Source of the DNA: a virus
DNA length: 56,448 nucleotides
Virus record (IMG/VR): IMGVR_UViG_3300036770_006698
Span: 1-56,448 of that record
Reading direction: 5' to 3' (one strand)
Below are positions 1-56,448 of the stretch, piece by piece; position 1 is the first letter of the stretch, and each line of letters opens with the position of its first letter. The notes below the pieces were generated by a model. It did not search any database and was not told the origin of the DNA. It was given only the letters and a program-made list of their open reading frames with translations. Both the position numbers and the translations under genes were made by a program.

Positions 1-2
1 AT

Positions 3-224
3 ATTTTTGATCATTTAGATGGTGCTATTAGACGTGCTGAAGAATTAAAAGCTGTTTATAGTAAAGATGAAATGGAAGAAGGTAAAAAAGAATACTATAA
101 AGATGCTGAAGCTGATGATGCTGAACACATTAAAGCTTTAGAAAAAGATATGAAAGATGATAAAGAATCATCAATGAAAATAAAAGAAGTCGTTTTCCCA
201 ATGTGGCAACGCATAAGTAAATAA
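3..224 (+). CDS. Hypothetical protein, C-terminal part
   Basis: An open frame enters from the left edge and stops at 222-224, leaving 73 residues. The visible part is very rich in Glu, Asp and Lys and is predicted helical. It contains a GKKEYYKDAEADDAEH stretch and ends in a less charged tail (KEVVFPMWQRISK). I do not recognise a family. Its charge and the phage setting resemble the following acidic virion-type proteins, but the N-terminus is missing, so no function is assigned. Confidence 0.6.
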   Translation: MFDHLDGAIRRAEELKAVYSKDEMEEGKKEYYKDAEADDAEHIKALEKDMKDDKESSMKIKEVVFPMWQRISK

Positions 225-243
225 TCTATAAATAATAAAAACT

Positions 244-414
244 ATGAACACAATTGAAATTTTTGAAAAAATTGAAGCACTTTATGAAACATTTAAAGCA
301 GAACATGCTGGAAAATCAAAAGCTGCTCATGGTCGCGCTCGCAAAGCATTAGGTGAAATCAAGAAATTGGTTACCGAATACAGAAAAGCGTCAATCGATG
401 AAGACAAAAAGTAA
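244..414 (+). CDS. Histone H1-like (Hc1-type) DNA-binding protein
   Basis: This 56-residue protein starts at ATG 244, 19 bases after the previous stop. Residues 1-21 form an acidic helix (MNTIEIFEKIEALYETFKAEH). The rest is basic, with KSKAAHGRARKALGEIKKL followed by VTEYRKAS. That matches from memory the short histone H1-like proteins of Bacteroidota, which have an acidic helix, a K-AAG-RARKAL core and a LxKEFRK end, and belong to the chlamydial Hc1 group. Such proteins bind and compact DNA. In a phage it could condense genome DNA in the head or act on the host nucleoid. The next gene starts inside it in another frame (17-base overlap). Family assignment is fairly confident; the role is inferred. 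Confidence 0.75.
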   Translation: MNTIEIFEKIEALYETFKAEHAGKSKAAHGRARKALGEIKKLVTEYRKASIDEDKK

Positions 415-1480
415 TATAACTGAAAAGAAGCTTACAAAAGCCGAATTAGAAGCAAGAGAAAAAGTAATTAAGGACTTGAAGAAAAACAAGTCCGCTCTTG
501 TTAAACGCTACGGCAAAGATGCTGAAGCAGTCATGTATGGACGTGCAACAAACATAGCTAAAAAAATGGCAGAATCAGAAAACAAAAATAAACTTAAAGA
601 AATGGTTCGCAAAGCATTAATGCAAGAAGCGGATATTGAAGTTGGTGCTGATAGATATGAAGGAGAACAAGAACTAGGCCAAGTATCTATGATGATGGAT
701 GAATTGGAGAAAGGTTTAAAAACTAACGATTGGTGGTATTTCATGGCTGATTATATTAATCCTGAAAGAGAAGCCCAAAATGATAATCTTTTAAAACTTG
801 TAAAACAATTAGATGCTATGGGATATGGTAAAGAAGCCAAAAATCTTTATAACCAATACGCCCCAGACAAACTTGCTTTAAAAGAAGGTAAAAAAGAAGA
901 TATGGACGGAGACGGAGATATCGATTCTAAAGATTATCTTTTAAAGCGTGATGCTGCTATCAAAAAAGCAAAAGGAGAAATGAAAGAAGATATCGACTTA
1001 GGTCACGAAGATAATGAACCACATATGATTAAAGCAGAACTATATCGTATTGGAAAATACGCTATGGAATTATATGCTATAACTGATGAATTAGAAGAAA
1101 CAGGCCAAGAAATTGATTTCCCAGGTTGGTGGCAATCAAAAATAACTACTGCTATGAATAATATGGTTTCAGCTAAACATTATCTTGACTTTGAACTAAA
1201 AGAACCAGCTATTGATGCTGCTGTAGATACCTTAACAGGTAAAGAATCTAATATGAATGAACCTGAAGCTTCAATGATGGAAGGTGAAACAACTAAAGTA
1301 GATAAATTAGCTGCTAAAATTACTAAAGCTTTAAAAGATCCAAAAAATAAAGCAGCTGATGATCAAAATAATATCAAACAAGCAAGAAAAGCTATGAATG
1401 ATGATAAAATTGAAACAGCTGAAAAAATAATTAAACCTTATTTAGCAGAAAAAATAGTTAAGCAGTTAAAGTCTAAATAA
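398..1480 (+). CDS. Hypothetical acidic protein with one dockerin-like calcium loop
   Basis: The protein is 360 residues long from ATG 398. An upstream in-frame codon at 353 would embed more of the histone-like gene, so 398 is preferred. Residues 1-90 are Lys/Glu-rich helix. Residues 168-179 (DMDGDGDIDSKD) have the D-x-D-x-D-x-D-x-D-x-x-D spacing of a dockerin or EF-hand calcium loop, followed by a helix (YLLKRDAAIKKAKG). A second half with GWW and helical segments ends in a Lys-rich tail. Other myoviruses of aquatic bacteria carry large virion-type proteins with the same single DGDGDIDS loop. Its stop overlaps the next start (ATGA type, 1480). A virion role is plausible but unproven. Confidence 0.6.
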   Translation: MKTKSNITEKKLTKAELEAREKVIKDLKKNKSALVKRYGKDAEAVMYGRATNIAKKMAESENKNKLKEMVRKALMQEADIEVGADRYEGEQELGQVSMMMDELEKGLKTNDWWYFMADYINPEREAQNDNLLKLVKQLDAMGYGKEAKNLYNQYAPDKLALKEGKKEDMDGDGDIDSKDYLLKRDAAIKKAKGEMKEDIDLGHEDNEPHMIKAELYRIGKYAMELYAITDELEETGQEIDFPGWWQSKITTAMNNMVSAKHYLDFELKEPAIDAAVDTLTGKESNMNEPEASMMEGETTKVDKLAAKITKALKDPKNKAADDQNNIKQARKAMNDDKIETAEKIIKPYLAEKIVKQLKSK

Positions 1481-1956
1481 TGAAAAAAAGCGAATTAAGA
1501 GATAAAATCAAAATGCTTGTACAAAAAACGTATAAAGCTAAAACCATCGATTTAGATAAAGGTGGAGAGGTTACTCTTGATGCTGAAAAATTCCCTGTTT
1601 TAACTAAATTTCCAAAATTAAAAGACATAATTACAGATCTTTTAACTGATCAGTATGAGGTCTTTATGAAAGCTATAGAATGGGTTGCTCCTCGTCCAAC
1701 AACATTTAGAATTGTACTTGGTAACGACGAAAATTTTATGTTAATTTATACTGAAAGAAGTTGGATTGCTCAAGTTGAAGGTAAAAAATATTATTTATTA
1801 AACTTAGGTGAAGAAGAAATGGCTGCCGAATCTATTGCTAGATTGTTAGCATATGGAGCTCCAACTCCTGCAGAAGGAGAAGCCCCAGCTGAAGGAACAG
1901 CAGAAGAACCAGCAGCAGAAGAACCAGCAGCTGAAGAAGAAGAAACAACAGCATAA
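1480..1956 (+). CDS. Hypothetical protein with Ala/Glu/Pro-rich tail
   Basis: This 158-residue protein is translationally coupled to the preceding gene: its ATG begins in the upstream stop region. Residues 1-125 look like a folded mixed alpha/beta domain (VTLDAEKFPVLTKFPKLKD, then FRIVLGNDENFMLIYTERSW). Residues 128-158 are a low-complexity acidic tail of repeated EEPAAEEP units, probably disordered. N-terminal MKKSEL resembles that of the small gene at 9700. I do not recognise the family. Its position among head-like proteins suggests a structural or internal protein. Confidence 0.55.
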   Translation: MKKSELRDKIKMLVQKTYKAKTIDLDKGGEVTLDAEKFPVLTKFPKLKDIITDLLTDQYEVFMKAIEWVAPRPTTFRIVLGNDENFMLIYTERSWIAQVEGKKYYLLNLGEEEMAAESIARLLAYGAPTPAEGEAPAEGTAEEPAAEEPAAEEEETTA

Positions 1957-1958
1957 AC

Positions 1959-3386
1959 ATGAACGTTTTCGACATATTTTTTAAAAAATTTTCTTATAAA
2001 TTTGATAAAGGATATCCTGACATGAATAATGAGCAGGATATTCTTTTATTGGAACAATTATTAGAAAAATTTAATATTGATGTAAAAGTAAATGAAGGTT
2101 TAACACCTGCTGAATTACAAAAAAGAGCACCTCGTATTCCTAAATTTATTGAAAAATTGTTTAATGATAGTTCTTTTGAATTAGAAGATGGAGGAACTAT
2201 TACTTTAAATAAAGTTAATATTGATGGCGTTGATTTTAATAAATCTTCATCTCAAGACGATTTAATTCAAGCATTAAATAAAGCTAAAAAAATCACAGTA
2301 ACTGGAGATTCAAATGGAACATCAGTCACTTTATCTTCAGGAAAATTAAAAAAATCAGCAGAATTTGGTGGGGGTAAAGGTTCAGGAGGTGGTGCCGCAA
2401 ATACAGCTTTAGCTGAATCTGCACAAGCAGTAGTTAATTCTATTAGATATAATGTTTTAGGAAAAGATATATCAAAAGAAGATTTAACTCCTGAAAATTA
2501 TTCTAAAGCTAAATCTACTTCAAACACTACTAATAGTATAGAAGAAATAGAATCATTTTTAAATTCTAACCCAGATTGGATGACTTCTTCTATTTCAATA
2601 GCAAATAAATTAGCTTCCTCATATCCTGGTAATTTTGAATTTCATAGAGGTTCTGAATTTGTAGATAGAATAAATACAGCAGCTAAACTAGCATTAAAAG
2701 AATCAGGTGAAACTGGAAATATAAATAAATGGAATCCTGCTGATATTTGGATGGTTAATCCTGAAGTTAAGTCAACAGAATTTCCTACTGAAATTAATGA
2801 ATTAAATGCTTTAATTAAAAAATTATTTGATTCTAATAAATTGATAGGAGTATCTTTAAAGAAAACATCAGATGCTAAAATTGATGTTGTTAACGATTCT
2901 CCTAAACAACAATATACTTACGAAAGTGTATCTTCAAGTGATAAATCCAAAGATGCCTATATTAACTACTCAGGTGGTAAAATTCAATTTAGAACATTTG
3001 AAAATATGTCTGGGTTTCAAGGTGAAATTATTGGAACTGAGGCAAAACACGGTAAAGTATCTTTAGGATTAGTTAATCAATTATTATCTAAAGTAGGATT
3101 ACCTCAAACTAAAGACCCTTCTGAAGTAAGAAATTTAGTTAAAAATCCAACCCCTGAGTTTGAAACTGAATTTAAAAATTTATTTGAAAAACACGTTCAA
3201 GGTGAATTCGATAATTTTTATAAAGAAGCAGGAGATGATAAAAAATATTCAAAATTTTTAGCACTTAATCTTATTGATATAGTATCATCTGCTCCTAAAA
3301 GACAAAGAAACATATTTATATCTTCCTTGATAAACTATGCTAAAAGCCAGAGCGATATAAGTTCTGTATTTATTAAAGCATATTAA
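1959..3386 (+). CDS. Conserved phage protein, possible PD-(D/E)XK-like fold
   Basis: The protein has 475 residues. The start at 1959 lies two bases after the previous stop; ATG 2022 is an alternative. A Gly-rich linker (residues 137-146, GGGKGSGGG) precedes a helical region, then KWNPADIW at 257-264 and IGVSLKK at 296-302. A Pro-Ala-Asp-Ile turn followed by a strand with S-x-K is reminiscent of PD-(D/E)XK nuclease cores, with D262 and K301/K302 as candidate metal-site residues. Similar GGGxxxTxLxESAQ and KWNPADIW signatures occur in virion-associated proteins of other T4-like aquatic phages, as far as I recall. Function is uncertain: nuclease-like or purely structural. Confidence 0.5.
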   Translation: MNVFDIFFKKFSYKFDKGYPDMNNEQDILLLEQLLEKFNIDVKVNEGLTPAELQKRAPRIPKFIEKLFNDSSFELEDGGTITLNKVNIDGVDFNKSSSQDDLIQALNKAKKITVTGDSNGTSVTLSSGKLKKSAEFGGGKGSGGGAANTALAESAQAVVNSIRYNVLGKDISKEDLTPENYSKAKSTSNTTNSIEEIESFLNSNPDWMTSSISIANKLASSYPGNFEFHRGSEFVDRINTAAKLALKESGETGNINKWNPADIWMVNPEVKSTEFPTEINELNALIKKLFDSNKLIGVSLKKTSDAKIDVVNDSPKQQYTYESVSSSDKSKDAYINYSGGKIQFRTFENMSGFQGEIIGTEAKHGKVSLGLVNQLLSKVGLPQTKDPSEVRNLVKNPTPEFETEFKNLFEKHVQGEFDNFYKEAGDDKKYSKFLALNLIDIVSSAPKRQRNIFISSLINYAKSQSDISSVFIKAY

Positions 3387-3394
3387 TATTTATA
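3387..3394 (+). promoter_or_regulatory. Candidate late promoter element TATTTATA
   Basis: TATTTATA follows the TAA stop at 3384-3386 directly, giving TAATATTTATAATA, and ends 11 bases before the next ATG at 3406. Confidence 0.6.
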
Positions 3395-3405
3395 ATAAAA
3401 AATAT

Positions 3406-4038
3406 ATGTGTAGCTGCGGATGCAATACTTGTGATACTAAAAAACCTGCGCTTATGTTAAATGAAAATTTAGCACCGCGTGAGATATTGTCTGAGGGTTT
3501 AAAATACCATATAGACAATAAAAAACCGCTTACAGAACATGTATATCGTGCAGGTTCATCAAATTATTTTAATTTATGGGCTGAAGCACGTACTTTATAT
3601 TCTCGTGGTATAATTGAAGTAACCAATGCTGATGATTTATCTATTTTAACTGAAACTAATTTAGGTGAATATGGTATCTTAGAAGATGGTACTCGTGTTC
3701 CTTTAGATTTTATTATGGAAGATGAGGAATTCAATTTAAATGAAGCTAAAACCAAAAAGAAAGACCCACCCATTGGAAAACCAATGCGTTCAACATCAGG
3801 TGGTAAAGCTTATAAAGTATATGTGCGTGATCCTAAAACCAAACGAATTAAAACAGTACGCTTTGGTTCAGGTGGGTTAAAAGCAAAAATTAATAATTCA
3901 AAAGCAAGAACTGCTTTTGCTAAAAGACATAAATGTTCAACTCGTAATGATAGAACAAAAGCATCATATTGGTCATGTCGTTTACCACGATATGCTAAAT
4001 TATTAGGTTTAAAATCAAACTTTTCAGGTTTTTGGTAA
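3406..4038 (+). CDS. Conserved phage protein, Cys-rich N-terminus and basic C-terminus
   Basis: The protein has 210 residues. It opens with four cysteines in ten residues (MCSCGCNTCD), a possible metal site. Residues 25-30 (REILSE, then G) form a T4-type prohead protease site, hydrophobic-x-E. The C-terminal 85 residues are strongly basic and conserved in many T4-like phages of aquatic bacteria: KPMRSTSGGKAYKVYVRDP, a VRFGSGG turn, an ARTAFAKRHKC segment, and KASYWSCRLPRYAKLLGLK. Basic charge suggests DNA or capsid-interior contact. A candidate late promoter precedes it. Family conservation is recalled, not searched; the function is unknown. Confidence 0.6.
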   Translation: MCSCGCNTCDTKKPALMLNENLAPREILSEGLKYHIDNKKPLTEHVYRAGSSNYFNLWAEARTLYSRGIIEVTNADDLSILTETNLGEYGILEDGTRVPLDFIMEDEEFNLNEAKTKKKDPPIGKPMRSTSGGKAYKVYVRDPKTKRIKTVRFGSGGLKAKINNSKARTAFAKRHKCSTRNDRTKASYWSCRLPRYAKLLGLKSNFSGFW

Positions 4039-4052
4039 ATAAAATATAAATT

Positions 4053-4796
4053 ATGGGAGTTACAGCAATAAACGGAGTAGCTATTACATCATCATTAGCT
4101 AACACATCATCAACTATCAATATAACTAATACCTCAACAGGTACAGGACCTTATTACCCTGTATTTGTAGATAGTACATCTGGGGGTCGGTTACCTAGAG
4201 TTGATAGTTCTACATTTACATATAATGCAACTACAAATAATCTTACAGTAACATCTTCAATAGCTAATACATCTTCTTGGGGATTATATTCATCTCAAAG
4301 TTTAGTAGTTCAAAATAACACTAATGCAATTTTTTATCCTACATTTGTTGATGCTAACCCTGGTTCTCCTGCACGAGAATCTTTTTATAGTGATTCTAAT
4401 TTAACTTTTAATCCTTCAACAGGTGAACTTAGAGCAGGTATATTAAATAGAGATTCTCTAGCTGGTTTTTCACGGACCACAGATGGAAATGTAACAGTTG
4501 ATGCTTCTTTAACTCAATCCTTATATTGGGTAGCTTCTTTTACCACAACCCGAAGTTTAATTATTAGTAACCTGTCTTCAGGAAGACAAGTTAGAGTTTG
4601 GATTAGAAATACAAACGCAACTCAACGTCATATTATTTTTAGTGGTAGCACTACAGCAGCAGGACATACTACATTTAACGTAGCTATAAGTGCTGGTGGT
4701 GCATCGGCACAAATTCAACCTATTGCCGGTTCGAATGGTACAATGTTTTTAATTGCTGAAAATATAGCTAATAATATTGTTGGAGGTATAATGTAA
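4053..4796 (+). CDS. Tail fibre-like beta-structured virion protein
   Basis: This 247-residue protein is rich in Ser, Thr and Asn and almost free of long helices. Residues 1-75 and 76-130 are two related units: S(L/I)ANTSS, then YYPVFVDSTSG or FYPTFVDANPG, then a DSSTFTYNATTNNLTV or SDSNLTFNPSTGELRAG strand pair. Such FNPSTG-like strand repeats are typical of phage fibre and appendage proteins. Residues 145-247 form a further beta domain ending in a hydrophobic tail. It probably is a minor fibre or decoration protein. Confidence 0.6.
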   Translation: MGVTAINGVAITSSLANTSSTINITNTSTGTGPYYPVFVDSTSGGRLPRVDSSTFTYNATTNNLTVTSSIANTSSWGLYSSQSLVVQNNTNAIFYPTFVDANPGSPARESFYSDSNLTFNPSTGELRAGILNRDSLAGFSRTTDGNVTVDASLTQSLYWVASFTTTRSLIISNLSSGRQVRVWIRNTNATQRHIIFSGSTTAAGHTTFNVAISAGGASAQIQPIAGSNGTMFLIAENIANNIVGGIM

Positions 4797-4802
4797 TATA
4801 TT

Positions 4803-5138
4803 ATGGAAATAAATTGGACAATATCAAGTTTAGAATGTAAAACTAATGAAAATGGTTTATCTAATGTAGTGTATAAAGCACATTGGAAATGTACAGCAAT
4901 AGAAATTATAGAAGAAATAGAATATTCTTTTCAATTACAAGGATCTTTAATTCTTCCATCTCCAAATCCTAATAGTTTTACCTTATATGAATCTTTAACA
5001 GAGGAACAAGTAATTACATGGGTAAAAGATACATTTGGAGTTGTAGGTGTTCAAGAAATTTATGATTTATTACAAAATAACATAAACGAACAAATAAATC
5101 CTACTATAATATCTTTAACTCCTCCTTGGAATAATTAA
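4803..5138 (+). CDS. Conserved phage protein of unknown function (about 110 residues)
   Basis: The 111-residue protein starts with a strand (MEINWTISSLECKTNENGLS), then a YKAHWKCTA strand and FTLYESLTEEQVITWVKDTFG, and ends near TPPWNN. This layout (WTI at the start, a central AHWxCT strand, L-x-E-x-x-V-x-x-WV helix, final PW) recurs in small proteins of cyanophages and other aquatic T4-like phages. I think it is a domain of unknown function. It lies between fibre-like and capsid-internal-type genes, which suggests a virion or assembly role. Confidence 0.55.
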   Translation: MEINWTISSLECKTNENGLSNVVYKAHWKCTAIEIIEEIEYSFQLQGSLILPSPNPNSFTLYESLTEEQVITWVKDTFGVVGVQEIYDLLQNNINEQINPTIISLTPPWNN

Positions 5139-5163
5139 ATAAATTATATAAACTTTATAATTA

Positions 5164-5493
5164 ATGATAAAATTAATTAATTTAATAAACGAAGCAAAAA
5201 AACTTAAGGAAACTTTTGAGGAATTTGCTAATATTAGAGGCAAGGGTGCTGCTAAAATAGCTGAAACAGCAGAAAAAAAAGGTGGATTAGCACTTTTAAC
5301 TTGGCATCACTTTAAAGTAAAAGCTCCTTACTATAAAAAGGCAAATGAAGGTAAAATGGACTTTAAAGAAGCTGAAAAAGAATTTAAAGAAACCTATAAA
5401 AAAATTTCATTAGATATGACTCAAATCGAATTTCAAAGAGAGGTTGGTCGTTTAGAGGTTTTAGGTGAATTATTAATTCGAAATAAAAAATAA
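5164..5493 (+). CDS. Small helical protein with predicted capsid-targeting N-terminus
   Basis: The protein has 109 residues, mostly helical and Lys/Glu-rich. The first ten residues (MIKLINLINE, followed by AKK) form a short amphipathic helix ending in I-N-E before Ala. This is the layout of T4 capsid-targeting sequences, which the prohead protease removes after (L/I)-x-E. A GGLALLTWHHFKVKAPYY segment lies in the middle. The stop at 5491-5493 touches the next ATG at 5494. A capsid-internal protein is my best guess, by analogy only. Confidence 0.5.
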   Translation: MIKLINLINEAKKLKETFEEFANIRGKGAAKIAETAEKKGGLALLTWHHFKVKAPYYKKANEGKMDFKEAEKEFKETYKKISLDMTQIEFQREVGRLEVLGELLIRNKK

Positions 5494-6153
5494 ATGAGCT
5501 ATTTAATAGCAAATATCCCCCCAATAGAAGTTTTTATTAGAAAAGAATTTTTGTATGATTTCCAAGTAGATGAAAATGAAAATCCTCTTGGAAAAGGGGA
5601 ATTTGAATCTGCTCATTGGATATCTACTAAATCTATTCCTAATCAAGCACTATATTTTGAATCATTAATACATGATTATGGTGCTTTATACGATAAATTA
5701 CCTTTACATGCTTATGTTTGGAAAACAGATATAAAAGAAGATGAATTATATCCTTTAGATTGGCTTCAATTATGGGATTGTTTTTCATATAATATAACTG
5801 TAGTTAAAAAACAAAGACTACGAAACGCTCGATGTGAAGTAGTAATGAAAGACCAAACTAGAGCCCCTGGATATTACCTATTTACTATAGACTCATGCTC
5901 CTCAGACCCAAATGAATTAGATATTTCATGGGCTGAAACACCAAATGAACACAAATCATTTAATATTATTAAATTAGATAATGGTCAATTTGCTGCTCAA
6001 CCTAATAATAGAATTATTTGGAAACATCAATCACAAACCTCTTCAACAAATTTAAAAATTCCATATTTTAGATTTTCTACCAAAACATGGATATGTGAAA
6101 ATCAAGATAGATGGACAGCAGCAAATGCTACAAAATTTAATTACGATGAGTAA
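5494..6153 (+). CDS. Conserved phage protein of unknown function
   Basis: This 219-residue soluble protein is rich in Trp, Tyr and Phe. Recognisable segments are IPPIEVFIRKEFLYDFQ, HDYGALYDKLPLHAYVW, YPLDWLQLWDCFSYNI, and RCEVVMKDQTRAPGYYLFTID. I recall the same R-K-EFLYD and PLxxLQLWDCFSY pattern from proteins of aquatic T4-like phages, without a known function. The start follows the previous stop without a gap and the end overlaps the next gene by eight bases, so it is co-transcribed with the neighbouring cupin-like gene. Confidence 0.55.
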   Translation: MSYLIANIPPIEVFIRKEFLYDFQVDENENPLGKGEFESAHWISTKSIPNQALYFESLIHDYGALYDKLPLHAYVWKTDIKEDELYPLDWLQLWDCFSYNITVVKKQRLRNARCEVVMKDQTRAPGYYLFTIDSCSSDPNELDISWAETPNEHKSFNIIKLDNGQFAAQPNNRIIWKHQSQTSSTNLKIPYFRFSTKTWICENQDRWTAANATKFNYDE

Positions 6154-6409
6154 ACCATACACAGACATAAAAGTTACTGACAAATATATTATTCGTGAAT
6201 TTAACGAAAATATAGATCCAATAGAACTTTTATGGCATCGTGATAATGAAAATAGAACAGTTGAAATAATTGGAGAAACAGATTGGAAATTGCAACTTGA
6301 TAATCAACTACCAACTTCTATAAATTCACCCATATTTATATCAAAACATGAGTGGCATCGTGTAATCAAAGGAACAGGAACATTAAAATTAAAAATACAC
6401 AAATCGTGA
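6146..6409 (+). CDS. Small cupin-like phage protein
   Basis: The 87-residue protein starts at ATG 6146, inside the last codons of the previous gene. It reads REFNENIDPIELLWHRDNEN, then VEIIGETDWKLQLDN, LP, and HRVIKGTGTLKLKI. The WHRD-x-E-x-R, W-x-x-Q-x-D-x-x-LP and HRVIKGTG pattern recurs in a small family in aquatic phages that I read as a compact RmlC/cupin fold. Candidate metal ligands are the His of WHRD and the His of the HRV segment. The GTG start of the next gene overlaps its stop by four bases. Confidence 0.55.
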   Translation: MSKPYTDIKVTDKYIIREFNENIDPIELLWHRDNENRTVEIIGETDWKLQLDNQLPTSINSPIFISKHEWHRVIKGTGTLKLKIHKS

Positions 6410-7014
6410 AACAAGCAGACGCATTTGATTTAAGAAAATTTTTAGCTGAGGGACAGTTAGAAAAAAATTTAAAAGAAGTTGATATTAACTTAGATGATAA
6501 AGAACAAGCTGTAGTAGATGATGTAAAAGATGAAATGTCTTCTATATTAAAAACTATGGATACTGAATTAGCTAAAGCATCAAAAACAACTAACGAAGGT
6601 TTATTAACAGTAGCTAGTATTGCTATTGCACTCCCCGCTATTATGGGATTAGTTGCTAAATTTGGTCAAGCAGCTGGTAATATGGTTAATAAAATGTTAG
6701 GTAAAAAACCAACCGATCAAGATGCTTATCAACAATGGATGACTAAATTAGGTAAAATTGCTGATGAATTACATCATTTATATATGGTTCCTTTAACAGC
6801 AGTTGTTAAAAAATTCGTTAAAGATGAAACTAAAGCTAAAAAAATAGCAAATGGTATTTTTCACGTAATTGTAGCTACTTTCTTGGTTGCTTCAGGAGCA
6901 ACAGCCGTTAAAGCACTCCAAGCCAAAAATTTATCTTTAGCTACTTTAGAAACAGCTTTAAGTGCTGTTAAAGGAGGTGAAATTAAACAATTCATTTCAG
7001 GTTTATTTGCTTAA
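6406..7014 (+). CDS. Hydrophobic virion-type protein with predicted targeting N-terminus
   Basis: I place the start at GTG 6406, which overlaps the upstream TGA (GTGA). This gives 202 residues beginning VKQADAFDLRKFLAE before GQL, a T4-like capsid-targeting layout with an L-A-E/G processing site at residue 15. Two hydrophobic helices follow: LLTVASIAIALPAIMGLVA around residue 65 and GIFHVIVATFLVASGATAV near residue 155. An upstream ATG at 6352 would read through the cupin-like gene and is less likely. It is the last gene before two terminators. A head-internal or membrane-acting ejected protein is possible. Confidence 0.5.
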   Translation: MKQADAFDLRKFLAEGQLEKNLKEVDINLDDKEQAVVDDVKDEMSSILKTMDTELAKASKTTNEGLLTVASIAIALPAIMGLVAKFGQAAGNMVNKMLGKKPTDQDAYQQWMTKLGKIADELHHLYMVPLTAVVKKFVKDETKAKKIANGIFHVIVATFLVASGATAVKALQAKNLSLATLETALSAVKGGEIKQFISGLFA

Positions 7015-7020
7015 TTTATA

Positions 7021-7046
7021 GGCGGATTCATAGCCCGCCGATTTTT
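7021..7046 (+). terminator. Rho-independent terminator (first of two)
   Basis: GGCGG at 7021-7025 pairs with CCGCC at 7035-7039 around a nine-base loop and is followed by TTTTT at 7042-7046. It starts six bases after the upstream stop. Confidence 0.65.
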
Positions 7047-7064
7047 CTTAAAAACTTGACAGCT

Positions 7065-7099
7065 GTGGCGTCATCCAATTTGGAGACGCCACTTTTTTT
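7065..7099 (+). terminator. Rho-independent terminator (second of two)
   Basis: GTGGCGTC at 7065-7072 pairs perfectly with GACGCCAC at 7085-7092, followed by a run of seven T. With the hairpin just upstream it closes the first gene block. Confidence 0.85.
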
Positions 7100-7132
7100 A
7101 TGTATATTTAAATATTAAACGCTGATTATAAA

Positions 7133-8500
7133 ATGAAAAAAATAGTAATTGTAGGAGCAGGAGTAGCAGGTGTAAATGCAGCAACAAAACTTGTTGATAA
7201 CGGTTATCCTGGTGAAATGATCACTGTAATTGATATGGGTAAAGATCCATACCAACGTAAACCTGAAGAAGTAATGACAGGTTTCTTAGGTGCTGGAGGT
7301 TGGTCTGATGGTAAATTGACTTATCACACAGCAATTGGAGGTCAACTATCAAAATATTGTGGTGAGGAAAAAGCAATGGAATTGATGGATCAAGTCATTA
7401 CCAATTTCAAACGTTTCCACCCTAAACCAGAAGAAGTACAATGTTCAAATCCTGAAGCAGAACCTGAATTTATCAAACCCTATTTTGGTTTACGCTTATT
7501 CCCAGTATGGCACGTAGGTACAGATTATCTATCTGAAATTGCTAAAAATTGGTATGATTATTTAGTTGAAAAAGGTGTAAAGTTTATTTGGGAAACTAAA
7601 GTAACTGATGTTAATTTTAATAAAAATTCATTAGGTTATTCTTCTTTACCTGTTAAACTAGGAAAAATTAAATCTTTAATATATGATGAACTTATATTTG
7701 CAGTAGGTAAATCAGGCATTGATTTTGCTCAAGAGCTAGCCCACCAATACGAACTCCCAGATGAACCCAAATCAGTACAAATTGGAGTTCGATTTGAAGC
7801 ACCACAAAAACACTTTCAAAAACTAATCGATATTTCATATGACTTTAAGTTATATAGAAAATTTGAAGATGAAGGAGTTTCATTACGTTCATTCTGTACA
7901 AATAATAATGCTGCTTATGTTGCTGTAGAGGAAACATATGGTGATCATTCATATAATGGACATGCTAAGAAAGACGAAGCATATAGAAATAATATGACTA
8001 ATTTCGGTATCTTAATGGAAATTAATGGTATTGAAGATCCGTTTAAATGGTCACGTGATGTAGTAAATAAAGTACAAGCAAATGGTACTGGTTTATATTA
8101 TAGTCCATCTCGTCAACCATCAACTACATCTGAAGGTAATGGTGTAACAGCAACTCAAATTAGTTTAGATACATTAGCTCATGTTGTTGAACCTGCTATG
8201 GAAGGTTACTTTAAATATGTTATGGATTTTATTCAAGACATGAAAAAAGTATTCCCAACATTACAAGACGATTGGGGTATTTATATTCCTGAAGTAAAAT
8301 ATCTATCACCTGAAGTTAAAGTAGATTATAGTAATTTAGCATTAGCTGATTATGCAAATGTACACTTTGTAGGTGATGCTTTATCAGCACGAGGTATTAC
8401 AGTATCAGGAGCACAAGCAATTTATGTTTGTGAATCTATACTTGGAGAACATAAAAATGATTTGTATCTTTACGAACAAGGAACAGGAGATTTATTTTAA
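7133..8500 (+). CDS. FAD-dependent oxidoreductase
   Basis: The 455-residue protein has an N-terminal Rossmann dinucleotide site, KIVIVGAGVAGVNAATKL (G8, G10, G13), and a C-terminal FAD-contact motif, HFVGDALSARGITVSGAQAI, with G414-D415. The GG-WSDGKL segment near residue 58 and the overall size fit uncharacterised FAD-dependent dehydrogenases (COG2509-like). I see no signal peptide, so it should be cytoplasmic. Substrate is unknown. It opens a four-gene island flanked upstream by two terminators, and a weaker TATATTTAAA element lies at about 7103-7113. This is an unusual gene for a T4-like phage and looks like an auxiliary metabolic gene. Confidence 0.8.
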   Translation: MKKIVIVGAGVAGVNAATKLVDNGYPGEMITVIDMGKDPYQRKPEEVMTGFLGAGGWSDGKLTYHTAIGGQLSKYCGEEKAMELMDQVITNFKRFHPKPEEVQCSNPEAEPEFIKPYFGLRLFPVWHVGTDYLSEIAKNWYDYLVEKGVKFIWETKVTDVNFNKNSLGYSSLPVKLGKIKSLIYDELIFAVGKSGIDFAQELAHQYELPDEPKSVQIGVRFEAPQKHFQKLIDISYDFKLYRKFEDEGVSLRSFCTNNNAAYVAVEETYGDHSYNGHAKKDEAYRNNMTNFGILMEINGIEDPFKWSRDVVNKVQANGTGLYYSPSRQPSTTSEGNGVTATQISLDTLAHVVEPAMEGYFKYVMDFIQDMKKVFPTLQDDWGIYIPEVKYLSPEVKVDYSNLALADYANVHFVGDALSARGITVSGAQAIYVCESILGEHKNDLYLYEQGTGDLF

Positions 8501-8501
8501 T

Positions 8502-8762
8502 ATGGAACAAAAATCAAACCACAAGTACACCCCATCAAAGAAACTTACTAAAGTAGATGGTACAATAGCATATGTTTTCGATAATAAACTTCATAACTGG
8601 GAAGGTCCGGCACTAATACCAGAAGGTGATAATCGTAAACGTGAATATTATCTTAATGGTATTAAAAAAACAGAAGAAGAGTGGAGACAAGCTCGCAAGG
8701 AAAGAGAAGGATTACCTTGGTATAAAAATCCTGGATTAAAAGGACAAACAAATAGATTTTAA
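8502..8762 (+). CDS. Small protein with one LHxxxGPA repeat unit
   Basis: The start is ATG 8502, one base after the oxidoreductase stop; it encodes 86 residues. The segment VFDNKLHNWEGPALIPEG, followed by YYLNGIKKTEEEW, matches the short repeat (NGxLHRxDGPA...WYxNGxxHR) found singly or in arrays in many phage and bacterial proteins. Here one copy is present. The C-terminus is basic and ends NPGLKGQTNRF. The function of this repeat is unknown. Its position inside the metabolic island implies co-expression with its neighbours. Confidence 0.55.
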   Translation: MEQKSNHKYTPSKKLTKVDGTIAYVFDNKLHNWEGPALIPEGDNRKREYYLNGIKKTEEEWRQARKEREGLPWYKNPGLKGQTNRF

Positions 8763-8763
8763 A

Positions 8764-9147
8764 ATGGGACACAAATATGAACCAATTCCCCGCAAGGGAG
8801 ATAGATATGAAAAAGCATGGGGTCATGAACTTTGGATTGTAAATCATGATGCTTATTGTGGTAAACTCCTTGTATTTGAAAAAGGTAAAAAATTTTCAAT
8901 GCATTATCATTTGATTAAAGAAGAATCATGGTATGTAGCTAAAGGAGAATTTGAATATAGATGGATTAATACTGAAACAGCAGAAACAAAAGTAGTGTGG
9001 CTTAAAGAAGGAGATGTTGTAGATTTAGAACGTGGTCAACCTCATCAATTAATGGCACTTACCGATGAAGCTACAATTTTTGAAGTATCAACAAAACATT
9101 TTGAAGAAGATAGTTATCGAGTTAAAAAAGGAGATTCACAAGGATGA
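8764..9147 (+). CDS. Cupin-domain protein (sugar-phosphate isomerase-like)
   Basis: The 127-residue protein is a single conserved beta-barrel cupin. Motif 1 is FSMHYHLIKEESWYVAKGE, with H-x-H and E as metal ligands; motif 2 is EGDVVDLERGQPHQL, with a further His. The opening YEKAWGHELWIVN resembles the C-terminal cupin of mannose-6-phosphate isomerase/guanylyltransferase proteins (a W-G-x-E-x-W-I pattern). It may bind or isomerise a sugar phosphate, which would suit the glycosylation genes further downstream, but it could also be a binding protein. Its end overlaps the next gene by four bases. Confidence 0.7.
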   Translation: MGHKYEPIPRKGDRYEKAWGHELWIVNHDAYCGKLLVFEKGKKFSMHYHLIKEESWYVAKGEFEYRWINTETAETKVVWLKEGDVVDLERGQPHQLMALTDEATIFEVSTKHFEEDSYRVKKGDSQG

Positions 9148-9674
9148 AAATAGGTTTTTGCGGAACAATGTCAGTAGGTAAAACAACGCTTGTAAATGCG
9201 TTGAAGGAATTACCTGAATTTAAAGATTATCAATTTAGAACTGAACGCTCAAAGTATTTAATGGAGTTAGGTATCCCATTAAACACAGATTCAACAATTA
9301 AAGGTCAAATTGTATTTTTGGCTGAGCGAGCTAGTGAATTAATGTGCGAAAATATTATTACAGACCGTACTATTATTGATGTTATGGCATTTACTAAAGC
9401 AGCTAAATCAATTGATTATCATGAAGCCGATGATTTTCAAACATTAGCGGCACGTTTATTATCTGAATATGATTATATTTTTTATGTTTCTCCTGAAGGA
9501 GTTGATATGGAAGACAATGGTGTTCGTGAAACTGATCTAGAATATCGTGAATTAATTGATTTTATAATCCAGAATATAATTAAACGATATAAATATAAAT
9601 TTAAAAATTATACAATTATTAGTGGTTCTACTGAAGAACGTATTGCACAAGTGAAATCTGCCCTTTCTTTGTAA
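9144..9674 (+). CDS. P-loop nucleotide/nucleoside kinase-like protein (AAA_28 type)
   Basis: The 176-residue protein has a Walker A site at residues 7-15 (GTMSVGKTT), a D-R-T motif (NIITDRTIIDVMAF) and YDYIFYVSPEGVDMEDNGVRETD, which matches the lid region of NadR/Ttd14-like kinases. These families phosphorylate small substrates such as nicotinamide riboside or nucleosides; the substrate cannot be read here. It follows the cupin gene with a four-base overlap, ends the metabolic island, and its stop merges with a candidate late promoter. Confidence 0.75.
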   Translation: MKIGFCGTMSVGKTTLVNALKELPEFKDYQFRTERSKYLMELGIPLNTDSTIKGQIVFLAERASELMCENIITDRTIIDVMAFTKAAKSIDYHEADDFQTLAARLLSEYDYIFYVSPEGVDMEDNGVRETDLEYRELIDFIIQNIIKRYKYKFKNYTIISGSTEERIAQVKSALSL

Positions 9675-9682
9675 TATTTATA
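9675..9682 (+). promoter_or_regulatory. Candidate late promoter element TATTTATA
   Basis: TATTTATA directly follows the TAA stop at 9672-9674 (TAATATTTATAACA) and ends 17 bases before ATG 9700. Confidence 0.6.
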
Positions 9683-9699
9683 ACAAAATATTTTTACAA

Positions 9700-10122
9700 A
9701 TGAAAAAATCTGAAGCTAAAGAATATATTAAAGAACTTATTGTAAATGAATTATCCGAAGCTACTTATGTAGGACCAGGAGCTGTAGATGACCTCCAGAA
9801 AGATCCTAAATTTTCTGCTTCAAAAGATAAAGTAACTCCTGTTAATACTTTAAAAGCAGGTGGAACTGTTACTTTAGAAAATGAAGAAGAATTTGATACT
9901 GAACCTACAGCTAAGGATATCGCAGCTAATGCTTCAATTGCTAAATTACAGTCTAAATATGGTGAGGTAGTTAAGCAGATGAAATCTATTGTAAATAAAT
10001 ACAAATCAGCTGAAGGTGCTGAAAAGCAAAAATACGTTGGTCAATTAAAGAATTTAACTAAGCTTAAAAAAGAAATTGAAGCTATGATTAATCCTTCAAT
10101 GGATGATGACGGTGAAGAATAA
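9700..10122 (+). CDS. Small acidic coiled-coil protein
   Basis: The protein has 140 residues. The N-terminus (MKKSEAKEYIKELIVNELSE before ATY) is an amphipathic helix ending in a hydrophobic-x-E site at residue 20, as in T4 capsid-targeted internal proteins. Residues 80-130 form a coiled coil (KLQSKYGEVVKQMKSIVNKY, then LKNLTKLKKEIEAM). The end is acidic (DDDGEE). The stop overlaps the next ATG (TAATG). It lies immediately before the possible spanin genes and the terminase. No family recognised. Confidence 0.5.
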   Translation: MKKSEAKEYIKELIVNELSEATYVGPGAVDDLQKDPKFSASKDKVTPVNTLKAGGTVTLENEEEFDTEPTAKDIAANASIAKLQSKYGEVVKQMKSIVNKYKSAEGAEKQKYVGQLKNLTKLKKEIEAMINPSMDDDGEE

Positions 10123-10472
10123 TGAAATACATTTATCAAATTCTTAGCTATGCCACTGTAATATTAATTGTTGTAATTATATACAATAATATTAATTATG
10201 CTAAAAATATAGACTATAAAAATAAAATCGAAAGTCTTCATCGTCAAAATGATTCTTTAAAAGCTAATATTGATTCGAATCAAGTTATAATCCACTCTTT
10301 ATCTTTAGAAATTAAAGAATATAAACTTAAAGTAGAAGAAGATAAAAAGAAATTAGCTCTTTTAAAGATTAAAGCTAAAAAAAATAAACAAAAATACAAT
10401 GAAGAATCTAATCGCATTAATTCTCTTAGTAACGCTGCCGTTATTAGCGAATTCACAAACGCTTTCCAATGA
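10122..10472 (+). CDS. Membrane-anchored coiled-coil protein, possible inner-membrane spanin
   Basis: The 116-residue protein has one N-terminal transmembrane segment (residues 8-23, LSYATVILIVVIIYNN) followed by a long periplasmic-type coiled coil (residues 35-105: SLHRQNDSLKANIDSN, LSLEIKEYKLKVEEDKKKL). This is the architecture of Rz-type inner-membrane spanins, which help disrupt the outer membrane at lysis. The next gene starts inside it in another frame with 74 bases of overlap, as is common for spanin pairs. No sequence family is recognised and no endolysin is visible nearby, so the role is inferred. Confidence 0.45.
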   Translation: MKYIYQILSYATVILIVVIIYNNINYAKNIDYKNKIESLHRQNDSLKANIDSNQVIIHSLSLEIKEYKLKVEEDKKKLALLKIKAKKNKQKYNEESNRINSLSNAAVISEFTNAFQ

Positions 10473-10803
10473 TAGCACTTGTTGTGTTCCTTGTAAATCA
10501 TTAAAAAGAGCATTATTAGTAAAAACTGAAAGAGATTTTTTACTAACCCAATTAGATATATCTAGAGATTCAACTCTTTTATTAACTCAAATAGTTACAA
10601 ACCAAGATTCTGTTATTGTTAAACAAGATAGTACAATTCATTTATATCAAAAAAATGAAGTAAGTTTTAAACAGATTATCCAAAATAAGGATTCTGAAAT
10701 CAAAATTAAAGACAAACAATTTCAAAAACAGAAAACTAAAACCAAAATTGCTTGGGGAGTTGCTGGTTTGAATGCTATTGCTTTAATTTTAATATTGTTA
10801 TGA
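10399..10803 (+). CDS. Exported coiled-coil protein with C-terminal membrane segment, possible spanin partner
   Basis: The 134-residue protein has a signal peptide-like start (MKNLIALILLVTLPLLANSQ, likely cleaved after Ser), then a Cys-Cys-x-x-Cys cluster (residues 28-32, CCVPC). A repeated Asp-Ser-rich coiled coil follows (DISRDSTLLLTQI, TNQDSVIVKQDS), and a hydrophobic C-terminal helix (IAWGVAGLNAIALILILL). A clear lipobox is absent, so it is not a standard Rz1 lipoprotein. It overlaps the upstream membrane gene in a different frame and the terminase by four bases. A role in envelope disruption fits the architecture but is unproven. Confidence 0.45.
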   Translation: MKNLIALILLVTLPLLANSQTLSNDSTCCVPCKSLKRALLVKTERDFLLTQLDISRDSTLLLTQIVTNQDSVIVKQDSTIHLYQKNEVSFKQIIQNKDSEIKIKDKQFQKQKTKTKIAWGVAGLNAIALILILL

Positions 10804-12371
10804 GTCAACAACCCGATTTAAGGCAAATAATACGTGAAGAGTATTTAAAATGTGCAGCAGATCCTGCGCATTTTATGAAAAAATATTGCCACATTCAACA
10901 CCCACAAAGAGGTAGAGTATTATTTAACCTATACCCTTTCCAGGAAAAAACACTACGTTTATTTAGAGATAATCCATATTCAATCGTACTAAAATCTCGC
11001 CAGTTAGGTATATCAACACTAGCAGCAGGTTATTCTTTATGGTTAATGTTATTTCATAAAGATAAAAACGTACTTTGTATTGCAACTAAGCAAGAAACTG
11101 CTAAAAACATGGTTACAAAGGTTAAGTTTATGTTTGATAATTTACCTTCATGGCTTAAAATATCAGCAGACGAACATAATAAATTAACATTAAGATTAAG
11201 TAACGGATCACAAATCAAAGCTACCTCAGCAAGTAGTGATGCTGGTCGATCAGAAGCAGTATCTTTACTAATAGTCGATGAGGCAGCTTTCATTGAACAA
11301 ATCGGAGAAATATGGGCATCAGCACAACAAACACTAGCAACGGGTGGTGGAGCAATAGTACTTTCAACACCGTATGGAACTGGGAATTGGTTCCACAAAA
11401 CATGGGTATCAGCGGAATCAGCAGAGAACGACTTTTTACCTATCAAGCTACCTTGGTACGTTCATCCTGAACGAGATGAAACTTGGAGAAAACGCCAAGA
11501 TGAACTTTTAGGTGACCCTAGATTAGCATCTCAAGAATGTGACTGTGATTTTAGTACCTCAGGTGATGTGGTATTTTATCCTGAATGGGTTGATTTTATA
11601 AAAGAAACAACAATAAAAGAACCACTTGAACGTAGAGGAGCCGACCAAAATTTATGGGTATGGGAACCAGCAGATTATACACGTGAATATATAATAGTAG
11701 CTGACGTAGCCCGAGGTGATGGTAAAGACTCTTCTGCGTGTCACGTAATTGATATTGCAACTAACACACAAGTTGCTGAATATAAAGGACAACTTCCCCC
11801 TAAAGAATTTGGATATTTTTTAGTTGGATTAGGATCCGAATATAATAATGCAATGTTGGTAATTGAAAATGCATCAATTGGATGGGCAACATTAGATGCT
11901 GTAATTGAAAGAGGATATAGAAATTTATATCATTCACCAAAATCTGACCAATTAACAGCTGAATCTTATCTGCGAGTATTTGAAGGTGGTTCTGAAATGA
12001 CACCTGGATTTACAATGTCCTTAAGAACAAGACCTTTAGTTGTAAATAAATTTAGAGAATATATTGGTGATCGTTCTGTAACAATTCGTTCAAAACGTTT
12101 GTTAGAAGAAATGAAAGTATTTATTTGGAAAAATGGTAGACCTGAAGCTCAATCTGGTTATAATGATGATTTAGTAATGAGCTTTGGCATTGGAATGTAC
12201 CTAAGAGATACCTCACTAAAATTCCAGCAACAATCTCATGATATGACTCGAGCTACGCTTGGTAATATGAGTAAGAGTACGTATGTTGGTGCTTACAACT
12301 TAAATGCTCCAAAAAATCCATATCAAATAAAAACAGATGGTGGATTTGAGGATATTAGATGGTTGTTATAA
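10800..12371 (+). CDS. gp17: Large terminase subunit, DNA packaging motor (T4 gp17-like)
   Basis: I start it at ATG 10800, which overlaps the previous stop (ATGA) and gives 523 residues; the upstream extension to 10752 reads the tail of the membrane protein out of frame. The ATPase domain has Walker A SRQLGIST (66-73) and Walker B LLIVDEA (156-162). The C-terminal nuclease domain shows IIVADVARGDGKDSS with D302, IENASIGW with E356, and SGYNDDLVMS near residue 460 as the third acidic site. These match the T4 gp17 family that translocates and cuts concatemeric DNA at the portal. No small terminase subunit was recognised nearby. Confidence 0.95.
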   Translation: MSQQPDLRQIIREEYLKCAADPAHFMKKYCHIQHPQRGRVLFNLYPFQEKTLRLFRDNPYSIVLKSRQLGISTLAAGYSLWLMLFHKDKNVLCIATKQETAKNMVTKVKFMFDNLPSWLKISADEHNKLTLRLSNGSQIKATSASSDAGRSEAVSLLIVDEAAFIEQIGEIWASAQQTLATGGGAIVLSTPYGTGNWFHKTWVSAESAENDFLPIKLPWYVHPERDETWRKRQDELLGDPRLASQECDCDFSTSGDVVFYPEWVDFIKETTIKEPLERRGADQNLWVWEPADYTREYIIVADVARGDGKDSSACHVIDIATNTQVAEYKGQLPPKEFGYFLVGLGSEYNNAMLVIENASIGWATLDAVIERGYRNLYHSPKSDQLTAESYLRVFEGGSEMTPGFTMSLRTRPLVVNKFREYIGDRSVTIRSKRLLEEMKVFIWKNGRPEAQSGYNDDLVMSFGIGMYLRDTSLKFQQQSHDMTRATLGNMSKSTYVGAYNLNAPKNPYQIKTDGGFEDIRWLL

Positions 12372-12379
12372 TATTTATA
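12372..12379 (+). promoter_or_regulatory. Candidate late promoter element TATTTATA
   Basis: TATTTATA directly follows the terminase stop (TAA 12369-12371) and ends 21 bases before the portal ATG at 12401. Confidence 0.6.
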
Positions 12380-12400
12380 TATATAACGAATTAAAAAACA

Positions 12401-14302
12401 ATGGCAGATACTAGTTTATTCACCCGATTACAACGTTTGTTTTCAACAGATGTTATCGTAAGAAACGTAGGTGGAAATGAATTAAAAGTAATGGATGTAG
12501 ATTCTATCCAACAATCCGGGGATGTAGCTACAAATTCATTAATGGATAGATATAATCGCTTATACTCCCCAGCATCAACTTCACTTTTAGGTTCCCAGAT
12601 TAATATAAATTGGCAATACCTAAGAACCATGGTCTATTCAGACTATGATAATATGGATTATGATGCTATTGTTGCTTCTGCCCTTGATATTATAGCTGAT
12701 GAAAGTACATTAAAAAATGATATGGGAGAAGTACTTCGTATTAAATCAAATAACGAAGATGTACAACAAATCCTTTATAATTTATTTTATGATGTATTAA
12801 ACATCGAATTTAATTTATGGTCTTGGATTCGCCAAATGTGTAAATATGGTGACTTTTTCCTTAAAATGGAAATCGCAGAAAAATATGGAGTTTATAATGT
12901 AATCCCATACACTGCTTACCATATTGAAAGACAAGAAAATTATGATAAAGAACATCCAAATGCTGTAAGATTTAGATATTCCCCAGAAGGTATTTATGCT
13001 GGTGGTTCAGGTTATTATGGTACTCCAGTATTAGGTCAATACCAAGATAACCAACCCGGTATTTATTTTGATAATTATGAGATGGCTCATTTTAGATTAT
13101 TAACAGATGTTAATTATCTTCCTTATGGTCGTTCATATTTAGAACCTGCTCGTCGTATCTTTAAACAATACGTTTTAATGGAGGATGCTATGTTAATCCA
13201 TAGAATTTCTCGTAGTCCTGATCGTCGCATATTTTATATTAATGTTGGTTCAATTCCTCCTAATGAAGTAGAAAATTTCATGCAGAAAACTATTTCTACT
13301 ATGAAACGTACTCCATTAATGGATAGTCAAACCGGTGAGTATAATTTAAAATATAACATGCAAAACTTATTGGAAGACTTTTATATTCCAATTCGTGGAA
13401 ATGATACATCAACTAAAATTGAAACTACACCTGGTTTACAATATGATGGAATTCAAGATGTTACTTATTTACGTGATAAATTATTTGCTGCCCTTAAGGT
13501 GCCTAAAGCATTTATGGGCTATGAAAAAGATTTAACTGGTAAAGCAACATTAGCCGCTGAAGATATACGTTTTGCTCGCACAATTGACCGTATACAACGC
13601 ATTGTTCTATCAGAGTTATATAAGATCGCGTTAGTTCATTTATATTCGCAAGGATACACTGGTGAAGAATTAACTAATTTTGAATTAGATTTAACGGGTC
13701 CATCAATTATATATGACCAAGAAAAAATAGCATTATTAACTCAAAAAGTAGACTTAGCTCAAAAGATTATGGAAACTAAGTTATTACCTACTGATTGGAT
13801 TTATGATCATATATTTAACTTTAGCCAAGATGAGTACGATGAATATAGAGATTTATTAGCTGAAGACCAAAAACGTACCTTTAGATATAAACAATTAGAA
13901 GAAGAAGGTAATGATCCTAAAGTAACAGGTAAATCATATGGTACACCACACGATTTAGCTTCACTTTATGGTAAAGGAAGAATATATTCTGAACCAGATA
14001 ATGTTCCTGTAGGATACGGAGATGATTTAAAAATGGGTCGTCCTGAAGAAAAATCAACTACTAGAAATACTCAAGATGATAATTTCGGTAAAGATAGATT
14101 AGGTAATAAAGGAATGAAAAAAGACGATAACGAATCAGACTCAATCAAACCAGAATATAAAGGTGATTCTCCACTAGCATTAGAAGCTAAACAAGTTTAT
14201 CTTAAAAATAAAACATTAATTGAAAGTGTAGTTAAAAAAATTTCATTTAATGAGGATAAACCGAAATCTTCATTATTAGATGAAAATCAAATAAGAGAAT
14301 AA
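12401..14302 (+). CDS. gp20: Portal vertex protein (T4 gp20-like)
   Basis: The 633-residue protein is somewhat longer than T4 gp20 (524). It shows gp20-type segments: DYDNMDYDAIVASALDIIAD near residue 85, a MCKYGDFFLK strand near 145, and RISRSPDRRIFYINVGSIPP near 270. Further on are a KLFAALKVPKAFMGYE segment near 363 and a LTGKATLAAEDIRFARTIDR helix. The last 120 residues are hydrophilic and probably disordered. Twelve copies should form the DNA channel at one capsid vertex and start head assembly. It follows the terminase as in T4-type clusters. Confidence 0.92.
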   Translation: MADTSLFTRLQRLFSTDVIVRNVGGNELKVMDVDSIQQSGDVATNSLMDRYNRLYSPASTSLLGSQININWQYLRTMVYSDYDNMDYDAIVASALDIIADESTLKNDMGEVLRIKSNNEDVQQILYNLFYDVLNIEFNLWSWIRQMCKYGDFFLKMEIAEKYGVYNVIPYTAYHIERQENYDKEHPNAVRFRYSPEGIYAGGSGYYGTPVLGQYQDNQPGIYFDNYEMAHFRLLTDVNYLPYGRSYLEPARRIFKQYVLMEDAMLIHRISRSPDRRIFYINVGSIPPNEVENFMQKTISTMKRTPLMDSQTGEYNLKYNMQNLLEDFYIPIRGNDTSTKIETTPGLQYDGIQDVTYLRDKLFAALKVPKAFMGYEKDLTGKATLAAEDIRFARTIDRIQRIVLSELYKIALVHLYSQGYTGEELTNFELDLTGPSIIYDQEKIALLTQKVDLAQKIMETKLLPTDWIYDHIFNFSQDEYDEYRDLLAEDQKRTFRYKQLEEEGNDPKVTGKSYGTPHDLASLYGKGRIYSEPDNVPVGYGDDLKMGRPEEKSTTRNTQDDNFGKDRLGNKGMKKDDNESDSIKPEYKGDSPLALEAKQVYLKNKTLIESVVKKISFNEDKPKSSLLDENQIRE

Positions 14303-14313
14303 AAATCTTTATA

Positions 14314-14321
14314 TATTTATA
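14314..14321 (+). promoter_or_regulatory. Candidate late promoter element TATTTATA
   Basis: TATTTATA in the 34-base gap after the portal gene, within TATATATTTATAATAAA; it ends 15 bases before ATG 14337. Confidence 0.6.
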
Positions 14322-14336
14322 ATAAAACCTATAGGG

Positions 14337-15194
14337 ATGAATATAAAACATTCTAAGTACAAGAATACTGGAATTCTGTTTGAACTTTTAGTAAGACAAA
14401 TTACTTCAGATACTTTGTCAGGAAAAGATTCAAAAGCAACCAATATTCTAAAAAAATATTTTGTTAAAACAGAATTAGGAAGAGAATACAAATTGTATGA
14501 AACTCTATCCAAGCATAAAAATATTACAGAAAGCAAAGCAGAAGTTGTAATTAATTCAGTTATTGAATCCTCTAAAAATTTAAACAGAGGTGCTTTAAAA
14601 AGACAAAAATATAATTTGATTAAAGAAATATCTGAATATTATAATTTAGATGAGTTCTTTAAAACAAAATTACCAAATTATAAAATACATGCTGCTTTAT
14701 ATACATTAGTTGAGATTTATAATAGTGAAAATTTATCAAATCCTGATCAAATAATCAACAATAAAATTGCTATTTTAGAAAGTTTAACAACACGTATTGT
14801 TGATAAACAAAAAGTAGAAGATGATTTAATGACAGAATTTCAATCATACGATAAAGATTTACGTATTTTAACTTACAAAGTAATGTTAGAAAAATTCAAT
14901 GGTAAATATGCTACCTTGAATAATTACCAAAAAGAAGTTTTAAAAGAATTCATCAATTCAGTTGATTCAACTCCAAAATTAAAAGAATTTTATAATAATA
15001 AAATTCAACAAATTAAAGAAGAATTAACTAAACTTACTCCTAATATTAAAGATAAAGCTATTCAAATTAAAATAACAGAAGTTAATAATATGTTATCACC
15101 TTTAAGAAAAGTATCTAATGTTGGTGATAATGAATTAATTAATTTGTTACAATATTTTTCATTATTAGAAGAACTTGTTAAATCAAATGGATAA
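14337..15194 (+). CDS. Conserved head-module protein of unknown function
   Basis: The protein has 285 residues, mostly helical. Its start, SKYKNTGILFELLVRQITSD, is a motif I recall from proteins at the same place (between portal and prohead protease) in T4-like phages of aquatic bacteria. Further helices include LNRGALKRQKYNLIKEIS and KDLRILTYKVMLEKFN. It overlaps the following gene by eight bases. Position suggests a prohead core or assembly factor. There is no match to T4 gp67 or gp68 that I can see, so the function is open. Confidence 0.6.
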   Translation: MNIKHSKYKNTGILFELLVRQITSDTLSGKDSKATNILKKYFVKTELGREYKLYETLSKHKNITESKAEVVINSVIESSKNLNRGALKRQKYNLIKEISEYYNLDEFFKTKLPNYKIHAALYTLVEIYNSENLSNPDQIINNKIAILESLTTRIVDKQKVEDDLMTEFQSYDKDLRILTYKVMLEKFNGKYATLNNYQKEVLKEFINSVDSTPKLKEFYNNKIQQIKEELTKLTPNIKDKAIQIKITEVNNMLSPLRKVSNVGDNELINLLQYFSLLEELVKSNG

Positions 15195-16044
15195 GTTTAA
15201 ATATAAATTAAAGGAATTAAAAATTGGTGATGTAGAGTACAGTAAAGGTACAAAATCTACAGTTACTGATATTGATCCTGAAACAGGTAGAATTACTTGG
15301 GATATTGAAGACACTCCCGATTTTACTTCAGTATTTAGAAATTTAAAAAAATCTAAAGAATTTATGGATTCTTTAGTTAGAAACAAAGCCCTCCGTTCAG
15401 ATTCTACAATGTTAAAACTCCAGCAAGAATTAACTAAAATATTTAATGAGTTACGTACTCATGTTCGAAAAAATTATCCTGAAGAATATGCTAGAATTAA
15501 AATGATAGCAGAAGATAATACCATATCCTCAAACTCAGGATTTATTTCGGGTGGAGAAGGTGAAAATCATACAGGTCCATCTCCTCGCAAATCAACATAT
15601 GGCGCTTATACGCAAGCTGGATGGAAAAAAGTAAATGAAGGTCCTGGAGCAACATTTGGTCCTGGTCCTAAAGCAGGTCCTGAAGGTGTTAAAGATAATG
15701 TTTATGTTAAAGACTTTAAATACAAATTAGTTAATCAAAAAGAATTAAATAAAAAAGCTAAAGGTATTGAAGTTAAACGAGTAATGGAAGCAACAGATGT
15801 TGAAGATTTTCTTAATGGCATTAACATTACAGATCCTGATAAAAGAAAATTTATAACAGATAGATTAGAAGGATTTGATACTTTAGAAAAAAAATTAAAT
15901 GCTTTAATTCCTTTATTACAAGCAGCAAAACATGATACAATGGATTACTACAGAGAAAATCCAAATTCATTTTCTGTTGTTTATGGAACAGATTTAGCAA
16001 ATGATTATTTAAACGATTTAATAGACTTATTTAAAAAACAATAA
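15187..16044 (+). CDS. Head-module protein sharing a capsid-like processing motif
   Basis: Start at ATG 15187, overlapping the upstream stop; 285 residues. Residues 1-108 form a beta/helical domain with a KSKEFMDSLV helix. At 106-128 it reads MIAE-D-NTISSNSGFISGGEGENHTG. The same NTISSNSxFxSGGxGEN pattern occurs in the major capsid protein of this window right after a hydrophobic-x-E site, the usual prohead protease target. This protein also carries I-A-E at the same place, so it may be cleaved in the prohead too. A Gly/Pro-rich linker (PGATFGPGPKAGPEG) joins a helical C-terminal domain. Probably a core or capsid-associated protein. Confidence 0.6.
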   Translation: MDKFKYKLKELKIGDVEYSKGTKSTVTDIDPETGRITWDIEDTPDFTSVFRNLKKSKEFMDSLVRNKALRSDSTMLKLQQELTKIFNELRTHVRKNYPEEYARIKMIAEDNTISSNSGFISGGEGENHTGPSPRKSTYGAYTQAGWKKVNEGPGATFGPGPKAGPEGVKDNVYVKDFKYKLVNQKELNKKAKGIEVKRVMEATDVEDFLNGINITDPDKRKFITDRLEGFDTLEKKLNALIPLLQAAKHDTMDYYRENPNSFSVVYGTDLANDYLNDLIDLFKKQ

Positions 16045-16045
16045 T

Positions 16046-16327
16046 ATGGCAAATATACCAATAAATTTTGGTGGAGTACTTTTAACAGCAGGAAATTCAG
16101 TTACTGGATCTTTTGCTGGAATAATTTCCTTGGGAACTGGATCGGCAGCTTCACCAACCGGATCAACAATTTCTGCATTTAAGTACGGGAACGGATTACA
16201 AGCAAATCAAGCAATTATAGAAGCAACTGGTGTATCATTCACCATTCCTGCAGGAGCTACTATTCCTTTATTTATAACTTCTTGTAGTTTAGCTGCAGGT
16301 AGTGCACCCGTAATTTTATACACATAA
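16046..16327 (+). CDS. Small beta-rich hydrophobic protein
   Basis: The 93-residue protein starts one base after the previous stop. It is rich in Gly, Ala, Ser and Thr and predicted all-beta (PINFGGVLLTAGNSVTGSF, then a final VSFTIPAGATIPLFITS pair). Lacking charged residues, it resembles small capsid-surface or appendage proteins. I do not recognise the family. Its stop merges with a candidate late promoter. Confidence 0.45.
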   Translation: MANIPINFGGVLLTAGNSVTGSFAGIISLGTGSAASPTGSTISAFKYGNGLQANQAIIEATGVSFTIPAGATIPLFITSCSLAAGSAPVILYT

Positions 16328-16335
16328 TATTTATA
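16328..16335 (+). promoter_or_regulatory. Candidate late promoter element TATTTATA
   Basis: TATTTATA follows the TAA stop at 16325-16327 and ends only four bases before ATG 16340, so a transcript from it would be almost leaderless. Confidence 0.55.
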
Positions 16336-16339
16336 ACAG

Positions 16340-16948
16340 ATGAAAACCTTACAACAAGAATATCAACTTATAAAAGAAGGAAAAGGTAATAAAGACCATT
16401 TCCTTAAAATGGCTAGAAATATGTTTCCTGAATATATTGCTCATGGTAATGATTTTAATGCTGCTGTAAATATTTTAAAAAGTAAAAGTCTTTTAAGTGA
16501 AGCTATAGGTGGTATTGTTACTCAATCTAAAGCCCAACCTAACTGGTTTAAAATTTTCAATGAAAAAATTGAAGAAGCAGTAGGTGTTAAAGATAAAAAA
16601 GAATACGGTGACCAAAACTCATTCGAAAAAATTGATAAAGATGTTCAAGCAGCTTTAGATCATCAATTCGATAATAATGATCCTAAAAATATTGATAACC
16701 TTTATGGTCAATCATTTTTGTTAGGTTATTTAACCGAAATGGCTGATCCTAAAAATGCTAAAAAAACAGTTGATGAATTAAAAGCTATTGTTGCTAAAAA
16801 CATGGCTAAAGATATTAATTATTACCATACAAATGCTTCATTTGGTGTTAAAGGTATTGGATACACTAAAGATTTTGTTGGTGGTGGCGAACCTAAAGCA
16901 CCAAAAGGAAAATATAAATCAAGTGGCTACGGCGATTTAGACAAATAA
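16340..16948 (+). CDS. Head-module protein with predicted prohead protease sites
   Basis: The 202-residue protein begins MKTLQQEYQLIKE before GKG, which resembles T4 capsid-targeting sequences and their (L/I)-x-E cleavage site. A second L-S-E/A site lies at SLLSE-AIGG near residue 54. A helical middle (DHQFDNNDPKNIDNLYGQSF) and a basic, Gly-rich tail (KAPKGKYKSSGYGDLDK) follow. The IKEGKGNKDHFLKMARNMFP start is familiar from aquatic T4-like phages. It sits just before the prohead protease, so a core protein cut during maturation is likely. Confidence 0.55.
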   Translation: MKTLQQEYQLIKEGKGNKDHFLKMARNMFPEYIAHGNDFNAAVNILKSKSLLSEAIGGIVTQSKAQPNWFKIFNEKIEEAVGVKDKKEYGDQNSFEKIDKDVQAALDHQFDNNDPKNIDNLYGQSFLLGYLTEMADPKNAKKTVDELKAIVAKNMAKDINYYHTNASFGVKGIGYTKDFVGGGEPKAPKGKYKSSGYGDLDK

Positions 16949-16954
16949 CAAATC

Positions 16955-17560
16955 ATGAAACAAGTATTAATTGAAACTATCCCGTTTTCAGTTGCCCCCA
17001 TACAACTAATTGAAGGTTTAAAAGCACCTTCTGGTAATCCTTTAGTTGAAGGGATACTTGCTACTGCCGAAGTTAAAAACGGGAATGGAAGATATTATCC
17101 AAAAGAATTGTGGGAAAGAGAAATTTCTAAATATCAAGATGTTGTTAAAGAAAATAGAGCAACAGGTGAATTAGATCACCCTGAATCTTCAATTATTAAC
17201 CTTAAAAATGTATCTCATATCATCAGAGATATTTGGTGGGATGGAGATAAAGTAATAGGTAAATTAGAAATTTTACCTACAGTATCTGGTAATATTTTAA
17301 AAGCATTAATTGAAAATAACGTAACAGTAGGCGTATCATCTCGTGGAATGGGTTCATTAAAACAAATTGGTGAAACTCTAGAAGTACAAGACGATTTCGA
17401 ATTATTATGTTGGGATTTCGTTTCCACCCCTTCAAACCCAGGTTCATATATGCATTTGGTAAAAGAAGGTAAAGAAAATCTTCCCGAAAATAAATTTGCA
17501 AAAGTAAATTCTATATTAACAGAAATACTTTGCGCTAATGGGACTTGCCCCATTCTCTAA
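16955..17560 (+). CDS. gp21: Prohead core protease (T4 gp21-like, peptidase family S78/S77 type)
   Basis: The 201-residue protein has the herpesvirus-protease-like fold signature of phage maturation proteases: the strand ILATAEVKNGNGRYYPKELW, then GELDHPES with candidate catalytic H75. Next is VGVSSRGMGS with candidate nucleophile S128 or S129, and CWDFVSTPSNPGS with D154 as a possible third residue. It should cleave scaffold, capsid and core proteins after hydrophobic-x-E. Its own QLIE-G (residue 20) and ILTE-I near the C-terminus may be self-cleavage sites, as T4 gp21 is known to autoprocess. It lies directly upstream of scaffold and capsid genes. Confidence 0.92.
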   Translation: MKQVLIETIPFSVAPIQLIEGLKAPSGNPLVEGILATAEVKNGNGRYYPKELWEREISKYQDVVKENRATGELDHPESSIINLKNVSHIIRDIWWDGDKVIGKLEILPTVSGNILKALIENNVTVGVSSRGMGSLKQIGETLEVQDDFELLCWDFVSTPSNPGSYMHLVKEGKENLPENKFAKVNSILTEILCANGTCPIL

Positions 17561-17588
17561 GACGCCTGCTACCTTAGGCAATAAATGT

Positions 17589-17630
17589 ACCCGTAAGCAT
17601 ACCATAAGAACTGCTTGCGGGTCTTTTTTT
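17589..17630 (+). terminator. Rho-independent terminator after the prohead protease
   Basis: ACCCGTAAGCA at 17589-17599 pairs with TGCTTGCGGGT at 17612-17622 (one G-T wobble) around a 12-base loop, followed by C and seven T at 17624-17630. It separates protease from scaffold transcription. Confidence 0.85.
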
Positions 17631-17779
17631 AATGCAACAGGCGACTTTAAAGAATCCCCATATATGTATATTCGTAATATGCGATTTTCTTATATCGCAT
17701 CACGCTAATAAATTTTATTACGCTTCGACAATCGTTACCAATAAGCGTATTTCCAACATTTAATTTGAGGACAAAAAGT
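17631..17779 (+). promoter_or_regulatory. Scaffold gene leader with two inverted repeats
   Basis: This is the longest gap in the head module (219 bases from 17561, first part taken by a terminator). It holds ATGCGAT 17679-17685 facing ATCGCAT 17694-17700, and a perfect TAATAAA-T-TTTATTA repeat at 17706-17720. TTGAGGAC just before ATG 17780 gives one of the few Shine-Dalgarno-like sequences here. No TATTTATA core is present, so the highly expressed scaffold and capsid genes may use a different promoter in this leader. Confidence 0.4.
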
Positions 17780-19027
17780 ATGAACAGAGATCTGCTAAAA
17801 GAAGCAATCGCTGATGCAAAAGCTGTTAAAGAAACTGCTATTGCAAATGCAAAAGCTGCTTTGGAAGAAGCTTTCACCCCTTATCTAAGAGAAAAGTTAG
17901 CTGCAAAGCTTTCTGAAATGGACGATATGGATGAAGCCGAAATCGAAGAAGCTAAAAAAGACGAAAAGGAAATGAAGGAAAATTTCGATATGGACGAAGC
18001 CAAAGAAATGGATGAAGCTGAAACAATGGATGAAGCAGATGAAATGGAAGAAGGTAAAGAACTTGACGAAATGGACCTTGATGAACTTTTAAGAGAACTC
18101 GATGATATGGAAGAAGGAAAAAAAGAAGACATGATGGAAGGTGAAGATGACTTGATCAACGACCCTAAAGGCCCTACTGCTCACGGCAATGTAGCTGAAG
18201 AAGAAGAAGTAGAGACTGAAGAAGAAGATGAAGAAATCGATCTTGAAAATATGTCTGAAGATGACCTAAAATCATTTATCGAATCAGTAATCGCTGATAT
18301 GGTATCCGCTGGCGAGCTAGAGGGTAACGTAGAAGGTGAAGAAGAAGATGACGAAGTTGAAATCGAAGATGAAGAAGAAACTGAGTTAATGGAAAGAAAA
18401 AAGTACGGTGGTAATAAAGGAGACGTTCCTGCTGCTAAACGTGGTGACAAAAAAGACACTGCTGAAGAAGAAGGCGTTGAAGACTACAAAAAGAGAGTCA
18501 AAGAAATTTATGACATCGGTGCAATGAACATTTCAGATACACAAGCTATTTTAGCTGCTATTGCAGGTACTATTGGTGTTCCTTTAATGTCTATTATAGC
18601 TGCTTATGCTGAAGATAAAATCAGAGGTGTTAAAGACCTTGTTAAAGGTAAAAAAGTAGGAGCTATGGCAGAAGTTGAAGTTGACGAAATGAAAAAAGAA
18701 ATGGAAGAGTTAAAATCAGAACTTAACGAAATCAATCTTTTAAATTCAAAACTTCTTTACGTTAATAAAATCTTTAAAGCTAAGAATTTAACTGAAAGTC
18801 AAAAGTCAAAAGTATTGGAAGCTTTTGATAAAGCAACTACTGTAAAAGAAGCTAAATTAGTATACGAAACATTGTCAACTGAAGTTAAAGAAAGAAAATC
18901 TTCTGTAACTGAATCAATGATTGGTGGTGCTTCTAAAGCTGCTGGTATTGCTCCAACAAAATCTCCAATTCTAGAAGTTAACGATCAATTTGCTAGATGG
19001 CAAATGTTAGCCGGTATTAAAAAATAA
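17780..19027 (+). CDS. gp22: Prohead scaffold protein (T4 gp22-like)
   Basis: ATG 17780 gives 415 residues. An in-frame TTG at 17765 is a less likely start because GAGG lies just before 17780. The N-terminus MNRDLLKE-AIAD carries a hydrophobic-x-E/A site. Residues 50-205 are extremely acidic, mostly Glu/Asp/Met runs. Residues 235-330 include a hydrophobic helix (TQAILAAIAGTIGVPLMSII) and a coiled coil, and the C-terminus reads DQFARWQMLAGIKK, which should bind the capsid protein. Acidic composition and position between protease and capsid protein identify the internal scaffold, which is normally degraded by gp21. Confidence 0.85.
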   Translation: MNRDLLKEAIADAKAVKETAIANAKAALEEAFTPYLREKLAAKLSEMDDMDEAEIEEAKKDEKEMKENFDMDEAKEMDEAETMDEADEMEEGKELDEMDLDELLRELDDMEEGKKEDMMEGEDDLINDPKGPTAHGNVAEEEEVETEEEDEEIDLENMSEDDLKSFIESVIADMVSAGELEGNVEGEEEDDEVEIEDEEETELMERKKYGGNKGDVPAAKRGDKKDTAEEEGVEDYKKRVKEIYDIGAMNISDTQAILAAIAGTIGVPLMSIIAAYAEDKIRGVKDLVKGKKVGAMAEVEVDEMKKEMEELKSELNEINLLNSKLLYVNKIFKAKNLTESQKSKVLEAFDKATTVKEAKLVYETLSTEVKERKSSVTESMIGGASKAAGIAPTKSPILEVNDQFARWQMLAGIKK

Positions 19028-19061
19028 TTTAAAACCAAATTTAAAAAACAAAACAAAAACA

Positions 19062-20834
19062 ATGTCACAAGTACAACAATTACTCGAAAGCGCAGCTGGC
19101 TCATGGAAGTCACTTCAAAGCGACGCTGCAAGATTGGCTGGAAAGTGGACCAAAACCGGTCTTCTTGAAGGTCTTACCGAGCTTGATAAAAATAACATGT
19201 CTATCTTGTTAGAAAACCAAGCTAAACAATTAGTAACTGAAACCAATACTATCTCTTCAAACTCATCATTCACTTCAGGTGGACAAGGTGAGAACTGGGC
19301 TGGTATTGCTCTTCCTTTAGTACGTAAAGTATTCGGTACTATCGTAGCTAAAGAATTCGTTTCAGTTCAACCAATGAACATGCCTTCAGGTCTTGTGTTC
19401 TTCTTAGATTTCCAATATGGTAATAATAAGACACCTTTCACTGCTGGTTCATCTTTATATGGTAACAGAAACACAGCTTCTCAATTCCCATTCTCTACTC
19501 CAGCTGCTGAAGGTGGTTTATATGGTGGTCCTGAGGGTCGTTTCACTTACGCAACTAACCAATTTACAGCATCTGCAAATTTAACTTCATCTTTAACAGG
19601 TGTTGCACCAAATGCAACAACAGGTACAGGTTCAATCGTATCTGCTTCTTGGGCTGAATTAAATTTCGATTCTACTTATTCAGCTTCTGTAGCTGCTGGT
19701 CAAATTTACAAATTTACGATTAGTTCTTCAACAATTCCTTCATTTGATCAAGACGCAACACGTGGTTTTGTATTAACTACAGGTTCATTGTTTAATGCAA
19801 CTACTTTATTACCTGCTTTTACAAATTACAACTACACAGCTGGTACAATTGCTTTCTTCTTTACTGGTTCATCTAACTTTGCTAGTATCCCTAACTCAGG
19901 TTCAGCAGTAACTGTATTCTACGAAAAATCAGGTAACCAAGATGGTATTAACGTAACTTCAGGTAACAACCAAACATCTGCTATCGGTGGTAACCAATCA
20001 GGTCGTGGTGATTTCGAAGCTGAAGGTGCTTTTGCAGTTCCTAACGCTGCGTCAGCTACTGACATCGTTATCCCTGAGATTAACGTAAGAATGCAATCTC
20101 AAGCCATCACTGCTAAAACCAAGAAATTGAAGGCAGTATGGACACCTGAATTTGCACAAGATTTAGCTGCTTACCAAAACATCGATGCTGAAGCTGAATT
20201 AACAAACATCATGTCTGAGTACATTTCAATGGAAATTGACCTTGAAATCTTAGATATGTTGATTGAAGATGCTGCTGCTGCTACTGAATATTGGTCAGCT
20301 GTAAACAACACAGTTTACAACCCAGCATCTGATACATTTGCTGCTGCTGCAACAACACAAGCGTTCTACAACACACAAGGTCAGTGGTTCCAAACATTAG
20401 GTACTAAAATCCAAAAAGTATCTAACAAAATCCACCAGTTGACTTTACGTGGAGGTGCTAACTTCTTAGTAACTTCTCCAACAATCGCTACTATCCTTGA
20501 GTCAATCCCAGGATTTGCTTCTACTAATAACGGTGAAGCTGATCAAATGGAATACGCTTTCGGTGTACAGAAAGTTGGTTCAGTTAATGGTCGTTACAAA
20601 GTTTACAAAAACCCTTACATGACTGAAAACTTAATCCTTATGGGTTATAGAGGTTCTCAGTTCTTGGAAACAGGTGCTGTATTCGCTCCATACATTCCAT
20701 TAATTATGACTCCTCTAGTGTACGATCCAGATACATTTACTCCACGTAAAGGTCTCTTGACTCGTTACGCTAAGAAGATGTTACGTCCTGAATTCTACGG
20801 TAAGATTTACATCAATGGTTTAAACACCATCTAA
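19062..20834 (+). CDS. gp23: Major capsid protein (T4 gp23-like)
   Basis: The 590-residue protein is longer than T4 gp23 (521). Residues 1-60 form a helical pro-region ending KQLVTE, a likely prohead protease site; NTISSNSSFTSGGQGENW follows. The HK97-type core shows ALPLVRKVFGTIVAKEFVSVQ near 84 and QAITAKTKKLKAVWTPEFAQ near 345. DLAAYQNIDAEAELTNIMSE comes next, as in gp23 (AKTRKLKAQW, DADAEL). Residues 165-320 hold an extra Ser/Thr/Asn-rich beta region that may be a surface insertion. A strong GAAA-loop terminator ends the unit. Codon use is smoother and more C-rich than neighbours, as expected for high expression. Confidence 0.95.
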   Translation: MSQVQQLLESAAGSWKSLQSDAARLAGKWTKTGLLEGLTELDKNNMSILLENQAKQLVTETNTISSNSSFTSGGQGENWAGIALPLVRKVFGTIVAKEFVSVQPMNMPSGLVFFLDFQYGNNKTPFTAGSSLYGNRNTASQFPFSTPAAEGGLYGGPEGRFTYATNQFTASANLTSSLTGVAPNATTGTGSIVSASWAELNFDSTYSASVAAGQIYKFTISSSTIPSFDQDATRGFVLTTGSLFNATTLLPAFTNYNYTAGTIAFFFTGSSNFASIPNSGSAVTVFYEKSGNQDGINVTSGNNQTSAIGGNQSGRGDFEAEGAFAVPNAASATDIVIPEINVRMQSQAITAKTKKLKAVWTPEFAQDLAAYQNIDAEAELTNIMSEYISMEIDLEILDMLIEDAAAATEYWSAVNNTVYNPASDTFAAAATTQAFYNTQGQWFQTLGTKIQKVSNKIHQLTLRGGANFLVTSPTIATILESIPGFASTNNGEADQMEYAFGVQKVGSVNGRYKVYKNPYMTENLILMGYRGSQFLETGAVFAPYIPLIMTPLVYDPDTFTPRKGLLTRYAKKMLRPEFYGKIYINGLNTI

Positions 20835-20866
20835 TCTGAAGTAACTTAGGATTAATTTTCGAAAGG

Positions 20867-20893
20867 AAGCCCCGCGAAAGCGGGGCTTTTTTT
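20867..20893 (+). terminator. Strong rho-independent terminator after the capsid gene
   Basis: AAGCCCCGC at 20867-20875 and GCGGGGCTT at 20880-20888 pair around a GAAA tetraloop, and the T run extends to 20893. This is the most stable hairpin in the window. Confidence 0.95.
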
Positions 20894-20916
20894 CATATGT
20901 ATAATAAATAATCTTT

Positions 20917-21192
20917 ATGTTTAATATTTTTGAAGAAATAACTTGGCCTCAATTTACTCAATTGTCGCATATTTATCAATTACCTCTTCAAGAACAAGTT
21001 AATTATTATAACCAATATTTGTTTCAATTAAGTGAAGCAAGACAAAATTGGATAAGTACTCAAAATAAAGCACCTCATTCTAATATTGTTGGTTTTTTAG
21101 CTCAAGAAGAATCTTACATTAATAGCGATGAATACTTAGATTATTATTCTATCTTACAAGAAGATGGATCTTTTATTTATGTAACAGTATAA
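20917..21192 (+). CDS. Small conserved phage protein
   Basis: The 91-residue protein is rich in Gln, Tyr and Asn. It begins with an EEITWPQFTQLSHIYQLPLQ segment and continues EQVNYYNQYLFQLSEARQNW. A similar LP-x-x-EQVxxYNxYxxxLSxxRxxW pattern occurs in small proteins near the capsid gene of other aquatic T4-like phages. No function is known to me. It is followed after four bases by a fibre-like gene. Confidence 0.5.
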   Translation: MFNIFEEITWPQFTQLSHIYQLPLQEQVNYYNQYLFQLSEARQNWISTQNKAPHSNIVGFLAQEESYINSDEYLDYYSILQEDGSFIYVTV

Positions 21193-21196
21193 CATT

Positions 21197-21835
21197 ATGC
21201 CTAATTTACCTATTTCCCAATTACCTACAGCTAATGCCTTAACAGGAGCTGAACTATTTGCCATTGTTCAGGATGGTATAACAAAACATACTACACTTAC
21301 CTCAATTAATTATATCCCAGGAAACAACTATGGTTTATTTTCTCAAACAGCAGATAGTACTCCTATAACAGGTACTACTTCTGAACTATCTTTAATAGAT
21401 AGTGGAGTAGGTACCTTAAGTGTTCCTGCAAACGGATTTCAAGTTGGAGATAGTTTTAGAGCAATAATGGGAGGAATTTTAAATGCCGCTAATAATCAGA
21501 CTATACGAATTAAAGTAAAAGCAGGAAGCCTAATCCTTTTAGATAGTGGCACTCAAGCTATTACAAACATTACAGATGATATATTTTCTTTAAATATAGA
21601 TTTCACCATCAGACAAATTGGAGCAGCTGGAGTAGCATCTATTGTTTCATTAGGAGCATTTCACTATACAAAAACCAGTAATGGAACTATTGAAGGCTTT
21701 GCTTTTAATACTGTAAATAATACAACATTTAATACTACTATCTCTAATACACTTGATATAACTGCTCAATGGGGTAGTACTAATGATGGTAATAATATTT
21801 ATAGTGATATTTTTACATTAAATAAGACTTATTAA
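21197..21835 (+). CDS. Appendage or fibre-like virion protein
   Basis: The 212-residue protein starts MPNLPISQLPTANALTGAEL followed by FAIVQDGITKHTTLTSI. This ISQLP...LxxIVQxGxTxxxTxxxI start is the common N-terminal module of phage tail-fibre and neck-appendage proteins. The rest is beta-rich with a predicted jelly-roll-like domain and ends IYSDIFTLNKTY. It probably decorates the head, neck or tail. A terminator follows 22 bases downstream. Confidence 0.6.
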   Translation: MPNLPISQLPTANALTGAELFAIVQDGITKHTTLTSINYIPGNNYGLFSQTADSTPITGTTSELSLIDSGVGTLSVPANGFQVGDSFRAIMGGILNAANNQTIRIKVKAGSLILLDSGTQAITNITDDIFSLNIDFTIRQIGAAGVASIVSLGAFHYTKTSNGTIEGFAFNTVNNTTFNTTISNTLDITAQWGSTNDGNNIYSDIFTLNKTY

Positions 21836-21857
21836 AATTCAAAAATACTTTAAAGAG

Positions 21858-21884
21858 AGGCCTAGAGTTTTCTAGGCCTTTTTT
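21858..21884 (+). terminator. Rho-independent terminator
   Basis: AGGCCTAGA at 21858-21866 and TCTAGGCCT at 21871-21879 pair perfectly around GTTT, followed by T to 21884. Confidence 0.9.
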
Positions 21885-21905
21885 ACTTATAGGTATCTAC
21901 CTAAT

Positions 21906-22859
21906 ATGTATAGTAGAATAATAAGTTTAACTAATGTTTTAAAAATGAAAGAAACCCCAAGTCAGTTGCCTATCCAAAGTTTTGTAATGAACTTTCCCTT
22001 TACCTTATCTACATCCGATCCCAATAATATTTGGATGCAAGAACTTACAGATGAGGATTTAGCTATTAACAGACCTAAAGCTTATAAACAATTTATGGAC
22101 CTATACAATTTTGTATCTGGTCAAACTTTAACTTATTTGCTCCCCGCAGAAGGTAATTTTCAAGATCAAGTTTATGTAGCTAATTTAGGTTTACAATTAC
22201 CTCACATTAAAAATGAAAATCACATTTTATTATCTAATTTTACCTCTGATCCTAGAAAAGGTGAAGAATTAGTTGGTGAAAAATTTTTTAACCAAATAGG
22301 TTACAAAACTCATATTTCTCCTTATAAATGGGAAGGTGAAGCTGATATTAAATATTTGTATGACAATGTTTATATAGGTGGTTATGGTATTCGTTCAAAT
22401 ATTAAAACATACGAGTGGATGGAGAAAAATTTTGATATGAATATTATTAAAGTTGCTATGACTGATGAATATTTGTATCATTTAGATTGTTCAATTTTTC
22501 CACTAAATGGTGATCAAACATTAATTTGTACTGAACTATATGACGAAAATGAAATTAAACTATTAGAAAAATATACTGAAATTATAGATGTAGATGTCGA
22601 AGACGCTTTAGGAGGAATGACCAATTCAGTACGTATGGGTAATATGGTTTTATGCGCTTCTAATATTTCTGAAATGAAAAAATCTCATGAATATTATGAA
22701 GGTGAAAAACATAAAATTGCATCATTAGAAAAAATTTGTTCTGATGCAGGTATGGAACCTGTTATATTCAACTTATCAGAATATATGAAATCAGGTGCTA
22801 TGTTATCTTGTATGATGATGCATTTGAATAGAGTTGATCATAACAAAACTTTACTGTAA
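21906..22859 (+). CDS. Amidinotransferase / dimethylarginine dimethylaminohydrolase-like enzyme
   Basis: The 317-residue protein (ATG 21945 is an alternative start) has the marks of the guanidino-group-modifying superfamily: PAEGNFQDQVYVANLGL near residue 80, matching the xxDxVFxANxGL strand. Then come KWEGEAD with E143 and D147, GGYGIRSN near 158, YLYHLDCSIFPL with H192, and SGAMLSCMMMHL with nucleophile C302. The Glu/Asp, His and Cys catalytic set is complete. Relatives hydrolyse arginine or methylarginine, or transfer an amidino group. The substrate is unknown. Its stop overlaps the start of the decarboxylase-like gene (TAATGG), so the two are probably co-translated. Uncommon in phages. 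Confidence 0.8.
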   Translation: MYSRIISLTNVLKMKETPSQLPIQSFVMNFPFTLSTSDPNNIWMQELTDEDLAINRPKAYKQFMDLYNFVSGQTLTYLLPAEGNFQDQVYVANLGLQLPHIKNENHILLSNFTSDPRKGEELVGEKFFNQIGYKTHISPYKWEGEADIKYLYDNVYIGGYGIRSNIKTYEWMEKNFDMNIIKVAMTDEYLYHLDCSIFPLNGDQTLICTELYDENEIKLLEKYTEIIDVDVEDALGGMTNSVRMGNMVLCASNISEMKKSHEYYEGEKHKIASLEKICSDAGMEPVIFNLSEYMKSGAMLSCMMMHLNRVDHNKTLL

Positions 22860-23599
22860 TGGCTCAAATACTAGAAGATTGGCTAAACGGTGAAGTTAAA
22901 GAATTACAAAAACTTCCTGTAGGAGAATTATCAAATACTTTCTTTTTTAGAGACCCACTCCGCCCAAACTATATTGATTATGAGCATTTTTATAGCCCAG
23001 CGGATGGAACAATTCTATATCAAAAAGTAGTCCAACCTGATGAATCAGTTGTGGAAATTAAAGGTATGAATTATACCTTAAAGGATGTAATGGGTGATAG
23101 TGATTATAATAAACCCTCATTGGTTATCGGTATATTTATGTCATTTTATGACGTTCACATAAACCGCATACCCTATGGTGGAATACTTAAATATAGACAC
23201 TTAGAACCCATTGAATCTACAAATAAACCAATGTTAGCGGTTGAGAAGGATATCTTAAATAAGGTAATCAATCCTAACAATATGGATTATTTGAAGTATA
23301 ACGAACGAATGTTTAACCAAGTGTATGTTCCTTCTCTAGATTACACATACTATCTAATACAAATAGCCGATGAGGATGTAAACGTGATTGCACCCTTTAA
23401 ACACCAAATGGATTTAGTAGCTCAAAATGAAAGATTTAGCTTAATCCGATGGGGTTCCCAAGTAGACTTAGTTCTACCTCTGGATGAAAGATTTGATTTC
23501 GAGCTTGTATTAGATGATGCTATGCACGTTAATGCAGGTCTCGATAAGTTAGTAAAACTTAATTTAAAAGACAATGGCATCAAACCATCATACCGATGA
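22859..23599 (+). CDS. psd: Phosphatidylserine decarboxylase-family enzyme
   Basis: This 246-residue protein is close in size to short (type II) bacterial phosphatidylserine decarboxylases. All three hallmark sites are present: FYSPADG with D49, IFMSFYDVHINRIPYGG with H100, and RWGSQVDLVLP with G199-S200. In the family, cleavage at Gly-Ser turns the Ser into the pyruvoyl group that decarboxylates phosphatidylserine to phosphatidylethanolamine. No membrane helix is visible. The substrate might instead be another amino acid ester or peptide. It overlaps the upstream deiminase-fold gene by one base and phoH downstream by 26 bases. Confidence 0.85.
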   Translation: MAQILEDWLNGEVKELQKLPVGELSNTFFFRDPLRPNYIDYEHFYSPADGTILYQKVVQPDESVVEIKGMNYTLKDVMGDSDYNKPSLVIGIFMSFYDVHINRIPYGGILKYRHLEPIESTNKPMLAVEKDILNKVINPNNMDYLKYNERMFNQVYVPSLDYTYYLIQIADEDVNVIAPFKHQMDLVAQNERFSLIRWGSQVDLVLPLDERFDFELVLDDAMHVNAGLDKLVKLNLKDNGIKPSYR

Positions 23600-24308
23600 G
23601 GTATTTAGAGAAAAAAGAATTATCAAAAATCCAATTAAATTTAAAATCCCGTTAAACGAAGAGCAAAAAGCTGCTAAGGAAGAAATACTAAATAATACAC
23701 TTACTATTTTAGCAGGTAGAGCAGGTTCAGGTAAAACATTACTTGCTTGTCAAATTGCATTAGATGGTCTATTAAGAAGACATTTTGAGAAAATTATAAT
23801 TACTCGCCCAACAGTATCAAGAGAAGAAATTGGTTTCTTACCAGGTGACTTAAGAGAAAAAATGGACCCTTGGGTACAACCAATTTATCAAAATATGTAT
23901 TCTCTTTATGATAAAGAAAAAGTAGAAGCTCTTATTAATGACGGTAAAATAGAAATTGTACCTTTAGCGTTTATGCGAGGTAGAACATTCTTAGATTCTT
24001 GTATTATTGTAGATGAGGCACAAAATGTTACTCATGAACAAATGGAAATGATTGCTACTCGCATTGGTTTACGTTCTAAAATGATTGTTTGTGGTGATGA
24101 TTATCAAGTCGATTTAAAAGCCAAACGTGATTCAGGCTTTAGATTTCTATATACAGCATCTCGTAAAATAAAAAATATGGTAGGTATTACTCTTAAACAA
24201 AATCATAGAGATCCTATCGTAGATGACCTGTTACAAATGTACGAAGAAGCTGCAGAAATAGGAATTACAACTGGTTCCGCAGGAACAAGCGGAAGAGCTA
24301 AAAAATAA
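23574..24308 (+). CDS. phoH: PhoH-like ATPase
   Basis: The 244-residue protein is a P-loop ATPase with Walker A GRAGSGKT (48-55) and Walker B IIVDEAQN (144-151). Typical PhoH segments are TRPTVSREEIGFLPGDLREK, MDPWVQPIYQNM and VCGDDYQVDL. PhoH homologues are widespread in aquatic phages and are probably RNA-acting ATPases or helicases; their role in infection is not settled. The start lies inside the decarboxylase gene in another frame. A TTTTTGTAATATTTATAG promoter-like region follows the stop. Confidence 0.92.
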   Translation: MASNHHTDEVFREKRIIKNPIKFKIPLNEEQKAAKEEILNNTLTILAGRAGSGKTLLACQIALDGLLRRHFEKIIITRPTVSREEIGFLPGDLREKMDPWVQPIYQNMYSLYDKEKVEALINDGKIEIVPLAFMRGRTFLDSCIIVDEAQNVTHEQMEMIATRIGLRSKMIVCGDDYQVDLKAKRDSGFRFLYTASRKIKNMVGITLKQNHRDPIVDDLLQMYEEAAEIGITTGSAGTSGRAKK

Positions 24309-24329
24309 GGAAGAAAAATATTTTTGTAA

Positions 24330-24337
24330 TATTTATA
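24330..24337 (+). promoter_or_regulatory. Candidate late promoter element TATTTATA
   Basis: TATTTATA lies in the 44-base gap after phoH, in the context GTAATATTTATAGCA, and ends 15 bases before ATG 24353. Confidence 0.6.
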
Positions 24338-24352
24338 GCAAACACATAAATC

Positions 24353-24859
24353 ATGTCAAATTTAACTGTCACTATACAGGAACAAATCTTACTTCCCAAT
24401 AATAATATTGAGACGGCTGTTAATACTGTTGTTATACCTTCTGTTAACCAATTTGTTCGTAGGATAGATACAATTCCATATGATTTTAGTGGATCTGGAG
24501 TAGGTATTATAGCTTTTACAAACTCAGAACCAGAACAAACTCCAGGATCCTTTGTAAACTCAGATGTTAAATATATTAGAATTACAAATTTAACAACAAG
24601 TAATAAATTTGCTAGTGTATACATTATTAAAACAAATGATGAGTCTGTTGTGTTTAAAGTAGATCCGGGTAAATCTCTTATGTTAAGTAATGATGATTTT
24701 AATGCCTCACAGGTGGGAGATTATGTTGTAGAAGGATATGTAGATGAACAATATTATTCAGATTTTGTTTATATTAGTGAAATCAAAGCAAAAGCAGGAG
24801 ATACAGATACTACATATACAGGTTCTATTCAATTAGAATACATTGTAGCATCTTCATAA
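24353..24859 (+). CDS. Small beta-rich virion-type protein
   Basis: The 168-residue protein is beta-rich. It begins MSNLTVTIQEQILLPNNN and includes a YIRITNLTTSNKFASVYII strand pair, a PGKSLMLSNDDF strand and an IQLEYIVASS end. The pattern IRITNLxxxN...VxxGKSxxL resembles small structural proteins from aquatic T4-like phages that are probably appendage or capsid-surface components. Its stop merges with a candidate late promoter. Confidence 0.5.
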   Translation: MSNLTVTIQEQILLPNNNIETAVNTVVIPSVNQFVRRIDTIPYDFSGSGVGIIAFTNSEPEQTPGSFVNSDVKYIRITNLTTSNKFASVYIIKTNDESVVFKVDPGKSLMLSNDDFNASQVGDYVVEGYVDEQYYSDFVYISEIKAKAGDTDTTYTGSIQLEYIVASS

Positions 24860-24867
24860 TATTTATA
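24860..24867 (+). promoter_or_regulatory. Candidate late promoter element TATTTATA
   Basis: TATTTATA immediately follows the TAA stop at 24857-24859 and ends 12 bases before ATG 24880. Confidence 0.6.
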
Positions 24868-24879
24868 ATAAAATAAACC

Positions 24880-25233
24880 ATGGCATTAACGTATAGACAA
24901 ACAAAAGGATCAGCATTAACTATTCAAGAGTTAGATGCTAACTTCCAACATTTTACAGGTTCTCACTCAGTAACTGGTTCACAAATAATTAGTGGCTCAA
25001 ATACTACTATAGGAAGTAATGTTGTATCTGGTTCTTCAACAATTACAGGTTCAAGTGTATTGATAGGTGATTTTATTATAACAGGTTCAATAGTATTAAC
25101 AGGATCTTCTTTAATTACTTTAACTACTCAAAGTACCCTCCCATCAGCTACTACATATCCAGCTTCATTTGCTGTTTCATCAAGTGGTATTCCTTTCTTC
25201 TCTTCAGGAGGTGCATGGGTTGCTTTATTTTAA
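24880..25233 (+). CDS. Short fibre-like protein with TGS beta repeats
   Basis: The 117-residue protein starts ALTYRQTKGSALTIQELDAN, a module typical of phage fibre N-termini (LTYRxxKGSPLTxxELDxNF). Residues 30-83 are a regular beta repeat of about nine residues with TGS or SGS turns (VTGSQIISGSNTTIGSNVV, and so on), suggesting a small beta-helix or fibre shaft. The end is hydrophobic. It may attach to, or assemble beside, the giant collagen-like fibre 2.8 kb downstream, whose N-terminal domain carries similar [11 protein letters not shown] strands. Confidence 0.6.
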   Translation: MALTYRQTKGSALTIQELDANFQHFTGSHSVTGSQIISGSNTTIGSNVVSGSSTITGSSVLIGDFIITGSIVLTGSSLITLTTQSTLPSATTYPASFAVSSSGIPFFSSGGAWVALF

Positions 25234-25255
25234 TTAAAATTAAAAATAAATATAT

Positions 25256-25285
25256 AAGGGTTCCTAAAATGGAACCCTTTTTTTT
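25256..25285 (+). terminator. Rho-independent terminator
   Basis: AAGGGTTCC at 25256-25264 and GGAACCCTT at 25271-25279 pair perfectly around a six-base loop, with T continuing to 25285. Confidence 0.92.
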
Positions 25286-25287
25286 CA

Positions 25288-25295
25288 TATTTATA
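25288..25295 (+). promoter_or_regulatory. Candidate late promoter element TATTTATA
   Basis: TATTTATA begins three bases after the terminator T run and ends 13 bases before the neck gene ATG at 25309. Confidence 0.65.
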
Positions 25296-25308
25296 ACAAA
25301 ATAAATTT

Positions 25309-26541
25309 ATGGCATCTACTGTAATCCCTATTTGGCCCGGTTCAGCTTCATTTGCTCAAGTATATAATGACTATTATGTTAGTGGACAATGGCCTCCTCC
25401 AACACCGTTTGGATTTTATGATAACGATCCCCAATTCCAAACAGATGCAAATAAAGTATCTAACTTTTGTGCCTTACATTTAGGTTATCCTATTGAAAAT
25501 GTTGAATTGCAACAAATTAACTTTTTTGCTGCTTTTGAAGAAGCAGTAACAGTATACGGAAATGAATTATATGCTTTTCAATTAAGAGATAATTATTTAT
25601 CTTTAGAAGGAGCATCTACATTAATAGATGTAAATAATTCTATATTTACACCTACATTTTCTACTATTGTTAGATTATCTCAACAATATGGAGAAGAAGC
25701 CGGAGCAGGTGGTAATGTAACTTGGTTTAAAGGTCAATTAGAACTTATTCCTGGAGTACAAGATTATGATTTATCCACATGGGCTTTAGATTTAGGAATC
25801 TCCGGTGGAATTGAAATTAAAAATGTATTTTACCAACCACCACCAGCAATTAATCAATTATATTCACCAACTTTATTAGCCGGACAAGGTGGATTAGGAG
25901 GAGTTCCCCCTGCAGGTGTTTATGGTTTAGGTTATGGATATGCAAATTATTTAATGATGCCTACAAGTTTTACAATTCAAAACTTGCAAGCCATTGAAAT
26001 GCAAAATACAGTAACTTTATCAAATTATACTTTTAATATCATTAATAATATTATTTCAGTATTCCCAATCCCCGGAACTGGTTTAACAGGAGATGATTTT
26101 GACGGAGGCGGAGATTTAGGGTATGGACATTATTTAATATTTGATTTTATTAAAATACAAGATAGAATAGATGTAGCCTTTGCTGATGGTACTAATAAAA
26201 TTACAGATACAGCTACAGCTCCATATTTAAATCCAAATTATTCTAAAATTAATTCAATAGGTAGAAGTTGGATTTTTGAATATACTTTAGCAAAAGCTAA
26301 AGAAATGTTAGGTTTAGTAAGAAATAAATATGCTTCTGTTCCAATCCCAGGAGCTGAAGTAACATTAAACGGAGATTCTTTAGTTACATCAGCTGAAGCA
26401 GAAAAAACAGCATTAATAACAAGATTAAGAGAATATTTTGATCAAACTTCACGTCAAGCATTACTTGAAAGAAGAGCAGCAGAATCGGTAGCAAGAGTTG
26501 CTGAGATTAACCAAGTACCAATGACAATATTTATAGGATAA
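25309..26541 (+). CDS. gp13: Neck protein (T4 gp13-like)
   Basis: The 410-residue protein shows the gp13 signature FCALHLGYPIENVELQQINF, followed by a helix (AFEEAVTVYGNELYAFQLRD), then WFKGQLELIPGVQDYDLS, matching the T4 arrangement of LGxPxxNVELxxxQxxxxxxxAxxxYG and a YDL strand. It is longer than T4 gp13 (309) because of Gly/Pro-rich segments around residues 185-210 (GLGGVPPAGVYGLGYG). Gp13 joins the neck ring below the portal after packaging. Next downstream are gp14-like and gp15-like genes, which supports the assignment. Confidence 0.8.
   Translation: MASTVIPIWPGSASFAQVYNDYYVSGQWPPPTPFGFYDNDPQFQTDANKVSNFCALHLGYPIENVELQQINFFAAFEEAVTVYGNELYAFQLRDNYLSLEGASTLIDVNNSIFTPTFSTIVRLSQQYGEEAGAGGNVTWFKGQLELIPGVQDYDLSTWALDLGISGGIEIKNVFYQPPPAINQLYSPTLLAGQGGLGGVPPAGVYGLGYGYANYLMMPTSFTIQNLQAIEMQNTVTLSNYTFNIINNIISVFPIPGTGLTGDDFDGGGDLGYGHYLIFDFIKIQDRIDVAFADGTNKITDTATAPYLNPNYSKINSIGRSWIFEYTLAKAKEMLGLVRNKYASVPIPGAEVTLNGDSLVTSAEAEKTALITRLREYFDQTSRQALLERRAAESVARVAEINQVPMTIFIG
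26528..26535 (+). promoter_or_regulatory. TATTTATA element inside the end of the neck gene
   Basis: TATTTATA within codons for the last residues (TIFIG) of the gp13-like gene ends seven bases before ATG 26543. Only one base separates the two genes, so the element, if active, is embedded in coding sequence. Confidence 0.4.
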
Positions 26542-26542
26542 C

Positions 26543-27064
26543 ATGGCATTATACGGACAAATGAGAGATATTTCTATGTTTCGATTCGTAAATCGCGAAT
26601 TGATGCAAGATATTATTTCTCAACAATGTGTGTTTTATAAATATAATGTTACTACAACTAAAGTAAATATGTATGGTGAATCAGTTGAAGGTAGAAATTT
26701 TGCAGACCCAGTAATATTATTTGCTTTAATAGAAACAAGTCAATTTGAAAACCCAGTAGATGATTTTGGGGTAGATTTTAAATGGCAAGTAACTTATAAA
26801 TTTTTAAAAGATGATTTAGTTGATGCTAATGTATACCCTGAAGCTGGAGATATTATTATGTATCAAAATGGATATTGGGAAATAGATAATGTTAGTACAG
26901 CTCAATTCTTTGTAGGTAAAGATCCTGAATATCCTTATTTAGATGGAGAAGGAAATAACCCCTATGAAGAAGATTTAGGTCAATTTGGATATAGTGTATC
27001 TGTAATTTGTAAAGCACATTATACTCCATCTGATAAAATTAATATAGAATTATCGAGATTATAA
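26543..27064 (+). CDS. gp14: Neck protein (T4 gp14-like)
   Basis: The 173-residue protein starts one base after the gp13-like stop. Segments include FVNRELMQDIISQQCVFYKY, TTTKVNMYGESVEGRNFADP (T4 gp14-type NxYGE), and DDFGVDFKWQVTYKFLKDDL. It is shorter than T4 gp14 (256). Gp14 completes the head-tail connector together with gp13. Its assignment relies on these motifs and on its place between gp13-like and gp15-like genes. The stop overlaps the next ATG (TAATG). Confidence 0.7.
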   Translation: MALYGQMRDISMFRFVNRELMQDIISQQCVFYKYNVTTTKVNMYGESVEGRNFADPVILFALIETSQFENPVDDFGVDFKWQVTYKFLKDDLVDANVYPEAGDIIMYQNGYWEIDNVSTAQFFVGKDPEYPYLDGEGNNPYEEDLGQFGYSVSVICKAHYTPSDKINIELSRL

Positions 27065-28017
27065 TGAGTAATGGAAGATTAAATAAACCAACACCTAAGA
27101 CTCAACGTGAAATTAGCGTTGAACAGCATGTATCAACGTATATACCAGCGGGAAATCCAAACTACGCCGACTCTAATGTTCCTGGTGTTAACCGTGCATT
27201 ACAGACATCATTTCGTAATGATAATACAAAACCTTTTAGTATTGGTATTAAAGATATTGATGAAGCTGTATTTTATTATTTTGAAAATGTTATTCAACCT
27301 TCCGTTATACAAAATGGTGCTCGTTTACCGGTTCCTATAATTTATGGTTCTCCTGAAAAATGGAAATCATTTCAAAAAGATGGATACTACAGAGATCAAA
27401 AATCTAAAATTATGGCTCCTTTAATTATGTTTAAACGTGAGTCTTTAGAAAAAGTTAGATCTGTAGGTAATAAATTAGACGCTAATAACCCTCATAATTA
27501 TAGTGTTTCTACAAAAAAATATGATGCTAGAAATTCATATGATAATTTTAAAGTTTTAACTAATAGAATCCCAGAAAAACAATATTATGCAACTGTTATT
27601 CCGGATTACATTACAATATCATATACATGTGCTGTATTTACATATTATGTAGAACAACTCAACAAAATAGTCGAAGCAATTGAATATGCTTCTGATGCCT
27701 ATTGGGGTGACCCACAAAGATATAAATTTAGAGCTATGATTGATTCCTTTGGTTTTCAAACTGAATTAAGCCAAGATGATGAAAGAATAGTTAGAAGTAC
27801 TTTTAATATTAGATTAAATGGATATATTGTTCCCGAAATTTTACAAAAAGATATTAATTCTATTAAAAAATATACAGAAACAACAAAAATTATATTTTCA
27901 GTTGAAGCATCTTCTTTGGATGCCTTATATAATAGCCCTGTTAACAGCGATGGAACTATTACAGTCACAGATCCAACAAATTCTTTACAAACAAAAAAAA
28001 GGATTAATGCACTATAA
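27064..28017 (+). CDS. gp15: Tail terminator / sheath stabiliser (T4 gp15-like)
   Basis: The protein has 317 residues. After a polar N-terminus it reads LPVPIIYGSPEKWKSFQKDG, then KIMAPLIMFKRESLEKV, YITISYTCAVFTYYVEQLNK, and STFNIRLNGYIVPE. T4 gp15 shows the same order: RVPITYASKEH, a P-x-I strand, a YELSIFTRY segment, and a final WSLTFEVNGWMYP. The hexameric gp15 caps the tail tube and sheath and joins the head. The gene is translationally coupled to the gp14-like gene. Confidence 0.82.
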   Translation: MSNGRLNKPTPKTQREISVEQHVSTYIPAGNPNYADSNVPGVNRALQTSFRNDNTKPFSIGIKDIDEAVFYYFENVIQPSVIQNGARLPVPIIYGSPEKWKSFQKDGYYRDQKSKIMAPLIMFKRESLEKVRSVGNKLDANNPHNYSVSTKKYDARNSYDNFKVLTNRIPEKQYYATVIPDYITISYTCAVFTYYVEQLNKIVEAIEYASDAYWGDPQRYKFRAMIDSFGFQTELSQDDERIVRSTFNIRLNGYIVPEILQKDINSIKKYTETTKIIFSVEASSLDALYNSPVNSDGTITVTDPTNSLQTKKRINAL

Positions 28018-28028
28018 TTTTTTTCCAA

Positions 28029-28036
28029 TATTTATA
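28029..28036 (+). promoter_or_regulatory. Candidate late promoter element TATTTATA
   Basis: TATTTATA 11 bases after the gp15-like stop (CCAATATTTATATAAGA), ending 18 bases before the fibre ATG at 28055. Confidence 0.6.
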
Positions 28037-28054
28037 TAAGACAAACCCTGAAGA

Positions 28055-31000
28055 ATGGCTCAAGTAAGATTTTTAGATCAAGTTCCCGTTGGTGTGTACC
28101 AAGTAAATTCTACCGATGGTAGTGGTACAATTGACATTTATCAAAATGGTACATTAGTTAGTGCTAGTGTACCTTTCCTAAATTTTTCAGGTTCAGTTGA
28201 ACTAACTACTTTTGATACTACAGGTGTTACAGTATATGTTTCTGGTTCAGGAGTAGGATTTCCTTTTTCAGGTTCAGCTGTTATTACTGGTTCTTTAGTA
28301 ATTTCAGGATCATCTCAACCAATTATACTTCAAACACTTCCTGTTCAAGATATAAATTATGTTGTAACTTATAACCCAACCACAGGTGTTGTAGGATATG
28401 TAAATACAACTTCAGGTACAAGTGGTTTTGCTGGTTCTTCAGGAACCACAGGACAGTCAGGAACAAGTGGTGCAAGTGGTACTTCTGGTACTTCAGGTTT
28501 AACTGGTTCTTCAGGTCAAACTGGTACATCCGGTACTTCAGGAATAGATGGTACTTCTGGCACTTCAGGTGATGCTGGCACTTCAGGCGAAAATGGTACA
28601 TCCGGTACTTCAGGAGAAAAGGGTACATCCGGTACTTCAGGAGAAAATGGTACATCCGGTACTTCAGGAGAAAATGGTACATCGGGAACAAGTGGTGAAG
28701 ATGGCACATCTGGTACTTCAGGGTTATCTGGTACTAGTGGTGAAATAGGTACAAATGGCACCTCAGGCGAAGACGGTACTTCAGGTACTTCAGGTTTAGC
28801 CGGAACAAGTGGATTAACAGGTACTTCAGGTACTTCAGGAATAAATGGTACTTCAGGTTCAACTGGTTCTTCAGGAACTTCAGGTCAAACAGGAACAAAT
28901 GGTACTTCTGGTGAAAATGGTACATCCGGTACGTCTGGTTTAGATGGTACCTCAGGTGAATCTGGTACTTCAGGAACAAGTGGTGAAGATGGCACATCCG
29001 GTACTTCAGGATTATCTGGTACTAGTGGTGAATCTGGTACTTCAGGTACTAGTGGTGAAGACGGAACTTCAGGTACTTCAGGTTTAAATAGTACCTCAGG
29101 TGAATCTGGTACTTCAGGAACAAGTGGCACAAGTGGTACAATAGGTAGTTCAGGTAGAACAGGACCTGGTGATCTTCCAGGTTCAGGAACAAGTGGAACT
29201 TCAGGAACTTCAGGAACATCCGGAACTTCAGGTGAAGACGGTACTTCAGGTAGTTCAGGTTTAGCTGGCACCTCAGGCGAAAATGGTACATCTGGTACTT
29301 CAGGTGAAGACGGTACATCAGGTATAAGTGGTACATCTGGTACAACTGGTTCTAATGGAATAAGTGGAGAAAACGGTTCTTCAGGAATTTCAGGCGAATC
29401 AGGAACTTCAGGTACAAATGGTTCAAATGGTATATCAGGTGAAAATGGAATAAATGGTACATCAGGTGTAAGTGGTACATCTGGTACAACTGGTTCTAAT
29501 GGAACCTCAGGTGAAAATGGCACCTTAGGAACTTCAGGTTTAGCAGGTACTAGTGGCACTACAGGAAGTAATGGAACTTCAGGTGAAAATGGTACTACAG
29601 GTACCTCAGGAATAAGTAGTGAATCCGGTTCAACAGGAACTTCTGGTACATCTGGTGAAGACGGTACTATCGGTTCTTCAGGTATCTCAGGTGTAAGTGG
29701 TTCAACTGGCACCTCAGGTAGTTCAGGAGCTAACGGTACTATAGGTACTTCAGGAATTTCAGGTAATTCTGGTTCCACAGGAACAAGTGGTACCTCTGGT
29801 GAAGATGGCACTACAGGTACCTCAGGAATTTCAGGTGAGTCTGGTTCTACAGGTTCATCAGGTATTTCAGGTGAAAGTGGTTCAAATGGTACTTCAGGTA
29901 TTTCAGGACAAAGTGGTTCAACTGGTACTGCTGGTACTTCTGGTGGATCAAGCACATCAGGTTCTTCAGGAACAAGTGGCGACTCAGGCACTTCAGGTGA
30001 AGCTGGAACTTCAGGTTTATCCGGTACTTCAGGTTCATCTGGTACTTCAGGTGAAGCTGGAACTTCAGGAAATAGTGAAACATCTGGTTCAAGCGGAACA
30101 TCAGGTACATTTGGTACTTCAGGTGAAGCTGGAACTTCAGGTGAAAGTGCTATCTCTGGTACTTCAGGTACATCAGGTTCAAATGGTTCTTCAGGAGAAG
30201 AAGGTACATCTGGTATTTCAGGTTTAAGTGGTACTAGTGGTTCAACAGGTACAAATGGTACTAGTGGTGATAATGGTTCAACAGGTACTTCAGGTACCTC
30301 AGGTGAGAATGGCTCAACAGGTACTTCAGGTATCTCAGGAAATTCTGGTTCAACTGGTTCAGCAGGTACTTCAGGTCAAAATGGTACTTTCGGTACTTCA
30401 GGTATTTCAGGTGAATCAGGAACAACTGGTTCTTCAGGAACAAGTGGTGAAGATGGTACCTCAGGTACTTCAGGTATTTCAGGTGAATCCGGAACAACAG
30501 GTACAAGTGGAACAAGTGGTGATAATGGTTCAACAGGCACTTCAGGTGTAAGTAGTACTAGTGGTTCAACAGGCACATCAGGTACTTCTGGTGAAAATGG
30601 AACCTCAGGTACTTCAGGAACAAGTGGAGAATCAGGTTCATCTGGTACTTCAGGAACAAGTGGAGAATCAGGTTCAACAGGCACTTCGGGTACTTCAGGA
30701 AATAGTGAAACGTCTGGTTCCTCAGGCACTTCAGGATCTAATGGTTCTAGTGGTAATGCTGGAACAAGTGGTTTAAGTAACACATCTGGTACTTCTGGTT
30801 CAACAGGTACAAATGGTTCTTCAGGAGATGCTGGAACAAGCGGATTATCAAACATAAGTGGCTCCTCAGGAACTACTGGATCTAATGGTACAAGTGGTAA
30901 TGCTGGTACTTCAGGAAATAGTGAAACGTCTGGTTCTTCAGGTACTTCTGGTACAAACGGTACAACAGGAGACTCTGGAACTTCAGGTGAAAGTGCTACT

Positions 31001-34000
31001 TCAGGTACGAGTGGTTCAACTGGTACAAACGGTACAACAGGAGACGCTGGAACTTCAGGTGAAAGTGCTACTTCAGGTACAAGCGGTTCTTCAGGAACTG
31101 TAGGTTCTACAGGAGATGCCGGAACTTCAGGTGTTTCAAACACAAGTGGTTCCTCAGGCACATCTGGTTCAAACGGTTCTTCAGGTGAAGCTGGAACAAG
31201 TGGATTATCTAATACAAGTGGTTCTTCAGGTACTTCTGGTACAAACGGTACAACAGGAGACGCTGGAACTTCAGGTGAAAGTGCTACTTCAGGTTCTTCA
31301 GGAACAAGTGGTTCAGTTGGTACCTCAGGTAATGCTGGAACAAGTGGATTAAGTACAACTTCTGGTTCAAGTGGTTCTTCTGGAACAAACGGTTCAACAG
31401 GAGTTGACGGTAACTCAGGTTTAAGCAGAACTTCAGGTTCATCTGGTTCTTCAGGTTCAACAGGAACTACAGGTTCTTCAGGTGTTGCTGGTGAATCAGG
31501 ATTAAGTAATACAAGTGGTACATCTGGGTCTTCAGGTTCAGTTGGTACTTCAGGAAATATAGGTACAAGTGGTTTAAGTAGAACTTCAGGTTCTAGTGGA
31601 ACAAGTGGTACAAATGGTACTTCCGGAGATGGAGATTTAGGAACTTCAGGTTTAAGTCGCAGTTCAGGTTCAAGCGGAACAAGCGGTACTAATGGTTCAA
31701 CAGGTAATGCTGGTACTTCAGGATTAAGTAATACATCAGGCACAAGTGGTTCTTCAGGTACAAACGGTTCAACAGGTGAAGCTGGAGATTCAGGTCAAAG
31801 TAAAATTTCAGGAACAAGTGGATCTTCAGGTTCAGTTGGTACCTCAGGTAATATAGGAACTTCAGGTTTAAGTCGCAGTTCAGGATCTTCAGGTACATCA
31901 GGTACAAACGGTACTTCCGGAGATGGAGATTTAGGAACAAGTGGATTAAGTAGAAGCTCAGGTTCAAGTGGTACCTCAGGAACTAATGGTTCAACAGGGG
32001 ATGCAGGTACTTCAGGTAATTCAAATACATCAGGATCTGCAGGTACAAGCGGTTCAAATGGTTCATCAGGAGCGGCTGGTACTTCAGGTATTAGTAATGT
32101 TTCTGGTTCATCAGGAAGTTCAGGTTCAAATGGTTCAACAGGTGCTGCTGGAACAAACGGATTAAGTCAATTATCAGGCACTTCAGGAAGTTCAGGTTCA
32201 AATGGTTCATCAGGTAATGCTGGAAATAGTGGTGCTAGCGCAACAAGTGGAACAAGTGGTTCTACAGGTACATCAGGTTCAGTAGGAGTTAGTGGTAATG
32301 CTGGAACATCAGGTGCAAGTAATACTTCAGGTTCATCAGGATCTACTGGTACAAATGGTACTTCAGGTGTAGCTGGAACTAGTGGATTATCAAATACAAG
32401 CGGTTCTTCAGGTTCAACAGGAACTTCAGGTTCTTCAGGAGCTGCAGGCGCTTCAGGAGCAAGTGCTACTTCAGGAACAAGTGGTTCTTCAGGTTCAACT
32501 GGTACTTCAGGTTCTTCAGGTGCTGCAGGTGCATCAGGTGCTAGCGCTACTTCAGGAACAAGTGGTTCAACTGGTACAAACGGTACCTCAGGTAACGTTG
32601 GAACAAGTGGATTAAGTCGTAGTTCAGGTTCATCAGGATCTTCGGGTTCAATAGGTACCTCAGGTAACGACGGTACTTCAGGATTAAGTAGAACTTCAGG
32701 TTCAAGCGGTTCAGCTGGTACAAACGGTACTTCAGGAAACGATGGTACTTCTGGTTCAAGTAGAACTTCAGGTTCATCTGGTACAAGTGGCTCTTCAGGA
32801 TCTACAGGTACAAACGGTACTTCAGGAAATGCAGGTACTTCAGGTGCTTCAAATACTTCTGGTTCTTCAGGTTCAACTGGTACTAACGGTTCAGCAGGAG
32901 TAGCAGGTACTAGTGGATTAAGTAATACATCAGGATCATCAGGTACAACAGGTTCAAATGGAACAAGTGGAAATGCCGGTACAAGTGGTGTTAGTGCTAA
33001 CTCAGGAACTTCCGGTTCAACGGGTACAGCAGGTACTACAGGAGCTGCTGGAACTAGTGGTTCATCAAATACAAGTGGTTCTTCAGGAACTACTGGTTCA
33101 AATGGAACAAGTGGTAATGCTGGAACAAGCGGATTAAGCCGTAGTTCAGGCTCATCCGGTTCTTCAGGTACAGTTGGTACCTCAGGTAATGATGGTACTT
33201 CTGGTTTAAGTAGAACATCTGGTTCTTCAGGTTCAACAGGTACTAATGGTAATTCGGGCAATGCCGGAACAAGTGGATTAAGTGCTACCTCTGGTTCTTC
33301 AGGATCAACAGGTACAGCAGGTACTACAGGTAATGCAGGTACGAGTGGTGTTAGTGCTAACTCAGGAACTTCAGGTACAACTGGTTCAAACGGTACTTCA
33401 GGAAACTCAGGTAATGCTGGAACAAGCGGATTATCAAACACAAGTGGTTCATCAGGTACAACAGGTTCAGTAGGTACATCAGGTGTTGCTGGTACTAGTG
33501 GTCCAAGTCAAACCTCAGGTACAAGTGGTTCATCTGGTACTAATGGCTCATCTGGTGATACTAGTAATTCAGGATTAAGCAGAACTTCAGGTTCTTCAGG
33601 TTCAACTGGTACAAACGGTACTTCAGGTAATTCAGGAAATGCCGGAACAAGTGGTGCTAGTGCAACTTCTGGTACATCAGGTTCAGCTGGTACATCAGGT
33701 ACCTCAGGTAATGCTGGAACAAGTGGTGCTAGTGCTAACTCAGGTACATCAGGTTCAGCTGGTACTGCAGGTACCTCAGGTAACACAGGAACAAGCGGTT
33801 TAAGTCGTACCTCAGGTTCATCAGGAACTACAGGTTCAAATGGTACTTCTGGAAATAACGGAACCTCAGGTAATTCAGGTAATTCAGGTACAAACGGAAC
33901 TACAGGTTCAAATGGTACTTCTGGAAATAATGGAAACAATGGCAACTCAGGATTATCAGGTACAAGCGGAACTACAGGTTCAAACGGTACCTCAGGTAAC

Positions 34001-36253
34001 TCAGGAAACGCGGGTACTTCAGGATTAAGTCGGACTTCAGGTTCAAGCGGAACTAATGGTTCAAATGGTACCTCCGGAAATAATGGTACTTCAGGAAACG
34101 CAGGTACTTCAGGATTAAGCCGCAGCTCAGGTTCATCCGGAACAACAGGTTCAAACGGTAACTCAGGTAACGCAGGTAACTCTGGTTTAAGTGCAACCTC
34201 AGGTTCAAGTGGAACCAATGGTTCCAATGGTAACTCAGGAAACGCGGGTACTTCAGGATTAAGTCGGACTTCAGGTTCAAGCGGAACTAATGGTTCAAAT
34301 GGTACCTCCGGAAATAATGGTACTTCAGGAAATGCAGGTACTTCAGGATTAAGCCGCAGCTCAGGTTCAAGCGGAACTACAGGATCTAATGGTACTTCAG
34401 GTAACGCAGGTAACTCAGGTAACGCAGGTACTTCTGGTCTAAGTGCAACTTCAGGTTCAAGTGGAACCAATGGTTCCAATGGTAACTCAGGAAACGCAGG
34501 TAATTCTGGCTTAAGTCAGACTTCAGGAACATCGGGTTCAAGCGGAACTAATGGTTCAAACGGTAACTCAGGAAACGCAGGTACTTCAGGATTAAGCCGC
34601 AGCTCAGGTTCAAGCGGAACAACAGGTTCAAACGGTAACTCTGGCAACTCAGGTAACTCAGGTACTTCTGGTTTAAGTGCAACCTCAGGTTCAAGCGGAA
34701 CAACAGGTTCTTCAGGTAACTCAGGTAACGCAGGTAACTCTGGTTTAAGTCGGACTTCAGGTTCATCAGGAACATCAGGTTCAAGCGGAACAACAGGTTC
34801 AAACGGTAACTCAGGTAACGCAGGTAACTCTGGTTTAAGCCGCAGCTCAGGTTCATCAGGAACCTCAGGTTCAAGCGGAACAACAGGTTCTTCAGGTAAC
34901 TCAGGAAATGCAGGTAATTCTGGTTTAAGTCGGACTTCAGGTTCATCAGGAACTTCAGGTTCATCAGGTTCTAATGGTACTTCAGGTAACTCTGGTAACT
35001 CAGGAAACGCAGGTACTTCAGGATTAAGCCGTAGTTCAGGTTCATCAGGAACTTCAGGTTCATCCGGAACAACAGGTTCTTCAGGTAACTCAGGAAACGC
35101 AGGTAATTCTGGCTTAAGTCGGACTTCAGGTTCATCAGGAACTTCAGGTTCATCAGGTTCTAATGGTACTTCAGGTAACTCTGGTAACTCAGGAAACGCA
35201 GGTACTTCAGGATTAAGCCGTAGCTCAGGTTCAAGCGGAACTAATGGTTCAAACGGTAACTCAGGAAACAACGGAGTTTCAGGTAACTCAGGTAACTCAG
35301 GTACAAGTGGTTCAAATGGTAGTTCAGGAAACTCAGGAAACAACGGTAACTCAGGAGCATCAGGAACTTCAGGTACAACTGGTTCTTCAGGTACAAATGG
35401 TGTTTCAGGAAACAAAGGTAATTCAGGTGTAAGTGCGCTTTCAGGTTCTTCAGGTTCATCAGGTTCTAATGGAACATCAGGAGCAAACGGAACTAATGGT
35501 ACAAGTGGTGTAGCGGGAACAAGTGGTCAATCAATCAACGGTACCTCAGGTATTAGTGGTGGTGTATTTACCAATCAACCAGATTATTTAGTAAGAACTA
35601 CAAGTACAACAACAGTACAAAGTGTATCATTCTTATATGCTGATATTACAAATACTAGATTAGGTGTTAATACTACAGGCCCAACACAAACATTAGATGT
35701 AAATGGTAGTGTATCATTTTCTGGAGAAAATGTCTTATGGTCTGATGCTGAAAATTATTTATGGGCAGGTGATACAGCTCTTTCAGGTACTACAATTACC
35801 GCTAAACTTTATCCAGGACATACATCTATATTAGATCCAAATCAAGCTGCAGTTTATGTTCAAGGAACAATACTTCATAGCCAAACCTCCGGAGAAGCAT
35901 TAACAGTTGGTCAATTAGTACATTACCAGGCTGCCTCAGGTCAATGGTTTAGAACAGATGCTGATGCACTTTCTACAACTGAATTTATATTAGGGGTAGT
36001 ATTAAGAACAGTTGCTGGAGTTGGAAACGAAATCTCAGTATTAATTGATGGTATATATACTACTAACTTAATAGATGGTGTAGCAACAATTGGTGATCCA
36101 CTTTATGTAGGAACAACTGCGGGTAATGTTAGTGCAACCGTACCAACAGCAGCAGGTTCTATTATAAGAGGAGTAGGAAACGTAATCAGACAAAATGGAG
36201 CCTACTATACAATAAACTTCAGACCTGATACAACTTATTTTACTAACGGATAA
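28055..36253 (+). CDS. Giant collagen-like fibre protein
   Basis: The protein has 2,732 residues, the largest here. Residues 1-120 form a beta-rich head with fibre-like strands ([13 protein letters not shown]). About residues 121-2503 are nearly unbroken Gly-X-Y triplets, mostly GTS, GSS, GEN, GLS, GNA and GNS, with almost no proline. Register breaks occur at PGDLPG near residue 373 and at two GDGDL units. The C-terminal 230 residues are a beta domain with [20 protein letters not shown] and [20 protein letters not shown], similar to phage fibre tips. It should trimerise into a fibre hundreds of nanometres long, likely on the tail or neck. Three glycosyltransferase genes follow, suggesting that its many Ser/Thr residues are glycosylated. 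Confidence 0.9.
33995..34369 (+). repeat. Recent 234-base duplication in the fibre gene
   Basis: The 141 bases from 33995 recur at 34229 (offset 234, or 78 codons) with one visible difference (AAACGCAGG against AAATGCAGG). Near identity including synonymous positions points to recent duplication or gene conversion. Confidence 0.75.
34860..35230 (+). repeat. Recent 189-base tandem duplication in the fibre gene
   Basis: Sequence from about 34860 to 35040 recurs at an offset of 189 bases (63 codons), from about 35049 to 35229, with only scattered single-base changes. The unit keeps the Gly-X-Y frame. Confidence 0.7.
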
Positions 36254-36284
36254 TACAACTTGGTACTTTAAATAATTTTACGTA

Positions 36285-36292
36285 TATTTATG
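36285..36292 (+). promoter_or_regulatory. Candidate late promoter element TATTTATG
   Basis: TATTTATG within CGTATATTTATGGGA in the 53-base gap before the first glycosyltransferase. It ends 14 bases before ATG 36307 and differs from the others in the last core base. Confidence 0.45.
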
Positions 36293-36306
36293 GGAAATAG
36301 ACTGTT

Positions 36307-38964
36307 ATGCAAAAATTGTTATTTATTGCCCCACATTTATCAACAGGCGGACTCCCACAATATTTAACCAAGAAGATAGAATTACTTAGAAATACTTACG
36401 AGATTTATCTTGTAGAATGGGTAGATTGTACTGGAGGCGTTTTAGTAATAACTAAAAATAAAATAGTTAATTTAGTTGATTCTGATAAATTTTTTACTCT
36501 TAAAGAAGATAAACAAGAATTAATTGATATTATTCATCATGTTAAACCGGATATTATTCATTTAGAAGAAATTCCTGAGTTTTTTATGGATGAAAATATT
36601 GCTAAACAAATTTATAATACGGAAAGAAATTATAAAATTGTAGAAACATCTCATGATTCATCTTTTGATACAAACAATAAAAAATTCTTCCCAGATAAAT
36701 TTATGTTTGTATCTCAATGGCAAATTAATCAGTATCAAGATATTAATGTTCCAAGCGTATTAGTTGAATATCCTATTGAATATATTGAACGCCCTGACCG
36801 TGAAGAGGCACTGCGTAATCTACAATTAGATCCCGCTAAAAAACATGTTTTACATGTAGGATTATATACTTCTCGTAAAAATCAAGCAGAATTTTTTGAA
36901 TATGCTAGACAATTTCCTGATGTAGAATTTCATAGTTTAGGAAATAGAGCAGATAATTTTAAATGGTATTGGGAACCATTAGCCAAAGATCAACCCTCAA
37001 ATTTAACATGGTGGAATGAACGCACAGATGTAGATAAGTTCTACCAGGCAATGGATTTATTTTTATTTACCTCCAGAGGTCATGAAAACGATAAAGAAAC
37101 AATGCCTTTAGTTATTCGTGAAGCAATTTCATATCAAATTCCTACATTAATATATAACCTTCCTGTTTATTTAGATTATTTTAATAAATTCCCTACTATT
37201 GATTATTTAAAATTTGATGATTTTAAAACTAATTATGACAAAATTGCTAAAAAATTAGGTATTAAAGAATCAAATTCAGATGAAGAAATATTTATCTTAT
37301 CTACTTTTCCAATAAGTGATGCTGTAATTGAAACCACATTAAAAACTATAGATTCAATTCAAGCTAGAGGAAATAAAGTTTTAGTTACATCACATATTCC
37401 TGTTCCATTTTCTATTGAAGCAAAAGCAGATTATGTTGTTGTAGATAACAATAATATTCTTACAAAACATACCTATTATAGTAATTATTGGGCAGATCAT
37501 CCTGATCATAAAGTTTATATTAATTTAAGAGGAAATAATAATGATATATATCATGGTCCTAGTGTTTATTCAAATTATGTAAATGGTGCTTCTTTAGCAA
37601 AAAGTTTAGGATATAAAAAATTATTTTTTCTTAATTTTGATTATACAATTCAATCATCTCATCATATAGATGAAATTTCTAAAATATTAGATAATAAAAA
37701 AGCATATTTTGGTAAATATAAAGCTTCCGAAGGTGATGCTTTACATACTTATTTTTGTGCAATTCATTCTGATTTCTTTTTTGATCATATTCATCAAATT
37801 TATAATGCTGAAGATTATGAACAACTTCGTTTTCAATTAGGAAGTGAAAGTAATGGTTTAGAAAATATGTGGTATCATATTTTTAAACGAAGTACTGATT
37901 ATATATATTTTGAAGATATTGAAATTTTTGATCAAAAAAGTTTAGAAACATTTGATCATTCTGATTTTTCCCAAGTAGAATATTACACAGTATTACCAAC
38001 TAATATTCCAAACTCATTTGCTCCTTATATTAGAATTTCTAATAGTAAAGAATCAAGATTTATTCGAGTTGTAATACGCGATAAAGATAAAAATGAAATA
38101 TTTTTTGATGAATTAAATGTAGAGGGTAAAACAGATTATTACAAAGTTTTTCGATATGAAGAAGGAATGGAAGTAGAATTTACCATAGGTAATTATCATA
38201 AAACTTTAAAAGTTATTACAATTCAAGTAACTAATTTAGAATTTAATGGAAAATTAGAAGTAAAACATTATATTCCTAAAATAAAATTAATGCATTTAGT
38301 TACTGAACCTGATTCTAATTCTAAAGAAATTAAATCAATAGAAAACATTAAGGATTTTTGTGAAAAAACAGATATAGTATACGAACAACGTATTAATGAA
38401 ATCTGGAAAGAACTCCCTCCAAAAGAAACATGTTCTCGCCCACAAGATGTTCAAGATAAACCAGGCTACTATAAATTAGCTCCTGGACATTATGGGTGCT
38501 ATTTAGCTCATAAAAATGCTTTATGTGCTGAAGATAATACTAAATATGATTTTGTATTAATTGTAGAAGGTGATGTTGTAATAGACAGTGATTATCAAGA
38601 ATTATATGAATCTTTGATTAGATTTAATAAATTATCATATCAAACTGATATGGATATTATAGGATTTGGTAATCCATGGCAGGATAGAAATTTAAATGGC
38701 CCTAAAATAGAAGACATTTATACAGATGTAACTCCTTTTATCCCAGCTCAATCGTATTTAATTAATAATGTTAAAATTAGAAAAATCAAGGTAATGCTAG
38801 AAACATTACCCTGGGATGCTATTGATTTATGGATATGTAATGTAGCTAGATTAAGAGTAGGTACAGCAGAAAAAATTTACACCAAACATCTCCCAGGATT
38901 TAGTATAGTAGAACAATCCAATAAAGATGGTAAAACAGATAATCCCTTAATATTTACAGAATAA
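36307..38964 (+). CDS. Three-domain glycosyltransferase with C-terminal GT25-like domain
   Basis: The 885-residue protein has three parts. Residues 1-330 are GT4/GT-B-like, with APHLSTGGLPQYLTKKIELL at the start, HVGLYTSRKNQAEFFEYARQ near 180 and IREAISYQIPTLIYN near 275. Residues 335-600 look GT-A-like (FILSTFPISDAVIETTLKTI, then YKKLFFLNFDYTI). About 655-885 resemble GT25: KLAPGHYGCYLAHKNAL, then FVLIVEGDVVI with the E754-G755-D756 acidic motif. Known GT25 members transfer galactose to lipooligosaccharide or to collagen hydroxylysine. Next to a giant collagen-like protein it probably builds a glycan on the fibre. The sugar is unknown. The stop overlaps the next ATG. Confidence 0.8.
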   Translation: MQKLLFIAPHLSTGGLPQYLTKKIELLRNTYEIYLVEWVDCTGGVLVITKNKIVNLVDSDKFFTLKEDKQELIDIIHHVKPDIIHLEEIPEFFMDENIAKQIYNTERNYKIVETSHDSSFDTNNKKFFPDKFMFVSQWQINQYQDINVPSVLVEYPIEYIERPDREEALRNLQLDPAKKHVLHVGLYTSRKNQAEFFEYARQFPDVEFHSLGNRADNFKWYWEPLAKDQPSNLTWWNERTDVDKFYQAMDLFLFTSRGHENDKETMPLVIREAISYQIPTLIYNLPVYLDYFNKFPTIDYLKFDDFKTNYDKIAKKLGIKESNSDEEIFILSTFPISDAVIETTLKTIDSIQARGNKVLVTSHIPVPFSIEAKADYVVVDNNNILTKHTYYSNYWADHPDHKVYINLRGNNNDIYHGPSVYSNYVNGASLAKSLGYKKLFFLNFDYTIQSSHHIDEISKILDNKKAYFGKYKASEGDALHTYFCAIHSDFFFDHIHQIYNAEDYEQLRFQLGSESNGLENMWYHIFKRSTDYIYFEDIEIFDQKSLETFDHSDFSQVEYYTVLPTNIPNSFAPYIRISNSKESRFIRVVIRDKDKNEIFFDELNVEGKTDYYKVFRYEEGMEVEFTIGNYHKTLKVITIQVTNLEFNGKLEVKHYIPKIKLMHLVTEPDSNSKEIKSIENIKDFCEKTDIVYEQRINEIWKELPPKETCSRPQDVQDKPGYYKLAPGHYGCYLAHKNALCAEDNTKYDFVLIVEGDVVIDSDYQELYESLIRFNKLSYQTDMDIIGFGNPWQDRNLNGPKIEDIYTDVTPFIPAQSYLINNVKIRKIKVMLETLPWDAIDLWICNVARLRVGTAEKIYTKHLPGFSIVEQSNKDGKTDNPLIFTE

Positions 38965-39923
38965 TGAAAATTTGCCAAATAGATCCTGGTTGTGGTATTC
39001 CTATTCCCCCTCCATCGTGGGGAGCTATTGAAAAAATTGTTTGGGAATTTACTCAAAATCTTACCAAATTAGATCATCAAGTTGATATTAAAATGTCAGG
39101 ACATATCCACCCAGGAGAATATGATATTGTACACTGTCATGTAGCAAATTTAGCTATTCAATTAGCTAAAAAAGGTATTCCTTATATATATCAAATTCAT
39201 GATCACCATGCTTATCATTATGGTAAAGAATCTCATGTTTATAAAGAAAATCTAAAAGCAATTGAAGGTTCTATTATAGCTTTAATGCCTGCCCGTTTTT
39301 TAGTTGATTATTTTGATCACCCTAAATGTATATATTTTTCTCATGGTGTAAATACTGATGATTTTTATCCTGTTGATAAACCAAAACCAATAAAACCAAA
39401 ACTATTAATGATAGCTAATAATGGATTAGCAGGAAATCAATCCTATGATAGAAAAGGTTTTACATACGGTTTAGGGTTAGCTATGTTAAATAATTTAGAA
39501 ATTACTATAGCTGGTCCTTCTGCTAATAAAAGTTTTTTTAATTCACATTTATGGATGTTAAATTATCCTAAATTAAATTTAGTATTCGATACTCATAATA
39601 ATGAATTATTAAATCTTTATCATCAACATGATATCTTTATTCACCCAACAATGTTAGAAGCAGGCCATCCTAATTTAACAATGGTTGAAGCAGCTGCAGC
39701 TGGTTTACCAATTATTGCTGATTGGGAACTAAATACAGATTTTCATGGTGCTTGGAGAGCTCCTAGAGATGTATTTGAAATGGATAAAGGTTTAAAAGAT
39801 ATTATGTCTAATTGGGAATCATATAGAGAAAAAGTTTTTAATACATCTCAAGAATTATCATGGTTTAATCGTTCAAAAGAATTAATAAAAATATATGAAA
39901 GAAGTTTTAATCAAGGAGTATAA
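38964..39923 (+). CDS. GT4-type glycosyltransferase
   Basis: The 319-residue protein has the GT-B pattern of retaining GT4 enzymes: KICQIDPGCGIPIPPPSWGA with IEKIVWEF, then HCHVANLAIQLA, a FSHGVNTDDFYPVD donor-domain linker near residue 131, and HPTMLEAGHPNLTMVEAAAA followed by GLPII. The usual E-x7-E donor motif is stretched here to E232-x9-E242. It should use a nucleotide-sugar donor in the cytoplasm. It overlaps the upstream gene by one base and the next by 29, so all three transferases are one unit. Confidence 0.85.
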   Translation: MKICQIDPGCGIPIPPPSWGAIEKIVWEFTQNLTKLDHQVDIKMSGHIHPGEYDIVHCHVANLAIQLAKKGIPYIYQIHDHHAYHYGKESHVYKENLKAIEGSIIALMPARFLVDYFDHPKCIYFSHGVNTDDFYPVDKPKPIKPKLLMIANNGLAGNQSYDRKGFTYGLGLAMLNNLEITIAGPSANKSFFNSHLWMLNYPKLNLVFDTHNNELLNLYHQHDIFIHPTMLEAGHPNLTMVEAAAAGLPIIADWELNTDFHGAWRAPRDVFEMDKGLKDIMSNWESYREKVFNTSQELSWFNRSKELIKIYERSFNQGV

Positions 39924-41091
39924 TAACATCTCTCAACTTAATTTACCTTATAAAAAAACTAGTAATACTTTTAATGTTCATTTTTTAAATGGAGCATTTT
40001 TAGAAATATTAGGTTCTGATTCAAAAAAATACTTAGTAAAATTCTTTGACCAACAAAAAAATCATCTGATATACGAATCAGAAATTTCTAATAATATGTG
40101 GACCAAACCAGGTATTGAATATTTTATTGATTGGAAAATAGAAGTTTATGATCTAGAGAACAATGAATTAGTATTTGAACATAAATTCGATGCTAAAGAT
40201 AAAAGAATCTATATCCATTTAGAATCCTCAGCTATTGGTGATACATTAGCATGGTTTCCATATATTGATGAATTTAGAAAAAAACATAAATGTCATGTAA
40301 TTTGTTCTACTTTTCACAATGAGTGGTTTGAAAAAGAATATCCTGAACTAGAATTTGTTACCCCCGGTACTGAAGTCCCAAAATTATATGCAATGTATAA
40401 TATTGGATGGTTTTATGATAATAAAGAAGTTGTTAAAACAAAAATACCAATAGATTTTAAACAACATCCTTTAGGGGAAACATCAACCTCAGTATTAGGT
40501 TTATCTTATACTGAAATAAAACCTAAAATTAATATTCCAAATAAAGCAAAACAAATCGAAGGTAAATATGTTGTCATAGCTCCTCATGCTTCGGCACATG
40601 CTAAATATTGGAACTATCCTGGTGGGTGGCAATCTGTTATTGATTATTTAAATGAAAAAGGTTATAAAGTAGTAATGATTACTCAAGAACGTTTAGGAGA
40701 TAAATGGCATGATTCTAAATTAGGGGGAACATTAAAAAATGTAATTGATAAAACAGGAAATTATACTATTGAAGATAGAATGGTAGATATAAATCATGCT
40801 GATGCTTTTATAGGTGTTGGAAGTGGATTATCATGGTTAGCTTGGTCTCTTAACACTCCTGTAATTTTAATCTCTGGATTTAGTTTACCTTATAGTGAAT
40901 TTACAGATTGTGAACGTATATTTAATTATGATACCAATATTTGTACAGGATGTTTTAATAAAGAATGGTTAAATCCTGGGGATTGGGAATGGTGTCCTAG
41001 CCATAAAAATACATCAAGACATTTTGAATGTACTAAATCAATTAAACCTGAAAAAGTGTTTGATTCTTTAAATAAAATTTTAAATTTTTAA
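39895..41091 (+). CDS. TibC-like protein O-heptosyltransferase (GT9-type)
   Basis: The 398-residue protein has an N-terminal beta domain (residues 15-100) and a GT-B domain: HLESSAIGDTLAWFPYIDEF, VVIAPHASAHAKYWNYPGGW, and VGSGLSWLAWSLNTPVILIS. Its C-terminus holds four cysteines in the order CTGC (C350, C353), WCP (C367) and FEC (C379), with the HK-x-x-x-R-x-FECTKSI context. That is the metal-binding signature of bacterial autotransporter heptosyltransferases (TibC/Aah group), which O-heptosylate serines of secreted repeat proteins using ADP-heptose. Here the likely acceptor is the Ser-rich collagen-like fibre encoded upstream. Recognition is good; the acceptor is inferred. Confidence 0.85.
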   Translation: MKEVLIKEYNNISQLNLPYKKTSNTFNVHFLNGAFLEILGSDSKKYLVKFFDQQKNHLIYESEISNNMWTKPGIEYFIDWKIEVYDLENNELVFEHKFDAKDKRIYIHLESSAIGDTLAWFPYIDEFRKKHKCHVICSTFHNEWFEKEYPELEFVTPGTEVPKLYAMYNIGWFYDNKEVVKTKIPIDFKQHPLGETSTSVLGLSYTEIKPKINIPNKAKQIEGKYVVIAPHASAHAKYWNYPGGWQSVIDYLNEKGYKVVMITQERLGDKWHDSKLGGTLKNVIDKTGNYTIEDRMVDINHADAFIGVGSGLSWLAWSLNTPVILISGFSLPYSEFTDCERIFNYDTNICTGCFNKEWLNPGDWEWCPSHKNTSRHFECTKSIKPEKVFDSLNKILNF

Positions 41092-41103
41092 AATTAAATT
41101 AAA

Positions 41104-41111
41104 TATTTATT
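41104..41111 (+). promoter_or_regulatory. TATTTATT element abutting a start codon
   Basis: TATTTATT ends directly at ATG 41112. With this spacing it would give a leaderless message or be inactive; weaker than the other copies. Confidence 0.3.
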
Positions 41112-41357
41112 ATGGATAAGTTTTTAACACCTGAAGAGTTATTATTAATAAATAATCTAAATAATCAACGAGAAAAAATAAAACATCAACTTGGTACTTT
41201 AGAGTATGAATTACAATTATTAAATCAAGAAAAAAATAAAGTAATTCAAGAGTTATATATTTTAGAAGAAAGTTTTGTTAAATTTGGCAAAGAAATACAA
41301 GAAAAATATGGTGAAGGAGTTTTAAACTTAAAAACAGGTAAAGTTACAAACAAGTAA
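41112..41357 (+). CDS. Small coiled-coil protein of unknown function
   Basis: The 81-residue protein is almost wholly one coiled coil (residues 8-65, LLLINNLNNQREKIKHQL, EYELQLLNQEKNKVIQEL), ending in GKEIQEKYGEGVLNLKTGKV. Small proteins with the same FGxEIQxKYGxGxxNxxTG end are common in aquatic phages and have no known role. It sits between the glycosylation genes and the tail sheath. Confidence 0.5.
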   Translation: MDKFLTPEELLLINNLNNQREKIKHQLGTLEYELQLLNQEKNKVIQELYILEESFVKFGKEIQEKYGEGVLNLKTGKVTNK

Positions 41358-41376
41358 TTTTTTAAAAACTTTAACA

Positions 41377-41384
41377 TATTTATA
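41377..41384 (+). promoter_or_regulatory. Candidate late promoter element TATTTATA
   Basis: TATTTATA in the gap before the tail sheath (ACATATTTATAACAAAA), ending 22 bases before ATG 41407. Confidence 0.65.
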
Positions 41385-41406
41385 ACAAAACAAAATAACT
41401 CATAAA

Positions 41407-43149
41407 ATGGCAGAAGCATTAATATCACCAGGTGTACTTGCAAGAGAAAATGATAACTCATTCGTTTCACAAGGACCTATTAGAAACAGCGCCGCAATTA
41501 TAGGCCCTACAGTATTAGGTCCTGTAGAATGGCCCCAAATTGTTACATCATATAGTGATTTTACAAACAAATTTGGATCTACTTTAATAGTTTCTAACGG
41601 AACCGGTAGTGGAAACACATATAGTTTCTTTACTTCTATTGCAGCATATAATTTCTTCGTTAATGGTGGCGAAACTTTACTTGTAACTAGAGTTGCTAGT
41701 GGATCATATTCCCCAGCAACTTCATCTTTCATTTCAGGTAGTACTGCCGGTGCAGTTGCTAGTGGTAGTGCATTTACTTTAACCACATTTTCTGAAGGTA
41801 CTATAATGAATAGTACAAGTACATTTGATGCTAGTGGATCTTTAGCAAGTGGTTCAATAAATAACATCAGATTCCAAATTGCAAATCCAAATACATCTTC
41901 TGGTACGTTTGATTTATACATTAGAAGAGGAGATGATAATACAGCTAATCCAATTGTATTAGAAACTTGGACTGGTTTATCTTTAGACCCTACAGCTCCA
42001 AACTTCCTTTCTAGAGTAATTGGTGATACTTATGAAGAATTAGATACTACTAACAATCAAATGGTTTCTTATGGTACATACAGAAATAATTCACGATATG
42101 TTTATGTATCTAGTATTAATCCTTACTTTTTAACACCTAATTATTTCGATAATAATGGTAATCCAAAAGCAGCATATACTCCTTTTATTCCTGCATCTAA
42201 CCCAAGTGGATCATTTGGATCTGCTGTAGGTACTATTACTGGAAGTGCTAATTTTTATCAAAATATTAATGGTACAAATACTCAAGGATTAGTAGCAAAC
42301 AATTATACATCCTCAGTAGCTTTAATGTCTAACCAAGATGCTTACCAATTTAATGTATTAGCAATTCCTGGTTTATATAATTCTGATGCTAATTATAATT
42401 CTGTTATCACCAATGTTATTAATAATACTCAAAACAGAGGTGATAATATTTTTGTAATGGATTTAGTACCTTATAGCTCAAGTGTAAACACAGTATCTGT
42501 TCAAGCAAATCAAAGAAATACTTCATATGCAGCCTCATATTGGCCATGGGTTCAAACAATTGACCCAGATTTAGGTCAATTAGTATGGGTTCCAGCATCA
42601 ACTATGATTCCAGGTGTTTATGCTTTTAATGATACAGTATCTGAACCTTGGTTTGCTCCTGCTGGTATTAACAGAGGTGGATTATCTCAAGTAGTTAAAG
42701 CAGAACTTAAATTAACTCAAACACAACGCGATACTTTATATTCTAATAAAGTTAATCCAATTGCAACATTCCCAGCAAACGGAGTTGTAGTATACGGTCA
42801 GAAAACATTACAAACAAAAGCATCAGCTCTTGATCGTGTAAATGTTCGTAGATTATTAATTGCTCTTAAGAATTTTATTTCAGAAGTAGCTCAAAATTTA
42901 GTATTCGAACAAAATACTATTGCTACTAGAAATGCATTTTTAGCAGCTGTAAATCCTTACTTAGAAACAGTACAACAACGTCAAGGTTTGTTTGCTTTTA
43001 AAGTAATTATGGATGATTCAAATAATCCTGCAGATGTAATTGATAGAAACCAAATGGTTGGTCAAATTTATCTTCAACCTACTAAAACTGCAGAATTCAT
43101 TTACTTAGATTTTAACATTTTACCAACAGGAGCTACTTTCCCAGCGTAA
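41407..43149 (+). CDS. gp18: Contractile tail sheath protein (T4 gp18-like)
   Basis: The 580-residue protein starts AEALISPGVLARENDNSF, the usual sheath N-terminus (xxSPGVxxxExD), and continues GPIRNSAAIIGPTVLGPVEW. The C-terminal sheath domain reads GVVVYGQKTLQTKASALDRV, NVRRLLIALKNFISEVAQNL, and VFEQNTIATRNAF. That pattern is conserved in gp18 and other contractile systems. A Ser/Thr-rich beta insertion (residues 105-155) probably faces outward. It forms the sheath around the tail tube and drives injection. Confidence 0.95.
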   Translation: MAEALISPGVLARENDNSFVSQGPIRNSAAIIGPTVLGPVEWPQIVTSYSDFTNKFGSTLIVSNGTGSGNTYSFFTSIAAYNFFVNGGETLLVTRVASGSYSPATSSFISGSTAGAVASGSAFTLTTFSEGTIMNSTSTFDASGSLASGSINNIRFQIANPNTSSGTFDLYIRRGDDNTANPIVLETWTGLSLDPTAPNFLSRVIGDTYEELDTTNNQMVSYGTYRNNSRYVYVSSINPYFLTPNYFDNNGNPKAAYTPFIPASNPSGSFGSAVGTITGSANFYQNINGTNTQGLVANNYTSSVALMSNQDAYQFNVLAIPGLYNSDANYNSVITNVINNTQNRGDNIFVMDLVPYSSSVNTVSVQANQRNTSYAASYWPWVQTIDPDLGQLVWVPASTMIPGVYAFNDTVSEPWFAPAGINRGGLSQVVKAELKLTQTQRDTLYSNKVNPIATFPANGVVVYGQKTLQTKASALDRVNVRRLLIALKNFISEVAQNLVFEQNTIATRNAFLAAVNPYLETVQQRQGLFAFKVIMDDSNNPADVIDRNQMVGQIYLQPTKTAEFIYLDFNILPTGATFPA

Positions 43150-43165
43150 TTTTTTAAATATTGAA

Positions 43166-43173
43166 TATTTATA
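43166..43173 (+). promoter_or_regulatory. Candidate late promoter element TATTTATA
   Basis: TATTTATA between sheath and tube genes (GAATATTTATAATAGAA), ending 22 bases before ATG 43196. Confidence 0.65.
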
Positions 43174-43195
43174 ATAGAATTAAATAAATAAACAA

Positions 43196-43684
43196 ATGGC
43201 AATATTAGATTCCAACGAAATATTTTTCACCGCGTTTGAACCAAAACAGGCGAATAGATTTATCATGTATATTGATGGTATTCCATCATATGAAATCAAA
43301 GGTGTTAGTGCAATTACTCTCAACTCAGGTACTGTTCAATTAAACCACATTAACGTTCAACGTTACGTAAAAGGTATAACAAAATGGGATCCTATTACAT
43401 TTACACTATTTGATCCTATCACTCCTTCAGGTGCACAAGCAGTAATGGAATGGGTACGTTTACATCACGAATCCGTAACAGGTCGTGATGGATATTCAGA
43501 TATGTATAAAAAAGATTTAACATTTAACGTATTAGGACCTGTAGGCGATATCGTATCAGAATGGATTTTAAAAGGATGTTTTATCACAAGTGCTAACTTT
43601 GGTGAATACAACTGGGATACAGCAGATACTGCAGTAAACCTTACAATGGTAGTTCAACCTGATTATTGTGTATTGAACTTCTAA
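43196..43684 (+). CDS. gp19: Tail tube protein (T4 gp19-like)
   Basis: The 162-residue protein matches T4 gp19 (163) in length. It reads FEPKQANRFIMYIDGIPSYE near the start, then LNHINVQRYVKGITKWDPIT with FTLFDPITPSG, and ends with a CFITSANFGEYNWDTADTAV segment. These are gp19/Hcp-like features (NRFxxxIDGIPxxxIK, a KWxPxTxTxYD strand). Hexamers stack into the inner tube. It follows the sheath gene, as in T4, and is followed by a strong terminator. Confidence 0.93.
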   Translation: MAILDSNEIFFTAFEPKQANRFIMYIDGIPSYEIKGVSAITLNSGTVQLNHINVQRYVKGITKWDPITFTLFDPITPSGAQAVMEWVRLHHESVTGRDGYSDMYKKDLTFNVLGPVGDIVSEWILKGCFITSANFGEYNWDTADTAVNLTMVVQPDYCVLNF

Positions 43685-43705
43685 TAGATAAAAAGAAAAT
43701 TAAAA

Positions 43706-43739
43706 GAGCTCGCAAATTTTTGCGAGCTTCTTTTTTTTT
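43706..43739 (+). terminator. Rho-independent terminator after the tail tube gene
   Basis: GAGCTCGCAAA at 43706-43716 pairs with TTTGCGAGCTT at 43719-43729 around a two-base loop (one mismatch at the base), then C and nine T at 43731-43739. Confidence 0.92.
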
Positions 43740-43743
43740 CATA

Positions 43744-43751
43744 TATTTATA
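43744..43751 (+). promoter_or_regulatory. Candidate late promoter element TATTTATA
   Basis: TATTTATA five bases after the terminator T run, ending 29 bases before ATG 43781. A second, partial copy (TATTTATG, 43776-43783) overlaps that start codon. Confidence 0.55.
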
Positions 43752-43780
43752 TACGATAACAAAGTTATAAAAAAATATTT

Positions 43781-44527
43781 ATGCAAGAACAAAAATTTAA
43801 ATTCCCTACAGAAACTGTAGAATTACCTTCAAAAGGTTTATTGTATCCTGAAGGTCATCCCTTATCAAGCGGAACTATTGAAATTAAATATATGACCGCG
43901 AAAGAAGAAGATATCTTAACTAATCTTAATTATATCAAACAAGGCATAGTAATTGATAAATTATTACAATCTCTTGTAATAACTAAATTTAATTGGGATG
44001 ATCTTTTAATTGGTGATAAAAATGCAATCATGGTAGCAGCTCGTATTTTAGGTTATGGTAAAGATTATCCTTTTAATTATAATGGAGAAGAAATCACAAT
44101 AGATCTTTCAGAATTACCTTCTATAGAATTAGATGAAGAAAAAGTTGAAAAAGGAGTAAATGAATTTGAATATGAATTACCTTTTTCCAAAAACAAAATT
44201 ACATTTAAATATCTTACAGCTGGAGATGAAAAAGCAATTGAAGCTGATATTAAAGGTATGAAACGTATTAATAAAAATTCATCTGCTGATATTTCAACTC
44301 GTTTAAAACACCAAATCCTTTCTGTAGATGGTGAAACCGATAAAAAAGTAATTCGTGAATTTGTAGATAATTACATGTTAGCTAAAGATTCATCGGCATT
44401 TAGAACCCATATTAAAACATACCAACCAGATGTTAAAATGAGTTTTATTTATGAAACTCCGAATGGCGAAGAGGAGGTCGCGGTACCTGTACAGGTACAG
44501 TTTTTTTGGCCTGACGCAAGAGTATAG
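43781..44527 (+). CDS. Baseplate hub / tail assembly protein (T4 gp26-like)
   Basis: The 248-residue protein begins FKFPTETVELPSKGLLYPEG, then GTIEIKYMTAKEEDILTNLN and KQGIVIDKLLQSLV, the pattern of the T4 baseplate family around gp26 (LPSKGxxYPxxxPLxxGxxExxxMTAxEEDIL). A repeat of the fold follows (FKYLTAGDEKAIEADIKG). The end, VQVQFFWPDARV, is overlapped by a second reading frame for 77 bases. Position just before the tape measure is where tail assembly chaperones are usually found, so it could act as a chaperone rather than a virion part. Confidence 0.7.
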   Translation: MQEQKFKFPTETVELPSKGLLYPEGHPLSSGTIEIKYMTAKEEDILTNLNYIKQGIVIDKLLQSLVITKFNWDDLLIGDKNAIMVAARILGYGKDYPFNYNGEEITIDLSELPSIELDEEKVEKGVNEFEYELPFSKNKITFKYLTAGDEKAIEADIKGMKRINKNSSADISTRLKHQILSVDGETDKKVIREFVDNYMLAKDSSAFRTHIKTYQPDVKMSFIYETPNGEEEVAVPVQVQFFWPDARV

Positions 44528-44759
44528 ATATCGACTTTTTAAACAAATACATGAAATAGTATTTTATGGTCGTGGAGGTTATGATTATAATACTATATAT
44601 AACATGCCTATTTGGTTAAGAAATATTACTTTTAGATTTATTCAAGATTCAATAGATCAAGAAAATAAATCTCAACAAGAAGCTTACAATAAAGCTTCCG
44701 GTAAAAATGGAAAAACAACTTTAGATTGGGTTAATCCTGATAAAGGTAAATTAAAATAA
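44451..44759 (+). CDS. Overlapping downstream chaperone-like protein (T4 gp51-position)
   Basis: This frame runs 102 residues from ATG 44451; ATG 44463 is an alternative, and expression by ribosomal frameshift from the upstream gene is possible. The conserved-looking part starts at the overlap: SFFGLTQEYRYRLFKQIHEI, then FYGRGGYDYNTIYNMPIWLR. The first 17 residues, read out of frame across the upstream gene, are Arg-rich and look non-native, which favours a fusion or an unusual start. It may work with the gp26-like protein in hub or tape-measure assembly, similar to lambda G/GT in arrangement only. Confidence 0.6.
   Translation: MKLRMAKRRSRYLYRYSFFGLTQEYRYRLFKQIHEIVFYGRGGYDYNTIYNMPIWLRNITFRFIQDSIDQENKSQQEAYNKASGKNGKTTLDWVNPDKGKLK
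44483..44507 (+). other. Palindrome plus T7 run in the gene overlap
   Basis: GTACCTGTACAGGTAC (44483-44498) is a perfect 16-base palindrome followed after AG by seven T (44501-44507). GGAGG lies at 44473-44477. The T run is where the two overlapping frames encode Phe-Phe in both. It resembles either a frameshift site with a hairpin or an intragenic terminator. Confidence 0.5.
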
Positions 44760-44764
44760 AATAT

Positions 44765-44792
44765 AAGGGGTATCAAAAATTTGATACCCTTT
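44765..44792 (+). terminator. Possible weak terminator before the tape measure gene
   Basis: AAGGGGTATCAAA and TTTGATACCCTTT (44765-44792) form a 13-base stem with one wobble or mismatch around AA, but no long T run follows. It may act as a terminator or RNA-stabilising hairpin. Confidence 0.5.
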
Positions 44793-44794
44793 AA

Positions 44795-44802
44795 TATTTA
44801 TT
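44795..44802 (+). promoter_or_regulatory. Candidate late promoter element TATTTATT
   Basis: TAATATTTATTACA just after the hairpin. The core differs in the last base and ends 17 bases before ATG 44820. Confidence 0.45.
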
Positions 44803-44819
44803 ACATATATTAAATATTG

Positions 44820-47609
44820 ATGGCTAATAAAGATCAAATACAAAGACAAAATATAGAGGATGCTAATAAAGCATTATCGGAACAAATAAATCTTGTATCT
44901 ACTCTAAATGATAAGATGTCTTTTTTAGTTAAAAACGCAAAAGATAAATTTACCCAAGACAAATTATCAGCTGATTTAACTAAAAAAGCAGTTAATTTAA
45001 CCCAATCTTTATCATCCGAATATAATACTCTTAAAGATGTAGAAAAAGATATTGCCAAAAATAAAAAATTACAAAATGAAGTAGCAAGGACTCAACTTAA
45101 TCTTGAAAAAGAAATAGGTAATACTGGGAAAAAAAGAATAGAATTTATTAAAAACCAAGAAAAAGGTTTAGCTAATTCTAAAAAAATCTTAGAAGATTTA
45201 AGAAAACAAGAAGAATTAGGTGTTAAAGGAGCTAAAGAACAAGCAGATACTTTAGCAAAACAATTATATTCCCGTCAAAAAGGTCTATCTACCCAACTAG
45301 AAAATCTTTCAGCTGAAGAAAAACAATACATGTTATTACAAGAAACTTCAAAAGCATTAGAAGGAAATAACGAATTTTTAAAAACTCAACAAACTTATCA
45401 AGAAAATTTAGTTAAATCTCAAAGTTTATTTACTTCATCATTAATGGGAGCTAATAAACTTTTAGAAAAATTAGGTTTTGGTGATTTAGGTAAAAAATTA
45501 GGATTAGATGCTGCTGCCCAAAAAGCAAAAGATTTAACTTATGAATTAACGGATGGTGGTAAAAAAGCATTAGGTGTTTTTGGTAAAATGAGAGTAGGTA
45601 TTGCTGCCTTTGGTACAGCTTTAAAATCTGCTTTAGGTCCTTTAGCTTTAATAGGAATGGCTACTTCTTTATTCGGTAAGTTTAAGGAAATGGGTAGAGA
45701 AGCCCGTGATTTTATGGCAGAAATTAGCCAGGAAACAGCTAATTTAACTAGAGAATTAGGACTTTCAGCATCAATGGGTGCTAAAGTAGCCGGAGAAGCA
45801 AGAGGAATAGGTGGTGCTATGGGTATGACTCATGATCAAGCAACCGCTGCTGCAGGTGCTATTTATGGTCAAATCCAAGGAACTGAAAAGCTAGGTGCCG
45901 AAACAATGAAAACCTTTATGAAACTAAATGTTCATGGAGGTGTAAGTGGAGATGTTTTAGGCAAAATATACAATATTTCAAAACTTACAGGTGAAGAAGC
46001 AGGCCATGTGGCTGAAGAAATTGCTACACAAGCTCAAGAATCTCTTAAAAGTTTAAAAGTAAATGTAAGTATGAAATCGGTAATGGAAGGTGTATCTAAA
46101 GTCTCTAGCCGTGTTGCTTTAAGTTTCCAAGGATCCGGAAAAGCTATTACATCAGCTGTTGTTCAAGCTAAAAAATTAGGTCTTGAAATGGAACAAGTTG
46201 AAAGTATAGCAAATGCTTTATTAAATATTGAAGACTCAATTGCTGCTGAAATGGAAGCAGAATTATTAACAGGTAAAGAATTAAATCTTGAAAAAGCAAG
46301 AGAAGCAGCTTTAAATGGTAAAAATGAAGATTTAATGGCAGCTTTAGCTGAACAAGGAGTTACAGCTGCTGAATTTAGTAAAATGAATCGTCTTCAACAA
46401 GATGCTTTAGGTAAAGCATTAGGTATGAATGGTGATTCCTTAGCTGATATGTTATCTAATCAAAAGAAAAATGAAGCTTCAAATCAAGATACTTTAGATC
46501 TTCAAAAACAAGGAGTAGCTGCTATGACTTCTATGGCATCACTTGCTGAAGCTATAAAAAACGAAGAAGATGCTAGAAAAGCATCAATGGGTCCTTTAGG
46601 AGCAATGTATCAACAATTTGAATCTGCTATGAATGAAATAGCAATAGCCCTTATGCCTATAATTAATACTTTATTTACAGAATTATGGAAAATTGTTTGG
46701 CCTATTTTTGAAGGAGTAAAAGAATGGCTTACAAATACAGGTAATGTTAAAATAATGACCGAAGGTATTAAAAGTGCTTTTGAAGGTGTTAAAGAATTTG
46801 TTACTCCAATATTTGAAATGTTAAAAAACTTAGCAATGGATTTAATGCCTGTAATTTCTTCATTATGGGATAAAATTTACCCCGTTATTGTTAGTGTTAA
46901 AGATATAATAGTAGAAATAGTAGGTTCAATAGGTAGTTTAATAAGTAAATTATTTGAAGGTAATCAAGAATTTACAACAATGGAAAAAACTATTGGAATA
47001 ATAGCAACTGCCGTAGGAGGTTTTTATTTAACTATGAAAGCTATCCAATTCACTCAGTTAGCCATTAATAAAGCTACAGCTATATATGAAGGTATACAAA
47101 AAGGTATTCAAGCAGTAAAAATAGTTATTGCTGGATTAAACTCAAAAGAAGAAGCATCTTTAGGTAGAAGAATATTATTAGGAATTAGAGAAGCTGCAGC
47201 ACAAGCTTTAAAAGCAGTTGCTCAAGTAACAGGTATGTCTGCTGCCACCTTAGGTGTTGCTGCTGGTATAGCCTTAGCTGCTGGAGCTGCTGCTGCACTA
47301 TATTTTAATTCTCAAGAACAAAAAGCTAAAGGTAATGACGTTTATTCAGAAGGAGGATATGGAAAAAGAACATTACTAGGTCCAGAAGGTGCTATCCAAT
47401 TAAATGATAGAGATGACGTAATTGCTGGAACTGATTTATTTAATAAAAATAAAAAAGGTGGTGGTGGTGGAGATAATAATGCTGTAGTAGCAGAACTCCA
47501 AAGAGTATCATCTTTATTACAACAAATTTTAGGAAAAGAAGGTGTAGTAATGATTGACGGAAATAAAGTAGGAACTACATTAGCTTTATCTAACTATAAA
47601 CAACAATAA
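44820..47609 (+). CDS. Tail tape measure protein (T4 gp29 role)
   Basis: ATG 44820 gives 929 residues. Residues 1-200 are a coiled coil (LTKKAVNLTQSLSSEYNTLK, EKDIAKNKKLQNEVARTQL). Hydrophobic helices lie near 255-290 (AALKSALGPLALIGMATSLF-like), near 725 (GIIATAVGGFYLTMKA) and near 809 (LGVAAGIALAAGAAAALYF). The C-terminus has VYSEGGYGKRTLLGPEGAIQ and VVMIDGNKVGTTLALSNYKQ, typical ends of tape measure proteins. Length and helical, partly membrane-active character fit a ruler that sets tail length and leaves with the DNA. It follows the chaperone-like pair and precedes baseplate genes. Confidence 0.85.
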   Translation: MANKDQIQRQNIEDANKALSEQINLVSTLNDKMSFLVKNAKDKFTQDKLSADLTKKAVNLTQSLSSEYNTLKDVEKDIAKNKKLQNEVARTQLNLEKEIGNTGKKRIEFIKNQEKGLANSKKILEDLRKQEELGVKGAKEQADTLAKQLYSRQKGLSTQLENLSAEEKQYMLLQETSKALEGNNEFLKTQQTYQENLVKSQSLFTSSLMGANKLLEKLGFGDLGKKLGLDAAAQKAKDLTYELTDGGKKALGVFGKMRVGIAAFGTALKSALGPLALIGMATSLFGKFKEMGREARDFMAEISQETANLTRELGLSASMGAKVAGEARGIGGAMGMTHDQATAAAGAIYGQIQGTEKLGAETMKTFMKLNVHGGVSGDVLGKIYNISKLTGEEAGHVAEEIATQAQESLKSLKVNVSMKSVMEGVSKVSSRVALSFQGSGKAITSAVVQAKKLGLEMEQVESIANALLNIEDSIAAEMEAELLTGKELNLEKAREAALNGKNEDLMAALAEQGVTAAEFSKMNRLQQDALGKALGMNGDSLADMLSNQKKNEASNQDTLDLQKQGVAAMTSMASLAEAIKNEEDARKASMGPLGAMYQQFESAMNEIAIALMPIINTLFTELWKIVWPIFEGVKEWLTNTGNVKIMTEGIKSAFEGVKEFVTPIFEMLKNLAMDLMPVISSLWDKIYPVIVSVKDIIVEIVGSIGSLISKLFEGNQEFTTMEKTIGIIATAVGGFYLTMKAIQFTQLAINKATAIYEGIQKGIQAVKIVIAGLNSKEEASLGRRILLGIREAAAQALKAVAQVTGMSAATLGVAAGIALAAGAAAALYFNSQEQKAKGNDVYSEGGYGKRTLLGPEGAIQLNDRDDVIAGTDLFNKNKKGGGGGDNNAVVAELQRVSSLLQQILGKEGVVMIDGNKVGTTLALSNYKQQ

Positions 47610-47623
47610 TTTTTAATTTTTAA

Positions 47624-47631
47624 TATTTATA
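47624..47631 (+). promoter_or_regulatory. Candidate late promoter element TATTTATA
   Basis: TAATATTTATAAACA in the 34-base gap after the tape measure gene, ending 12 bases before ATG 47644. Confidence 0.65.
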
Positions 47632-47643
47632 AACAAAAAAACT

Positions 47644-47808
47644 ATGGCAATCTTAGACTTATTAAAAAAAAGCACGTTGAGTTTATTTGGACAAACTCCA
47701 AAAATCGAAGACCAACAAAAATCAAAATTGGAAAAACAATATAAAGCAGCATCCCAATTAGATCTAGCATCAGAACCAACAAAATACACTGCAAATCAAC
47801 CGAGATAA
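47644..47808 (+). CDS. Small protein of unknown function (54 residues)
   Basis: An open frame from ATG 47644 to TAA 47806-47808 encodes 54 residues. It begins MAILDLLKKSTLSLFGQTPK, continues with a polar KSKLEKQYKAASQLDLASE stretch, and ends YTANQPR. A candidate promoter sits 12 bases upstream and the next gene begins six bases downstream, which supports it being real. Placed between tape measure and baseplate genes, it may be a small tail component. No family recognised. Confidence 0.55.
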   Translation: MAILDLLKKSTLSLFGQTPKIEDQQKSKLEKQYKAASQLDLASEPTKYTANQPR

Positions 47809-47814
47809 TAGTTA

Positions 47815-49107
47815 ATGGGCTTAGTAACACTCCTTACAGAACCAGGATCCTTTAAATTTTACAGAGGCAAAGGTTATACCTATAACCCTAGGGAAGTTTC
47901 CTGGGAAGCAGGAACCCCGGGAGATGCAGGAGTTGCAGGTAATGGATCAAAATCTAAGCCATTAATTACAACACCATTACCTTCTTTAGATAGTCAACAA
48001 ACACCTCAAACACTTATTGATGGTCTTTATAGAGGACAAGGTGTATTATCTAGATCTACCTTTCAGGATACTGAACGAATTAGTAAATTTTTAATTACTG
48101 AACAAGGTTTACAATTTCTTGCTAAACAACAAGCTTTACTTCTTACACAAAATATTCGACAATATGGAAGTGATGTAAGACGTTACCAATTTATCAACCC
48201 AGGATCATATGTTGCTAATACTGCATTAGCACCTACAGGTGTAAATGTTAGAAATACTTTTAGTTTTGGATTAAATCCAACTTTTACTCGTGAAAGTACT
48301 TATGGTGAACCTGCAACTTTTAAAAATAACGCAGAACGCAGAGCAGCGGGGGCAGCCGCACGAAGTGCTAAACGTACAGATTCAATTACTGTAAGTCCTT
48401 TATATCAAAGTTCAACAGGTCCTGAGGATGCTTATTTAACTGATACTGTCCCTTTTTATATTCAAAAGATCAATAATGATGGTTCAGGAAATAATACTTA
48501 TATTCATTTTAGAGCCTATTTAACTGGACTTTCAGATAATTATGGAGCTGATTGGAATGAAATAAAATATATGGGTAGAGGAGAAAAATTTTATTCATAT
48601 GGAGGTTTTAGTAGAGATTTAGGATTTAGTTTACAAGTTCCTGTAATGTCAAAAGATGAACAATCTGCCGTATATAGTAAATTAAATTATCTAGCATCAT
48701 TGATGGCACCTGATTATACACAAGGTGGTTTTATGCGTGGTAATTTAGTTAAAATTACTATTGGGGATTATATTACAGATCTTCCAGGCATAATTAGAGG
48801 TATTAATTTTGATTTTCCCGATGAAGCAGGTTGGGATATAGCTAGAACTGAATTTGGTACCCCAGAACCAAATGGTTATATTATGCCTAAATTAATTGAA
48901 ATTAAAAGTATTAAATTTACACCAATTCATAATTTTATTCCTCAAACTGTTAGTGATAAATTTATTTTACCATCCTCAGATGCACCTATAGAAATAGATG
49001 GTACTCAAGTAAATGCTCCGTTTATATCATTTGGTAAAACAGGAGATCCAAATAATAATTCTGGAGGATATAAAAATACTACATCTCCTTCATCAACTAA
49101 TATTTAA
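47815..49107 (+). CDS. Baseplate tail-tube initiation protein (T4 gp48/gp54-like)
   Basis: The 430-residue protein has a variable, partly disordered N-terminal half. Its conserved C-terminal half reads VPFYIQKINNDGSGNNTYIH, FRAYLTGLSDNYGADWNEIK, YMGRGEKFYSYGGFSRDLGF, and VYSKLNYLASLMAPDY. Next come FMRGNLVKITIGDYITDLPG and a GIIRGINFDF strand. The FRAYLxxxSDxYxxxWxxxxYxGRxExFYxYxGxxR pattern and the tube-like fold mark the ring that starts the tail tube on the baseplate. I cannot separate gp48 from gp54 by eye. Confidence 0.75.
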   Translation: MGLVTLLTEPGSFKFYRGKGYTYNPREVSWEAGTPGDAGVAGNGSKSKPLITTPLPSLDSQQTPQTLIDGLYRGQGVLSRSTFQDTERISKFLITEQGLQFLAKQQALLLTQNIRQYGSDVRRYQFINPGSYVANTALAPTGVNVRNTFSFGLNPTFTRESTYGEPATFKNNAERRAAGAAARSAKRTDSITVSPLYQSSTGPEDAYLTDTVPFYIQKINNDGSGNNTYIHFRAYLTGLSDNYGADWNEIKYMGRGEKFYSYGGFSRDLGFSLQVPVMSKDEQSAVYSKLNYLASLMAPDYTQGGFMRGNLVKITIGDYITDLPGIIRGINFDFPDEAGWDIARTEFGTPEPNGYIMPKLIEIKSIKFTPIHNFIPQTVSDKFILPSSDAPIEIDGTQVNAPFISFGKTGDPNNNSGGYKNTTSPSSTNI

Positions 49108-49112
49108 TAGTA

Positions 49113-49433
49113 ATGAGTAGATATGATAATAATTTATTAGTTCCCTTTATAGAATTAGGTGGAAATAAAACTATTCCAATTCAAAAAAGTATAAGATACC
49201 CAGAATTACCTAATGACATTAATGATACTTATGCTTATACAACTTTAGGAGATAGATTAGATTTATTAGCCCAACAATTTTATGGCGATGTAAATTTATG
49301 GTGGATTATAGCTTCAGGTAACCCAGATATAATTCCTCAAAATTCTCTTTTTATTCCTGTTGGACTTGAAATAAGAATTCCGTATAATGTATCACTTGCT
49401 AAAACTCTTTTTAATACATTAAATAGAATATAA
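49113..49433 (+). CDS. gp53: Baseplate wedge protein with LysM-like core (T4 gp53-like)
   Basis: The 106-residue protein has IPIQKSIRYPELPNDINDTY, then TTLGDRLDLLAQQFYGDVNL and WWIIASGNPDII, and a final VGLEIRIPYN strand. The GDRLDxLAxxFYGDxxLWWxIAxxNP pattern is the LysM-related core seen in gp53, which joins baseplate wedges. It is shorter than T4 gp53 (196). It sits between the tube initiator and the very large baseplate gene. Confidence 0.78.
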   Translation: MSRYDNNLLVPFIELGGNKTIPIQKSIRYPELPNDINDTYAYTTLGDRLDLLAQQFYGDVNLWWIIASGNPDIIPQNSLFIPVGLEIRIPYNVSLAKTLFNTLNRI

Positions 49434-49434
49434 T

Positions 49435-52400
49435 ATGCCAAAAAATGGAAACATTACAGGTGAGGTTTTTGATAAAGGCGTTACTGATCAAATAATATAT
49501 AGACAAAACTATTTAGGAGCACGATATAAAAATGATTCTCATATAGTTTATGGAAATAATGTTAATGCATTTTTACGATTAGCATCTTCTATTAACGTAG
49601 GAACTAGTTCTTCACCTATTGATGTCCAAGTCTCAGGAAGTACAGTAAATGATACAGCAGCACAAGAAAGAGCCACTAGTGATTTATTATCTCAAGGAAA
49701 AAACCAATTAAAAGAAAGAGGTATCAATGAAAATCTTACAGGAATGGAACTTGCTAAAGCTTGTGTTTTATTTGGAGGTACAGTTGGTGTAGATGATAAA
49801 TTAAATCCTAAATTTAAATTTGGTATTGTAGATAATGGTGGGAGTGGAGCTTATGATTATGTAAGTACAATTGCTGCTTATGGATGGGGAGGTATTTCCT
49901 CTAAAGGTTTTGTTCCTATGCCTATGATTGAATCGGCTGATGTAAGTTTTTATAATAGAGGAGCACTTGCTAAAGCTTCAGTAAAAATTAAAGTATTTTC
50001 AGTAGAACAACTTCAAATATTTGATGCTTTATATTTTAGAATTGGTTACACAATGCTTTTAGAATGGGGTCATAATATTTGGTTAGATAATAAACTAGCA
50101 GCAAATACAAATAATAATAATCCTTTAAAAACAAGAAATGAATTTGTAACTAAACCCTTTGAATTATTTTTTAAAGAAGGTTCAACCCAACAAAATATAA
50201 TAGAAGCTATTCACAAACAACGAGAGGAAGATAGTTATAATTATGATGCAATGTTAGGTAAAGTCACTAATTTTACTTGGAAATTTAATGATGATGGTTC
50301 ATACGATATTGATTTAAATTTAGTAGGTTTAGGAGATATAATTGAATCTCTTAAAATTAACAAAGCAGGAATTGTTACTAATAAAACAGAACTTACCCCT
50401 TCTCAATTAGCTGCTAAAAAACAAGCAAATATAGATAGCCAATATAAAGCTATAGATGCTGCTGACCAAGAAATAGATGGAACTGCTCAAGCCGTTGGAG
50501 CAACAACCCAAGAAAAAGTAAAAAATGCTAATGATAAAATAGCTGGTTATATAAGAAATATAAAAAATAGAGCAAATCTTTTCCCAAGACAAAGAGATAT
50601 TGGTTTAAATGATGCTGAAGCTATAGAAGCTAGTAGAAATATAAAAAGAACTACTAAAACTTTAAACATTCAAGTTTCCGCAGACAAAAACTCAAACACC
50701 TCCGCCAAAGATACCATCACCCAATTCAAATCAGATGTTTACAGTTGGAAATCTACATGGATACGTGAAGAACCTGAAGTTCGATGGGATGAAATATATG
50801 AAGCTGATAAAAAATATCTTATAAAGCAAGCTAACGAGATTATTTCAATTATTAATTCTATTGATAAACAAAATCTAGGAAAAGCAGAAGAAGATGCTCA
50901 AAAAGAAGCAGAAAAAAAGAAAAAAGAAAATGAAGCTAAAAGAAAAGGTTTAGATGCTGCTTCTCAAAAATTAAAACGAGATGAAGAAATTCGTTCTTTA
51001 TCTCCTATAACTTCCGTAGAAACAAAAAATAAAACTATTTTAAATCTTCAATTATATAATTGGAGACAAGAAGCAATAGCAGGAGGAAATAAAGGTAATC
51101 TTTATAAACTTACATTTACCGCAGATTCTTCAAATCCTTCATCTACAGGAACTTCAAAATTAAGTTTAAATTTTTATTATGTACGATTAGGTTATTTATT
51201 AGAATGGATTCAAAATAACCTTTTAGTTTATGATTCTACTAAAAAATATGATCCAAACGCTATAACATTTAAAACTAACGACCAACCCCAATCAGACACT
51301 ACTGTTATTCAAACCCCTACAGGATCACAAACACCTCCTCCATCTTCAAATCCTATATTTGAAATAGATACAGAGGTTGAAAATAATTTTTGTTTAAGAT
51401 TCCCAGCACAATTTTCAGCAGACCCAAAAATATGTGTGATACCAAGTAAATACAACAATACCTTTTCAGTTGTAGATAAAGATGGAAAATCAACTCCTAC
51501 AGAAATTAAATGGGATGTTCTTAGTGATTTACAAGCAGTTTCACCTTATTTTGTAAATGATCCAAACAATCAATATGCTGCTAAATTAATGAATTTATAT
51601 GTTAATCTAGATCATGCCGCAGGTTGTGTTGATAAAAATACAGACGCCAATGGAAAAACTAGTTTACTTAATTTTTTAACATCATTATTTAATGATATAA
51701 ATGATGCCCTTGGAAATGTTAATAAATTAGAACCCGTTTTTGATGCTGAAGCAAATAAATTAAAAATTATTGAAGGAAGCAGTATAGAAAGAGTTGAAGA
51801 ATTAATAAACGCAGCTGAACAAAAAAGAAATGAAATGGCGGTATTCCAAGTATATGGAATAGGTACAGAAAATACACCTTACGGTAGTTTTATAAAAAAT
51901 GTAGATTTTCAAGTCCAATTACCCCCTAATATGGCAGCAATGGCTACAATTTCAGCTCAAGCTTCTGGAAACATAGTTGGTGAAAATGCTACTGGATTAT
52001 CTAAACTAAATAAAGGTCTTACAGATAGATTAATTACTCTAAAATTAGATAAAGATAGTATTGAAGGAGCACAAACAGGTAAAGCAGATCCTAAAATAAT
52101 ATTTCAACAAAATTTACAAGCAGTTCAAAAAGTTATAAATTCTTTATATAAAGATAAATTTTATTCTAAAGATACTATTGATTCTATTAGATCAGCAAAT
52201 AGAGATATTGCTTTATATCTAACAGGTAACGATGCTTTGGAAGGTAATATGCCCTCACCATTTTTTATTCCTTTTAATTTATCCCTTTCTATGGATGGAC
52301 TTTCAGGTATGAGAAATTATGAGCGTTTTTCAATTACAGAACAAATTCTTCCTTATAGTTATAGACCCAACACAGCTAGTAATAAAACTGGAGTTATTGA

Positions 52401-52512
52401 TTTTTTAATTAAAGGTATTTCTCATTCTATTAAAGATAATAAATGGGAAACTAAAATTGAAAGTCTTACAGTAAGTTCTAATAGAAAATATTCAATTCAA
52501 AACCAACAATAA
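49435..52512 (+). CDS. Very large baseplate/hub structural protein
   Basis: The 1,025-residue protein starts one base after the gp53-like stop. Residues 130-300 show YVSTIAAYGWGGISSKGFVP, PMIESADVSFYNRGALAKAS, FRIGYTMLLEWGHNIWLDN, and FTWKFNDDGSYDIDLNLVG. That looks like repeated tail-hub beta domains. Residues 320-480 are Lys/Glu/Ala-rich helix (AQKEAEKKKKENEAKRKG). The C-terminal part has FFIPFNLSLSMDGLSGMRNY and WETKIESLTVSSNRKYS, typical for hub-like proteins that end with a structured tail. I think it fills the gp27/gp5-like hub role, but no lysozyme motif is visible. Confidence 0.55.
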   Translation: MPKNGNITGEVFDKGVTDQIIYRQNYLGARYKNDSHIVYGNNVNAFLRLASSINVGTSSSPIDVQVSGSTVNDTAAQERATSDLLSQGKNQLKERGINENLTGMELAKACVLFGGTVGVDDKLNPKFKFGIVDNGGSGAYDYVSTIAAYGWGGISSKGFVPMPMIESADVSFYNRGALAKASVKIKVFSVEQLQIFDALYFRIGYTMLLEWGHNIWLDNKLAANTNNNNPLKTRNEFVTKPFELFFKEGSTQQNIIEAIHKQREEDSYNYDAMLGKVTNFTWKFNDDGSYDIDLNLVGLGDIIESLKINKAGIVTNKTELTPSQLAAKKQANIDSQYKAIDAADQEIDGTAQAVGATTQEKVKNANDKIAGYIRNIKNRANLFPRQRDIGLNDAEAIEASRNIKRTTKTLNIQVSADKNSNTSAKDTITQFKSDVYSWKSTWIREEPEVRWDEIYEADKKYLIKQANEIISIINSIDKQNLGKAEEDAQKEAEKKKKENEAKRKGLDAASQKLKRDEEIRSLSPITSVETKNKTILNLQLYNWRQEAIAGGNKGNLYKLTFTADSSNPSSTGTSKLSLNFYYVRLGYLLEWIQNNLLVYDSTKKYDPNAITFKTNDQPQSDTTVIQTPTGSQTPPPSSNPIFEIDTEVENNFCLRFPAQFSADPKICVIPSKYNNTFSVVDKDGKSTPTEIKWDVLSDLQAVSPYFVNDPNNQYAAKLMNLYVNLDHAAGCVDKNTDANGKTSLLNFLTSLFNDINDALGNVNKLEPVFDAEANKLKIIEGSSIERVEELINAAEQKRNEMAVFQVYGIGTENTPYGSFIKNVDFQVQLPPNMAAMATISAQASGNIVGENATGLSKLNKGLTDRLITLKLDKDSIEGAQTGKADPKIIFQQNLQAVQKVINSLYKDKFYSKDTIDSIRSANRDIALYLTGNDALEGNMPSPFFIPFNLSLSMDGLSGMRNYERFSITEQILPYSYRPNTASNKTGVIDFLIKGISHSIKDNKWETKIESLTVSSNRKYSIQNQQ

Positions 52513-52517
52513 ATTAA

Positions 52518-53126
52518 ATGCCTTACTATCCTAAAACAAAAATCCAAACAGATTTATTCTCTAATGGAGAGTTGGTTAAGGCATCGGATTTATCTCCATA
52601 TGTAGGCCCTTATTATAAATTATCCACAGGACAAAGATATTTAGGAGCTACTCCACAAGCAAGACAATATCCTGATGAATTAATAGACCCATTAGACTTA
52701 GTACCTATCCCAACCCAAGGACTATTTACTGAAATCCAAACATCGTTTGTAAGTACAGGATCTGTTAATACTTACATTCAAAACCTAGACGAAATTCCTA
52801 CAAATAAACAAGTACCCATCCCTTTTTACCCAGAACCTACTAGTCAAGAATATGAGATAGGATACTTTACAAGATATTTTGCTAAACAAGTTAATGCTTC
52901 AAAATTTATTGAAATAAATAAAAAGACTTTTGACAATATGTCTTCCCACAATGATGAGTATTTATGGCAATTATATAAAACAGTAGCTTTACCTTGGCAA
53001 ATTAGTGGAAATATAGAAAAAGTACTTAACACTAATAGAAGAATAGTTAAATTAGAAGAAAAAAATGGTTTTAATGGCTTGTCTTTATTTTTAAGAGAAA
53101 ATTATATTAAATTTTATCAAAGCTAA
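52518..53126 (+). CDS. Baseplate-module protein of unknown function
   Basis: The 202-residue protein has the segments LFSNGELVKASDLSPYVGPY, EYEIGYFTRYFAKQVNASKF, IEINKKTFDNMSSHNDEYLW, and LYKTVALPWQIS. The GYFTRYFxKxxNxxxxxEIxKxTF pattern recurs, as I recall, in proteins next to large baseplate genes in aquatic T4-like phages. It is co-transcribed with the hub-like gene (five bases between). It is the last gene of the virion block; replication genes follow. Confidence 0.55.
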   Translation: MPYYPKTKIQTDLFSNGELVKASDLSPYVGPYYKLSTGQRYLGATPQARQYPDELIDPLDLVPIPTQGLFTEIQTSFVSTGSVNTYIQNLDEIPTNKQVPIPFYPEPTSQEYEIGYFTRYFAKQVNASKFIEINKKTFDNMSSHNDEYLWQLYKTVALPWQISGNIEKVLNTNRRIVKLEEKNGFNGLSLFLRENYIKFYQS

Positions 53127-53138
53127 ACTTGGATATTT

Positions 53139-53146
53139 TATAAATA
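53139..53146 (+). promoter_or_regulatory. TATAAATA sequence identical to the T4 late promoter core
   Basis: The + strand reads GATATTTTATAAATAGG here. It is the only intergenic site I noted with the T4 late core in the direction of the genes. It lies 32 bases before ATG 53179. Confidence 0.35.
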
Positions 53147-53162
53147 GGTTTTATATTATTAC

Positions 53163-53178
53163 AAAATGGTTATAATAA
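53163..53178 (+). promoter_or_regulatory. Shared AAAATGGTTATnATA element, first copy
   Basis: ACAAAATGGTTATAATAAATG runs into the start codon at 53179. A close copy lies upstream of the gp32-like gene (54909-54924). Possibly an early or middle promoter or an operator for replication genes. Confidence 0.35.
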
Positions 53179-54459
53179 ATGTTCTGGTTAATAGAGACTC
53201 AAAATCAAATTGAATATTTGATAAATAAACAATATAAGGAGGCATTCATTGAAATAATTCCTTATCATAATAACATACATCCTACACTTAATGATGTGTC
53301 TTTAATATATTTTAGACCGTCTATAGAACAAAAAGGGTATATGTTATGTGTCGCCCACAGCGAGACATTATCCGTTAGTAAAACGCATATAGATGCGTTA
53401 TTACACAATATAGAATGGTTGTGGGTGCGTGATAAAAAAAATGCACTATATTATTTTCAAATTAAGGGCTTGCGCGACGTAAACATACTTACTCCTCCGT
53501 ATATACAAGACCCAACACCAACTCACACATATTTTTATAACAAGTATCCGGACAATAAAGAAATCAACAAGATTGTGCCGGTAGTTAAACATTATGAGTA
53601 TTGTGAAAATATTTATAATAAAGTAAAACAACATTTTACTCAAGATTTACCGGAGTATTATGATTTTTATAACAACAAAACAACACTCGCATTCTTTGGA
53701 ATCGAAAATAACGGGATAAAAATAGATGAAACAGTTTTTAATCAACACTTCAAACCAACTAATCCACTCTATTCAGTTGGTAGCAATAAGGTTTTTACAC
53801 ATTATAACCTTTTTACAACAACAAAACGACCAAGTAACTCTTTTAATGGCGTTAACTTTGCAGCATTAAATAAAGAGTCGGGCGCTAGAAAGAGCTTCAT
53901 ACCACAAAACGATGAATTTATTGAGCTCGATATTAGTGCATATCATCCTAACCTTGCTGCCAATTTGGTTTCCTTTGATTTTGATGGACAGGATGTTCAC
54001 CAAGTCTTTGCCGACATGTATGGAACGAGTTATAAAGAAGCTAAAGAACTTACGTTTAAACAACTATACGGAGGCGTATTTAAGGAATATGAGCACCTTG
54101 AATTTTTTCAACAAATAAAGAAATTTATAACAATAACTTGGGATGAGTTTAATAACTCCGGTCAAGTTATCGTACCGGGTTCAAGTTATTGCTTTAAAAA
54201 GAGTGAGCTGGATAACATGAATCCACAAAAGTTGTTTAATTATGTTTTACAAAACTTGGAAACAGCAACCAATGTTTGTATCTTGATGGATATCCATAAA
54301 TTGTTGAAAGGCAAGAAAACTAAAATAGTATTATATACGTACGATAGTTTTTTATTTGATTATGCTGCGGATGAAAATTTGATGGAAGATATAAAAAATA
54401 TATTTGATAAAAGAAAACTTAAAATAAAGGTTAAAAATGGACGCAGTTATGACTTTTGA
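53179..54459 (+). CDS. Small family A DNA polymerase-like protein
   Basis: The 426-residue protein has polymerase motifs in the right order. Motif A is FIELDISAYHPNLAANL with D251; motif B is K289-x3-F293-x3-Y297-G, the exact spacing of K758, F762 and Y766 in E. coli Pol I; motif C is VLYTYDSFLFD with D389 (HDE in Pol I, here YDS). Between A and B is DGQDVHQVFADMYG, like the DIHxxxA segment of Pol I. It is much shorter than Pol I or T7 polymerase, and I see no intact 3'-5' exonuclease motif in the N-terminal 200 residues. T4 itself uses a family B enzyme, so this may be a replicative or repair polymerase. Confidence 0.72.
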   Translation: MFWLIETQNQIEYLINKQYKEAFIEIIPYHNNIHPTLNDVSLIYFRPSIEQKGYMLCVAHSETLSVSKTHIDALLHNIEWLWVRDKKNALYYFQIKGLRDVNILTPPYIQDPTPTHTYFYNKYPDNKEINKIVPVVKHYEYCENIYNKVKQHFTQDLPEYYDFYNNKTTLAFFGIENNGIKIDETVFNQHFKPTNPLYSVGSNKVFTHYNLFTTTKRPSNSFNGVNFAALNKESGARKSFIPQNDEFIELDISAYHPNLAANLVSFDFDGQDVHQVFADMYGTSYKEAKELTFKQLYGGVFKEYEHLEFFQQIKKFITITWDEFNNSGQVIVPGSSYCFKKSELDNMNPQKLFNYVLQNLETATNVCILMDIHKLLKGKKTKIVLYTYDSFLFDYAADENLMEDIKNIFDKRKLKIKVKNGRSYDF

Positions 54460-54895
54460 CACACATTATAATATTTATTGGGAGAAAACCCAACTAAATA
54501 CTAAAGATTTGAACAACAAGTTATTTTGTACGTTCGTGGATGAGGATGTGCTTGAAGATATGGTTACGAGTATATCGAAAGCATATTCAATTATGTACAA
54601 TAAAATGTTTGTTTTATTTGTCAAAAGCACAGGTGAATATGTTATTACATATAATGTTGAACAAGCTAATGTAAGTAACATTCCTTTAAATACGATTCTA
54701 GTACATCGCAAGAAAGAAACAAATACCCTATATACAATTAATGCCCTAAACGATTTAATTAAAAAATTAAATGGTGGAGTAGTTGATACTAACTATAAAG
54801 TTAACTGGCAACACTATCAAAATTGTATTCTCCTAACCCAGAATGGGGACCTTAAACAACTTAATACAAAAGTTTACAAGATTATTGAACTTTAA
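54437..54895 (+). CDS. Conserved phage protein next to replication genes
   Basis: The 152-residue protein overlaps the polymerase-like gene by 23 bases; ATG 54449 is an alternative start. Its second half, VHRKKETNTLYTINALNDLI, then VNWQHYQNCILLTQNGDLKQ and a KVYKIIEL end, is well conserved in many T4-like phages of aquatic bacteria, from memory, without a known role. Its fixed position before the gp32-like gene suggests a part in replication or in translational control of early genes. Confidence 0.6.
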   Translation: MDAVMTFDTHYNIYWEKTQLNTKDLNNKLFCTFVDEDVLEDMVTSISKAYSIMYNKMFVLFVKSTGEYVITYNVEQANVSNIPLNTILVHRKKETNTLYTINALNDLIKKLNGGVVDTNYKVNWQHYQNCILLTQNGDLKQLNTKVYKIIEL

Positions 54896-54908
54896 TTTGG
54901 TAATCGGT

Positions 54909-54924
54909 AAAATGGTTATTATAT
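54909..54924 (+). promoter_or_regulatory. Shared AAAATGGTTATnATA element, second copy
   Basis: GTAAAATGGTTATTATATTTATG partly overlaps a TATTTATG core at 54922-54929 and lies upstream of the gp32-like gene (ATG 54953). The first copy is at 53163. Confidence 0.35.
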
Positions 54925-54929
54925 TTATG
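54922..54929 (+). promoter_or_regulatory. TATTTATG element upstream of the gp32-like gene
   Basis: TATTTATG ends 23 bases before ATG 54953. The last core base differs from the late set, and the element overlaps the AAAATGGTTAT repeat, so its class is uncertain. Confidence 0.35.
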
Positions 54930-54952
54930 TTACAAACATTAATTGATTAGTT

Positions 54953-55780
54953 ATGGATTTAAATGAAATGAGAAACCGACTGTCTGCAATGCAGTCAAAA
55001 CAATCCGGTAAAGGCGGCGGAGAAAAAAAATCTGTCTTTTGGAAACCCTCAGTAGGTAAACAAATAGTCCGTGTAGTACCTTCCAAGTACAACAAGAAAA
55101 ACCCATTCACCGAAATGTATTTCCATTATGGTATTGGAAAAAACACTATGGTGTCTCCAATTAACTTTGGTGAAAAAGATCCAATCGTAGAATTTGCAAA
55201 ACAATTGCGTACTACTAGCGACAAGGAAAACTGGCGTTTAGCTAAAAAACTTGATCCTAAAATGCGTATTTTTGTTCCTGTACTTGTACGTGGCGAAGAA
55301 TCTGAAGGTGTTAAGTTGTGGCAATTTGGTAAGGAATTGTATATGGATTTCTTGAATCTTGCAGATAACGAGGATGTAGGTGATTTCACAGACGTAATGA
55401 ATGGTCGTGATATTACATTGACTACTGTAGGTCCTGAAGTAACAGGTACAAACTACAACAAAACAACTATTATGCCTAAAGTTAAAGAAACTTTATTGGC
55501 TGAAGACAAAGCAACTATCGAAGCATTGTTGGACAATCAACCTAACCCTATGGAAGTATTTAAAAAATACTCATATGATGAAATGAAGCAAGCACTTCAA
55601 GAATGGTTGACTCCTGAAGATGAGTATGAAGAAGGTGCTATTATTGATGATGAAAAAGAAGAAGTTGTTGTTGAAAAACCTTCTAAAGCTTATTCAATCA
55701 AAACCCCGGTAAAAGAACAAGCAAGTAAAGCAGATAAATTTGATGCTTTATTTGAAGAAGACGACGATTTACCATTTTAA
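54953..55780 (+). CDS. gp32: Single-stranded DNA-binding protein (T4 gp32-like)
   Basis: The 275-residue protein starts MDLNEMRNRLSAMQSKQSGK, a basic self-interaction region like gp32's B domain. The OB-fold core follows: FWKPSVGKQIVRVVPSKYNK, NPFTEMYFHYGIG, and VPVLVRGEESEGVKLWQFGK. The zinc-binding Cys/His set of T4 gp32 is absent. The C-terminus is acidic and ends EEDDDLPF, which matches the tip of bacterial SSB proteins (DDDIPF) rather than T4 gp32. It should coat ssDNA in replication and recombination and precedes uvsX by 11 bases. Confidence 0.88.
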   Translation: MDLNEMRNRLSAMQSKQSGKGGGEKKSVFWKPSVGKQIVRVVPSKYNKKNPFTEMYFHYGIGKNTMVSPINFGEKDPIVEFAKQLRTTSDKENWRLAKKLDPKMRIFVPVLVRGEESEGVKLWQFGKELYMDFLNLADNEDVGDFTDVMNGRDITLTTVGPEVTGTNYNKTTIMPKVKETLLAEDKATIEALLDNQPNPMEVFKKYSYDEMKQALQEWLTPEDEYEEGAIIDDEKEEVVVEKPSKAYSIKTPVKEQASKADKFDALFEEDDDLPF

Positions 55781-55791
55781 TCTAAACACAC

Positions 55792-56448
55792 ATGGCAAGA
55801 GGTAAAAAAAGCGAATCGCTAACGGCTGCTCTCTCCTCTGAACTTAAATCTAAATTTGATTTAACTAAGTTTAAGGAAAAGAAAATGCTTAATTCAAACG
55901 TAAAGTTTAAAGAGCAAAAATGGATCCCACTGAGCCCTGCATTCCAGGATGTAACCTCAGTACCAGGTATTCCAATGGGCCACATTGTACTTCTTCGCGG
56001 ACACAGTGATACAGGTAAAACAACCGCTATGATTGAAGCAGCGGTTTCAGCTCAGAAAATGAGAGTTTTACCTGTGTTTATTGTAACTGAGATGAAATGG
56101 AATTGGGAACATGCTGTTCAAATGGGTCTTCATGTAGATGAAATTGTAGACGAAGAAACAGGTGAAGTATTAAATTACGAAGGTAACTTTATCTATGTTG
56201 ACCGTGAAACATTACATACTATTGAAGACGTAGCAGCATTTGTTTTAGATTTATTAGATGAACAGAAAAAAGGTAATTTACCTTATGATCTATTGTTCCT
56301 ATGGGATTCAATTGGATCAATTCCTTGTGAAATGTCTGTAAAATCAAATAAAAATAATAATGAATGGAATGCTGGAGCAATGTCAACCCAATTTGGTAAC
56401 AATGTTAACCAGAAAATGACGTTATCACGTAAAGAATCATCACCATAC
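55792..56448 (+). CDS. uvsX: UvsX-like RecA-family recombinase (N-terminal 219 residues)
   Basis: The frame starts at ATG 55792 and runs off the window after 219 codons. Walker A is GHSDTGKTT (70-78), Walker B is LLFLWDSIGSI with D172, and MSTQFGNNVNQKM resembles the DNA-binding loop region of T4 UvsX. The VPGIPMGHIVLLRG strand before the P-loop also fits. UvsX forms filaments on ssDNA coated by gp32 and drives recombination-dependent replication. Adjacency to the gp32-like gene supports the call. Confidence 0.92.
   Translation, partial: MARGKKSESLTAALSSELKSKFDLTKFKEKKMLNSNVKFKEQKWIPLSPAFQDVTSVPGIPMGHIVLLRGHSDTGKTTAMIEAAVSAQKMRVLPVFIVTEMKWNWEHAVQMGLHVDEIVDEETGEVLNYEGNFIYVDRETLHTIEDVAAFVLDLLDEQKKGNLPYDLLFLWDSIGSIPCEMSVKSNKNNNEWNAGAMSTQFGNNVNQKMTLSRKESSPY

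Follow-up and report, generated by a model that had tools for sequence, protein, structure and literature searches.

A phage-specific branch of the phosphatidylserine decarboxylase family paired with an arginine dihydrolase relative: a possible arginine-to-putrescine route in T4-like phages

Introduction

Among the described enzymes closest to the decarboxylase analyzed here is the phosphatidylserine decarboxylase (PSD) of E. coli (Psd, PF02666; PDB 6l06 and 7cnw-7cnz), in which Y137 and S166 touch the lipid phosphate, a Y137F/S166A double mutant is strongly impaired, and H144 is required for both decarboxylation and cleavage (PMC7952604). The pyruvoyl PSD fold also occurs in enzymes that do not use phosphatidylserine as a substrate, namely fungal PsiD (8x4q, 8zia) and the arginine decarboxylase of Aspergillus oryzae (9jer, 9jf5), and the PDB thus holds a precedent for PSD-fold enzymes acting on free tryptophan and free arginine. 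Both proteins are about 400-460 residues long and carry a long N-terminal domain, whereas the phage proteins described below have about 240-280 residues.

In phages, ornithine and arginine decarboxylases derived from SpeD have been published (PMC9992855, PMC10407285). Like the protein studied here, they are phage-encoded pyruvoyl enzymes, leading to putrescine or agmatine, the same role that we propose below; they belong, however, to a different family (SpeD/AdoMetDC). Phosphatidylserine decarboxylase is not mentioned in PMC9992855; that paper reports finding arginase in no phage and agmatine deiminase in chloroviruses alone. A marine survey took viral psd and pssA as lipid genes and found the abundance of psd to be negligible (PMC11360552). 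In GenBank, the Campylobacter phage copies of the two genes considered here are named phosphatidylserine decarboxylase and 'aminidotransferase', with no link drawn between them, and a literature search, incomplete in coverage, yielded no paper proposing the pair as a pathway.

Results

Identity and predicted self-cleavage of the decarboxylase

The window, that is, the whole stretch of 56,448 nucleotides analyzed (IMG/VR record IMGVR_UViG_3300036770_006698), encodes Gp23 (19062-20834), PhoH (23574-24308) and a gp32-like protein (54953-55780), in agreement with the T4-like setting proposed in a preliminary description made from the sequence. The features considered below are all on the plus strand:

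21906..22859, plus strand: guanidine-modifying enzyme (GME), a relative of arginine dihydrolases (NCBIfam, PDB profile search, conservation)
22857..22861, plus strand: TAATG, in which the GME stop codon and the decarboxylase start codon overlap by one base (sequence)
22859..23599, plus strand: PSD-family (PF02666) pyruvoyl decarboxylase of a soluble type without membrane anchor, 246 aa (family match, alignment, model)
23003..23005, plus strand: codon of D49, equivalent to D90 of E. coli PSD (alignment, conservation in 116 proteins)
23135..23137, plus strand: codon of F93, at the position of the phosphate contact Y137 of E. coli PSD (F in 116/116 phage proteins)
23156..23158, plus strand: codon of H100, equivalent to H144 of E. 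coli PSD (alignment, conservation in 116 proteins)
23237..23245, plus strand: codons of A127-V128-E129, with A127 at the position of E. coli S166 and E129 a phage-specific acid (A and E in 116/116)
23369..23377, plus strand: codons of D171-E172-D173, an acidic patch (alignments)
23453..23458, plus strand: codons of G199-S200, the predicted self-cleavage site (alignment to G253-S254, structural superposition)
23574..24308, plus strand: PhoH, the conserved downstream neighbor, whose start overlaps the decarboxylase end (PF02562, E=4.6e-64)

The decarboxylase reading frame starts with ATG and encodes 246 residues followed by a stop codon, at exactly the coordinates given in the preliminary description. 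PF02666 (PS_Dcarbxylase) was the sole family returned by a Pfam hmmscan (E=3.8e-25; score 89.2 bits, cut-off 22), and the protein also matched phrog_12670, a PHROG family of 'unknown function' (E=6.7e-41). Both scores lie far beyond chance, and the protein is a genuine relative of phosphatidylserine decarboxylase. Its D49, H100 and G199-S200, recognized as hallmark residues in the preliminary description, align with D90, H144 and G253-S254 of E. coli PSD and are unchanged across 116 distinct phage relatives, all of which thus retain the Asp-His and Gly-Ser elements of the family; D98 is likewise conserved. Comparison with relatives 80-90% identical gave a dN/dS of about 0.02-0.08, and the gene is kept under strong purifying selection.

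An AlphaFold2 model built from a 31-row alignment reached a pLDDT of 81.5; a model from 18 near-identical rows (pLDDT 37.7) was set aside. The model superposed on E. coli PSD over 166 residues with a Z-score of 9.8, and the superposed range stops at model residue 198 and E. coli residue 252, so the cleavage sites of the two proteins coincide. PsiD (Z 8.6) and the A. oryzae arginine decarboxylase (Z 7.8) likewise scored as having the same fold as the model. Since unrelated EIIA-Glc domains outrank PSD in this comparison with somewhat higher scores, similarity of fold gives modest support by itself, and it is the sequence match that carries the assignment. Conservation of D49, D98, H100 and G199-S200, together with superposition at the cleavage site, makes the self-cleavage to a pyruvoyl enzyme anticipated in the preliminary description well supported by the anatomy of the predicted protein: S200 would become the pyruvoyl group, and the predicted chains have computed masses of about 23.4 and 5.4 kDa.

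Elsewhere in the window, a 2732-aa protein (28055-36253) consists mostly of a long Thr-Ser-Gly/Asn-Gly collagen-like repeat, and three glycosyltransferase-like genes (GT group 1 twice, GT family 9) stand in a row amid structural genes at 36307-41091. A 455-aa FAD/NAD-dependent oxidoreductase-like protein is encoded at 7133-8500; it has relatives of 23-24% identity in Campylobacter Fletchervirus, and was not adopted as a third pathway gene because Bacteroides phages with the gene pair described below yielded no relative of it.

The partner gene and its coupling to the decarboxylase

The gene overlapping the decarboxylase start, which the preliminary description had left unmentioned, encodes a putative guanidine-modifying enzyme. 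Relatives begin at an internal ATG at 21945 (MKETPSQ...), which is therefore a likelier start than 21906. The protein matched the NCBIfam Arg_dihydro model with E=1.3e-22, but with 80.4 bits it lies below the equivalog cut-off of 450, and the only PDB entries matched in a profile search were the arginine dihydrolases ArgZ (Sll1336) and AgrE (Alr4995). With the N-terminal domain of these enzymes the phage GME shares the guanidine-modifying fold, the cysteine, histidine and acids, and two asparagines and two arginines; unlike them, it has no ornithine cyclodeaminase domain and scores under the family cut-off. Ten positions (N41, D87, N93, R117, E143, D147, R163, H192, D194 and C302) are all unchanged in 107 distinct proteins, and the catalytic-type and substrate-type residues expected of an arginine dihydrolase are present. 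In the alignment D194 is an aspartate, as in arginine deiminases, whereas dimethylarginine dimethylaminohydrolases (DDAHs) have a lysine at this position (PMC11659421). The Bacteroides phage GME scores best to a dimethylargininase model. Of the Bacteroidota genomes sampled, roughly one in four encoded a cellular GME relative, and a PSD-like gene adjoined none of the 11 cellular loci checked.

Among viral contigs, marine relatives keep the order gp23, GME, decarboxylase and PhoH almost everywhere, and, with distinct decarboxylase proteins as the unit of counting, 102 of 111 pairs showed the one-nucleotide overlap. The remaining pairs include a 722-nt gap and genes on opposite strands, with both genes still present; on one contig resembling a Bacteroides phage, the GME and the decarboxylase are encoded on different strands, with about 1.6 kb between them. 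We regard PhoH as a conserved neighbor and make no claim for it as a pathway member. Across 50,697 phage records the decarboxylase occurred in 45, from Campylobacter and Bacteroides phages, and the GME in 45/45 of these, although the 45 records come from few lineages and are related to one another, so that the counts overstate independence. A GME without the decarboxylase was seen in just two phage records, one a partial copy and the other a distant Xanthomonas phage protein. The two genes are adjacent in Bacteroides phages, while in the Campylobacter Fletchervirus records measured they are 43-93 kb apart and both retained, and both were present in all ten of the related phage records searched, of which nine are long marine ones and one is a Campylobacter phage. 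That three lineages have kept both genes despite rearrangement suggests that they serve one pathway, and the decarboxylase and the GME are very probably functionally coupled.

A proposed route from arginine to putrescine

We propose that the overlapping genes work together as a phage-encoded pathway from host L-arginine to putrescine, with the PSD-fold decarboxylase acting on ornithine, a reading that we consider evenly balanced between right and wrong. The GME (21945-22859), through its Cys302/His192/acid site, would remove the guanidino group of arginine to give ornithine, CO2 and two ammonia. The decarboxylase, after self-cleavage at G199-S200 and formation of the pyruvoyl cofactor from S200, would remove the carboxyl group of free ornithine to give putrescine, its acidic residues E129, D171 and D173 taking the place of the side chains with which true PSDs contact the lipid phosphate. 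Late in infection, putrescine, or spermidine that the host derives from it, would then neutralize packaged DNA and assist translation. We infer that both enzymes are active, that their substrates are arginine and ornithine, and that the phage benefits; for the decarboxylase, a free cationic amino acid is the likely class of substrate, and ornithine in particular has a chance close to even, at best.

No other polyamine genes were found beside the pair in these phages: SpeD (PF02675) was present in 0/11 related phage records, and neither SpeE nor PLP-type ornithine decarboxylase genes were found in the related records searched. The lack of all of these, and of a PssA-type gene (see below), fits a route that stops at putrescine. 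In Bacteroidota and Campylobacter, putrescine is converted to spermidine through carboxyspermidine, and for phages of such hosts it would make sense to stop there.

The same end product could be reached in the reversed order, with the decarboxylase converting arginine to agmatine and the GME then taking the guanidino group off agmatine to yield N-carbamoylputrescine or putrescine. The solved PSD-fold enzyme of A. oryzae is indeed an arginine decarboxylase, and the acidic E129, D171 and D173 are possible ligands of a guanidinium group. However, the invariant R117 and R163 of the GME align with what we take to be the carboxylate-binding arginines of the guanidine-modifying superfamily, and agmatine has no carboxylate; on this assignment, the GME substrate would be an alpha-amino acid rather than agmatine, and the GME would act first. 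Its PDB matches are, moreover, arginine-using enzymes and not agmatine deiminases. We therefore consider the reversed order unlikely.

Comparison with lipid-type PSDs

The preliminary description suggested that the enzyme could change host lipid head groups during infection or, failing that, decarboxylate another molecule. A genuine decarboxylase of phosphatidylserine or a related serine lipid, remodeling host phospholipid head groups, would account for the PF02666 match, for the full catalytic set, and for the best NCBIfam relatives being PSD models, and it is the reading implied by the GenBank name of the Campylobacter phage copies. Against these points, the best NCBIfam score was 71.5 bits, under the PSD equivalog cut-off of 183, and the Campylobacter and Bacteroides phage decarboxylases also fall under this cut-off. 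The phage decarboxylases lack a hydrophobic N-terminus, with a maximum 19-residue hydropathy of at most 0.86 compared with 2.0-3.1 in 18 host short PSDs (1.13 in a single longer, type-II-like host PSD). In a tree with sampled cellular PSDs they formed a clade of their own (support 98/96), the exact placement of which is left unsure by long branches. Compared with E. coli Psd, which has the same fold, the Gly-Ser self-cleavage site and equivalents of D90, D142 and H144, the phage protein is thus distinguished by the absence of N-terminal membrane helices, by its separate clade and arginine-enzyme partner gene, and by the changes Y137 to F and S166 to A along with E129, D171 and D173.

These substitutions differ in weight. 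The Y137 position is likewise occupied by F, and the 166 position by residues other than Ser, in short Bacteroidota PSDs; because the Y137F change is common to such ordinary enzymes, the lost phosphate contacts are weak evidence against a lipid substrate, and F93 by itself was dropped as an argument against phosphatidylserine. Cellular PSDs have S, V, F or G in the A127 column and N, W, S or K in the E129 column, in an alignment that is gapped around these residues and differs between MAFFT modes. D171 was found in 115/116 phage decarboxylases and an acid at 173 in 112/116, with Q replacing D173 in the Campylobacter phage rows. The D173 column holds I, L or M in PSDs and Glu in both PsiD and the A. 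oryzae arginine decarboxylase. In the alignments, E129, D171 and the acid at 173 are phage-specific relative to cellular PSDs, which have neutral or other residues there, and F93, D173 and probably A127 resemble the PSD-fold decarboxylases of free amino acids: PsiD and the A. oryzae enzyme share the F and the acid, and have A at the S166 position by a pairwise reading of an alignment that is not unique there. No match between the phage decarboxylase and these two enzymes was detected at the sequence level, as E. coli PSD was the only protein listed by PDB profile searches run up to E=10.

The genomic context also speaks against a lipid role. A CDP-alcohol phosphatidyltransferase (PssA-type) gene was absent from ten related phage records, a pattern-limited scan of viral contigs with Bacteroidota-type short PSDs as seeds returned no relative, and a lipid function would give no reason for the gene to be paired constantly with an arginine enzyme. 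Remodeling of phospholipid head groups is thus quite improbable, and the missing anchor, the missing PssA-type gene and the near-invariant arginine-dihydrolase-like partner make this part of the preliminary description doubtful, whereas its fallback of a different substrate appears to fit the protein better.

As for the origin of the phage branch, a scan of genome contigs gave one match only, a phage-derived contig in a Flavobacteriales assembly, and no close cellular source of the decarboxylase was therefore found. This metagenome-assembled genome (NZWA01000018.1) holds a contig of the same phage group with the gene pair, which weakly hints at a Bacteroidota host or else reflects a binning artefact. 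Among 395 Bacteroidota genomes searched by profile, three held a second PSD homolog that scored better; lying among genes for polysaccharide or other biosynthesis, with hydrophobic N-termini and without the acidic residues, they belong to a different subfamily from the phage decarboxylase. Some Bacteroidota encode a second, long PSD-family protein (about 450-480 aa) related to PsiD and the Aspergillus arginine decarboxylase, and these are candidate bacterial free-amino-acid decarboxylases.

Discussion

The enzyme pair described here combines a PSD relative that would self-cleave with a partner that resembles an arginine dihydrolase, in phages from marine, Bacteroides and Campylobacter sources. 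That the pair might instead modify a macromolecule or nucleotide, for example a DNA base or peptide carrying an arginine- or ornithine-derived group that is later decarboxylated, has a precedent in the putrescine-decorated bases of phage phiW-14 and could draw on a thymidylate-synthase family protein, possibly a hydroxymethylase, in 4/10 related records, but this protein was not found in the other 6/10 pair-carrying records and no transferase was identified that would connect the pair with DNA or protein, which makes this explanation very unlikely.

Returning to the arginine-to-putrescine route, we suggest, more tentatively than we propose the route itself, that a phage-only branch of the PSD family has exchanged its lipid substrate for a free cationic amino acid, and that together with an arginine dihydrolase it forms a compact, translationally coupled pathway in T4-like phages of the three groups. 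The pair is a small two-gene system that is directly testable, with two enzymes, one overlap and one predicted product. If the proposal is correct, phage genome annotations that call this gene a phosphatidylserine decarboxylase are wrong, the interpretation as phage lipid remodeling fails for this group, and the PSD fold would represent a second, unrelated pyruvoyl-enzyme solution, besides the SpeD-derived decarboxylases, for the supply of polyamines in phages.

What the first reader, a model, noticed from the sequence alone, without database searches (positions are those of the whole stretch)
28055..41091. Candidate phage-encoded O-glycosylation system for a giant collagen-like fibre
Seen: a 2,732-residue Gly-X-Y protein very rich in Ser and Thr is followed, on the same strand and with overlapping genes, by three glycosyltransferase genes (about 4.8 kb). 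Known: GT25 includes collagen galactosyltransferases, and TibC-type enzymes O-heptosylate repeat proteins on Ser. Inference: the three enzymes modify the fibre, giving solubility, triple-helix stability without proline, protection from proteases, or receptor mimicry. I know of no described phage pathway with this combination.
Basis: partly seen in the sequence, partly recalled or inferred. Interest (0 to 1): 0.9.

Follow-up and report, generated by a model that had tools for sequence, protein, structure and literature searches.

The report
Phage-encoded sugar-coating kit for giant fibre
A bacterial virus carries a giant Gly-Thr-Ser repeat fibre next to three sugar-transferring enzymes, one from a family known to attach sugars to serine in proteins; across many related viruses and some bacteria this enzyme and this repeat are found together, so the virus probably sugar-coats its own fibre.

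Summary
ORF 28055-36253 is a 2,732-aa Gly-X-Y protein (745 Ser, 461 Thr, 16 Pro, 4 Lys), followed on the same strand by GTA (GT4-like + a second GT domain + GT25-like), GTB (GT4-like) and GTC. GTC belongs to the Aah/TibC protein O-heptosyltransferase family by sequence (TIGR04414, 327.6 bits, cut-off 200), and its catalytic Asp, Lys and Trp and four iron-finger Cys are invariant in 74 relatives. The window is a T4-like myovirus fragment.

In 29 dereplicated phage lineages with the whole slot visible, the Ser/Thr-rich Gly-repeat fibre and TibC are both present (14) or both absent (15), with at least 7 joint switches on a marker tree. Of 50 viral contigs chosen only by a (GTS)3 DNA motif, 24 encode TibC. 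In Methylomonadaceae, 8/8 phage-like TibC genes adjoin a secreted Ser-rich repeat protein (7 of them GTS-type), while classical TibC genes adjoin AIDA-like proteins.

Most likely TibC puts the first sugar on the repeat and GTA/GTB extend it. Donor sugar, triple helix and benefit are unproven, and about half of GTS-repeat contigs show no TibC. New variant of a known kind.

The parts
28055..28414 (+). Fibre N-terminal region (about 120 aa), shared with non-collagen fibres in the same gene slot of relatives
   Evidence: phmmer FIB_N hits in L127, L191-193, G014 and others; L120 fibre starts alike
28415..35644 (+). Ser/Thr-rich Gly-X-Y repeat region (X mostly Thr/Ser, Y mostly Ser; GTS commonest triplet), proposed acceptor
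35645..36253 (+). Fibre C-terminal domain (202 aa), conserved in close relatives; some relatives end instead in a peptidase-S74-like intramolecular chaperone sequence (my recognition by eye)
   Evidence: AF2 model poor
36307..37296 (+). GTA N-terminal GT4-type glycosyltransferase domain
   Evidence: PF00534 36.1 bits, above cut-off
37297..38286 (+). GTA middle region: predicted GT-A domain followed by beta strands
   Evidence: AF2 model pLDDT 83; Foldseek
38287..38964 (+). GTA C-terminal GT25-like domain, optional in relatives, fused to TibC instead in L102
38964..39923 (+). GTB, GT4-type glycosyltransferase (319 aa)
   Evidence: PF00534 E 1.2e-5, just below cut-off; phrog_33732 and phrog_2170 glycosyltransferase
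39895..41091 (+). GTC, Aah/TibC-family O-glycosyltransferase (398 aa)
   Evidence: TIGR04414 327.6 bits vs cut-off 200; TibC 4RAP/4RB4 E 2.6e-58
40240..40242 (+). GTC catalytic base D116 (= TibC D110), 74/74 conserved; K237 (= K230) and W314 (= W305) also 74/74; R295 (= R286) 71/74
   Evidence: residue roles from PMC4358343
40942..41031 (+). GTC iron-finger cysteines C350, C353, C367, C379 (= TibC C339, C342, C358, C370), 74/74 conserved
   Evidence: PMC4358343
27064..28017 (+). w27.0, conserved gene before the fibre slot; marker only, not part of the system
41112..43149 (+). w41.1 and tail sheath, which close the slot; present with or without the cassette, so not part of the system

Best explanation
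The locus is a phage protein O-glycosylation cassette whose acceptor is the Ser/Thr-rich Gly-X-Y fibre made by the gene just upstream. GTC, a TibC-family enzyme, transfers a sugar from an ADP-sugar (ADP-heptose or similar, from the host) to Ser/Thr of the repeat in the infected cell, before the fibre is assembled onto the virion near the neck/tail. GTA (GT4 + GT-A + GT25-like) and GTB (GT4) then lengthen the glycan. Relatives add tailoring genes (FkbM methyltransferase, carbamoyltransferase, NDP-sugar epimerase, GT2-methyltransferase), so the glycan probably differs between phages. The result would be a bottle-brush-like glycoprotein fibre, useful for solubility, protease resistance, spacing, adhesion or shielding. 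Shown: enzyme family, intact active site, cassette co-inheritance. Inferred: the reaction, the order of enzymes, the sugar, the benefit.
For: Family and active site: TIGR04414 327.6/200 bits; TibC crystal sequence E 2.6e-58; D110, K230, W305 and 4 Cys invariant in 74. Forward association: every TibC-bearing T4-like contig whose slot is fully visible has a Gly-repeat gene with 42-63% Ser+Thr, even where the TibC-proximal collagen is Pro/Gln/Tyr-type. Matched absence: 15 dereplicated lineages with a non-collagen fibre in the same slot have no TibC; 14 vs 15, no discordance, Fisher p 1.3e-8, closest pairs 87-90% identical in w27.0; at least 7 joint switches. Reverse association: 24 of 50 contigs picked only by a (GTS)3 motif encode TibC, 15 of 24 within 6.2 kb, expected 6.9, p 2e-4; background 4 of 50,697 phage records. 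Bacteria: 8/8 phage-like TibC in Methylomonadaceae adjoin a secreted Ser-rich repeat protein, 7 GTS-type; 3 classical TibC adjoin AIDA-like proteins. Fusions GT4-TibC, TibC-GT25 and GT4-GT25.
Against: No biochemistry and no virion data. 26 of 50 (GTS)3-selected contigs show no TibC, including contigs of 91-219 kb, and several show no glycosyltransferase next to the repeat gene, so the repeat does not require TibC. L102 has TibC with no Gly-repeat gene in the 4.8 kb visible upstream (contig end); LR756504 has none within 20 kb. TibC's known substrate is a beta-solenoid, not a Gly-X-Y chain. The phages examined lack gmhA, so the donor is not settled, and the adenine-contacting Arg is lost in some distant fused forms. 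GTA and GTB have no direct link to protein acceptors.
Confidence: 0.8

Rival explanations
1. The three enzymes modify the host surface (LPS or capsule) to block superinfection, and sit beside the fibre gene because both belong to a hypervariable host-recognition island.
For: Glycosyltransferases in the host-recognition clusters of pelagimyophages were interpreted that way (PMC7029224). GTC belongs to the wider GT9 heptosyltransferase clan.
Against: GTC falls in the protein O-heptosyltransferase equivalog, far above LPS heptosyltransferase models. The cassette follows the Gly-repeat fibre and is absent when another fibre occupies the same slot. Bacterial relatives pair with secreted GTS proteins.
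Confidence: 0.1
2. TibC and partners glycosylate another virion protein (sheath, tube or a second fibre), not the Gly-repeat fibre.
For: The sheath gene lies right after the cassette in most T4-like relatives.
Against: Sheath and tube relatives occur without the cassette whenever the fibre is not Gly-repeat type. In other phages, a jumbo phage and bacteria the shared neighbour is the GTS repeat, not the sheath.
Confidence: 0.05
3. The cassette is linked to the fibre only by common horizontal transfer as one module, with no enzyme-substrate relation.
For: Tail-fibre regions recombine as blocks; co-transfer alone would give concordant presence and absence.
Against: The pairing recurs with different gene orders, strands and partner genes (upstream, downstream, convergent, fused) and in bacterial chromosomes where only the two genes are shared. 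Active-site residues stay invariant.
Confidence: 0.05

Closest known systems
TibC / Aah bacterial autotransporter heptosyltransferases (BAHT), TIGR04414
   Same: Same enzyme family; same catalytic residues and iron finger
   Different: Known acceptors are AIDA-I/TibA-type autotransporters; here the partner is a Gly-Thr-Ser repeat fibre in phages, and the enzymes form a separate group from SLS-linked ones. TibC Pro-300, which sets heptose stereoselectivity, is Gly here
Mimivirus L230 (GLT25-like glucosyltransferase + lysyl hydroxylase) acting on viral collagen-like proteins
   Same: Virus-encoded enzyme modifying its own Gly-X-Y protein; GTA is structurally closest to COLGALT1; PMC9614988
   Different: L230 needs Lys and hydroxylates it; this fibre has 3 Lys in 2,410 repeat residues, so Ser/Thr would be the acceptor
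[quoted passage not shown] cited in PMC9614988)
   Same: Gly-X-Y repeat rich in Thr carrying O-glycans
   Different: GPT repeat with Pro; rhamnose-based glycan; different glycosyltransferases; spore, not virus
Mycobacteriophage virion glycosylation (Freeman et al. 2023, as cited in PMC12619734)
   Same: Phage-encoded glycosylation of virion proteins
   Different: Targets C-termini of capsid and tail tube proteins; no Gly-repeat fibre described there

Membership tests
Aah/TibC O-heptosyltransferase (BAHT, TIGR04414) | Scores above the curated equivalog cut-off | tested here: met
   327.6 vs 200 bits; also L258 311.5 and Mel-JY01 317.4
Aah/TibC O-heptosyltransferase (BAHT, TIGR04414) | Catalytic Asp-110, Lys-230, Trp-305, Arg-286 | tested here: met
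   D, K, W 74/74; R 71/74
Aah/TibC O-heptosyltransferase (BAHT, TIGR04414) | Four-cysteine iron finger | tested here: met
   74/74 at all four positions
Aah/TibC O-heptosyltransferase (BAHT, TIGR04414) | Acceptor is a strand-loop-strand autotransporter encoded nearby | tested here: not met
   Neighbour is a Gly-Thr-Ser repeat fibre; classical members in Methylomonadaceae do have AIDA-like neighbours
Aah/TibC O-heptosyltransferase (BAHT, TIGR04414) | ADP-heptose donor; dodecamer | not testable with these tools
   No gmhA in 25 long TibC-bearing contigs; host supply unknown
Collagen-like protein | Long Gly-X-Y repeat | tested here: met
   PF01391 E 1.3e-257, 32 stretches
Collagen-like protein | Pro/Hyp-rich X/Y, or another stabiliser of a triple helix | tested here: not met
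   4 Pro and 3 Lys in 2,410 residues
Collagen-like protein | Forms a triple helix | not testable with these tools
   Needs CD melting or cryo-EM
GT25 / COLGALT (GTA C-terminal part) | PF01755 above cut-off and COLGALT-like fold | tested here: inconclusive
   17.9 vs 24 bits; 15/25 relatives match at E <= 0.01; Foldseek best hit COLGALT1 E 4.9e-9 but TM-score 0.27
Phage virion glycosylation | Sugar on purified virion proteins | not testable with these tools
   Metagenome contig only

The most novel reading that the evidence does not exclude
A distinct branch of the TibC family, spread mainly by phages, has evolved to glycosylate Gly-Thr-Ser repeats, giving phages mucin-like glycoprotein fibres of up to 5,000 residues with more than a thousand potential sites. 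The collagen-like period would then serve as a scaffold for dense O-glycosylation rather than a true collagen helix, and some bacteria use the minimal two-gene version for a secreted protein.
Probability: 0.6. Interest if true: 0.85.

Novelty: new variant of a known kind. Interest (0 to 1): 0.72.

Why it matters
Gly-Thr-Ser repeat fibres are widespread in uncultivated phages and usually go unexplained. If TibC-type enzymes decorate them, phages make heavily O-glycosylated fibres, a form of virion surface hardly described outside giant viruses and mycobacteriophages, with consequences for host adhesion, particle diffusion and shielding. It would also widen the known acceptors of the TibC family from autotransporters to a simple tripeptide repeat, a compact tool for protein O-glycosylation, and give a testable function to glycosyltransferases in phage genomes now assumed to alter LPS or DNA. 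My limited open-access searches found no paper describing an O-heptosyltransferase in a phage.

Tried and rejected
LPS modification as the main role: rejected as best explanation because the cassette follows the fibre type and GTC is in the protein-modifying equivalog. Hydroxylysine glycosylation as in mimivirus L230: rejected for the window because the repeat has 3 Lys. The sheath or w41.1 as part of the system: rejected, both occur without the cassette. Apparent exceptions L041, L046, L057 and L153 (collagens poor in Ser/Thr next to TibC): for L041, L046 and L153/L155, longer stretches showed an additional Ser/Thr-rich Gly-repeat gene further upstream; L057 was not extended. Phage-encoded ADP-heptose supply: no gmhA in 25 contigs and only one rfaE domain II above cut-off. 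Structure of the fibre C-terminal domain: model too poor to use (pLDDT 40), no fold search made. Long antisense ORFs inside the fibre gene (299-455 aa): judged by-products of repeat composition. Literature searches found no phage TibC and nothing on Mel-JY01.

Full report
OBSERVATION. The window is a 56,448-bp IMG/VR virus record of a T4-like contractile-tail phage: gp20-type portal, gp23-type major capsid protein, tail sheath, tail tube and baseplate hub. The fibre ORF at 28055-36253 encodes 2,732 aa. It scores E 1.3e-257 with Pfam Collagen, and its strict Gly-x-x score is 272 against a maximum of 12 in shuffles. Residues 121-2530 contain 717 Ser, 417 Thr, only 4 Pro and 3 Lys; GTS is the commonest triplet, X is mostly Thr or Ser and Y mostly Ser. 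After a 53-nt gap come GTA, GTB and GTC, overlapping each other by 1 and 29 nt.

ENZYMES. GTC scores 327.6 bits with the NCBIfam equivalog for Aah/TibC O-heptosyltransferases (cut-off 200) and matches the TibC crystal sequences over residues 44-395 at E 2.6e-58. From the TibC structure paper (PMC4358343) I took the residues that matter: catalytic base D110, K230, W305 and the adenine-contacting R286, plus cysteines 339, 342, 358 and 370 of the iron finger. In 74 distinct phage relatives D, K, W and all four Cys are invariant, and R is kept in 71. GTA has a GT4 domain above the Pfam cut-off, a middle domain, and a C-terminal part weakly like GT25 (17.9 bits, below the cut-off of 24; 15 of 25 relatives match at E <= 0.01). 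An AlphaFold2 model of residues 331-885 (pLDDT 83) has as its best PDB match the human collagen galactosyltransferase COLGALT1 (E 4.9e-9, probability 1.00). The TM-score is only 0.27 over the two-domain chain, so this supports a tandem GT-A architecture rather than a detailed likeness. GTB is GT4-like.

GENE NEIGHBOURHOOD. 274 IMG/VR stretches encode GTC relatives. The order fibre, GTA, GTB, GTC, w41.1, sheath, tube, hub is conserved across most of the 80 loci kept. To avoid selecting on GTC, I also collected relatives by the sheath and by w27.0, the gene just before the fibre. The slot between w27.0 and the sheath usually holds a fibre whose N-terminus is often recognisably related. When its body is a Ser/Thr-rich Gly repeat, the glycosyltransferases follow. 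When its body is of another type (for example the Ser-rich but non-Gly-repeat fibre of L120), TibC is absent. I then took the whole slot from long contigs. After dereplication there are 14 lineages with both and 15 with neither, none discordant (Fisher p 1.3e-8). Relatedness inflates that p-value, so the better measure is that on the w27.0 tree the joint state switches at least 7 times, with close pairs such as G014 and L211 (w27.0 90% identical) or L191 and L173 (87%) in opposite states.

APPARENT EXCEPTIONS. Some loci have TibC next to a collagen-like gene poor in Ser/Thr (GPQGYQG or GPRGPIG type: L041, L046, L153). Longer stretches showed that these phages also carry a 2,700-4,500-aa Ser/Thr-rich Gly-repeat gene in the same slot. 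The Ser/Thr-rich repeat is therefore the constant partner of TibC; the Pro-type collagens are extra and come with extra enzymes (GT2-methyltransferase, DUF6445, or a GT4-GT25-OGFOD2-like fusion). L057 belongs to this class but was not extended. Two cases remain open: L102, where only 4.8 kb upstream is visible, and the jumbo phage record LR756504, with no such gene within 20 kb.

REVERSE TEST. I searched viral contigs for a DNA motif encoding (GTS)3 without reference to TibC; 99 of the stretches carry a Ser/Thr-rich Gly-repeat ORF. Of 50 such contigs searched, 24 encode a TibC homolog. In 15 of these 24 the two lie within 6.2 kb, against 6.9 expected for random placement (p 2e-4), in various orders and orientations and often with TibC fused to other GT domains. 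In the phage collection as a whole only 4 of 50,697 records have a TibC relative. The other 26 contigs show no TibC, some of them 91-219 kb long, and several show no glycosyltransferase beside the repeat gene. The repeat can therefore exist without this enzyme.

OTHER PHAGES AND BACTERIA. Three of the four phage records with TibC have a GTS repeat nearby: the Microcystis phage Mel-JY01, and a 735-kb jumbo phage present as two records of the same length and match (only one of the two records was opened). In Methylomonadaceae, 8 chromosomal TibC homologs of the phage-like group (E < 1e-126) all adjoin a secreted Ser-rich repeat protein with a signal-peptide-like start; 7 have GTS-type Gly repeats, some almost pure (GTS)16-17, and the eighth (L474) has poly-Ser without the Gly period. 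Three more distant, classical TibC genes of the same bacterial family lie beside AIDA-like repeat proteins instead, and the tree separates the two enzyme groups. In these chromosomes TibC and the repeat protein are the shared elements, which suggests that TibC is the initiating enzyme, and that Ser/Thr rather than a collagen helix is what it needs.

MECHANISM. Best reading: TibC attaches a first sugar from an ADP-sugar to Ser/Thr of the repeat in the cytoplasm; GTA and GTB extend it; in relatives FkbM methyltransferases, carbamoyltransferases and epimerases vary the glycan. The donor is open: R286, which reads adenine, is kept in nearly all close relatives, but no gmhA was found in 25 long contigs, and TibC Pro-300, which sets heptose stereoselectivity, is Gly here (alignment). 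The fibre gene lies between neck genes and the sheath, so it may be a neck, collar or tail fibre; its place in the virion is not shown. Whether it forms a triple helix is doubtful without Pro, unless sugars stabilise it.

COMPARISON. The enzyme is a TibC-family member by sequence but not by its usual acceptor. The closest functional precedent is mimivirus L230, which hydroxylates and glucosylates Lys of viral collagen-like proteins (PMC9614988); this fibre has almost no Lys. Phage-encoded virion glycosylation is known in mycobacteriophages (cited in PMC12619734) but with other targets. I therefore rate it a new variant of a known kind, with strong genomic but no biochemical proof.

Noticed in passing
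L153:1379-3739 and contig G038 (L252-L253): A 786-aa protein fuses GT4, GT25-like and an OGFOD2-like (2-oxoglutarate dioxygenase) domain beside Pro-rich collagens (GPI/GPR/GPQ), recalling the mimivirus L230 fusion of collagen GT and hydroxylase.
   Followed up: partly
L258:8935-11137, L259:8947-11167, L472, L473, L475, L476, L477, L474: Chromosomal pairs in Methylomonadaceae: a secreted GTS-repeat (or poly-Ser) protein next to a phage-like TibC homolog, possibly a minimal protein O-glycosylation unit.
   Followed up: partly
L264:2-3052 (Microcystis phage Mel-JY01, PP395634.1): A 1,016-aa GTS-repeat reading frame on the + strand is not annotated as such; the record annotates a hypothetical CDS on the opposite strand (739-2298) and only the end of the + frame.
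   Followed up: no
L041, L046, L251 and related loci: Tyr/Gln/Thr/Pro-type collagens (GPQGYQG, GYT, GPT) occur in tandem after the Ser/Thr fibre, with a GT2-methyltransferase and a DUF6445 protein.
   Followed up: partly
L254 (G043), L248-L251 (G020, G045): Fibre genes of 13-15.5 kb encode Gly-repeat proteins of 4,333 to 5,170 aa.
   Followed up: no
L272, L280, L321, L330, L332: GTS-repeat giant proteins in other phages with no glycosyltransferase seen next to them; their modification, if any, is unexplained.
   Followed up: partly
L256, L257: Phage contigs with the cassette are binned in Winogradskyella and Flavobacteriales MAGs, a hint that Bacteroidota are hosts.
   Followed up: no
window 7133-8500: An NAD/FAD-type dehydrogenase-like protein (phrog_12409) of unknown role upstream of the terminase.
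   Followed up: no
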